Of a stretch of DNA of 37,449 nt, positions 1-37,449 are shown one piece after another (position 1 is the first letter of the stretch; every line of letters starts with the position of its first letter). Below the pieces are notes generated by a model. The model made no database searches and had not been told where the DNA came from. It saw only the letters and a program-made list of their open reading frames with translations. The stretch covers positions 1 through 37,449 of the forward strand of contig JAHBYL010000027.1 of assembly GCA_019635955.1 (NCBI GenBank). The letters run 5' to 3'. Source of the stretch: Parvibaculum sp. (GTDB taxonomy: Bacteria; Pseudomonadota; Alphaproteobacteria; Parvibaculales; Parvibaculaceae). Both the position numbers and the translations under genes were made by a program.

Positions 1-1
1 T

Positions 2-1252
2 GGCGCCATCGGTTTCGTTGCGGCGCTTGCAGCCCTTCTGCTCTGGGGCGACCGCAATATCGAGATGCCGTTCAACGCCACCTTCCAGGTGCTGAACTGG
101 TTTCCGCTTCTCACCCTGCCGCTCTTCATCTTCATGGGCTACATGATGTCGGAGTCGGGGATCGCGAACGATCTCTACCGCATGTTCCATGTCTGGATGG
201 GACGTGTGCGCGGTGGTCTCGCCCTCGGCACCATCGGCCTCATGGTCATCATTTCCGCCATGAACGGGCTCTCCGTTGCGGGTATGGCGATCGGCGCAAG
301 CGTTGCCCTGCCGGAACTTCTCCGCCGCGGCTATGACAAGGTCATGGTCACGGGCGTCATTCAGGCCGGCAGTTCGCTTGGCATTCTCATTCCACCAAGC
401 GTCGTGCTCGTGCTCTATGCGATGATTGCACGCCAGCCCGTGCTGCAGCTCTGGCTCGCCGGCGTTGTCCCCGGCCTCATCATGGCGGCGCTCTTCGCGA
501 TCTATATATACATCCGCTGCCGCCGCCACCCGGAGCTCGGCCCCGCGCTTCCCGAAGAGGAACTCGCGGAAATCACCTGGGCCGAAAAAATTCGTCTCCT
601 GCGCGCAGGCATCATTCCCTTCCTCATCTTCGGCATCATGATGGGGCTTTTCCTCAAAGGCATCACGACCCTTGTCGAAAGCTCAGCCGTCGGCGCGCTC
701 GGTGCCATCATCGCAGCCGCACTGAAGCGGCGGCTGACCTTCACGGTGATCGACAACACATTGCGGCAGACGCTTGCCATCTCCTGCATGTTCCTTTTCA
801 TCATCCTGGCTGCGCTTTGCTTCGGCGCCGTCTATGACGGGCTCGGCGCGAAGAATGCCATTCGCATCCTGCTGCTCGAGACATGGGATCTGACGCCCTG
901 GGAAATCCTCATCATGATGATGGTTTCCTTCGTCATTCTCGGCATGTTCCTCGACGACACGGCCATGCTCGTCATCGTCGCGCCGCTCTATATCCCGCTG
1001 ATCATCGGCCTCGGCTTCAACCCGATCTGGTTCGGCATCCTCTATGTCATCACCTGCCAGATTGCCTATATAACGCCGCCCTTTGGCTACAATCTGTTCC
1101 TGATGCGCGCGATGGCGCCACCCGAGATAACGCTTGTCGATATCTACCGCTCAATCGTACCGTTCGTGGGGATCATGATTTTGACCATCATCATTGTGAT
1201 GGCCTTCCCGCAGCTGACCCTCTGGTTGCCCAACTGGTATTTCGGGCGATAG
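2..1252 (+). CDS. dctM: TRAP transporter large permease (DctM family), 5' end outside window
   Basis: This is the membrane channel subunit of a tripartite ATP-independent periplasmic transporter, which imports organic acids or related solutes using an ion gradient. The reading frame is open from base 2, well before the first ATG at 65, so the true start lies upstream and about 416 residues are visible of a family usually near 430. The protein is a run of hydrophobic segments, and it has the family signature around 340–420 (…GSSLGILIPPS…), the loop that repeats in both halves of DctM proteins. It ends with a hydrophobic helix and FGR. The binding protein gene follows 113 bases later on the same strand. 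The small DctQ subunit would be expected upstream, outside the window. Family assignment is firm; the substrate cannot be read from the sequence. Confidence 0.93.
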   Translation, partial: GAIGFVAALAALLLWGDRNIEMPFNATFQVLNWFPLLTLPLFIFMGYMMSESGIANDLYRMFHVWMGRVRGGLALGTIGLMVIISAMNGLSVAGMAIGASVALPELLRRGYDKVMVTGVIQAGSSLGILIPPSVVLVLYAMIARQPVLQLWLAGVVPGLIMAALFAIYIYIRCRRHPELGPALPEEELAEITWAEKIRLLRAGIIPFLIFGIMMGLFLKGITTLVESSAVGALGAIIAAALKRRLTFTVIDNTLRQTLAISCMFLFIILAALCFGAVYDGLGAKNAIRILLLETWDLTPWEILIMMMVSFVILGMFLDDTAMLVIVAPLYIPLIIGLGFNPIWFGILYVITCQIAYITPPFGYNLFLMRAMAPPEITLVDIYRSIVPFVGIMILTIIIVMAFPQLTLWLPNWYFGR

Positions 1253-1365
1253 GAGGTGCGGCGGCAGAAAAGTGAGAGGCAGTACCTGTTTTCTTCGTGC
1301 GAGGGCCGGGTCTGGCATTGGGGCTGGATCGACCCGAAACCATCCAGAGAAGAAGGAGCCACCTG

Positions 1366-2430
1366 ATGAGTGACCGTCCCGTTATCAACAAACGCGACTT
1401 TCTGAAAAAGGCCGGCCTTGGCGCCGCCGTCGGTGCGTCGGCGATTGCCGCGCCGAATATCGCGCGCGCGCAGGCGCCCATCCGCTGGCGTATGCAGACA
1501 TATGCCGGCGCCTCGCTCGCCGAACACGTCATCAAGCCGTCCATCGACGAATTCAACAAGGCCGCGAACGGCGAAATGGTGATCGAGCTCTTCACCGCCG
1601 ACCAGCTCGTGCCGCAGGGCGAACTTTTCCGCGCCGTTCAGAATGGCACGATCGATGCGGCGCAGAGCGACGATGACTCGATGGCCGCGCCGGTCGACGT
1701 GTCGGTCTTCGGTGCCTACTTCCCCTTCGCCTCGCGCTACGGCCTCGACGTGCCGGTGCTCTGGGAGTGGTACGGCCTCCGCGAAATCTGGGAAGAAGCC
1801 TATGCCGAAGTGCCGGGCGTCACCTGGCTCAGCGCCGGCGCATGGGACCCTTGCAACTTCGTCACCACGAAGCCGATCCGCTCTCTCGAGGATCTGAAGG
1901 GCCTTCGCGTCTTCACCTTCCCGACAGGCGGCAAGTTCCTTGAGCGTTTCGGCGTCGTGCCCGTCACGCTGCCCTGGGAAGATATCGAAGTCGCCATCCA
2001 GACGAACGAACTCGACGGCGTTGCCTGGTGCGGCGCGACCGAGACCTACACGGTCGGTTGGGCCGATATCACCAAATACTATCTGACGAACAACATCTCG
2101 GGCGCATGGGCCGGTTCCTACATCGCCAACACCGAGAAGTGGAATGCGCTGCCCGAGCATCTGAAGACGCTCTTCAAGCTCAGCATGGACAGCTCGCATT
2201 ACTATCGTCAGCACTGGTATTGGTGGGGCGAAGCCCATTACCGCACCACGGGCGGCAAGCTCGAGCTGACCACCATCCCGGAAACGGAATGGAAGAAGGT
2301 GGAAGACGAGGCGCTCAAGTTCTGGGACGAGGTTGCCCAGCAAAGCCCGCGCAATGCGAAGATCGTCGAGATCCTCAAGAAATATGCGGACACGATGCGC
2401 AAGGCCGGCGCGCCCTATCGCTACGGCTGA
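1366..2430 (+). CDS. dctP: TRAP transporter substrate-binding protein (DctP family)
   Basis: This periplasmic solute receptor captures the substrate for the permease just upstream. The 354-residue protein starts at ATG 1366, chosen because an AGAAGGAG ribosome site lies just before it and because an export signal follows immediately; an in-frame upstream start at 1297 would bury that signal. The N-terminus reads NKRDFLKKAGLG, then an alanine-rich core ending in ARAQA. This resembles a twin-arginine signal with KR in place of RR. The mature part begins near IRWRMQTYAGASLAEH, typical of DctP receptors of the mannitol/chloroaromatic-type group, with the conserved stretch LKGLRVFTFPTGGKFLERFG in the middle. 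It is the last gene of the transporter operon and is followed by a strong terminator. Substrate is unknown. Confidence 0.93.
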   Translation: MSDRPVINKRDFLKKAGLGAAVGASAIAAPNIARAQAPIRWRMQTYAGASLAEHVIKPSIDEFNKAANGEMVIELFTADQLVPQGELFRAVQNGTIDAAQSDDDSMAAPVDVSVFGAYFPFASRYGLDVPVLWEWYGLREIWEEAYAEVPGVTWLSAGAWDPCNFVTTKPIRSLEDLKGLRVFTFPTGGKFLERFGVVPVTLPWEDIEVAIQTNELDGVAWCGATETYTVGWADITKYYLTNNISGAWAGSYIANTEKWNALPEHLKTLFKLSMDSSHYYRQHWYWWGEAHYRTTGGKLELTTIPETEWKKVEDEALKFWDEVAQQSPRNAKIVEILKKYADTMRKAGAPYRYG

Positions 2431-2454
2431 TCGTATCGCGTCACGGCGCAATCA

Positions 2455-2490
2455 CCGGGCCCTGCCGCAAGGCGGGGCCCGGTTTCATTT
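2455..2490 (+). terminator. Rho-independent terminator of the TRAP operon
   Basis: An 8-bp GC stem, CCGGGCCC (2455–2462) with GGGCCCGG (2475–2482), is extended inside by GCC/GGC around a GCAA loop and followed by TTTCATTT. It lies 25 bases after the dctP stop codon, which fits the end of the transporter transcript. Confidence 0.85.
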
Positions 2491-2546
2491 GGGCGCCCGT
2501 GCTGCCTGCATCTGACGCCGGGAAATCCGGGCTTTTTCACTTTGCT

Positions 2547-2578
2547 TTGACAGTTAGTAAATCGACATTATCATTTAC
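2547..2578 (+). promoter_or_regulatory. Promoter with overlapping inverted repeat upstream of the Baeyer-Villiger monooxygenase
   Basis: A perfect -35 TTGACA (2547–2552) is separated by 16 bases from TATCAT (2569–2574), five of six to the -10 consensus. The spacer and -10 are covered by an inverted repeat GTAAAT (2557–2562) N10 ATTTAC (2573–2578), placed where a repressor would block polymerase. The consensus match is seen directly; the repressor role is inferred, and no dedicated regulator lies next to it. Confidence 0.65.
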
Positions 2579-2649
2579 GCAAACAGCGGGCGAAGACCCG
2601 CCGGTTCGCATGGTAGATTGCGGGCCATACAGGCATTGGAGGAAGAGAC

Positions 2650-4467
2650 GTGGCGAACGAAGCAAACGGCACAGCACAGGCCATTGACGATCTGGATTTC
2701 GATCCGGCGGCGCTCAAGGCGAAATACCGCGCCGAGCGCGACAAGCGCCTCCGCAAGGAAGGCAATGAGCAATATGTCGAGATCAAGGGCCAGTTCGCGC
2801 ATTACCTCGAAGACCCCTATGTCGAGCCGGGCTTCACGCGCGCGGCCCTGACCGATGAGGTCGATGTCGTGGTGGTGGGGGGTGGCTTCGGCGGCCTGCT
2901 CGCCGGCGCGCGCCTGCGTGAGGCTGGTGTCGGCCGCGTCCGCATGATCGAGAAGGGCGGGGATTTCGGCGGCACCTGGTACTGGAACCGCTATCCTGGC
3001 GCGGCCTGCGACATCGAATCCTATATCTACCTGCCGCTGCTCGAGGAAGTCGGCTACATGCCGGTCGAGAAATATTCGAAGGCCGCGGAAATTCTCGAAC
3101 ACAGCCGTGCCATCGGCCGCCATTTCAAGCTCTATGACGACGCGCTCTTCCAGACCGAAGTCACCGAGATGCGTTGGGACGACGAATCCGCGCGCTGGAT
3201 CGTCCACACCAACCGCGGCGATGCCATCCGCGCCCGCTTCATTGTCACGGCGAGCGGCCCGCTCCACCGCCCGAAATTGCCCGGCATTCCCGGCGTCGAA
3301 GGATTCAAGGGTCACTCATTCCACACGAGCCGCTGGGACTACGGCTATACGGGCGGCGACTGCAATGGTGGCCTTGAGAAACTGAAGGACAAGCGTGTCG
3401 GCATCATCGGCACCGGCGCTACCGCAGTGCAATGCGTGCCGCATCTCGGTGCATGGGCGAAGGAGCTTTATGTCTTCCAGCGTACGCCCTCGTCGATCGA
3501 CGTCCGCAACAACAGGCCGACCGATCGCGAATGGGTGAAGACCCTGAAGCCCGGCTGGCAGCAGTATCGTATGGACAATTTCAATACGCTCGTGTCCGGC
3601 GGCTATCAGGCGGAAGATCTCGTCAATGACGGCTGGACCGACATCATTGGCAATCTGCTCGTCATGGCGCGCAAGAACCCGAAGAACCTCGCGCCCGAAA
3701 AGATGGCCGAGACCGTCCAGCTCGCCGACTTCAAGAAAATGGAATCGATCCGCAAGCGCGTCGAATCCGTGGTGAAGGACCCCTCGACCGCCGAGGCGCT
3801 CAAGCCCTGGTACAACCAGTTCTGCAAGCGCCCCTGCTTCCACGACGAATATCTCGCAACCTTCAATCGCCCGAACGTGCATCTCATTGACACGGCGGGG
3901 AAGGGTGTCGAGCGCATCACCGAAAATGCGATCGTCGCCAATGGCCAGGAATACGAGATCGACTGCCTCATCTATGCGACCGGCTTCGAAGTCGGCACCG
4001 GCTATACGCGCCGCGCCGGCTTCGAAATCTATGGTCGCGGCGGCGTCTCTCTCACAGAAAAGTGGAAGGATGGCGTCTCGTCCCTTCACGGCATGCACAC
4101 GCGCGGTTTCCCGAACTGCTTCATCGTCTCCAATGCGCAGGCCGGTTTCACCGCCAACTACCCGCATATGCTGAACGAGCAGTCGAAGCACCTCTCCTAC
4201 ATCGTGAAGCAATGTATCGACCGTCAGGCCCGCGTGGTCGAAACCTCGCAACAAGCAGAAGACGCCTGGGTGGAAGAGGTGATGAAAGTCGCCGTCTTCA
4301 ACCGCCGCTATCTCGAGGAGTGCACGCCGGGTTACTACAACAATGAAGGCAAGCCGTCGCCCGCTGCCGTGCGCAATGGCTTCTACGGCGCAGGCTCCGT
4401 CGCCTTCATCAAGATACTGGAAGACTGGCGCGCCAAGGGCGACCTGCCGGGCCTCGAACTGCACTGA
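2650..4467 (+). CDS. Flavin-dependent Baeyer-Villiger monooxygenase
   Basis: This enzyme inserts one oxygen atom from O2 next to a ketone carbonyl, giving an ester or lactone, using FAD and NADPH. The 605-residue protein starts at GTG 2650, set by the GGAGGAAGAG ribosome site just before it. Seen in order: a helical N-terminal lead (residues 1–70), the FAD fingerprint GGGFGG (77–82), the diagnostic Baeyer-Villiger motif [12 protein letters not shown] (219–230, FxGxxxHxxxW), the NADPH-binding GTGATA (254–259) and the C-terminal ATGFEVGT. The long N-terminal lead and overall length are like the cyclopentadecanone/steroid-type enzymes rather than the shorter cyclohexanone type, so large cyclic or steroid ketones are possible substrates; that is inference. 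It forms a single-gene unit with its own promoter and a terminator at 4487. Confidence 0.93.
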
Positions 4468-4486
4468 GGGTCATAAGTGAAGCGAT

Positions 4487-4521
4487 CATATGGCCGGGCT
4501 AGTCCCGGCCATATGCGTTTT
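4487..4521 (+). terminator. Terminator between convergent genes
   Basis: A perfect 12-bp stem, CATATGGCCGGG (4487–4498) with CCCGGCCATATG (4504–4515), has a CTAGT loop and is followed by CGTTTTC. It serves the plus-strand monooxygenase. The minus side has no clear T-run, so two-way use by the carotenoid oxygenase gene ending at 4526 is less certain. Confidence 0.75.
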
Positions 4522-4525
4522 CGGA

Positions 4526-6046
4526 TCAGGCCGGCTGCCAGAAGCCATGGAAGGAAAAAGGCAGAGGCCCCTCAAGGTGAGCTATTGCAATAGGGCCGTC
4601 TTCGATATGTGCAGCATTCAGCACTGCGAAGAAGCTGGTGCCGGTTTCTCCGTTGAGGCCCTGAACGACGAGCCAGCCTTGTTCTTCGCTCCTTGCGCCG
4701 CCGCTATTGCCGGGCGCGGGGGCGAAGATCGGTTCGCTTATCCAGTTCATGTCACCGAATTCATAGGAACGGGTCTGTCCGGTGGCCGTGTCGATTGCTG
4801 CAACACCGGAGTGAAAAATGCGGTTTCCGCTGCCGCGCGAGGTGAAGACCGTGCGGTGTTGGCGGAGGGCATCCGCTGGATTGATGACGGGAAACTCGAA
4901 GGCGGCATCGGCGATGAGCTCTTCTCGGGCCGTGCCATCTGCAAGATCGATTACATAGCGATAGATGCGGCCGGGTTCGTTCGCTTCGCCCAGCTCACCG
5001 CGCATGATGGCTTGGAAGGCTGAGCTTTCTTTCAGAAAGTGATCGGGTGCGTCGTACCCAATAAAATCGGCGACGAGGGTGCCCCGGTCTTCATAGGCGT
5101 TGGCGGCATGCCACATCCATCGGCCGGGGACGTCCAGATAGCGCACAGCACCGCCATCTTTCGGAACGATTACCAGCACGTTGCCCTCGGCTCGATTCCA
5201 TTCGAGGCTGTCGGCGAAGGAGCGGGTGCCGCTGAGGAAAGGCACGAGTTTCAAGAAGGCAGGTTGTAGGCTGAAGACAATATAGTTCCGAGTGGCGAAA
5301 AAATCATGCAGATAGGTCTGGCGCGGCGCAGTGAAGCGCGGCAATGCAGTCACGCGGCCATCCTTGTGGTGGATGGACGCCTGCAATTCCATCGCTCGGC
5401 CGAATTTTCCTCCGACAAGAATCCAGTCGCCTGTCTCCGGATCGATCTTCGTGTGCGCCTTGATGGCGGTGTCTTCATTCATCCCGTGCGGCACGGTACC
5501 CCTTGTCTCTAGGGTAACAGGATCGAGTTCGTATGGCGGGCTCACCTCATCAAGCGCCATGAGGCGCCCATTGACTTCGTAGACCGTGATGCCTGCCTGC
5601 GTCTTGAAGCCTTGCCCGCCGACATTGCGCAGGAATCCGGCAGGCGATTTCGTGGTCCATGTGGGATAGAGGAAGCGACCGGCCGATTCTTCTTCGATCA
5701 GCTTTTCAGTCTGCACGAAGCGGGAAGTATGAATGACGCGCCCGTTTTCGAAGCGCAGTGCCTGCACGATACCGTCGCCATCGAGGATGTTTCCCTTCGA
5801 GGCTCCTTGCCGTTCGAACAGGCCCGGGCCATTGCGGTAGAGCGTGCCTCGAAGCTGGTCTGGCAATCTGCCTTCGAGACGAAGCGGGGCGGGGCCGAGC
5901 TCTCGGGTGTTCTGCCCAAGCGGAGCCAACCAGCCGGCACGTTGCAGCGTTGCGGCTTTTGCCTTTCCCGACATAAGCGGCGCGGCAAGTCCGAGGGCAG
6001 CAAGGGCCGAGAGGCCCGCTGTCATTTCACGACGGGTCAGGCTCAT
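4526..6046 (-). CDS. Carotenoid/stilbene cleavage oxygenase (RPE65 family), exported
   Basis: This non-haem iron dioxygenase family cleaves a carbon–carbon double bond in carotenoids, apocarotenoids or lignin-derived stilbenes. The 506-residue length is normal for the family. All four iron-binding histidines are visible: H198 (KAHTKID), H247 (YLHDFF), H313 (MWHAANA) and H500 near the C-terminus (FHGFW). The chosen start at 6046 gives a Tat-like signal, LTRREMTAGLSALAALGLAAP, ending in AKA, so the enzyme is probably moved folded to the periplasm; the much longer open frame upstream overlaps the DoxX gene and is not used. It lies 23 bases after the DoxX-like gene on the same strand, and the pair faces away from a TetR regulator, so the two are probably co-regulated. 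The substrate is not determined. Confidence 0.92.
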   Translation of the reverse strand: MSLTRREMTAGLSALAALGLAAPLMSGKAKAATLQRAGWLAPLGQNTRELGPAPLRLEGRLPDQLRGTLYRNGPGLFERQGASKGNILDGDGIVQALRFENGRVIHTSRFVQTEKLIEEESAGRFLYPTWTTKSPAGFLRNVGGQGFKTQAGITVYEVNGRLMALDEVSPPYELDPVTLETRGTVPHGMNEDTAIKAHTKIDPETGDWILVGGKFGRAMELQASIHHKDGRVTALPRFTAPRQTYLHDFFATRNYIVFSLQPAFLKLVPFLSGTRSFADSLEWNRAEGNVLVIVPKDGGAVRYLDVPGRWMWHAANAYEDRGTLVADFIGYDAPDHFLKESSAFQAIMRGELGEANEPGRIYRYVIDLADGTAREELIADAAFEFPVINPADALRQHRTVFTSRGSGNRIFHSGVAAIDTATGQTRSYEFGDMNWISEPIFAPAPGNSGGARSEEQGWLVVQGLNGETGTSFFAVLNAAHIEDGPIAIAHLEGPLPFSFHGFWQPA

Positions 6047-6069
6047 GGGAGATACTCCATTTGCAGGGG

Positions 6070-6552
6070 TCAGACGGGTTGAGATGGGGCCGTCGCGCTG
6101 TGCCTGCCGATAATGCCTCCCGCATAGAGCGCCCAGACGATGATGAGCGGCTGGAAGAAGAGACGAATCCAGTAATAGGTGGAGGATTGCGGCAGGCCCT
6201 CGACGCTTAGGCCGTAAATCGCATTGTGAATATTGGCGGGGAAGACGGCGACCGCATAAAGCGCAAGCATGAGCGCGGCAATTCGCGTGAAGCGAGGCCA
6301 TAGAAGTCCGACGGCACCTGCAATTTCGCAAAGACCGGTGAAGAAGATCACCTCCGGGTGAAAGGGCACGAAAGGGGGCATCATTGCCAGGTAACGCTCC
6401 GGCGTAACGAGATGGTCTATGCCGACGAATAGGAAGGCCGCGCTCATGCCTATGCGCATGGCTAACCGGTGGTCCTTCAATGAAGCCACGCCGAGCTTGC
6501 CGGCGGTCCAGGCGAAGACAGCTATCGCCGACATCATGATCACGAAGGCCAT
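6070..6552 (-). CDS. DoxX-like four-helix membrane protein
   Basis: A 160-residue inner-membrane protein with four hydrophobic segments. The stretch FLFVGIDHLVTPERY, followed by FFTGLCEIAGAVGLL and the late motif PANIHNAIYGL, is typical of the DoxX/DoxX-like family, whose members are often found beside redox enzymes and may pass electrons or bind quinone. The ATG at 6552 was preferred to the adjacent in-frame GTG at 6555; both have only a weak AGGAA ribosome site. It is the first gene of a two-gene minus-strand operon with the carotenoid-cleaving oxygenase, read from the promoter and operator at 6582–6624. Its exact job is unknown. Confidence 0.8.
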   Translation of the reverse strand: MAFVIMMSAIAVFAWTAGKLGVASLKDHRLAMRIGMSAAFLFVGIDHLVTPERYLAMMPPFVPFHPEVIFFTGLCEIAGAVGLLWPRFTRIAALMLALYAVAVFPANIHNAIYGLSVEGLPQSSTYYWIRLFFQPLIIVWALYAGGIIGRHSATAPSQPV

Positions 6553-6581
6553 CACCGGTTCCTGCAGATTGTGAAGGGTTA

Positions 6582-6600
6582 ATCTTTACAGTGTTAAGAT
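6582..6600. promoter_or_regulatory. Near-perfect palindrome, probable TetR operator
   Basis: The 19 bases ATCTTTACAGTGTTAAGAT form a palindrome with a single mismatched symmetric pair around the centre (6591). It overlaps the -10 of the minus-strand promoter and sits in the gap between a TetR gene and the genes read divergently from it, the usual place for such a repressor site. Binding by this TetR is inferred. Confidence 0.75.
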
Positions 6601-6624
6601 ATGTACTGATGTTGACGTTGTCAA
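6596..6624 (-). promoter_or_regulatory. Promoter of the DoxX/carotenoid oxygenase operon
   Basis: On the minus strand a perfect TTGACA (complement of 6619–6624) is followed, after exactly 17 bases, by TATCTT (complement of 6596–6601), four of six to the -10 consensus. The expected start of transcription is near 6590, leaving a leader of roughly 35 bases before the DoxX-like gene. A second small palindrome, TTGAC GTT GTCAA (6612–6624), covers the -35. Confidence 0.65.
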
Positions 6625-6647
6625 GACATTGGGGCAAATTGACTTGT

Positions 6648-7298
6648 GTGAGAAAAAAGCGAGAAAAATCAGCATCTTCCGGTGATGCCGCCGTAAAAAA
6701 ATATCACCACGGCGATCTGAAAAGCGCCTTGGTCGCGGCCGGAACGCGTATCTTGGAAGAAGATGGCGTTATGGCGCTTTCACTCAGAGGTGCCGCCCGT
6801 GCAGCGGGAGTTTCGCAGACGGCGCCTTATCACCATTTCGCGGACAAGGAAGCGCTGCTCGCGGCTATCGCCGCAACCGGCTTTGAGGACCTCTCGGCGG
6901 AGATGGCGCGGCGGGCGGCAGGCGTCTCAACTGCGCAGGACCGTCTGAGCGCACTCGGGCTCGGATATGTGATGTTTGCAACGGCGAATCCGGGCCGGTT
7001 CCGGCTGATGTTCGGTCCGCTGGTGGGAGAGAAGACGCAATATCCGGCGCTGCTTGAAGCGGCGACCTTGTCCTATCGAATGATCCATGGCGCGGTGGCG
7101 GCCTATCTGGATGCGAGCGCTACGCCGAACCGGAATGTCGATGCCAATTCCATGGCAGCGTGGTCGCTGGTTCACGGGCTGGCGACTCTCATCAATGATG
7201 GAGGTTTCCATGCGGACGTCATGGGGGCGGCGACACTCGAAGAGTTGACCGCATTGGTAACCGGTTTCTTGCGCAAGGGGCTTGGACAGAAACCTTGA
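6648..7298 (+). CDS. TetR family transcriptional repressor
   Basis: A 216-residue DNA-binding repressor. The helix-turn-helix is in the N-terminal third: YHHGDLKSALVAAG, then MALSLRGAARAAGVSQTAPYHHFADKEALL, the second helix pair and the typical YHHF–K–LL ending. The C-terminal half (MFATANPGRFRLMFGPLV…) resembles the WHG-type ligand-binding domain. The start is uncertain: GTG 6648 is preferred because GTG 6591 and ATG 6609 lie within the operator and promoter region, but the ribosome site at 6648 is weak. It is divergent from the DoxX-like/carotenoid oxygenase operon and likely represses it, and perhaps itself, until a hydrophobic ligand binds. It is the last chromosomal gene before the island. 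Confidence 0.88.
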   Translation: MRKKREKSASSGDAAVKKYHHGDLKSALVAAGTRILEEDGVMALSLRGAARAAGVSQTAPYHHFADKEALLAAIAATGFEDLSAEMARRAAGVSTAQDRLSALGLGYVMFATANPGRFRLMFGPLVGEKTQYPALLEAATLSYRMIHGAVAAYLDASATPNRNVDANSMAAWSLVHGLATLINDGGFHADVMGAATLEELTALVTGFLRKGLGQKP

Positions 7299-7399
7299 AT
7301 GGGCGTCTCTGGCCAGCGGCTTCCAACGCACCGGCTCTTGCCCCTCAGGAATCCTGTTCGGACGGTCTTGATATGATGTCTGAGGCGAACCAATAGAAA

Positions 7400-7417
7400 T
7401 TGGCTGGGGGACTAGGA
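7400..7417. repeat. attL: left 18-bp copy of the tRNA-Gln 3' end
   Basis: TTGGCTGGGGGACTAGGA is identical to 16507–16524. It equals the last 17 bases of the tRNA-Gln gene read from the other strand, plus one flanking T. It is a tRNA fragment only, since the sequence right after it no longer matches. It is therefore the displaced original 3' end at the left junction. Confidence 0.92.
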
Positions 7418-7572
7418 CCCCTGCGATTCGAGTTTTCTATCAATGATATCAATATCTTACGGGGTGTGCGAGTCTCTGAGTCGCGCAAACTTGTGCCGCA
7501 CCCTAGATTTACTTACTCGCAGTGGGCGTTAGAATTGCCGATATTAAGACTGTCGGAGATGAGGTTCGACAA

Positions 7573-8295
7573 ATGCCAGACTTTTTCGAGAAGGCATACT
7601 ACCACGAATTTGAAAGAAAAGATAAAATAACAAGCGGAACGAGTATTTCTATTACTGTAATTACAGCAATAGGAGGCGGTGTTTTCTATATTGCTGACAG
7701 CTTTATACAGAATATAAATCGAATAAGTGTTATGGAGGTGGCTTTCTCTCTATCTTTTGCCCTTTGTATTGGATTTCTTGTTTGTAGTTCGGTGTATTTT
7801 ATTAGAGTAATTAACAGCGTATACTACGAATATCTTGATGACCCAAAATCTCTAAAAGATTTTTATGATAAACTGGAAGCTTACTACAAGCAGGAACATA
7901 AAGCCGGTCATCCGACCTATATTACACACTTGGCGCAACGGGAATTTGACGAATATCTAAAGGAAAGCTACGCGAAATGCGCGACCATAAATTACAAGAG
8001 AAATGTTGACAAAGGATACTTCAAGGATAGAGGGCAATTTTATTTGTTTCTTTCGATGCCTTTTGTCGTTTTGTGCGCACTTCTTCTTTTGGTGTCCAAG
8101 TTTAGTGAGCGTGAGTTTTCCAGTATCAACGGCGCTGAGTGTGGAGCAATAGTGGAGTGGAAAATGACAGATGACGACAAGAAGCCTGCAGAGCAGGAGG
8201 CGGAACCAGTGAAATTGGACAAGCCCGTTGGCCCGCCAACACGCCAGTACAAAGATGGTTTTGACCCTCGCCGAATAAAGAATAGTGATGAGTAG
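7573..8295 (+). CDS. Three-segment membrane protein of unknown function (island cargo)
   Basis: I do not recognise this 240-residue protein. ATG 7573 was chosen because GAGG at 7561 gives a well-spaced ribosome site; an in-frame GTG at 7522 is possible. Predicted membrane segments are near residues 24–45 and 54–80, forming a tight hairpin, and 156–175. Between the second and third lies a charged, Tyr-rich helical region of about 75 residues. The C-terminal 45 residues are a polar, Lys/Glu/Pro-rich tail. The two-helix hairpin followed by a long helix recalls SLATT-type two-helix effectors of bacterial defence systems, but this is only resemblance. Base use is very different from its neighbours (22 of 60 bases are G or C at 7621–7680), suggesting separate acquisition. 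It lies 89 bases before the restriction-modification gene on the same strand. Confidence 0.75.
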   Translation: MPDFFEKAYYHEFERKDKITSGTSISITVITAIGGGVFYIADSFIQNINRISVMEVAFSLSFALCIGFLVCSSVYFIRVINSVYYEYLDDPKSLKDFYDKLEAYYKQEHKAGHPTYITHLAQREFDEYLKESYAKCATINYKRNVDKGYFKDRGQFYLFLSMPFVVLCALLLLVSKFSEREFSSINGAECGAIVEWKMTDDDKKPAEQEAEPVKLDKPVGPPTRQYKDGFDPRRIKNSDE

Positions 8296-8384
8296 CGTTT
8301 GACGACTAAGTTGGACGGGCACTGGCGATTTGGTGCCCGTCCCACGATGACCGCGATTGGGCACGGCGAGATGCTGGGGTGGGA

Positions 8385-11297
8385 ATGACGCCGGAAGAAT
8401 TCGTTGCGAAATGGAAAGCCAGCACTCTGACAGAGCGCGCGGCCTCTCAAAGCCAGTTCAATGACCTCTGCCGAATGCTGGGAGAGCCTACGCCGACCGA
8501 AGCCGACCCCTCCGGCGCGACCTATGCGTTTGAGAAAGGCGCCAGCAAGGCCACCGGCGCGGGCGGCTGGGCCGATGTGTGGAAGCAGGGCTTCTTCGCT
8601 TGGGAATACAAGGGTAAGGGAAAGGACCTCAACGCAGCTTTCGCCCAGCTCCAGCAATATTCCGGCGCGCTGGGCAATCCTCCTCTGCTCGTCGTGTCTG
8701 ACATGGCCCAGTTCCGCGTGACTACCGCGTGGACGAATACCGTTTCCAAGACTTACGACCTTACGCTTGATGACCTGCTCGACCCGGCGAAGCGCCAAAT
8801 CCTGAAGTGGGTCTTCTCGGACCCGGAGAAGCTGAAGCCAGGTCAAACACGGCAAGCTCTTACGGAAGACGCGGCGAAGGAATTCGCAAATCTTGCCCTG
8901 CGGCTCCGGTCGCGCGGTCATGACCCGCATGTCGTCGCGCACTTCGTGAACCGGCTTGTGTTTTGTATGTTCGCGGAAGACGCGGAGCTCCTGCCGAACA
9001 AAATGTTCCAGCGCATGGTGGAAGCATCTTTGACTGAACCGGAGCGGTTCGAGCCGATGGCCGGGCAATTGTTCGGTGCGATGAAGTCGGGCGGCCTTGT
9101 CGGCTTCGAAACCGTCGAGTGGTTTAACGGCGGGCTCTTCGATGACGATAGCGCCTTGCCACTTGAACGGGATGACCTGAAAAACGTCCTCGCGGCATCA
9201 AGGCTCGATTGGACTGAAATCGACCCGTCAATTTTGGGAACGCTCTTTGAGCGTGGGCTTGACCCGGACAAGCGGAGCCAACTCGGCGCGCACTACACCG
9301 ACCGCGAGAAAATTCTCCGCATCATTGAGCCGGTCATTACCAAGCCTCTCCTCGCGGAATGGGCGGCGGTAAAGCCTGAAATTGAAACGCTTCTCGAAAA
9401 GTCGGAAGAAATCGCAAAAAAGGCGTCTGCCACACGGGCGGCTGCGAAAGCAGGAGCGTTGACCAAACAGCGGAACGCGCTTCGCGGTGAAGCTGAATCC
9501 AAGTTTCGGTCATTCCTTGAGCGGTTGCGAGCTTTTCGTGTGTTGGACCCAGCCTGCGGCTCGGGGAACTTTCTCTATCTTTCCTTGCTGGCATTGAAAG
9601 ACTTAGAGCTTCAAATCAGTATCGAAGGCGAGGCGTTGGGGCTTGAGCGCCAATTTCCCTCGATTGGCCCGGAATGCCTGCTCGGTATCGAGATAAATCC
9701 GTATGCGGCGGAACTCGCGCGCGTCAGCGTCTGGATAGGTGAGCTCCAGTGGATGAAACGAAATGGTTTTGGCGCCCGGAAGAATCCTATTCTGATAAAT
9801 TTGAACACCATTGAAAATCGCGATGCGGTCGTCAATGGCGATGGCACAGAGGCTTGCTGGCCTCCGGCAGATGTCATCGTCGGCAATCCGCCCTTCTTAG
9901 GGGCCAAGCTAATGAAGCGGCGCCTCGGCGTTGTGGAAACGGAAGCCTTGCGACGGGCCTATCAGGGGCGATTGGCAGGATTTACCGATTTGGTGTGCTA
10001 CTGGTTTGAAAAGGCACGAGCTCAAGTGTCGTCGAACCTGACGCAGCGAGTGGGATTGGTCGCAACAAGCTCCATCCGAGGCGGAACCAACAGGCCAGTA
10101 TTAGACCGCATTCATTCCGAGCACTGTATCTATGATGCTTGGTCAGCGTTGCCGTGGACTATCGAAGGCGCGCGAGTCGAAGTCTCACTGATATGTTTCA
10201 GCAGGAAGGGAACAAAGCTTCCAGTTCATTTGGATGGTGAGCCGGTTCGTCAGATTAATCCTGACCTGACGACAGGACTAAACCTCACGACCGCGCAACC
10301 ACTACCAGAAAATAGAAATGTTTCTTTCCTTGGAATACAGAAAAGCGGTCCGCATGACGTTGAAGGCGTAATTGCTAGACAGTGGATGTCGCTGCCTATG
10401 AACCCCAACAACCGGCCCAATTCCGAAATCCTCAAGCCGTATTGGAACGGAGATGACGTCACAGGAAGGCCGCGAGACGTTTGGATAATCGACTTTCCCG
10501 CAGGACTTTCAAGGATGGAGGCTTCTTTGTATGAGGCACCATTCCACTACCTAGAATCGTCTCCTTATGACCCGGACGACCCTACGGATACGAGGACCTT
10601 GGTAGAGGCGCGCGCGCAAGCTAGAGATAAGCATGCTCAGACTCGATGGTGGGAGCCGTATTGGCCGCGCCCCGACATGCGCGGACACGTCGCGCGTTTG
10701 TCTCGCTATATCGTTACCACGGAGACATCGGAGCATCGATTGTTCGTTTGGCTATCGTATCCCGAACTTGCTGACAAAAATCTTATTGTCATCGCGCGGG
10801 ACGATGACACAACGTTTGGCATTTTGCATAGCCGGTTCCATGAAAGTTGGTCGCTGAGATTAGGCACGAGCTTGGAGGACCGTCCGCGTTATACCTCGAC
10901 AACTACATTTTCCACCTTCCCCTTTCCTGAAGGGCTTACGCCTAGTCTCCCTACGTCGGATTATGCGAACGCTCCGAACGCTATTGCGATTGGCAAAGCG
11001 GCAAAGAAGCTCGATGAACTGCGGCGCGCTTGGCTCAATCCGCCTGACCTCGTGAAAGTCGTTCCCGAGGTGGTGCCCGGCTTTCCCGACCGCATTCTTC
11101 CAAAGGATGAGGAGGCGGCGAAGGTTCTGAAGGGCCGAACACTTACCAATCTCTATAACCAACGCCCTGCGTGGCTTGAGCATGCGCACAAAGAACTTGA
11201 TGCCGCTGTCGCTGCTGCCTACGGGTGGCCAAAGAATATTTCTGATGACGACGCGCTTGAGGCCTTGCTTGAATTGAACAGAGCGCGCGCCGGATAG
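8385..11297 (+). CDS. Type IIL (MmeI-like) restriction endonuclease and adenine methyltransferase in one chain
   Basis: This 970-residue enzyme should both cut unmodified DNA and methylate adenine in its recognition site. An N-terminal PD-(D/E)xK nuclease is visible as D64-x9-E74-Y75-K76, the exact D-x9-ExK spacing known for MmeI. A helical spacer follows (about 150–370), then the N6-adenine methyltransferase with the SAM motif DPACGSG (388–394) and catalytic NPPF (501–504), then a target-recognition region (about 620–850) and a C-terminal helical part. Enzymes of this family methylate one strand only and cut about 20 bases away; whether that holds here is inferred. ATG 8385 follows a G-rich stretch; GTG 8379 is also possible. 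No separate restriction or specificity subunit is needed or present. The recognition site cannot be read from the sequence. Confidence 0.9.
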   Translation: MTPEEFVAKWKASTLTERAASQSQFNDLCRMLGEPTPTEADPSGATYAFEKGASKATGAGGWADVWKQGFFAWEYKGKGKDLNAAFAQLQQYSGALGNPPLLVVSDMAQFRVTTAWTNTVSKTYDLTLDDLLDPAKRQILKWVFSDPEKLKPGQTRQALTEDAAKEFANLALRLRSRGHDPHVVAHFVNRLVFCMFAEDAELLPNKMFQRMVEASLTEPERFEPMAGQLFGAMKSGGLVGFETVEWFNGGLFDDDSALPLERDDLKNVLAASRLDWTEIDPSILGTLFERGLDPDKRSQLGAHYTDREKILRIIEPVITKPLLAEWAAVKPEIETLLEKSEEIAKKASATRAAAKAGALTKQRNALRGEAESKFRSFLERLRAFRVLDPACGSGNFLYLSLLALKDLELQISIEGEALGLERQFPSIGPECLLGIEINPYAAELARVSVWIGELQWMKRNGFGARKNPILINLNTIENRDAVVNGDGTEACWPPADVIVGNPPFLGAKLMKRRLGVVETEALRRAYQGRLAGFTDLVCYWFEKARAQVSSNLTQRVGLVATSSIRGGTNRPVLDRIHSEHCIYDAWSALPWTIEGARVEVSLICFSRKGTKLPVHLDGEPVRQINPDLTTGLNLTTAQPLPENRNVSFLGIQKSGPHDVEGVIARQWMSLPMNPNNRPNSEILKPYWNGDDVTGRPRDVWIIDFPAGLSRMEASLYEAPFHYLESSPYDPDDPTDTRTLVEARAQARDKHAQTRWWEPYWPRPDMRGHVARLSRYIVTTETSEHRLFVWLSYPELADKNLIVIARDDDTTFGILHSRFHESWSLRLGTSLEDRPRYTSTTTFSTFPFPEGLTPSLPTSDYANAPNAIAIGKAAKKLDELRRAWLNPPDLVKVVPEVVPGFPDRILPKDEEAAKVLKGRTLTNLYNQRPAWLEHAHKELDAAVAAAYGWPKNISDDDALEALLELNRARAG

Positions 11298-11338
11298 ACG
11301 CAGGCGTTATCTCTGATGAATTCCTGCTAAAGAAAATT

Positions 11339-11361
11339 GCCCCCGGCCATTGGCCGGGGGC
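11339..11361. terminator. Two-way terminator between the restriction-modification gene and the 105-residue orphan
   Basis: An uninterrupted palindrome, GCCCCCGGCCA (11339–11349) with TGGCCGGGGGC (11351–11361), lies between two convergent genes. On the plus side it is followed by TTTGCC; on the minus side by AATTTTCTTT. The minus-strand T-run is the better of the two. Confidence 0.8.
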
Positions 11362-11369
11362 TTTGCCTG

Positions 11370-11687
11370 TTATCGTCCGGAAATGGAATTGACCTTACCC
11401 GACAACGGTCCGATGTAGTGGATGTCATAAAGACGCAAAAACGCCACTATGGTATCGTTGACTATCTCCAAGAACTCGACAGTTTGAATGGCCTCAGGAC
11501 ATTGAGGAATGACCCCTCCGTCCCTGAATGTGGCATTGGGCATTCTATGCCCGAATATGCCTTCGACTAGGCCAGCGAGTTTATGAAAGTCACGAGTAAG
11601 GTCGTTAATCAGGCCTAAGATAATCTTGTCGAAGACCTGCTGTTCCACTTCTCCAAGCTCAATAACAATCGGCATACGGTTCGTCAT
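11370..11687 (-). CDS. Small hypothetical protein (island orphan)
   Basis: I do not recognise this 105-residue protein. The start at 11687 (MTNRMPIVIELGEVEQQ) is favoured by a well-spaced AGAGGAA ribosome site. The N-terminal two-thirds look helical and mildly hydrophobic, with no membrane segment or zinc motif; the late part has EFLEIVNDTIVAFLRL. It is soluble in appearance and has no obvious DNA-binding helix-turn-helix. It is the only minus-strand gene between the restriction-modification gene and repA. A 15-bp palindrome at 11752–11766 and the 25-bp hairpin lie upstream of its start, so it may share control signals with repA. A role as an element-maintenance or excision factor is possible but unsupported. 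Confidence 0.6.
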   Translation of the reverse strand: MTNRMPIVIELGEVEQQVFDKIILGLINDLTRDFHKLAGLVEGIFGHRMPNATFRDGGVIPQCPEAIQTVEFLEIVNDTIVAFLRLYDIHYIGPLSGKVNSISGR

Positions 11688-11751
11688 GTTGGTATTCCTC
11701 TGGGGAGTTGATAATTGTCTCCCGCGGGGCAACAGCAAGCACTCCGAGACC

Positions 11752-11766
11752 ACACGATAATCGTGT
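11752..11766. promoter_or_regulatory. Perfect 15-bp palindrome, possible operator
   Basis: ACACGAT A ATCGTGT is an exact inverted repeat with a one-base centre. It lies between the divergent orphan gene (start 11687) and repA (start 11980), in the only large non-coding control region of the island. Its size and shape suit a dimeric repressor, but none is recognisable in the element. Confidence 0.5.
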
Positions 11767-11814
11767 CAGGCGGAAATTAACGAACGGTTTCATTGCGCGA
11801 TTGTGCGCGCACAG

Positions 11815-11869
11815 AGCAGGCTTACTTACGCCTCCCCCCTAAAAGGGGGGAGGCGTAAGTAAGCCTGCT
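11815..11869. repeat. Perfect 25-bp inverted repeat with TAAAA loop upstream of repA
   Basis: The left arm 11815–11839 and right arm 11845–11869 are exact reverse complements, separated only by TAAAA. The stem includes TTACTTACGCCTCCCCCC and its complement. No T-run follows on either side, so it is not a standard terminator. Its position before a replication helicase gene suggests a replication origin, transfer origin or copy-control structure; that is inference. Confidence 0.8.
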
Positions 11870-11979
11870 GACCCCCCTTCTTAAAATGGTCTGAACGGGC
11901 GCCCGCAATCATTCTTCGGTTTTGGCAGACGGACCCATATCGAGAGTTCCCGACCACGGCCTCGTATGGAGCAACTGCC

Positions 11980-13041
11980 ATGAAATCTCTGCCCACTCCG
12001 AACTACACCCGTTCCTTCGCGGAAGAAGCATCAGCGTTTGGCTTTACGTCCCTCCCGGATGTCCTCGACCGCGATTTCCCACTCCACCTTGTCCGAGGGC
12101 TCTTCCCCCAAATCGGCACCACCTGCTTATTCGGTGCTCCGGGCACGGGCAAAAGCTTTATGGGGCTGGACGTCGTGCTCTCAATTGCTGCGGGGCGCGA
12201 TGTGCTAGGCCGCGCGAGCCTAGAAGGCATGACGGTCTATCTCTCCACAGAGGGGAAGGCAGGCTTGAAGGCGCGAGCCATCGCTTGGGCTAAGGCGCGG
12301 GACATCGAAATCGAAGATTTGCCCGTTGCGCTTATCGAGGAGGCCATGAACTTGCGCGACCCGGAGGTTGTCGCAACCCTTATCGACCGCATTAAGCGGC
12401 TCGCAGAAAACACCGGCGTGCCGTGTCGGTTTCTGTGTGTCGATACCCTCTCGCAGTGTTTGTTCGGTGACGAGAACAGGCAAGAGGATATGGCCCAGTT
12501 CACCGGCGCAATGACCAAAATTGCGAATGCGCTTGGGACGCAAGTGTGCGTCGTCCATCACTCGGGCAAAGATAAAACGAAAGGGGCGCGCGGCAGCTCA
12601 GTCATAAACGGAAATTTCGACACCCTGTTGGCGCTTGATGAGGGCGATTGCGATGGTCAACTCGTATTGCGCGCCGGTAAGCAGAAAAATGACGGCAAAT
12701 CGGCCGTCGTCATCATGCTCGATAAGGTCGAGTGCGGCGTAGATGCGGATGGCGAGCCCGTATACTCTTTGGTCGTTTCCGACGAGAGCGGCGCACTTGC
12801 GGACGCCGGTAACGACAATCAGCCGGGTGCCTTGTCGCTTCCGCCGATTGCGGAAAAAGTCCTCGCAGTTCTGCGAGAGGCGGGCCCGGATGGTTTGGAC
12901 GCGCTTGAGTGGCGCAAGCGCGCACAGGAGGCAGGCGTCGGGCCACAGCGTCCCGCTACCGCGCATGAGTGGATTAAGAAGCTCGTTGCGCGCGACTTTG
13001 TCGAAGTGCGCGCGGATGGCCGGCATGTGGTGCGGGACTGA
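11980..13041 (+). CDS. repA: RepA-like replicative helicase ATPase (RecA fold)
   Basis: A 353-residue hexameric-type ATPase of the plasmid RepA/AAA_25 group, which unwinds DNA at an origin. Seen in order: Walker A GAPGTGKS (52–59), the strand STEGKAGLKARA (about 89–100), Walker B FLCVDT with D155, and the sensor stretch VVHHSGKD (191–198) followed by KGARGSS, all in the order expected of RecA-fold helicases. The C-terminal 75 residues look like a winged helix (LDALEWRKRAQEAGVG…ARDFVEVRADG). The start at ATG 11980 has a GGAG ribosome site about ten bases before it. No separate initiator (RepC-type) gene is visible. It implies that the excised element can replicate, or uses the helicase during transfer. 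Confidence 0.85.
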   Translation: MKSLPTPNYTRSFAEEASAFGFTSLPDVLDRDFPLHLVRGLFPQIGTTCLFGAPGTGKSFMGLDVVLSIAAGRDVLGRASLEGMTVYLSTEGKAGLKARAIAWAKARDIEIEDLPVALIEEAMNLRDPEVVATLIDRIKRLAENTGVPCRFLCVDTLSQCLFGDENRQEDMAQFTGAMTKIANALGTQVCVVHHSGKDKTKGARGSSVINGNFDTLLALDEGDCDGQLVLRAGKQKNDGKSAVVIMLDKVECGVDADGEPVYSLVVSDESGALADAGNDNQPGALSLPPIAEKVLAVLREAGPDGLDALEWRKRAQEAGVGPQRPATAHEWIKKLVARDFVEVRADGRHVVRD

Positions 13042-13049
13042 TGGCGGGT

Positions 13050-13106
13050 GGATACGCCAGCACCCCGCAGGGGCAGGCGTATCCATCTGCTGCGCGCTAC
13101 GCGCGC
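13050..13106. repeat. Two stem-loops in the repA–mob gap, candidate transfer origin
   Basis: The first hairpin pairs GGATACGCC (13050–13058) with GGCGTATCC (13076–13084) and has an inner CCCC/GGGG pair around GCA. The second is GCGCGC TAC GCGCGC (13092–13106). Neither is followed by a T-run. The 226-base gap precedes a relaxase gene, where transfer origins usually lie. No confirmed nick sequence was recognised. Confidence 0.5.
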
Positions 13107-13267
13107 CTAGCGCCGCAGGCCCGGCATTTGTGAGCGCCCATAGGCTGGCGAACAAATATAGTCGGTCGCTAGATATCTCCCTTGGCTTCCTCTCACGTCC
13201 AAAAACTTACGCGGCGCATTTGACCGCTCCCTTTCGGTTCCTAAGTAGACAGGAGAAAGGGGCTGCG

Positions 13268-14392
13268 ATGGCGTTTCAGTTTCTCCATGTCGACATAGTG
13301 TCGCGCGCGGTCCCAAAGAAGTCGCTCGCTAAGCGGTGGGCATTGCGAGACGTGTTGGCCGAGGCCGGTCGGGAAGCTGGTTCCTGCCCGCATGTCGAAA
13401 ATCCTCGCCCGCCTGCGCGTCTCTTCGGCCTGAACTTGCCCGATGTCGAGCGGGCTACTCTGCGCCAGGCCGAGGAGGCGCGCGATGCCAAGGGGAGAAG
13501 GTTGCGGAAAGATTCGCCGGTCATGCTTGCCGGGGTGCTCTCCTACCCGGTAGCGGTTGCCGAGCTGAACGAGCGCACACAGGCCGATTATGCGGCGTGG
13601 GAGGGGCGCTCCCTGAAATGGCTTGCCCGGCGCTACGGAGATACGCTCGCGTCAGTTGTCCGGCACGAGGATGAGGCTTATCCGCATCTGCATTTTTTTG
13701 TCGTTCCGCACATCACGAGCGATAAGCGAATTGACTTGGAAGCCATTCATCCCGGTATCGCGGCGAGAGAGACCGCGAAGCGCGACGGGAAGAGCACCAA
13801 AGAAGCGAACAGGATGTATTGCGCGGCGATGCGAGCGTTTCAGGACGATTTTCACACGAACGTAGGCGTGTTCCACGGGCATCTTCGTGAGGGGCCGCGC
13901 CGTCGCCGTCTCTCACGCGGCGCTTATATGGCGGAGAGACGAGACGCAGAAAGGAGAGCGGACATGATGACGCGGATAGAAGTCGATTTGGCGGAGCTGG
14001 AGGAATTGAGACTGGCGAAAGTGGGGGTGGATGATTTGCGAAACCGGACATCGCTTCTCGAAACCGATAACGCACACTTGCGCAAGAAAAATGCTGTTCT
14101 GGAAACATCGCTCGCATCGACATCTCGCGCGCTTGAAGCCGAACAAAAGCTTAAGAAAAAATGGCTGTTGACGGCGCGACACTCGGGCGAGGTTGTGATG
14201 GGGCTCATTTGTTTTCTCGTGAGCGGGAAAAAGAGGTTCCGCGATTTGCTGCTCGCATCCGATATGCCGCTTGGAGTGCTGCCGGAGACTTGGAACCAAA
14301 TGCGGCGATTTCTCTCCGGCGCTGGCGATGCTCCGGGCGCCTTCGAAAGGGAGTCACGGCAGACGCGCAGACGCGACGGCGATTCGCGTTGA
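13268..14392 (+). CDS. mob: MobV-like relaxase (Mob/Pre plasmid recombination family)
   Basis: A 374-residue protein that would nick the transfer origin and lead a DNA strand out of the cell with helper conjugation machinery. The diagnostic metal-binding motif is visible at 133–142, HEDEAYPHLH, matching the family's HxDE…PHxH, followed by FFVVPH. The start at ATG 13268 (MAFQFLHVDIVS) follows AGGAGAAAGG; the open frame continues about 525 bases upstream, but that part runs through repA and has no relaxase character. Residues 230–300 look like a coiled coil (ELEELRLAKVGVDDLRNRTSLLE). The C-terminal part has a mildly hydrophobic stretch, VVMGLICFLVSG. It is convergent with the integrase gene. 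Confidence 0.82.
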   Translation: MAFQFLHVDIVSRAVPKKSLAKRWALRDVLAEAGREAGSCPHVENPRPPARLFGLNLPDVERATLRQAEEARDAKGRRLRKDSPVMLAGVLSYPVAVAELNERTQADYAAWEGRSLKWLARRYGDTLASVVRHEDEAYPHLHFFVVPHITSDKRIDLEAIHPGIAARETAKRDGKSTKEANRMYCAAMRAFQDDFHTNVGVFHGHLREGPRRRRLSRGAYMAERRDAERRADMMTRIEVDLAELEELRLAKVGVDDLRNRTSLLETDNAHLRKKNAVLETSLASTSRALEAEQKLKKKWLLTARHSGEVVMGLICFLVSGKKRFRDLLLASDMPLGVLPETWNQMRRFLSGAGDAPGAFERESRQTRRRDGDSR

Positions 14393-14472
14393 ACAGTGAG
14401 CGGATGGATGGAAAAGGCCCTTTCCGCCTTGCGTAATTCGCTCTCTCGTCGCCTGAAGCGCGCTTGCGCCGT

Positions 14473-14506
14473 CCCTCTCTACGCTTCGCGCCGCGAGAGG
14501 GGCCGT
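14473..14506 (+). terminator. Possible terminator after mob
   Basis: CCCTCTC (14473–14479) pairs with GAGAGGG (14495–14501), and GCCGTTTTA follows. The loop is long (15 bases), and the structure overlaps the last codons of the convergent integrase gene, so confidence is modest. Confidence 0.45.
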
Positions 14507-16398
14507 TTTATCGGGCCTGTTTTGAGGCTTAGCCGCTCCACCACCTGCCGCTTCTGCTGAATGGATACATCCTTGCCATAGACATAGCTTGTGATGCGCT
14601 CATCTTCGTGCCCGACGACGACGGCAATCAGGTCCGATGGAACGCCCGAATTCCGGAGCCATTGAACGAATGTATGCCGGAAGCTGTGGAAATCAGTCTG
14701 CGGATAATAAATCCCGAGAGATTGCCGGTAGTATCGGAACCATCGCCCCACCTGCTCACCGTATTCCTTCGATGCGCCCGTCGGGCGAAGGTCCGGGAAA
14801 AGGGCCGCCCGCTTTCCGCGCCGCTCGACATATTCACGGAACCCCAACTCGATAAGTTGGGAGTGAATGGGAATCTCCCGATTGGCAGCCTCAGATTTGA
14901 GGTGTCGGCCTTCGGTTGCCTGAATCCTGACGAGCCAAATCCCCTCGACTTCATCGAAATCGCTGGTGCGCAGGCGCGCCACTTCTTCGCGGCGCATGCC
15001 AGTGTAGAGCGCAATCAATGGTGCCCAGTAACGCCAATCGTCAATTATCAGCTTGCCCGGCTTGGTGCGCACGGCCTTGCTGGCGCAGCCTTGCCAAATC
15101 GGCGTTGCGAAGAGTTCGAGCAGCTGTTCCTGAGAGTAACGGGTGCGGGTGCCTCTACGCGCGGTTTCGGTTCGCAAGAGACGCTTTTTGTAAAGCGCTC
15201 CTGCGAACGGGTTCATCGGTTGAAGGCTGCGCGGCACCAAGCTTGACCGCCAGAGGCTCGTAAAGAAACTCAGATGCTTGTTGGCCGTCTTCTTGCGCAT
15301 GCGTTCAGCCTTTTTCTGCGCTTCAATGCGGCTGAACTCAACGCCCTCGAACAGGATGGTTTCCTGTTCGCCGCTCTCGTTGATGGCATCTTCGAGGCGG
15401 TCGGCAATCTTGATTGCTTGGCGCGGCGTCTTTTTCGCATAGATGCCCCTGCCGTATTCGCGAGGCATGCGGAGGAGTTGTTCGGCAAGTTTCTTGCTGT
15501 GATTTGGCATTATGTCATTGATGCGGATATCGCCTACTAGGTCGAGGAAGTATCGAAGCGCGATGCGGTCGTCCCGCTCGGTTTTCATTGCTGCGCCATT
15601 CGCCTGACGCAGTTCGATGAACTCTTCGCCAATCGTCCGCACATACTGAGATAGGAAATCCGCTTCTTCCCGTCCGAGTTTCTTGCTCCACGGGTCAATC
15701 AATGGGCTGTCGTCGGGGTATTTCTGGGAAACAAAGCTCGGGATGCCTTGCGCGGAATCGTGATGCCCGCGCCAGCGTTCCGCCTCAATGGCATAAGCGC
15801 GCGCGATAACACGGTTTGCGTCTCGGGCGAGCACATCATATTGGGGGTCGTCATGGGTGAGAGAGACGCCGAAGGCTTTGAGTTCTTCGTCCAAGATAGG
15901 CTTTACATCTTCGGTGATGTTTCCTTCGGCGAGGCCTCCCCATTTGACGGCCTTATTTTCGGGGTGCTCCGCGTCCGCTTGTAGTCCCGCGATGTAGGCG
16001 TCCCAATCGTCAGCGGTCCATTCCTCGCGATTTTCCGAACTGAGCGCGATTGGCTCCTCTACGGGGTCGCCCTCGGCATATCGAGCGAGCCCGTGGGGCT
16101 CCGCATCGCGTTTTGCGGTGCCCTCTTCAAGAATCCGGTTGAACAAGCTTTCCAGCACGAGACGCATTTGAAGTCGGGTAGGGCTGAAGCGGGCGGGAGC
16201 GTTCATAAGGAATTCCTCTAGGCGGTCCATTGCGGCAGACACCGCCCGCGCGCGCCTGCGGGCCAAACCGGGCACCGGAGTCCGAAGCGACTTCACAAGG
16301 TGGGTTTGGCGCAGAGCCGCGCTCAGGCGCGCCGGTAGTCTGGCTCGCCAGTAGTAAATGGCGCCTCTACGGTGGAGGTGGGTTTGTCGGGTGGGCAT
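14479..16398 (-). CDS. int: Tyrosine recombinase / integrase (DUF6538-type N-terminus)
   Basis: This 639-residue site-specific recombinase inserts and excises the island at the tRNA-Gln gene. The N-terminus (HLHRRGAIYYWRARLPARL) matches the DUF6538-type arm-binding region, and the long middle (about 100–400) is the core-binding part. Catalytic residues are visible: R469 in YTGMRREE, a likely K501 in HLKSEA, H571-x-x-R574 in HSFRHT, H597 in GHEDE, and the nucleophile, Tyr605 or Tyr607 in TSYVYGKD. It lies 109 bases from the tRNA and is read away from it, typical of tRNA-integrating islands. The start at 16398 has a GGAG eight bases before it. Nothing is broken, so it is probably active. Confidence 0.92.
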   Translation of the reverse strand: MPTRQTHLHRRGAIYYWRARLPARLSAALRQTHLVKSLRTPVPGLARRRARAVSAAMDRLEEFLMNAPARFSPTRLQMRLVLESLFNRILEEGTAKRDAEPHGLARYAEGDPVEEPIALSSENREEWTADDWDAYIAGLQADAEHPENKAVKWGGLAEGNITEDVKPILDEELKAFGVSLTHDDPQYDVLARDANRVIARAYAIEAERWRGHHDSAQGIPSFVSQKYPDDSPLIDPWSKKLGREEADFLSQYVRTIGEEFIELRQANGAAMKTERDDRIALRYFLDLVGDIRINDIMPNHSKKLAEQLLRMPREYGRGIYAKKTPRQAIKIADRLEDAINESGEQETILFEGVEFSRIEAQKKAERMRKKTANKHLSFFTSLWRSSLVPRSLQPMNPFAGALYKKRLLRTETARRGTRTRYSQEQLLELFATPIWQGCASKAVRTKPGKLIIDDWRYWAPLIALYTGMRREEVARLRTSDFDEVEGIWLVRIQATEGRHLKSEAANREIPIHSQLIELGFREYVERRGKRAALFPDLRPTGASKEYGEQVGRWFRYYRQSLGIYYPQTDFHSFRHTFVQWLRNSGVPSDLIAVVVGHEDERITSYVYGKDVSIQQKRQVVERLSLKTGPIKRPLSRREA

Positions 16399-16417
16399 TC
16401 GAGCGCTCCGGGAGGGC

Positions 16418-16457
16418 GCTGCGCGGACATACAGGTGTCACACCTGCGTTGCGCAGC
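16418..16457. repeat. Nested inverted repeats between int and the attachment site
   Basis: An outer pair GCTGCGC (16418–16424) and GCGCAGC (16451–16457) encloses an inner pair CAGGTG TCA CACCTG (16432–16446). It lies 20 bases upstream of the int start and about 50 bases from attR. It could be an integrase arm site, an excisionase site or an operator on the int promoter. Confidence 0.6.
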
Positions 16458-16506
16458 GAGAGCGGAGCCCTAGAAACCCCTGACAAATCAATAGCTTATG
16501 ATGTGT

Positions 16507-16524
16507 TTGGCTGGGGGACTAGGA
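16507..16524. repeat. attR: right 18-bp copy inside the intact tRNA-Gln gene
   Basis: TTGGCTGGGGGACTAGGA, identical to attL at 7400–7417. It covers the CCA end, the 3' acceptor strand and part of the T-stem of the tRNA gene. The element therefore restores a full tRNA at its right junction. Confidence 0.92.
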
Positions 16525-16581
16525 TTCGAACCTAGACTGGCGGAGTCAGAGTCCGCTGTCCTACCGTTAGACGATCCCCCA
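16508..16581 (-). tRNA. tRNA-Gln (anticodon CUG)
   Basis: The 74-base minus-strand sequence folds as a full cloverleaf. Its acceptor TGGGGGA pairs with TCCCCCA, followed by G and an encoded CCA. The anticodon stem GCGGA/TCCGC encloses CTCTGAC, giving anticodon CUG, which reads CAG glutamine codons. The T-arm is CTAGG TTCGAAT CCTAG. The U1–A72 pair and G73 are glutamine-type identity features. Its 3' end is the insertion site of the island. Confidence 0.97.
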
Positions 16582-16851
16582 ATGGCGTGCGGCAAATCCG
16601 TGGGTTTCCGCCGTTTCCGGCTCGACTCGCGGGCTGCCATGGCCTTGGTTGCGCGCGAAACTAGTCTCAGGGCTCTCATTCGTCAACTCCTTGAGGCGGT
16701 TGAAATATTCTCCCGTCCTTTACCCCGCGGCCCAGCCTGCTAGACTTCACTCAACTGAAAAAATTAGGGAATCCGGTGCGGAGCGCGGTCCAGTTGTCTG
16801 GGCCCGGCGTTTCCCGGGTCTGAAGAAGTGCACCAAGAAGGTGACGGCGGC

Positions 16852-18144
16852 ATGAGTCCCCCCACAGGGACGGCTGCCGCGGATCAAGGGCCGTCTGCGC
16901 GCCCGCCCTCGGCCGCCGGTCCGTCCGGTAGCAACGGAGGCGGCGAGGGCGAGCGTGAAGGCCCGGCGAAGAAGTCTCGCCGGCGCCGCCGCCGCGGCCG
17001 TCGCGGCAAGGGCGGCGACCGCGCCGCCGTTCAAACCCCGAAACAGCCCGCACCTCCGGCGAAAAGTCCGGCAAAGCCGCCGCCACCGCGCGCCGCGTCC
17101 GCCCAGCCCGACCAGCTCTATGCCGCGTTGGACCTCGGCACCAATAATTGCCGCCTTCTCGTCGCCCGCCGTGCGCCGGAGGGCTTCAAGGTTGTCGATG
17201 CCTATTCCCGCATTGTCCGCCTCGGCGAGGGTCTGGTGGGCAGCGGCGAACTCGGCGAGGCCGCAATGTCCCGTGCCATCGACGCCTTGAGGATCTGCGC
17301 CGACAAGATGAAGCGCCGGGGCGTCACCCGCGCGCGAACCATCGCCACCGCCGCCTGCCGCACTGCGGCGAATGGGACGGATTTCATTGCCCGCGTGAAG
17401 CGTGAAACCGGCCTCTCCCTCGAAATCGTCTCGACGGAAGACGAGGCACGTCTTGCTGTTGCCGGCTGCGCACCCCTGCTCGACAGCGAATGCGCCTCCG
17501 CTCTGGTATTCGACATCGGGGGCGGCTCGACGGAACTCATCTGGGTCCGCCTTGAAAACAAAGGGAACGGCAAATGCCGTCCTGTGATCGGCGACTGGAT
17601 TTCGCTTCCCTGCGGTGTCGTCACGCTCGCCGAACATCATGGCGGCGTCGATGTGCCCTCCGAAGTCTATGATCGCATGGTTGCCGAAGTGGCGGATCGC
17701 CTTGCGCCTTTCCTCGGCCGCCTGCGGGAGGAGCGCGACAATCATCGCCCATTCCACCTGCTCGGCACCTCCGGCACCGTCACGACGATTGCCGGCGTCC
17801 ATCTCGGCCTCGAGCGCTATGACCGCACGCGGGTCGATGGCATCTGGATTTCGCCCGCCGATGTTCACAGCGTCACCCGTTCGCTGCTTGCCATGGATTA
17901 TGCCGAGCGTGCCGCACATCCCTGTGTCGGGCAGGAGAGGGCGGATCTGGTGCTCGCAGGCTGCGCGATCTTCGAGGCGATTGCCGATGCCTGGCCGGCC
18001 GACCGCCTGCGCGTCGCAGACCGCGGCCTGCGCGAGGGCATTCTCATGTCGCTGATGGAAGCGGATGCGAGCAGGCGGCACCGCCGTCGCCGCCGCCGTA
18101 AACCGTCGCGCCGCACCGCGACTCGTCCAGAGGTTTCGGCATAA
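16852..18144 (+). CDS. ppx: Ppx/GppA family exopolyphosphatase or pppGpp phosphatase
   Basis: A 430-residue ASKHA-fold phosphatase that releases phosphate from polyphosphate or converts pppGpp to ppGpp. The catalytic domain begins near residue 88 with [16 protein letters not shown] (phosphate loop 1), then [13 protein letters not shown] (phosphate loop 2) and [11 protein letters not shown]. It lacks the long C-terminal HD part of full-length Ppx, like other short Ppx/GppA proteins. The N-terminal 85 residues are low-complexity, Pro/Gly/Ala-rich, with a run of Arg and Lys ([16 protein letters not shown]); the C-terminus is also Arg-rich. ATG 16852 was chosen for its AAGAAGGTG ribosome site; an in-frame GTG at 16828 is possible. 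Its stop shares one base with rlmE, so the two are translationally linked. Confidence 0.9.
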
Positions 18145-18908
18145 TGGCGAAGGGACCGAAAAAGCCCGGCGGCAAGGGCACCACCAGCAAGAGCGCCATT
18201 GGCGGTAGCGCCCGCGCCATGAAGGTGCGCGTGAAGACCGCCCGCAAGCGCAGTAATTCCTCCGCCCGCTGGCTCGAGCGGCAGTTGAACGACCCTTACG
18301 TCCATGCCGCGAAGCGCGAGGGCCTGCGCTCCCGCGCGGCTTTCAAGCTGATGGAAATCGACGACCGCTATCATCTCCTGAAGCCCGGCGCCCGCGTGGT
18401 TGATCTCGGCTGCGCGCCAGGCGGCTGGTGCCAGGTCGCCGCCGCCCGCGTGAAATCCGCCGAGGCCTCATCGCGGGCAGGTCAGGTCATTGGCATCGAC
18501 TATCTGGAGACCGAGCCAGTGCCGGGCGCGATCATTCTCCAGATGGATTTCCTGGATGAGGGCGCGGATGACCGCGTGAAGGAGGCGCTGGGCGGCGAGG
18601 CCGACGTGGTTCTCTCCGACATGGCCGCCCCCACCACCGGCCACAAGCAGACCGATCATCTGCGCATCATGCACCTCTGCGAGGTCGCCGCGCAGTTCGC
18701 TGTCGAGGTTCTGGCGCCAGGCGGATCCTTTCTCGCCAAGGTCTTGCGCGGCGGAACGGAGAATGAGCTTCTCACGCTCCTCAAGCAGCACTTCAGCACC
18801 GTCCGCCATGTAAAGCCTGAAGCGAGCCGCGCCGATTCGGCGGAGATGTATGTGCTGGCTCAAGGCTTTAAGGGGCGTCGTGAAAGTGACGATGAAGAAC
18901 TCGCGTGA
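18144..18908 (+). CDS. rlmE: 23S rRNA (uridine-2552-2'-O)-methyltransferase RlmE
   Basis: This enzyme methylates the 2'-hydroxyl of U2552 in the ribosomal A-loop late in 50S assembly. The 254-residue protein has the SAM motif [16 protein letters not shown] and the K-D-K-E catalytic set in [22 protein letters not shown] and KPEASR. About 45 basic residues precede the usual start of the family ([15 protein letters not shown]…[12 protein letters not shown]), longer than the roughly 209-residue E. coli protein and common in alphaproteobacteria. It overlaps the ppx stop by one base (TAATG), showing coupled translation. About 110 bases separate it from guaB. Confidence 0.95.
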
Positions 18909-18984
18909 ATATTTCGCGGTTGCATCATCGCGCTCTTTGCATTCCCGCATATAGGTGTTAAAAGCCAGCGCCAACACACGATAG

Positions 18985-20484
<1,500 letters not shown>

Positions 20485-20512
20485 TCGCGCGTCGCGATCC
20501 GGGTGACGTGAA

Positions 20513-21796
20513 ATGACACCCGGCGCACGTCTGCAATCCGCCATCGAGATCCTCGACGAGATATTCAAGACTGCCCGCCCGGCGGATCGCGTCTTTGATT
20601 CATGGTCGCGTTCGAGCCGCTTTGCTGGCTCGAAGGACCGCGCCGCCGTCAGCGAGATCCTCTTTGCTGTGCTCCGTCGCCGCGCCGAACTCGCCACCGC
20701 CTGCGGCAGCGATGACGCACGCCTTCTCGCGCTCGCCGCGCTCCTCCTGCTCGATGGAAAGCCGCTTGCGGAAATCGAAGCCCTTGCCGATGGCGGCCGT
20801 CACGCGCCCGCGCCGCTGGTGGAGGAGGAGCGGGTAGCGCTCGAAGCGGCCGCTCTGCCCGGCGCCGACGCGCTGCCTCATATCCGCCTCAACTATCCAG
20901 AGTTCCTTCAGTCCGAATTCGAGCGCGCCTTCGGTCCCCGGCTGGAGGTCGAAATGACCGGGATGCTCGAACGTGCGCCGACGGACCTCCGCGTCAACAC
21001 GCTGAAATCCTCCCGCGACAAGGCGCTGGCGGCGCTCGCCGAAGCGGGCATAACGGCGGAGCCCTGTGCACATTCGCCTTGGGGCCTTCGCCTTCTCACT
21101 CGCGCAAATCTCCCCGGTCTCGCGCTCTACCGCGAAGGCGCCGTCGAAATTCAGGATGAAGGCTCACAGCTTGCCTGCCTGTTGAGCGGTGCAAAGCCGG
21201 GCGACCAGGTGGTCGATCTCTGCGCCGGGGGCGGCGGCAAGTCGCTCGCTCTCGCCGCCATGATGGGCAATCGCGGCCAGATTTACGCCTGCGATATCGA
21301 TGGTCGCCGCCTCGCCGGGCTCGTCCCTCGCGCCGAGCGCGCCGGCATCCGCAATCTTCAGACGCGTATTCTCGGCCCCGCCCGGCCCGGCGAGGCCGAC
21401 CCCGATCTTGCGGCGCTCGAAGCCCGCGCCGATCTCGTGTTCGTCGATGCACCCTGCAGCGGTTCAGGCGCTTGGCGCCGCAGCCCGGACGCGCGCTGGC
21501 GGCTGACGCCGGAGATGCTGGCCGGCTACCGCGCCGCGCAGGACGAAGTGCTGACGCGCGGCGCCGGTCTCGTCCGCCCGGGCGGCGCGCTGGTCTATGT
21601 CACCTGCTCACTGCTCCCGTCCGAGAATGAAGATCGGATTGCCGCTTTTCTCGCCGCCCGGCCGGGATTCTCGAGCGGACCGCTGGCACTCCCCGGCCTG
21701 CCGGAAGCCGCAGGCCCGGGCCTTCGCCTCAGCCCCGCATCGAGCGGCACCGACGGCTTTTTCATCGCTCTTTTGCGCCGCGAGGCTGGCCGATGA
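20513..21796 (+). CDS. rsmB: RsmB-type rRNA (cytosine-C5) methyltransferase
   Basis: A 427-residue SAM-dependent RNA methyltransferase of the RsmB/NOP2 group, which in E. coli methylates C967 of 16S rRNA. The N-terminal 130 residues look like the NusB-like RNA-binding domain (LQSAIEILDEIFKTARPADR). The catalytic part has VVDLCAGGGGKSLALA for SAM and two cysteines, C315 in DAPCSGSG and C365 in TCSLLPSEN, that perform the covalent catalysis. It lies 28 bases after guaB; a small palindrome GATCGCG CGT CGCGATC in that gap has no T-run. The exact target base is inferred from the family. Confidence 0.9.
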   Translation: MTPGARLQSAIEILDEIFKTARPADRVFDSWSRSSRFAGSKDRAAVSEILFAVLRRRAELATACGSDDARLLALAALLLLDGKPLAEIEALADGGRHAPAPLVEEERVALEAAALPGADALPHIRLNYPEFLQSEFERAFGPRLEVEMTGMLERAPTDLRVNTLKSSRDKALAALAEAGITAEPCAHSPWGLRLLTRANLPGLALYREGAVEIQDEGSQLACLLSGAKPGDQVVDLCAGGGGKSLALAAMMGNRGQIYACDIDGRRLAGLVPRAERAGIRNLQTRILGPARPGEADPDLAALEARADLVFVDAPCSGSGAWRRSPDARWRLTPEMLAGYRAAQDEVLTRGAGLVRPGGALVYVTCSLLPSENEDRIAAFLAARPGFSSGPLALPGLPEAAGPGLRLSPASSGTDGFFIALLRREAGR

Positions 21797-21873
21797 TGCA
21801 CTGCGGCAACAGGCTTGACGGGTCCGGGGAAGGATGGTCTATCGGACTTTCACCCTCCGACGGGCCTGGATGG

Positions 21874-22374
21874 ATGGCGGCCTTGATTTCCCGGAAAATT
21901 TGTCTTTCTGCCTTTCTTGCCGCGGCTCTGGTACTCGCCGTGCTGACCGCACCGGCGGGCGCCGCAAATGTGGACGAGCGCTCCCAGCGCGCCTCTGTGT
22001 CGCTTGCGGCCCGTGCTGCCTCTGCTTTTGGCGAGGGCGATTACACCGCCGCGCAACGCTTCTACGAAATGGCCATCGTGGCGGACCCGGCAAACTTCGC
22101 CGCCTTCACCGGACTTGGCGATACCCATAGCGCCCGCAAACAGCTCAATTTCGCCCGCAAGTATTATCTGATTGCCCTGGCGATCGAGCCGTCCGATCCG
22201 CGGGCGCTGTCCCGCCTTGCGCATCTCGACGTCGATGCGGGAAACCGCGAGTCCGCCCTCGAAGGCCTGCGCAAGCTGCGCGCCCATTGCGCGGGCTGCG
22301 CTGAAACGCAGGAACTCTCCCATGCGCTCGGCCTCGGCCCGAACGAGACTATTTCTCCCTCAACCGATCCGTGA
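21874..22374 (+). CDS. Exported tetratricopeptide-repeat protein
   Basis: A small 166-residue periplasmic or secreted protein. The start at ATG 21874 gives a clean Sec signal ([25 protein letters not shown], cut before AN), so it is preferred over ATG 21793, which overlaps the rsmB stop as ATGA but would put 27 polar residues before the signal. The mature protein is a set of about three TPR helical pairs ([62 protein letters not shown]), ending with a CxxC pair in [11 protein letters not shown] proteins act as assembly platforms; the partner is unknown. It is tucked between rsmB and guaA, seven bases before the guaA start. Confidence 0.8.
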
Positions 22375-22381
22375 ACGGAAC

Positions 22382-23932
22382 ATGACCGAAGACCGTATTC
22401 TTATTATCGATTTCGGCAGCCAGGTAACGCAGCTCATCGCGCGCCGTGTCCGCGAAAGCGGGGTCTATTGCGAAATCGTCCCCTTCAACAAGGTAGACGA
22501 AATCTGGGAAAGCTTCGGCGCAAAGGGCGTCATCCTCTCCGGCAGCCCGTCCAGCGTAAGCCGCGAGAACAGCCCGCGCGCCCCGCAATATGTCTTCGAG
22601 GCGGGCCTCCCTGTACTCGGCATCTGTTATGGCCAGCAGACCATGACGCTGCAACTTGGGGGCAAGGTCGAGGGGGGCGACGAGCGCGAATTCGGCCGCG
22701 CCGTGATCGAGGTGAAGGAAGACACGCCGCTCCTTGATGGCATCGCTCAGCAGGGCGGTACGGAGCCAGTCTGGATGAGCCACGGCGACCGCGTCGTTGC
22801 CATCGCTCCGGGCTTCAAGGTCGTGGCGCAAAGCCGCGGCGCGCCCTTCGCCGTCATCGCGGATGAAGAACGCCGCTTCTATGGCGTTCAGTTCCACCCC
22901 GAAGTGGTGCACACGCCGCGCGGCCGCGACATGCTGTGGAACTTCACGCATCGCATCTGCGGCTGCAAGGGCGACTGGACCATGGCCGCCTTCCGCGAAA
23001 CGGAAATCGCGAAGGTTCGGCAGCAAGTCGGCAAGGGCAGGGTGATCTGCGGTCTGTCGGGCGGCGTCGATTCATCCGTCGTCGCGGTGCTGCTGCACGA
23101 GGCGATCGGCGATCAGCTTCAATGCGTTTTTGTCGACACGGGCATGATGCGTGCGGGCGAGGCCGAGCAGGTCGTTTCGCTTTTCCGCGATCACTACAAC
23201 ATCCCGCTCGTCGCGGTCGATGCGAGCGACCTCTTCCTCGGCAAGCTTGACGGCGTGACCGATCCCGAGCAGAAGCGCAAGATCATCGGCGCGACCTTCA
23301 TCGACGTCTTCGAGGCGGAAGCGAAAAATGTGGGCGGCGCCGACTTCCTTGCGCAGGGCACGCTCTATCCGGACGTTATCGAAAGCGTCTCCTTCGCGGG
23401 CGGTCCTTCCGTCACCATCAAGAGCCATCACAATGTCGGCGGCCTGCCCGAGCGCATGAACATGAAGCTCGTGGAGCCGCTCCGCGAACTCTTCAAGGAC
23501 GAGGTGCGTGTGCTTGGCCGTGAGCTCGGCCTGCCGGAACAGTTTGTCGGCCGTCACCCCTTCCCGGGACCGGGCCTCGCCATCCGCGTGCCCGGCGAGA
23601 TCACGCGCGAGAAGCTCGAAATTCTCCGCAAAGCGGATACGATCTATCTCGAGGAAATCCGCACGGCAGGCCTCTATGACGAAATCTGGCAGGCTTTTGC
23701 CGTGCTGCTCCCCGTTCGGACGGTCGGTGTCATGGGTGACGAGCGCACTTACGATTATGTCTGTGCGCTCCGCGCCGTGACCTCGCTCGACGGCATGACC
23801 GCCGACTACTACCCCTTCACCCACGAGTTTCTCGGCCACGTTTCCACGAGGATCATCAACGAAGTCCGCGGCATCAACCGTGTCGTTTATGACGTAACTT
23901 CGAAGCCGCCGGGAACGATTGAGTGGGAATGA
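22382..23932 (+). CDS. guaA: GMP synthase (glutamine-hydrolysing)
   Basis: This enzyme aminates XMP to GMP with ATP and ammonia from glutamine, completing guanine nucleotide synthesis begun by GuaB. The 516-residue chain has the class I glutaminase domain first, with C82 in GICYGQQTM and the His/Glu pair in QFHPEVVHT, then the PP-loop ATP-binding SGGVDSS (226–232), and the C-terminal dimerisation part ending IEWE. ATG 22382 was chosen over longer upstream frames because family conservation starts at [14 protein letters not shown]. The last 59 bases overlap the convergent SDR gene on the minus strand. Confidence 0.97.
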
Positions 23933-24944
23933 GCTTCCGGACGGCCGACTTCTTCCGGCGGCTCATCGCGACTAGGCCAATGGCTGCGGCGACAACGCCG
24001 AGTGTCGCATAAGGGTGAATGCGGGCCGATGCGGCGATGCTCGTCCGCCGGATCGGCGTTTTCTGCTCGCCAAGTTCCCGCCCGCCATCGCCGGGCTCGT
24101 GAAGCGCCGAATTGTTGCGCTTGGGCTGGCTCTCGTCCCGTGCCGTCTTGTAGAAACTCCAGGCAAAGACCCGGTCCGCCAGTGACGGGAGAAGCCCTGC
24201 AAATGTCGTCATGGCAAGCCCCGACCCGCCGACGGTGATGTCGCGCGTCGGCGTTTGCGCGCAATGGAGCACCGCCTTGGCGACGAGCTCCGGATGGTAG
24301 ACCGGCGGCGGCACCTTTGACGCCACATCCATATAATTCTTCGCGTGGTCGCCGAACGGCGTATGCATGCCGCTCGGCTTGATCAGCGACACCGAAACCG
24401 GCGCTTTCTCATGCAGAAGCTCAAGCCGCAGGGAGTCTGTGAAGCCCTTCACAGCATGCTTCGACGCCGTATAGGCGCTGAGGATGGGGGCGGGCATTTC
24501 CGAGCTGATCGATCCGATATTGATAAGCGCGCCGCCATTCGCCTTCAGGTGGCGCAGCGCCTCAAGGGAGCCATGCACCACGCCCCAATAATTCGTCTGG
24601 AAAATGCGGTGATGATCCTCGTCAGAGGTTTCTTCGAGCCGCGCATAAATGCCGACGCCTGCGTTGTTCACCCAGGTGTCGAAGCCGCCATGCCTGTCGA
24701 TTACGGTGTTGACCACGTTGCGCACCTGCGCCCGGTCGCCCACATCCGCAACCACGAAATCCGCATCGCCGCCTTCCTGCCGGATCTCGTCGCAAATCTG
24801 CTGCAGTGCTTCTTCGTTGCGCGACACGAGAATGACATTGGCGCCGGCGCGCGCTGCGCGCCTTGCGGTGGTGAGGCCAATGCCGGAACTCGCCCCTGTG
24901 ATGACGATCGTCTGTTCCGGGAGGCGCTTCAGCTTCGGTCTCAT
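23874..24944 (-). CDS. Short-chain dehydrogenase/reductase with C-terminal membrane helix
   Basis: A 356-residue NAD(P)-dependent oxidoreductase. The Rossmann motif TGASSGIG, the structural NNAG, and the catalytic Ser (SISSE) and Tyr-x-x-x-Lys (YTASK) are all present in classical order within the first 200 residues. The C-terminal 120 residues are an extension: a charged linker, then one hydrophobic helix ([15 protein letters not shown]) followed by basic residues, so the enzyme is probably anchored to the inner membrane. The start at 24944 follows GGAGAAAT. The last codons overlap the guaA 3' end by 59 bases. Substrate is unknown. Confidence 0.88.
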
Positions 24945-25039
24945 GTCATTTCTCCTTTTCTTGTGCCGTGAGTCTCCTTTCGTGAACCGTGAAATTGCTT
25001 CTCTGTTCCCGAAAATCGGCCGCTCGACGCCGATAAGCG

Positions 25040-25076
25040 GGTGAAACGGAAAACGGCGGGGAAGTTCCCCGCCGTT
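25040..25076 (-). terminator. Terminator after ilvD
   Basis: A perfect 12-bp stem, AACGGCGGGGAA (25052–25063) with TTCCCCGCCGTT (25065–25076), lies 34 bases past the ilvD stop. Read on the minus strand it is followed by a T-rich tract, TTCCGTTTC. It is oriented to end the ilvD transcript before the SDR gene. Confidence 0.75.
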
Positions 25077-25109
25077 CCATACATCTGCTGATGCTTGCCG
25101 AGGCTCCGC

Positions 25110-26972
25110 TCAGTGCAGCCCGGCCGCCTTGTCGATGGCGTCCTTGTCGCGCACGGCGCCTTTGGCGGCACTGGTCACGAAGGCGGCATAGGTCTTGAGC
25201 GCGGTGGAGATGGAGCGCTTGCGCGGCTTTGCCGGCTTCCAGCCCTTTTCATCCTGCTCGGCTCGGCGCGCGGCGAGTTCCTCGTCGCTCACCTTCAGTT
25301 GTATGCTGCGCCCCGGCACGTCGATGGCGATCATGTCGCCCTCGCGCACAAGCCCGATCGCGCCGCCTTCCGCCGCTTCCGGCGAGGCATGGCCGATCGA
25401 AAGACCCGACGTGCCGCCCGAGAAACGCCCGTCGGTCACAAGCGCGCATTTCGCGCCGAGGCCCTTGGACTTGAGGTAGGAGGTTGGGTAGAGCATTTCC
25501 TGCATGCCCGGCCCACCGCGCGGCCCCTCATAGCGGATGACGACGACATCGCCCGCCTTCACGCGATTGGTCAGGATCGCGCTCACCGCATCGTCCTGGC
25601 TCTCGAAAACGCGCGCCGGGCCTTCGAACTGGAGAATGCTCTCGTCGACACCCGCCGTCTTCACGATGCAGCCATCGAGCGCGATATTGCCGTAAAGTAC
25701 GGCAAGCCCGCCATCCTTCGAGAAGGCGTCCTCAACGCTGCGGATCACACCGCCCTTGCGGTCGAGGTCGAGGCTTTCCCATTTACGGTTCTGGCTGAAG
25801 GCCGTCTGCGTCGGCACACCGCCAGGTGCCGCCAGGAAAAGCTCCTTCGCGAGGTCGCTCGCCGTGCTCCGCTTGATGTCCCATTCGTTGAGCGCGTCGC
25901 CAAGCGTGGGCGCATGAACCGTGGGCAGGCCGGCATGGAGCAGCCCGCCGCGGTCAAGTTCACCAAGGATCGACATGATGCCGCCTGCGCGATGCACGTC
26001 TTCCATGTGCACATCGGCCTTCGACGGCGCGACCTTGCACAGCACCGGCACGCGGCGCGATAGCCGGTCGATATCGGCCATGGTGAAGTCGATCCCGCCT
26101 TCATGCGCCGCCGCAAGAATGTGCAGCACCGTGTTGGTCGAGCCGCCCATGGCGATGTCGAGCGACATTGCGTTTTCGAAGGCTTCCTTGGAGGCGATGT
26201 TGCGCGGCAGCACGGACTGGTCGTCCTGCTCGTAATAGCGCTTCGCGAGCCCGACGATCCGCCGGCCCGCCTCCAGGAAGAGCGCCTCGCGCGCTGCATG
26301 GGTCGCGAGTGTCGAACCATTGCCCGGCAGGCTGAGGCCGAGCGCTTCGGTCAGGCAGTTCATTGAGTTCGCCGTGAACATGCCCGAGCACGAGCCGCAG
26401 GTCGGGCAGGCCGAGCGCTCGATCGTCTTCACTTCCTCATCGGTGTAGGACTCGTCCGCCGCCGCGACCATCGCATCCACGAGGTCGAGCGCCTTCGTCT
26501 CATCGCGCAGCACCACCTTGCCGGCTTCCATCGGTCCGCCGGACACGAAGATCGCAGGGATGTTGAGCCGCATTGCCGCGTTCAGCATGCCAGGGGTGAT
26601 CTTGTCGCAATTCGAGATGCAGACCATGGCGTCGGCGCAATGCGCGTTGACCATGTATTCCACGCTGTCGGCGATGATCTCGCGCGAGGGCAGGGAATAG
26701 AGCATGCCGTCGTGTCCCATCGCGATGCCGTCATCGACGGCGATCGTGTTGAACTCCTTGGCCACACCACCCGCTGTTTCGATTTCCCGGGCGACAAGCT
26801 GGCCGAGGTCCTTGAGATGTACATGACCGGGCACAAACTGAGTGAAGGAATTTACCACGGCGATGATCGGCTTCCCGAAATCGCTGTCTTTCATTCCCGT
26901 GGCGCGCCACAAGCCGCGGGCGCCGGCCATGTTGCGGCCATGCGTCGTTGTGCGTGAGCGGTAGCTGCCCAT
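25110..26972 (-). CDS. ilvD: Dihydroxy-acid dehydratase
   Basis: An iron–sulfur enzyme that dehydrates dihydroxy acids to the keto acid precursors of valine and isoleucine. The 620-residue length and residue numbering match the E. coli enzyme closely: C122, D123 and the likely carbamylated K124 (SNCDKITPG) and C195 ([11 protein letters not shown]) are all present, as is [11 protein letters not shown] near the C-terminus. The start at 26972 ([15 protein letters not shown]) is the family start and has AAGGACGAG before it. It is monocistronic, with a terminator behind it. Confidence 0.97.
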
Positions 26973-27233
26973 AATTTCTCGTCCTTCAAGTCAGTGTTGC
27001 TCGATCCGCGGATCGGAATCCGGAGAATAATCTCTCCCGCGCGTCGCGTCGAATATTCATGAAGGACATAGAGTGGCAAGCCGCTTGATTGAAGGGGGGG
27101 TGTTGCCCCCACGCGCCGTCCGGTTAATCGCATGGCTTCGGGGAATTCGCTTTGACTTGCTTCATATAGATTGATATCAACCTTTTTTATCTCGCGCCGA
27201 TGCCGGTTAAGCGGCCCGTTAACGGAGAACCAG
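26973..27233. other. Divergent gap upstream of ilvD and the START-like gene
   Basis: This 261-base gap probably holds both promoters. Visible elements: TTGACT at 27152–27157 and the exact palindrome TTGATATCAA at 27171–27180 on the plus side, a GGGGG TGTTG CCCCC stem (27096–27110), and a minus-strand open frame of 24 codons (27060 down to 26986) ending just before the ilvD ribosome site. That frame is not enriched in Leu, Ile or Val codons, so it does not look like a classical attenuator peptide. Confidence 0.4.
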
Positions 27234-27782
27234 GTGCTGAAATTCTTTCTCTATGCGGGCGTCGTGCTCGTTCTGATCGCCATTGCGCTGCTGGTGCTTG
27301 CCAGCCGGAAACCCGAGCACTTCCGCATCGAGCGCAGCGCGCTCATCGATGCCCCGCCCGAGCACATCTATCCGCTGGTCGAGGATTTCCGCCTCTGGCC
27401 CCGCTGGTCGTCCTACGAGACGCGCGATCCTGAAATGGCCCGCATCTATAGCGGCGCGGAAAAGGGGCCGGGCGCCATCTATGCATGGGATGGCAATCGC
27501 AGCATCGGCAGCGGCAGCATGGAAATCCTGGAGGCAGACGCGCCCTCGCGCCTCGTCATCGCGCTCCATTTCCGCACGCCGATGCAGGCAGACCACACGG
27601 GTATCTTCACTTTCGTCCCGGAGGGCGATGCCACCCGCGTCACCTGGGCAATGGAAGGTAAATCCGGCCTCTTCGCCAGGGTGATTGAGCTCTTCTTCGA
27701 CGTGGACAAGATGGTTGGTGCCGATTTCGAGGCCGGTCTCGCAGCGCTAAAGGCCGAAGCCGAGAGAGGAGCTGAGCAATGA
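27234..27782 (+). CDS. Membrane-anchored SRPBCC (START-like) protein
   Basis: A 182-residue protein with a single N-terminal membrane helix (FFLYAGVVLVLIAIALLVLA) followed by a polyketide-cyclase/START-like hydrophobic-pocket domain (FRIERSALIDAPPEHIYPLVEDF…WSSYETRDPEM…WAMEGKSGLFARV), the usual layout of SRPBCC proteins that bind lipids or other hydrophobic ligands. GTG 27234 was chosen because GGAGAACCAG precedes it; the ATG at 27171 would add a basic stretch before the helix. It overlaps the following gene by four bases (ATGA), so the two are co-translated. No catalytic function can be assigned. Confidence 0.82.
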   Translation: MLKFFLYAGVVLVLIAIALLVLASRKPEHFRIERSALIDAPPEHIYPLVEDFRLWPRWSSYETRDPEMARIYSGAEKGPGAIYAWDGNRSIGSGSMEILEADAPSRLVIALHFRTPMQADHTGIFTFVPEGDATRVTWAMEGKSGLFARVIELFFDVDKMVGADFEAGLAALKAEAERGAEQ

Positions 27783-28546
27783 CCGCCCCGAACCATTTTC
27801 TCTGGTATGAACTGATGACGAACGATACCGCCACGGCTGGCGAATTTTATTCGCACGTCGTTGGCTGGAAGCTCGATCCTATCGATGACAGCGCCAATCC
27901 CTATACGCGCTTTCTCGTCGGCGATGCCGGTGTCGGCGGCATGATGGCCATTCCGCCCGAGCAATGCGACCGCATGGAGCCCGGCTGGATCGGCTATGTC
28001 GGGGTCGACGATGTAGATGACTATGCAGCGCGCATCGCCCGTGCCGGCGGCGCCGTATTGCGTGATCCGGCCGATGTTCCCGGCATTCTCCGTTTCGCCG
28101 TCGTCGCGGACCCCGCCGGCGCAGCCTTCGTGATCTTCAAGGGCATGGTGGCCGGGGGGATGAACCTGCCGCCCATGGGCACGCAAGGAACGACCGGCTG
28201 GCACGAGCTTTACAGCGGGGAGGTCGAACCTACTTTCGCATTCTATTCCGGCCTTTTCGGCTGGACGAAGGATCAGGCGATGGATATGGGCGATATGGGC
28301 GTCTATCAGCTCTTTGCCGCGGGCGGCGATGCCGTCGGCGCCATGATGAGGAAGCCCGAGAACATTCCGGCGCCCGTCTGGAACTTCTATTTCTGCGTGG
28401 ACGATATCGACGCCGCCGTCGTTCGCATCGGCGAGAAGGGTGGAACCATCACCATGGGCCCCCATCAGGTACCGGGCGATGCCTGGATCGTCATGGGGCT
28501 CGATTGGGAAGGCGCATCTTTCTCGCTGGTCGGCGGGCGGAACTGA
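27779..28546 (+). CDS. Two-domain VOC (glyoxalase-fold) protein
   Basis: A 255-residue protein made of two tandem VOC domains, the first starting HFLWYELMTNDTATAGEFYSHVVGW and the second GWHELYSGEVEPTFAFYSGLFGW. These parallel starts show an internal duplication. The layout is that of the hydroxylase/CFP-30B-like branch rather than true glyoxalase I, and the metal ligands are not convincing. It is coupled to the SRPBCC gene by an ATGA overlap and followed 18 bases later by a small membrane protein. Function is unknown; a detoxification or ligand-binding role is only suggested by the fold. Confidence 0.85.
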   Translation: MTAPNHFLWYELMTNDTATAGEFYSHVVGWKLDPIDDSANPYTRFLVGDAGVGGMMAIPPEQCDRMEPGWIGYVGVDDVDDYAARIARAGGAVLRDPADVPGILRFAVVADPAGAAFVIFKGMVAGGMNLPPMGTQGTTGWHELYSGEVEPTFAFYSGLFGWTKDQAMDMGDMGVYQLFAAGGDAVGAMMRKPENIPAPVWNFYFCVDDIDAAVVRIGEKGGTITMGPHQVPGDAWIVMGLDWEGASFSLVGGRN

Positions 28547-28564
28547 AAGCCGGAGGTCGGAATC

Positions 28565-28975
28565 GTGGTGACCCGTTCTTCCCGTCAATTCGGCAAGAGC
28601 ATTCTCGCGGTCCTTGCCGGACTCGTGGCGATCTTCGTGCTCTCGCTCGGCACCGACCAGCTCTTCCATTCGCTCGGCGTCTATCCGCCATGGGATCAGC
28701 CGCTGACGGATACAGGACTTCTCCTCCTCGCCTTCGCCTATCGCGCACTCTATGGCGTTGCCGGCGGCTACATCACGGGGCGTCTCGCGCCGCATGCGCC
28801 GGTTGCCCATGCGCTCGTGCTCGGCGGCATCGGTGTGGTGTTCAGCACGCTTGGCGCCATCGCCATGTGGGACATGAGCCCGGCCTGGTATCCGCTGGCG
28901 CTGATCGCTGTCTCGCTTCCGCTCTCATGGGCGGGCGGCAAGCTCGCCGCGCGGAAACGATCATCGATTGCCTAA
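28565..28975 (+). CDS. Small four-helix membrane protein
   Basis: A 136-residue hydrophobic protein of unknown function with about four membrane segments (SILAVLAGLVAIFVLSLGT, LLLLAFAYRALYGVAGGYI, ALVLGGIGVVFSTLGAIAM, LALIAVSLPLSWAGG) and a basic C-terminal tail. The GTG at 28565 has a GGAGG eight bases before it; the next codon is also GTG. It is the third gene of the SRPBCC–VOC operon. Its last 15 bases overlap the end of the convergent membrane protein gene. Confidence 0.75.
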   Translation: MVTRSSRQFGKSILAVLAGLVAIFVLSLGTDQLFHSLGVYPPWDQPLTDTGLLLLAFAYRALYGVAGGYITGRLAPHAPVAHALVLGGIGVVFSTLGAIAMWDMSPAWYPLALIAVSLPLSWAGGKLAARKRSSIA

Positions 28976-29398
28976 GTTGCGTGCGCTCGCGGCGGCCTGG
29001 GCAGCTAACCCCACCAGTGCCACGCCGAACGGAACATGGAGCCAGAGGAGGTTGCTTCCGTTCGCTGCGAACTTGCCGATAGCGGTCTGAAGGAAGAGGA
29101 GTACGGCGAGTCCGAGCAGCATCAGCCCGAGTTTCGTTCCCTGCGGCACGCGGCGCAGCGTTGCGAGAGCGAAACAGGCCGCCGTGACCGCGCCGAGGAT
29201 CAGGAGCGCCGCTGAGGCAAGATGCGCCGCCCGCGCCCACGGGAAACCGGAAAGCATGGCTCCCGCAAATGCCGCTTCGGCGAAAATGGCGGCAAGGAGG
29301 AGCAGGGTGATCACGCGCCACAATCGCTGCGCGGGAGGCACCTCGCCTTCGGATTGCACAGCGTCAGACGGGCGGAGGGTGAGAGCGAATTTCTCCAT
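28961..29398 (-). CDS. Hypothetical four-helix membrane protein
   Basis: A 145-residue protein with a soluble N-terminus (MEKFALTLRPSDAVQ…) and four hydrophobic helices (WRVITLLLLAAIFAEAAFAG, AAHLASAALLILGAVTAACFA, GLMLLGLAVLLFLQTAIG, HVPFGVALVGLAAQAAASA). I do not recognise a named family; the pattern FAEAAFAG…H…H recalls small haem- or quinone-linked membrane proteins, but no motif is decisive. AAGGAG precedes the start at 29398. It lies downstream of the VOC gene on the same strand with a 32-base gap and could share its transcript. Confidence 0.72.
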   Translation of the reverse strand: MEKFALTLRPSDAVQSEGEVPPAQRLWRVITLLLLAAIFAEAAFAGAMLSGFPWARAAHLASAALLILGAVTAACFALATLRRVPQGTKLGLMLLGLAVLLFLQTAIGKFAANGSNLLWLHVPFGVALVGLAAQAAASARNLGNR

Positions 29399-29430
29399 GC
29401 TCGTCTCCTTCTGCGATGAAGATCGGACGG

Positions 29431-29820
29431 TCAGCGCGGCGCGGCGGGCTGAAAAAGTTCCACTACATTGCCGGAAGGATCCTGCAACAGGATTTGCTTG
29501 CCCCCCGGGCCTTCCAGAATTTCGTTGCGGAAGGGAACGCCTGCTGCGCGCAAGCGCGAAACTTCGGTTTCAATATCATCAACGATGAGATGAATGCGGT
29601 TCCAGCCGCCAGCCTTGGGCGTCGCTCCGTCCGGCATCGGCCGCGCCGCGGAACTCGCAGGCCCGCTCAGCAACAGTCTTAGCCTGCCGCGCGCGACATC
29701 TGCAAAGGCCGGAAAGGCGTTCAGCACCTCGAAACCGAGATGACTTGTGTAAAAGGCGATGGATGCTTCTACATCGTCCACGATGTAGCGCACATGCGCC
29801 ATCTCGCTGAGATCGGTCAT
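29431..29820 (-). CDS. Single-domain VOC (glyoxalase/bleomycin-resistance fold) protein
   Basis: A 129-residue VOC protein with paired half-sites starting HVRYIVDDVEASIAFYTSHLGF and IHLIVDDIETEVSRLRAAG, ending LQDPSGNVVELFQ. H9, H76 and the late Glu sit where VOC metal ligands usually are. It overlaps the ArsR–ArsC fusion by four bases (ATGA), so it belongs to that operon. Its place beside an arsenate gene suggests ArsI, the C–As lyase, but ArsI needs a cysteine pair, and this protein has no cysteine, so that role is rejected. Its substrate is unknown. Confidence 0.85.
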   Translation of the reverse strand: MTDLSEMAHVRYIVDDVEASIAFYTSHLGFEVLNAFPAFADVARGRLRLLLSGPASSAARPMPDGATPKAGGWNRIHLIVDDIETEVSRLRAAGVPFRNEILEGPGGKQILLQDPSGNVVELFQPAAPR

Positions 29821-30581
29821 GACTCCTCCTCGGAAAGCGCGGCTATGAGAAAGTCGATACGCTCCGCAAGCTCCTCTGCCGTCCGCTCGAACAGCGGATA
29901 GGTGATGTCGTCTGCCTCGCCTGTCGCCGGGTTGGCCACGCTCCAGTGGATCGCAATCGTTTCGGTTTGGAAGCGGGGACAGGCTTCGCGCACCCGGTCG
30001 CAGAGGCTCACCACGCGGTCGAATGTTTCACCGACATAGAGGTCGAGATGCTTCGGCATTTGCGCTGAAATATCGATGCCGAACTTCTCCTGCATCGCGC
30101 GCACGGCGTTGGGGTGCAAAGACTTTGGATCACTGCCTGCGCTATGCGCGTCGATAGCGCCGCCCGATCGCTCACGGATCAGCGCCTCCGCCATTTGCGA
30201 GCGCGCACTGTTGCCGGTGCAGAGAAACAGCACTTTCGCCGGCCGGACGGCGTCCGGGTTCTTCCCGGCAGGTTGTAGGCGCAATCCGGGATGGAGCGCG
30301 CCGCCAGCCGCCGCAAGCAGCTTGCCGATCCGCGCAAGGTCGAGCCCATAATAGGTGTCGCGTCGATCGGCGGAGCTGCGCCGCGCAAATACTAGGCCGC
30401 CATCCCGCAATTTGCCGAGGTGATAGGAGACGAGATTCTGCGGCTGGCCGACCCGCTCGGTCAGCTCGAGTACGATCCGGTCGCTTCGGGCGAGCTCGCC
30501 GAGCAGCCGCCAGCGCAACGGGTGTCCCGCCAGTTGCAGGAAGTCGGAGGGGGTCGGGGTGCTGGCGGCAGATATGTTCAT
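29817..30581 (-). CDS. Fusion of ArsR-type repressor and thioredoxin-linked arsenate reductase
   Basis: This 254-residue protein joins two modules. Residues 12–95 form an ArsR-like winged helix (HPLRWRLLGELARSDRIVL, QNLVSYHLGKLRDGGLV). Residues 115–250 are a low-molecular-weight phosphatase-fold arsenate reductase: CTGNSAR (C121 to R127, the CX5R loop) plus C194 and C201 in SLCDRVREACPRF, the resolving pair that distinguishes true ArsC from tyrosine phosphatase. The repressor half has no cysteine, so the classical arsenite-binding site is missing. The start at 30581 follows AAGGGG; ATG 30596 is possible but lies inside the operator. Two tandem operators lie just upstream, and no arsenite efflux gene is nearby. 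Confidence 0.9.
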   Translation of the reverse strand: MNISAASTPTPSDFLQLAGHPLRWRLLGELARSDRIVLELTERVGQPQNLVSYHLGKLRDGGLVFARRSSADRRDTYYGLDLARIGKLLAAAGGALHPGLRLQPAGKNPDAVRPAKVLFLCTGNSARSQMAEALIRERSGGAIDAHSAGSDPKSLHPNAVRAMQEKFGIDISAQMPKHLDLYVGETFDRVVSLCDRVREACPRFQTETIAIHWSVANPATGEADDITYPLFERTAEELAERIDFLIAALSEEES

Positions 30582-30594
30582 ACGCCCCTTATAC

Positions 30595-30628
30595 ATCAAA
30601 TCATTTTGATGAATCAATATGATTTGAT
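30595..30628. promoter_or_regulatory. Two tandem ATCAA-N6-TTGAT operators upstream of the ArsR–ArsC fusion
   Basis: Box 1 is ATCAAATCATTTTGAT (30595–30610) and box 2 is ATCAATATGATTTGAT (30613–30628), separated by GA. Each is a 5-6-5 inverted repeat. The pair is also symmetric overall, with CATCAAATCAT and ATGATTTGATG as the outer arms. They lie in an AT-rich stretch directly before the start codon, as expected for an ArsR-family autoregulatory site. Confidence 0.85.
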
Positions 30629-30644
30629 GTAATTTCTTGAGTGC

Positions 30645-30686
30645 ATGAAAAAGCCCGGTTCGCAGGCCATCGCCACGAACCGGGCT
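30645..30686 (-). terminator. Terminator after asd
   Basis: An 11-bp stem, AGCCCGGTTCG (30652–30662) with CGAACCGGGCT (30676–30686), is followed on the minus strand by TTTTTCATG. It lies 20 bases past the asd stop and separates asd from the ArsR–ArsC operon. Confidence 0.85.
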
Positions 30687-30705
30687 CATGAGTGCATCGT
30701 CCGGA

Positions 30706-31722
30706 CTAATGCCGGACGAGAATCTCGCCGATCTGGACCGCGTTGAGTGCCGCGCCCTTCAGGAGCTGGTCGCCCGCGACGAACATGGCGAAGGAACGGC
30801 CCGAAGGGTCCGAAATGTCCTGCCGGATGCGGCCGACGAGAATGTCATCCTGGCCGGACGCGTCCTTCGGCATCGGAAAATAGTTGCCTGCCGCGTCGTC
30901 CACGATCTTCACGCCGGGTGCGCCGGACAGAAGTTCGCGTACCTGTTGCGGCGTTATCGGATTTTCGCATTCGACATCAAGCGCTTCCGAATGCGCACGC
31001 AGCACCGGGACGCGCACGCAGGTCGCCGTCACGCGGATATCGGGATCGCCGAAGATCTTCTTCGTTTCCTTGACCATCTTCAGTTCTTCTTCGTTGTAGC
31101 CCGTTTCAGGGTCCACGCTGGAATTGTGGCTGAACACGTTGAAGGGGTAGGGATGCGGAATGATCTTCTGCTCGAAGGCCTGCCCGCCAAGGAAGGCGCG
31201 CGTCGCCTCTTCAAGTTCTTCCATCGCCGCCGCGCCCGCGCCCGATGCCGCCTGATAGGTCGCGGCGATGATGCGCTTCACGCGGTTCACCTTGTGGATC
31301 GGCCAGAGCGGCGTAATCGCGATGATGGTCGAGCAATTCGGATTGGCGATCACGCCCTTATGGGCAAGCGCCGCTTCCGGGTTGATCTCGGGAATGACAA
31401 GCGGCGTGTCGGGGTCCATCCGGAAGGCCGACGAATTGTCGATCATCACGGCGCCCGCGTCCTTCACGGCCTTCACGAACTTCCTGGAAATGCTGCCGCC
31501 CGCCGAGAAGAAGGCGATATCGACGCCCTTGAAGCTTTCCTCGGTCAGTTCCTCGACGAGAATGTCCTTGCCCCGGAATTTCATGGTCTTGCCGGCAGAG
31601 CGCGCGGAGGCGAGGAGCTTCAGCTCCTTCACCGGGAAGTTGCGTTCCTCGAGGCAGCGGATCATCTCGACGCCCACGGCGCCGGTCGCGCCCGCAATGG
31701 CGACGACGGGATTGGCATTCAT
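30706..31722 (-). CDS. asd: Aspartate-semialdehyde dehydrogenase
   Basis: This enzyme reduces aspartyl phosphate to aspartate semialdehyde with NADPH, the branch point to lysine, diaminopimelate, threonine and methionine. The 338-residue protein has the NADP-binding GATGAVG (11–17) and catalytic C130 in NPNCST, with the later IPHPYPFNVFSHN and RVPVLRAHSE stretches around the active-site histidine. The start at 31722 has a GGAG nine bases before it. It is monocistronic with a terminator behind it. Confidence 0.96.
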   Translation of the reverse strand: MNANPVVAIAGATGAVGVEMIRCLEERNFPVKELKLLASARSAGKTMKFRGKDILVEELTEESFKGVDIAFFSAGGSISRKFVKAVKDAGAVMIDNSSAFRMDPDTPLVIPEINPEAALAHKGVIANPNCSTIIAITPLWPIHKVNRVKRIIAATYQAASGAGAAAMEELEEATRAFLGGQAFEQKIIPHPYPFNVFSHNSSVDPETGYNEEELKMVKETKKIFGDPDIRVTATCVRVPVLRAHSEALDVECENPITPQQVRELLSGAPGVKIVDDAAGNYFPMPKDASGQDDILVGRIRQDISDPSGRSFAMFVAGDQLLKGAALNAVQIGEILVRH

Positions 31723-31818
31723 GTTCGATACTCCGGACCGGGCGATAAGCGCCCGCGCTTTGCGCCGTGCCTATAACAGCGGCAAAGGACCCCCGCAAGG
31801 GGACGGGGCGTCGCGGCG

Positions 31819-32334
31819 TCAGTCCTCCCGGAACCCTTCCACGATCTCCGAAATCCGATTGAAGAAGTGGAGCCCCCGCTCGATTTCCTCGTCCGACATA
31901 TGGTCGATGATCCGCTGCACATAGGCCTCGCCGCCCGCGATCATCTTCTTCATATGGGCTTCGCCCTTGGGCGTCAGCATGACGATCTTTTCCCGGCCGG
32001 ATTTCGGATTTTCCACGAGCCGGATGAGGTCCAGCGGCGGCTGCGCCATGGCCCGAAGCGCCTTCGTGATGGCCGCGCCCGAGATTTCGAACCAGCTTTC
32101 GAGCGACCGCTCGATGGCCTTGCGGTCCATCTCCCGGCCATCCTTGCCCTCCGAGTGGATGAGCCAGAGCATCGCGACTTGGTGGCGATTCAGCACACCG
32201 CCCCGGAGCGCATCTTCCACGCCAATCCCGGCCTTGTAGTGGATGGGGTAGTAATATTCGAGGAAACGCAGGGCCGCGGCCGGGATGCCCGATGCCTTCG
32301 CCGCCTGCCTGTTCCCAGTCTTCCTTGCCGTCAA
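31819..32334 (-). CDS. MarR family transcriptional regulator (TTG start)
   Basis: A 171-residue winged-helix regulator. Helical dimer parts at both ends flank the DNA-binding region RHQVAMLWLIHSEG…WFEISGAAITKALRAMAQPPLDLIRLVENPKSGREKIVMLTPKGEAHM, the classic MarR order with a winged beta hairpin and final TPKG. No ATG or GTG exists near the N-terminus; TTG 32334 has GGGAGG five bases before it and is the likely start. It is divergent from the P450 gene with a 173-base gap and is a good candidate to control it. Its ligand is not known. Confidence 0.87.
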   Translation of the reverse strand: MTARKTGNRQAAKASGIPAAALRFLEYYYPIHYKAGIGVEDALRGGVLNRHQVAMLWLIHSEGKDGREMDRKAIERSLESWFEISGAAITKALRAMAQPPLDLIRLVENPKSGREKIVMLTPKGEAHMKKMIAGGEAYVQRIIDHMSDEEIERGLHFFNRISEIVEGFRED

Positions 32335-32411
32335 ATCAGCCTCCCGAAGTGCCTTTTCGGTCCCGCAACGAATCTGCCCGGAGTTTACGGGCGGGGCGAT
32401 GCTCGGGCATG

Positions 32412-32455
32412 CGCCAAATTATTTACAAAAGAAACAATTTATGAAATTAATAATA
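32412..32455. promoter_or_regulatory. AT-rich control region between marR and the P450 gene
   Basis: A stretch of about 40 bases, from CAAATTATTTACA to AATTAATAATA, is sharply AT-rich in a GC-rich surrounding and holds TTTACA (32422–32427) and several TTAAT/ATTAA-type blocks. It is the natural place for the P450 promoter and a MarR site, but no single palindrome stands out. Confidence 0.4.
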
Positions 32456-32507
32456 GGCGCCTCGGGAGGAGGCCGCGACGAAAATCGCCGGAGAGGGAGG
32501 AGACCTC

Positions 32508-33776
32508 ATGCAGAATTCCGCCGTGTCGGGTGCGAGCCGGGAGCTCGCGGCCCTGATCGAAGCCTTGCCGAAGGGCGACACCATTGCCTCGCCATATGCG
32601 CTTTACGAGGAACTGAGGCCGCATTGCCCGGCCTGGGGCTACAAGGACTATCCGCCCGGCACCGTGCCGGACTCGGATGAGCCGGTGACGGCCTGGGTGC
32701 TGCTCGACTACGCGCAGGTCTCCGCCGCCGCACGTGACCACCGCACCTTTTCATCACGCGACCCGCTGCAGGAACAGTCCTCGGCGCCGACGCTCATGCT
32801 CGTGAACCACGACAACCCGGAGCATGACCGGCTTCGTGGAATCGTGAACATGGCCTTCTCGCGCCGCCGCGTCGAGGCGCTGGAACCCTGGGTCCGCGAA
32901 ATCGTGGACGGCATGCTCGCAAATACGGGTGAGGGTGAGGTGGAGGTGATGGGCGCGCTCGCCGCGCGCATTCCCGCCCGCATCATGGTGGGGCTTCTCG
33001 GTCTCCCCGAAGAGGTGGTGGAAAAATTCCGCCATTGGGCGACCGCCTTCATGCTCTCGGCCGACCTGACGCCGACCGAGCGCGAGTCGAGCAACATGGA
33101 GCTCGTTCACTATTTCACGGCCACTGTCGAGCGTCTTTATGGCGCGCTTGAGAAAGGCGAGCCGGTGCCCGACTCGCTCATCACCGCACTGCTGAAGGCG
33201 GAGGTGGATGGCGAACAGCTCACCCTCGATGAGATCATCCGCTTCTGCATAACCCTCGTCGTCGCGGGGTCGGAGACGACGACCTTCCTGCTCGGCAATC
33301 TACTCTACAATCTGGCGACCATGCCGGACATCCGCGCGAAGCTCTCCGCCGACCGCTCCTTGATCGATGCCTTCATCGACGAAAGCCTGCGCCACAGCGG
33401 TCCGCCGCAACGGCTGTTTCGGATTGCGACGCAGGATGTGGAGGTCGGCGGACAGCTCATTCGCGAAGGCGAATGGGTGGCGCTGTTCTTCGCAGCCGCC
33501 AATCACGATCCCGCCGTGTTCCCCGAACCCGCGAAATTCGATATCGCGCGGCCCAATCTCAACAAGCAGCTCACTTTCGGCGTCGGCATCCATCATTGCC
33601 TCGGCTCGGCGCTGGCCCGCATGGAGGGCAAGGCGCTCATCGAAGCGGTGCTCGACCGGTTCGGGGATCTGTCGCTCGGCCGGGAGGCGCCGGTACCGCA
33701 AAGGGCGAGCCTTCTCAATCATGGGCTCGACAGGCTCACGCTCCGGTTCGCCCTTCGCCACAAGGGAGCCGCATGA
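32508..33776 (+). CDS. Cytochrome P450
   Basis: A 422-residue soluble haem monooxygenase. The oxygen-binding I-helix AGSETT (253–258), the ExxR pair E292–R295 (ESLR), and the haem loop [10 protein letters not shown] with the iron-binding C364 are all present, and there is no membrane anchor, as in bacterial class I enzymes. The start at ATG 32508 has GGAGGGAGGAGA before it. It overlaps the SnoaL-like gene by four bases (ATGA), so the two are co-translated. The partner ferredoxin is not in the window. Substrate is unknown; steroid or alkane-type compounds are plausible given the Baeyer-Villiger enzyme elsewhere in the window. Confidence 0.94.
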
Positions 33777-34219
33777 TGAAAGCGCAAGTCTCCGAACAGG
33801 AACGCAACATCGCCGTCACCAAGGCGCTCTTTCATGCTTTCGGCGCGCAGGACATCCCGGCCATCATGGAGTTTCTCCATCCCGATGCCGTGATTGAGTT
33901 CTACGGCACGCCCGTCATTCCCTATGCGGGCATCTATCGCGGTCATGAAAAGTGCCGCCGGTTTTTCGAGCGCGTGCTCTCATCGGTCGATGTCCACCGC
34001 TTCGACGCGGAGGAATTCATCGCCGAGCGGGACAAGGTGGTGGTCACGGGCCATCTGAACCTGACCGCCCGCTCGACGGGGCGTCCCATCGCCTCCGATT
34101 TCGTCCATGTCATCACCCTGAAGGATGCCCAGTGGATCCGCTTCCGGGACTTCATGAACACGGCGGTCGCCGTTGCGGCTTTCTCGCAGACCGATGAAGG
34201 AGTAGTCTCGTCGCTCTGA
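33773..34219 (+). CDS. SnoaL-like (NTF2-fold) protein
   Basis: A 148-residue cone-shaped NTF2-fold protein, shown by the opening [31 protein letters not shown] and the later [19 protein letters not shown] and [20 protein letters not shown]. Members include polyketide cyclases, steroid isomerases and limonene-epoxide-type hydrolases. The ATG at 33773 overlaps the P450 stop, so it is probably made in step with it and may act on the P450 product. No specific catalytic set could be identified. Confidence 0.85.
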
Positions 34220-34241
34220 TTGCTGCGGAGCGGAACGGGAC

Positions 34242-34775
34242 ATGACGGGAAGATCGGGACTGCTGGTACTGGCTCTGGCGCTCGCGGGCGGGGTTTCCGC
34301 GGCGAGCGCCGATGCCATCGGCGACAACAATATCTGCTATGCGCAGTTTGCCACCGGCGATTACCGCTCCGCCATCGACTACTGCACCCGCGCCATCGAC
34401 TCCGGCGAGCTCGGCCAGGATGACCTCGTCACTGCGCTTCTCAATCGCGGCGTGGCGCTGAAATCCGTCGGCGAGCACGACCGCGCCATCGAGGACTACA
34501 CGCGCGCGCTCACCATCGTGCCGGATGATGCGCTGCTTTATCAGAACCGCGCCAATGCCCTGCGCGAGAAGGGCAAGATCGCGCCCGCGCTCGCCGACAT
34601 AGAGAAATCCATCGCCCTCAACCCGGACAGCGCCGGCGCCTGGTATGTGCGTGGTGCTCTCGCCGAGGCTTTGGGCAACGACACGGTCGCCCGCCGCTAC
34701 TATATGACGGCGCTCGGCCTCGACCCGGACAATGAGCTATACCGCAACAAGGCATTTGGCAGGGGAGCACGATGA
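34242..34775 (+). CDS. Exported TPR protein
   Basis: A 177-residue protein with a Sec signal (TGRSGLLVLALALAGGVSAASA, cut near ASADA) and a mature part of about four TPR units: CYAQFATGDYRSAIDYCTRAI, LLNRGVALKSVGEHDRAIEDYTRAL, LYQNRANALREKGKIAPALADIEKSI and AWYVRGALAEALGNDTVARRYYMTAL. It should be a periplasmic protein–protein platform. It overlaps the next gene, a multi-pass membrane protein, by four bases (ATGA), which suggests the two products work together at the membrane. Confidence 0.88.
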   Translation: MTGRSGLLVLALALAGGVSAASADAIGDNNICYAQFATGDYRSAIDYCTRAIDSGELGQDDLVTALLNRGVALKSVGEHDRAIEDYTRALTIVPDDALLYQNRANALREKGKIAPALADIEKSIALNPDSAGAWYVRGALAEALGNDTVARRYYMTALGLDPDNELYRNKAFGRGAR

Positions 34776-35539
34776 CCACGCGCCTCGATGTTTTTGCGGT
34801 CGTGTCCGAAGCCTATGGCGGCGCGTGGCGTCATCTGGGCGAGATGGTCCGGCTGATATGGTTTCCCGGGGCGCTCTACCTTGTCATCTCCATCGCCCGC
34901 ACCTTCGTGGACATCGAGACACAATTCTTTCTCGCCTTCGTCCTCGAGATATTGAGCCTCTTTCTCTGGCCGGTTATTGCGGTCACCTGGCATCGTTTCA
35001 TCTTGCTGGGCGACGAGCCGGCGGGCCCCGTACACTTCCGCTTCGGGAGGCGCGAAGCGAGCTTCCTGCTGGTGTCGATCTTTCTGTTTCTGCTGCTCGT
35101 CCCGGGCGCTGCGCTCTCGCTTGCCTCGGCGGAGCTTCAGGGCGCGGCCTCCGGTGCGCTGCTTGCGCTTTTCGGTCTTTTCCTGATCGCCATCGGAATC
35201 TATTTCTTCGTGCGGCTGACGCTTCTTCTGCCGGCCGTCTCGATCGGCGATCCGCTGGACCCGCGCCTTATCCTGGAGCGGACGCGCGGGAACTTCTGGC
35301 GCCTGCTGGCAGTCATGTTTGCCGTGGCCATTCCTTTCCTCCTGCTCGCGTTCCTCCTTGGAGGCCTCGCCGCCGCTGGCGGCGGGCTGCAGCTGCTGGC
35401 GGTCATCGCCGTGGCTTTCATTTCCGTCTTTTTCGCGGTCGTGAATGTGGCAGTGCTGTCGGTGGTCTATCGCGAACTCATCGGACCGCCCGGCAGCCTC
35501 CCCCGCGAATCCGAGCCGCATATCGACCCCACCTTCTGA
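34772..35539 (+). CDS. Multi-pass membrane protein, paralogue 1 of 3
   Basis: A 255-residue protein with about six hydrophobic segments and no recognised enzyme motif. It shares four marks with the next two genes: an N-terminal VxEAYxxxWRH-like amphipathic start, WHRFILLG after the second membrane segment, GNFWRLL before a late membrane segment, and the C-terminal LSVVYRELIGPPGS. It is coupled by an ATGA overlap to the TPR gene. Transport or envelope assembly are possible roles; none is proven. Confidence 0.78.
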   Translation: MTTRLDVFAVVSEAYGGAWRHLGEMVRLIWFPGALYLVISIARTFVDIETQFFLAFVLEILSLFLWPVIAVTWHRFILLGDEPAGPVHFRFGRREASFLLVSIFLFLLLVPGAALSLASAELQGAASGALLALFGLFLIAIGIYFFVRLTLLLPAVSIGDPLDPRLILERTRGNFWRLLAVMFAVAIPFLLLAFLLGGLAAAGGGLQLLAVIAVAFISVFFAVVNVAVLSVVYRELIGPPGSLPRESEPHIDPTF

Positions 35540-35635
35540 CCCCGAAATATCCGTTGGCCGAGGCCGCCATGCGGTCTAGGGTAAACCCGTCATTGCGGCA
35601 TGGGGCGCCGCCTGATTCTCATTCTGGGGGGACAT

Positions 35636-36544
35636 ATGCGCAAGCTGCCGGTCTTTCGTTCCGTAGGCGAAGTGTTTTCTGGCGTTACGCGTCATTATTT
35701 CCAGCTCATCGGCGTCGCATGGCCGGCGCTCTTGTTCGTCCTTATTGCCATGGGACTTTATGGCTGGTCCTTCCAGCAGGCCGGTATCGGGGAGCTGGCA
35801 ACCATGGCTGAGGAGGGCGCTTCCGCTGCGGATTTGAGTGCCACCTATGTCGCCATCGCCGATCGCGCTACCGGTCCGGTCTATTACCTGGCATTTCTGT
35901 TGATGACTTTGGCAAGTGCGGTCGCGGCCGTTCGCTGGCATCGCTTCGTGCTCATGGGCGAGGGCGGCAGCATACTGCTGAGAATGGAAGATGCACGTTA
36001 TGTCTGGACCTTCATCAAGGTGATGCTGGCCTATTTCCTTATGCTCGTCCTGTTTATCGCAGCTGTCGCGGGCATCGGCGCCGTGACCGGCATGATCGGA
36101 GGCGATGGAAACGCCGGCGGGGCAGGAGTCTTCGGCGGCGTGCTCGCCATGGGGATGGTCGTCGTCTATCTGCTCATTCTCGGCCTTTTCATGCGTCTGA
36201 TGCTCGCTCTTCCGGATGTAGCGATCGGCATGCCCGGCAAGGTCCGGACGATACTCAAGGCCACCGAGGGCAATACCTGGCGCATGGTCGGCTATGCGGT
36301 GCTGATCGGGATCGTCTATCTCGTCGCGCTGGTGATCCTCCTCACGGCCGGGTCGATCCTTGGAAGCGTCCTGGGCGGCCCCGTGGCGGTGGCGCTTTTC
36401 GCGATGCTGGCAATCGCTGCCTATTTCTATTTCCTGATGCTCTCGATCACCATGCTCTCCGTCGCCTATCGCGAGATTGTCGGTCTGCCGGGCTCCGGTG
36501 AACCACAGGCAAGCTCGGCCGATGAGCTACCGGCAGGCACTTGA
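35636..36544 (+). CDS. Multi-pass membrane protein, paralogue 2 of 3
   Basis: A 302-residue membrane protein starting MRKLPVFRSVGEVFSGVTRHYF at ATG 35636, chosen for the GGGGGG tract just before it; an upstream in-frame start at 35600 would add an unlikely short hydrophobic lead. It has the shared marks WHRFVLMGEGG, TEGNTWRMV and LSVAYREIVGLPGSG. It is closer to paralogue 3 than to 1 (both begin KLPVFR…EVF). The gap to paralogue 1 is 96 bases, and to 3 only five. Function is unknown. Confidence 0.78.
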   Translation: MRKLPVFRSVGEVFSGVTRHYFQLIGVAWPALLFVLIAMGLYGWSFQQAGIGELATMAEEGASAADLSATYVAIADRATGPVYYLAFLLMTLASAVAAVRWHRFVLMGEGGSILLRMEDARYVWTFIKVMLAYFLMLVLFIAAVAGIGAVTGMIGGDGNAGGAGVFGGVLAMGMVVVYLLILGLFMRLMLALPDVAIGMPGKVRTILKATEGNTWRMVGYAVLIGIVYLVALVILLTAGSILGSVLGGPVAVALFAMLAIAAYFYFLMLSITMLSVAYREIVGLPGSGEPQASSADELPAGT

Positions 36545-36549
36545 GCAGG

Positions 36550-37449
36550 ATGAATGTGGTTCGGCGAACGCCACGAAAGCTTCCGGTCTTTCGAACGCTT
36601 CGGGAAGTGTTCGCGATCGCGACGCGAAACTACTGGTCCTTTCTTTCGGCAGCGTCGGGGATTGTCGCAATCGTCGGTATGGGGATCGGGCTATATGTCT
36701 GGTCGGCGTATCGCGCAGGCGTTGAAGACATAGCCACTTTGCTCAGTTTGGGTGTTCCCGGCGAGAGGGGAGAGAGCCCATTCGCAATATTCACCCCGAA
36801 AATGAGCAGCCCTGAATTCTGGGCAGGCATTGCACTGATAGCCGTCGCATCGGCCATTCTCGCGGTGCAGTTGCACAGGTTCGTTTTGCTGGAAGAAGGG
36901 GCCGATGATCCGCGAGATGCCGTGTACGGACAGTATATCTGGACGACGACGAAGATCAGTCTCGTCCTTCTCGTTCTGTCGATCGGCCTCATCATTGTTC
37001 CAGGGTACTGGTTGTTGTCGTCGCTTATCGAATTCCTGTTGCAGAATCCGCGTACGGAAAACCATGTGTGGCTCGCGGGACAAGTATTCACGAATTTCGC
37101 GAGCGTGCTTGTGTCGCTCGTTTCCGTGCGAGTTCTTCTGGCATTACCGGCTGCGGCGGTCGGATGCCATGCGGGTGTTTTTCGTGCTTTCATCGCCGCA
37201 CACGGGAATACATGGCGGCTCTTCCTCTGCAGTTTTGTCGTGCGCGGTCTGGAGCTCGCACTCACCTTCACGCTCGCCGTGATTTGCACAGTTGTCTCCG
37301 GCTTCTCCCCCGGCGAGTACGGCAAACTGGCAGGCCCAGCCGGATTCGTGGCCTTCGTCATCCTGGGATTGCCTTTCTTTCTTTATCTGCTGATGGTCGA
37401 AGTCGGGCTGCTCTCCGTCGCCTATCGCGAGATCGTCGGCCTGCCGGGC
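36550..37449 (+). CDS. Multi-pass membrane protein, paralogue 3 of 3, 3' end outside window
   Basis: The frame from ATG 36550 is open to the last base, giving 300 residues with no stop, so the gene continues past the window. It starts MNVVRRTPRKLPVFRTLREVF and has the shared marks LHRFVLLEEGA, HGNTWRLF and, at the window edge, LSVAYREIVGLPG. About six hydrophobic segments are visible. It follows paralogue 2 by five bases, with AGCAGG as a weak ribosome site, so the two are translated from one message. Function is unknown. Confidence 0.75.
   Translation, partial: MNVVRRTPRKLPVFRTLREVFAIATRNYWSFLSAASGIVAIVGMGIGLYVWSAYRAGVEDIATLLSLGVPGERGESPFAIFTPKMSSPEFWAGIALIAVASAILAVQLHRFVLLEEGADDPRDAVYGQYIWTTTKISLVLLVLSIGLIIVPGYWLLSSLIEFLLQNPRTENHVWLAGQVFTNFASVLVSLVSVRVLLALPAAAVGCHAGVFRAFIAAHGNTWRLFLCSFVVRGLELALTFTLAVICTVVSGFSPGEYGKLAGPAGFVAFVILGLPFFLYLLMVEVGLLSVAYREIVGLPG

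Follow-up and report, generated by a model that had tools for sequence, protein, structure and literature searches.

The question raised by this locus is what kind of element lies beside the tRNA-Gln gene of a Parvibaculum genome, and by which route it might move. The window (the whole analyzed stretch of 37,449 nucleotides) comes from contig C122 of a 3.26-Mb genome, which comprises 201 contigs and is 86.8% complete and 5.4% contaminated. Two exact 18-bp direct repeats, 9107 bp apart from start to start, bound a 9.1-kb island whose G+C content is 55.8%, against 59.9% and 63.2% for the flanks. By simple arithmetic, chance recurrence of an 18-mer within 9 kb is not expected. An intact tRNA-Gln (CUG), the integration target, was detected by ARAGORN (ctg) at 16508–16581 on the minus strand and scored 62.4 bits against the Rfam tRNA model, so that the right-hand repeat spans the last 17 bases of the tRNA gene. 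It is the only tRNA reported by ARAGORN in the window, and an Rfam scan of positions 7000–17000 gave nothing besides it. The repeats were hence assigned as the distal attachment site (7400–7417, plus strand), which is a copy of the tRNA-Gln 3′ end, and the tRNA-side attachment site (16507–16524, plus strand). Next to the tRNA lies a gene for a predicted 639-aa tyrosine integrase with DUF6538 and Phage_integrase matches in Pfam (14479–16398, minus strand), whose start is 108 nt from the tRNA-side repeat. The first-pass annotation had claimed the exact repeat, the intact tRNA at the right end, an integrase gene beside it, and repA, mob, and Type IIL genes within, all of which were borne out by the repeat search, ARAGORN, and domain matches. 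It had further proposed that tRNA-Gln loci of related genomes be compared for an empty site, and such a site was found in G002 of the same genus, where one 18-bp copy is located between homologues of both flanks. A homologue of the TetR-type gene is followed there by 30 bp, the single 18-bp copy, tRNA-Gln, and ppx, and the left and right flanks are 86–89% and 94–95% identical to those of the window, respectively. This is the one empty site found with a homologous left flank. Of the DNA that precedes the left repeat, up to the TetR-type gene (window about 7299–7399), approximately 80 bp have no counterpart in G002.

The island was accordingly examined as an integrative and mobilisable element (IME), a compact form of which had been claimed to use the tRNA-Gln 3′ end as attB. 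This is supported by the G002 empty site, as well as by a near-identical copy in G021, the order of the IIL, rep, mob, and int genes at the G001 tRNA, and a predicted oriT. The claimed absence of conjugation and capsid genes also held, since none of the island proteins that were scanned matched a mating-pore (T4SS), coupling-protein, or capsid family. As no coupling protein was recognised on the island, a helper would be needed; a VirB4-type domain is present in 10 of the 27 genus genomes, including the window's own. We regard it as very probable that the island is an IME of a modular Parvibaculum family, which integrates into tRNA-Gln, is transferred by a helper from its oriT, has its Rep act at a palindrome, and carries a Type IIL gene as cargo. 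Recombination by the integrase would take place between the 18-bp attP and the tRNA-Gln (CUG) 3′ end, which is identical to it, and would leave the tRNA intact, with the catalysis and the control of direction presumed. After excision, the MOBV-type relaxase would nick the oriT upstream of its own gene, putatively between 13165 and 13166, and the strand would exit via the conjugation pore of a co-resident element acting as the presumed helper. The RepA-like ATPase may then act at the upstream palindrome, where it would copy the circle, maintain it, or complete the strand that has been transferred. Of these steps we infer excision, replication of the circle, and helper-driven transfer, and likewise the restriction activity. 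One further frame of 127 aa (11370–11753, minus strand) may be a small gene, for which an open reading frame is the evidence; it gave no match in Pfam, PADLOC, or PHROGs and two NCBIfam matches far below the cut-off.

If any part of the element is new, it is most likely the pair formed by the palindrome and Rep. The rep gene (11980–13041, plus strand) encodes a 353-aa ATPase similar to RSF1010 RepA, as judged from AAA_25 (1e-28) and PDB entry 1g8y (E 9.8e-7 with profile A2), which shares the ATPase core over profile positions 46–213. The ATPase also matches phage helicase-primase families in PHROGs. Rep was found in six of the 40 genomes of the order, and in the plasmid collection it matched 272 records, all below 60% identity, two of which cover 80% of Rep. 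Its structure model was set aside owing to a pLDDT of 46.7, and a winged-helix C-terminus read by eye is not claimed. IncQ plasmids use the RepB primase, the RepC initiator, and iterons along with RepA. Unlike RSF1010, the island has no recognised RepB or RepC partner and has a long palindrome beside rep; since the RepA-like ATPase is all that was recognised, the island was not filed as IncQ. The palindrome (11815–11869, plus strand) is perfect, with 26-bp arms and a 3-nt spacer, and is situated 110 bp upstream of rep as a candidate origin or Rep-binding site. The longest arm in 30 Markov copies of the window was 12 bp, and the single strand of the palindrome folds 9.8 standard deviations below shuffles. 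Palindromes were also observed in G026 (perfect 29-bp arms), G025 (22-bp arms, 95%), and G001 (26-bp arms, 96%, of another sequence). In each of the four loci that can be read, the palindrome precedes the rep start by about 107–245 bp; four is the full count because contig ends cut the stretch in G005 and G021. A scan for perfect palindromes recovered the window and G026 repeats and gave no perfect arms of at least 12 bp in the G001 and G025 stretches, where the palindromes are imperfect. A 15-base half-site occurs in three of the 27 genus genomes, solely within these palindromes. The palindrome is nearly the same where Rep is 75–76% identical, and differs but is still palindromic where Rep is 34% identical, which suggests from four examples that the palindrome and Rep change together.

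Two readings of this palindrome were weighed. It is quite possible, though short of probable, that the palindrome serves as an operator, or else a terminator, and does not belong to an origin, as it sits where an operator would be expected, upstream of rep in four loci. However, its arms of 22–29 bp are long for either, and neither of its sides is followed by a run of T in the window or G026, making a terminator unlikely. The other reading, which we put forward tentatively and with more doubt than assent, is that the palindrome and the RepA-like ATPase constitute a minimal two-part replication or strand-priming origin of an undescribed kind, in which the palindrome would be read by Rep and both parts diverge together. 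If true, elements of 5–10 kb that exchange integrases and cargo would form a family with this palindrome–Rep origin as its fixed core. An imperfect inverted repeat with 21-nt arms (13044–13090, plus strand, 81% complementary) was also observed between rep and mob. This repeat and its G001 counterpart (locus L066, 14729–14769) each share a half-site with the palindrome of the same element, which by eye is TACGCC in the window and GACGGACGCTTC in G001. The shared half-sites look as if Rep bound both repeats.

Movement of the island between species was evaluated using G002 and G021. Core genes compared over 8 kb are 94% identical to the window in G002 and 88% in G021; nevertheless, the element copy is present in G021 and absent from the closer relative G002. 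Since each genome in the collection represents one species, this indicates that the element moved between species. Integration into tRNA-Gln is hence shown by comparison, namely by the att repeats, the empty site, and the presence and absence between species. The comparison also bears on the possibility that the island is by now decayed and immobile, having lost excision or transfer. No excisionase was recognised on the island, no helper was identified, and G005, in which a remnant of the integrase is left beside this tRNA, shows that islands of this kind do decay. Against this, the frames are open over their full length, and the DNA of the G021 copy, as far as a 5-kb contig covers it, is 96.9% identical over 3.3 kb, while the flanking DNA is 87–88% identical (87% for tRNA-ppx), which speaks for recent movement. 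Furthermore, dN/dS values of 0.087 for int and 0.126 for mob against G021 speak for selection on both genes since the transfer between species. A decayed island is thus improbable, and a mobile IME remains the preferred reading.

The mob gene (13268–14392, plus strand) encodes a 374-aa protein identified as a MOBV-type relaxase from Mob_Pre, its motif, and Foldseek matches to MobM. The open frame begins at 12743, and both G001 homologues begin at the equivalent of 13268. Pfam Mob_Pre gave 27.5 bits, just over the cut-off of 25.5, and NCBIfam MobV gave 39.7 bits, below the cut-off of 100. In a PDB sequence search, MobM ranked third (E 0.077) behind two unrelated proteins. A structure model with a pLDDT of 75.5 gave MobM at all of ranks 1–7 in the PDB by Foldseek, with E values of 5.4e-5 to 1.5e-3 and TM scores (target) of 0.51–0.59, in a loose superposition with an rmsd of 6.0–9.4. 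Because Mob_Pre is barely over and MobV under its cut-off, and MobM is weak by sequence and loose in fold, the protein is called MOBV-type. The HxDExxPHxH motif, which is characteristic of the pMV158 superfamily as described for pHW126 (PMC2831885), was invariant in seven of seven Mob proteins at H133, D135, E136, P139, H140, and H142. At E 1e-15, the relaxase profile detected eight of the order's 40 genomes; these belong without exception to the window's genus and include two, G017 and G024, with distant matches only. Across the class, it detected one of 385 genomes, the window's own, with at most five candidates scored per genome. A search of genome contigs with the Mob alignment gave four loci, all in Parvibaculum sp. 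MAGs, with G001 not among them.

A putative oriT (13121–13175, plus strand) was predicted upstream of mob from structure, covariation in chosen sequences, and the published description of pMV158 IR3. Its 11-bp stem is formed by 13121–13131 pairing with 13152–13157 and 13161–13165, including one G–T pair; an ATA bulge (13158–13160) is present in the right arm only, and the loop in the window is 20 nt long. The predicted nick, based on this structure and the IR3 description, is at 13165/13166 (G/T), where GTCGG is followed by T, 102 bp upstream of the mob start. The block upstream of mob is kept in all six readable Parvibaculum loci, including a second G001 locus having no rep, with a 5-bp outer stem (CCGRC/GTCGG), a 3-nt right-arm bulge, a 6-bp inner stem, and a loop whose length varies. 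Covariation was evaluated with 11 sequences, all picked for fitting, of which six are from Parvibaculum and five from plasmids of Aeromonas, Citrobacter, Klebsiella, and Comamonas. In these 11 chosen sequences, 121 of 121 stem cells are paired and four inner pairs are changed on both sides. The covariation score was 0.357 compared with 0.200 for shuffled alignments, none of 500 shuffles being as high, and sliding the alignment left at most 42% of cells paired. When only the five distinct inner stems were dealt anew, 45 of 5000 shuffles paired as fully. A second repeat around the predicted nick pairs in 89% of cells.

The hairpin was less uniform among relatives. Of the 12 plasmids fetched, five fitted exactly, two fitted with a 4-nt bulge (pKAM330_9 and p3_SCLZS52), two had the AGTCGGT block without a clean stem (p_apl32 and pPMA4326E), two lacked the block (pSTW0522-72-4 and pPMA4326D), and in pHW126 the hairpin was cut by the record start; the block itself occurs in pHW126 and nine of the other 11. 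The five fitting plasmids were typed as non-mobilizable by MOB-suite, and among four typed as MOBV, one fits, with a 4-nt bulge. Three more distant Mob genes of the genus (in G001, G017, and G024) are without the block. As the hairpin is missing from part of the relatives, it marks one clade of these Mob proteins and not all of them. The relaxase and this covarying hairpin led us to reject, as hardly credible, the alternative of a phage satellite that a helper phage would package in place of transfer by conjugation. The small size, the tRNA integration, the phage-type integrase, and the ATPase matching phage helicase-primase families would speak for such a satellite, but none of the proteins scanned matched a capsid, terminase, or packaging family. 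When viral contigs were searched with mob, int, and rep under strict patterns, which detect close relatives only, 5, 24, and 9 candidate stretches came up, respectively, and not one was confirmed.

Comparison of tRNA-Gln loci places the IME within a wider family. The tRNA-Gln (CUG) gene was not found in G012, G020, and G023, leaving 24 of the 27 genus genomes; G006, G009, and G018 were left out because of a flank below 500 nt, and the remaining 21 have at least 1.6 kb of flank. A frame or remnant of the window's integrase family, the only one counted, opens within 75 nt of the tRNA-Gln 3′ end in ten of these 21 genomes (G000, G001, G005 as a remnant, G008, G010, G014, G019, G021, G022, and G026), and the other 11 gave no match to it within the available flank. 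The integrase is 97% identical in G021 and 49–55% at the same tRNA in G001, G008, G010, and G022; those of G014, G019, and G026 are only 25–31% identical to it. The G001 element is 10.0 kb long with one mismatch in the distal repeat, and carries IIL, rep, mob, and int in the order of the window at identities of 70%, 34%, 54%, and 49%, respectively. The elements of G008 and G010 span 15.2 and 17.0 kb between exact repeats, and for that of G022 the distal repeat was not found in 19 kb of flank. These three have an integrase 54% identical to that of the window, but MobA/MobL and DUF3987 proteins. The G008 cargo includes a Type III restriction-modification pair, and that of G010 a large helicase-nuclease matching the PADLOC models PDC-S37 and Hhe. 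At least four elements, those of the window, G001, G008, and G010, thus have restriction-modification or other defence-like genes between their att copies. As judged from these sequences, tRNA-Gln is a hot spot to which one integrase type brings different mobilisation modules. Separately, the 18-bp att sequence was observed near a different integrase, but with no tRNA, at position 7088 of locus L075 (G006:C38). The assembly G000 contains a second tRNA-Gln-ppx locus of 79% identity (locus L069 on C136, about 5320–6525), suggesting that two species are mixed in the bin.

The rep–mob pair was also found with other recombinases. In G026 and G025, rep (75–76% identical) and mob (61–63%) lie between duplicated 3′ ends of tRNA-Val (GAC), 5.0 and 5.5 kb apart, and the G025 repeat has one mismatch in the tested 20 nt. 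Their integrase has no DUF6538 match. With the rep–mob pair beside another integrase at tRNA-Val and the same integrase type beside MobA/MobL and DUF3987 at tRNA-Gln, the gene content is that of module swapping. These tRNA-Val siblings of about 5 kb are small enough for testing the replication of excised IMEs, which had never been studied as of 2017 according to a review (PMC5704250). In both tRNA-Val elements, the integrase frame (L092 4042–5874; L094 12194–13708) runs toward the tRNA and has no stop until it has passed the att site and the tRNA and entered the chromosome. The end of the protein would therefore change on excision.

The largest gene of the island (8379–11297, plus strand) encodes a predicted Type IIL (MmeI-like) restriction-modification protein of 972 aa, recognised with Pfam, PADLOC, and the PDB and regarded as cargo. 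Pfam MmeI_Mtase, MmeI_hel, and MmeI_TRD were over their cut-offs, the C-terminal domain was below (23.6 of 27), and the nuclease part gave no separate Pfam match. Together with the MmeI alignment, they place nuclease, spacer, methyltransferase, and TRD in one chain, and PADLOC matched type IIG at 2.4e-295. The match to MmeI (5hr4, E 1.7e-46) shows the same domain order, with the target recognition region only partly aligned, and a D and an E-x-K align with D70 and E80-x-K82, that is, with the D70, E80, and K82 given as catalytic residues in a paper on MmeI (PMC4833311). Of the order's 40 genomes, five carry the gene, and only two of them, the window's own and G001, have it at full length; its relatives in the plasmid collection are up to 63% identical. 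This cargo most likely protects the cell from foreign DNA through a putative restriction activity. An additional role in addiction, which the first-pass annotation had raised, is not supported, both activities being predicted in one polypeptide. A putative membrane protein (7522–8295, plus strand), so read from its hydrophobic stretches, has phrog_36961 (2.5e-6) as its only match. An ORF of the G001 element matches its N-terminal half at 55% identity, and it may hence be a second cargo gene.

Relaxase-carrying IMEs are a type already known. NBU1, IMESag-rpsI, and the tet(O) fragment resemble the island in having their own relaxase without pore genes, and some such IMEs share a tyrosine integrase at a tRNA 3′ end, MobV, and a replication gene, as the 2017 review describes (PMC5704250). 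What sets the island apart from them is that, in a member of the Alphaproteobacteria, a MOBV-type relaxase occurs together with a RepA-like ATPase and a long palindrome. The same review mentions IMEs of Firmicutes that have MobV and rep genes, as well as proteobacterial IMEs, some of which carry restriction-modification cargo, and states that, as of 2017, no proteobacterial IME of the class having a canonical relaxase without a coupling protein or pore had been described (PMC5704250). In a 2021 Mesorhizobium survey, IMEs have other relaxases, and those without traACD had a gene for a VirD4-like coupling protein (PMC8627217); a 2024 ocean survey places MOBV among three relaxases on an alphaproteobacterial contig classed as a plasmid (PMC11104534). 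A search of open-licence papers by titles and abstract starts, covering MobV and alphaproteobacterial IMEs and Parvibaculum islands, returned no description of such an element. The present locus offers an alphaproteobacterial IME that carries a relaxase and whose parts are located to the base, together with a testable nick site and an origin candidate.

The predicted oriT and Mob were further compared with two plasmid systems. According to the published description of pMV158 (PMC5863519), IR3 has a 12-bp stem, a 3-nt bulge in the right arm, and a G/T nick just at the 3′ end. The relaxase fold, the 3-nt right-arm bulge, the G/T at the 3′ end, and a second repeat at the nick are common to both, whereas the pMV158 hairpin has a 12-bp stem and 4-nt loop in place of 11 bp and 20 nt, and MobM is 12–17% identical to the window Mob in structural alignments. 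The second system, pHW126 of Rahnella and small Gram-negative Mob_Pre plasmids, is described as having an HxDExxPHxH relaxase and a putative oriT about 100 bp upstream of mob (PMC2831885), as in the window. Unlike the island, they are free plasmids with other rep genes and without an integrase, and their Mob is 34–39% identical to that of the window over about half of the protein.

A second mob (51% identical) of the same Mob/oriT type was observed in locus L095 of G001:C1 (about 6040–14458) with a large serine recombinase. Its locus gave no rep match, and an HTH-Dam protein adjoins mob. The recombinase adjoins the C-terminal part of a Mg-chelatase-like (comM-like) gene, the N-terminal part of which lies by eye on the opposite side, such that this element seems to split the comM-like gene.
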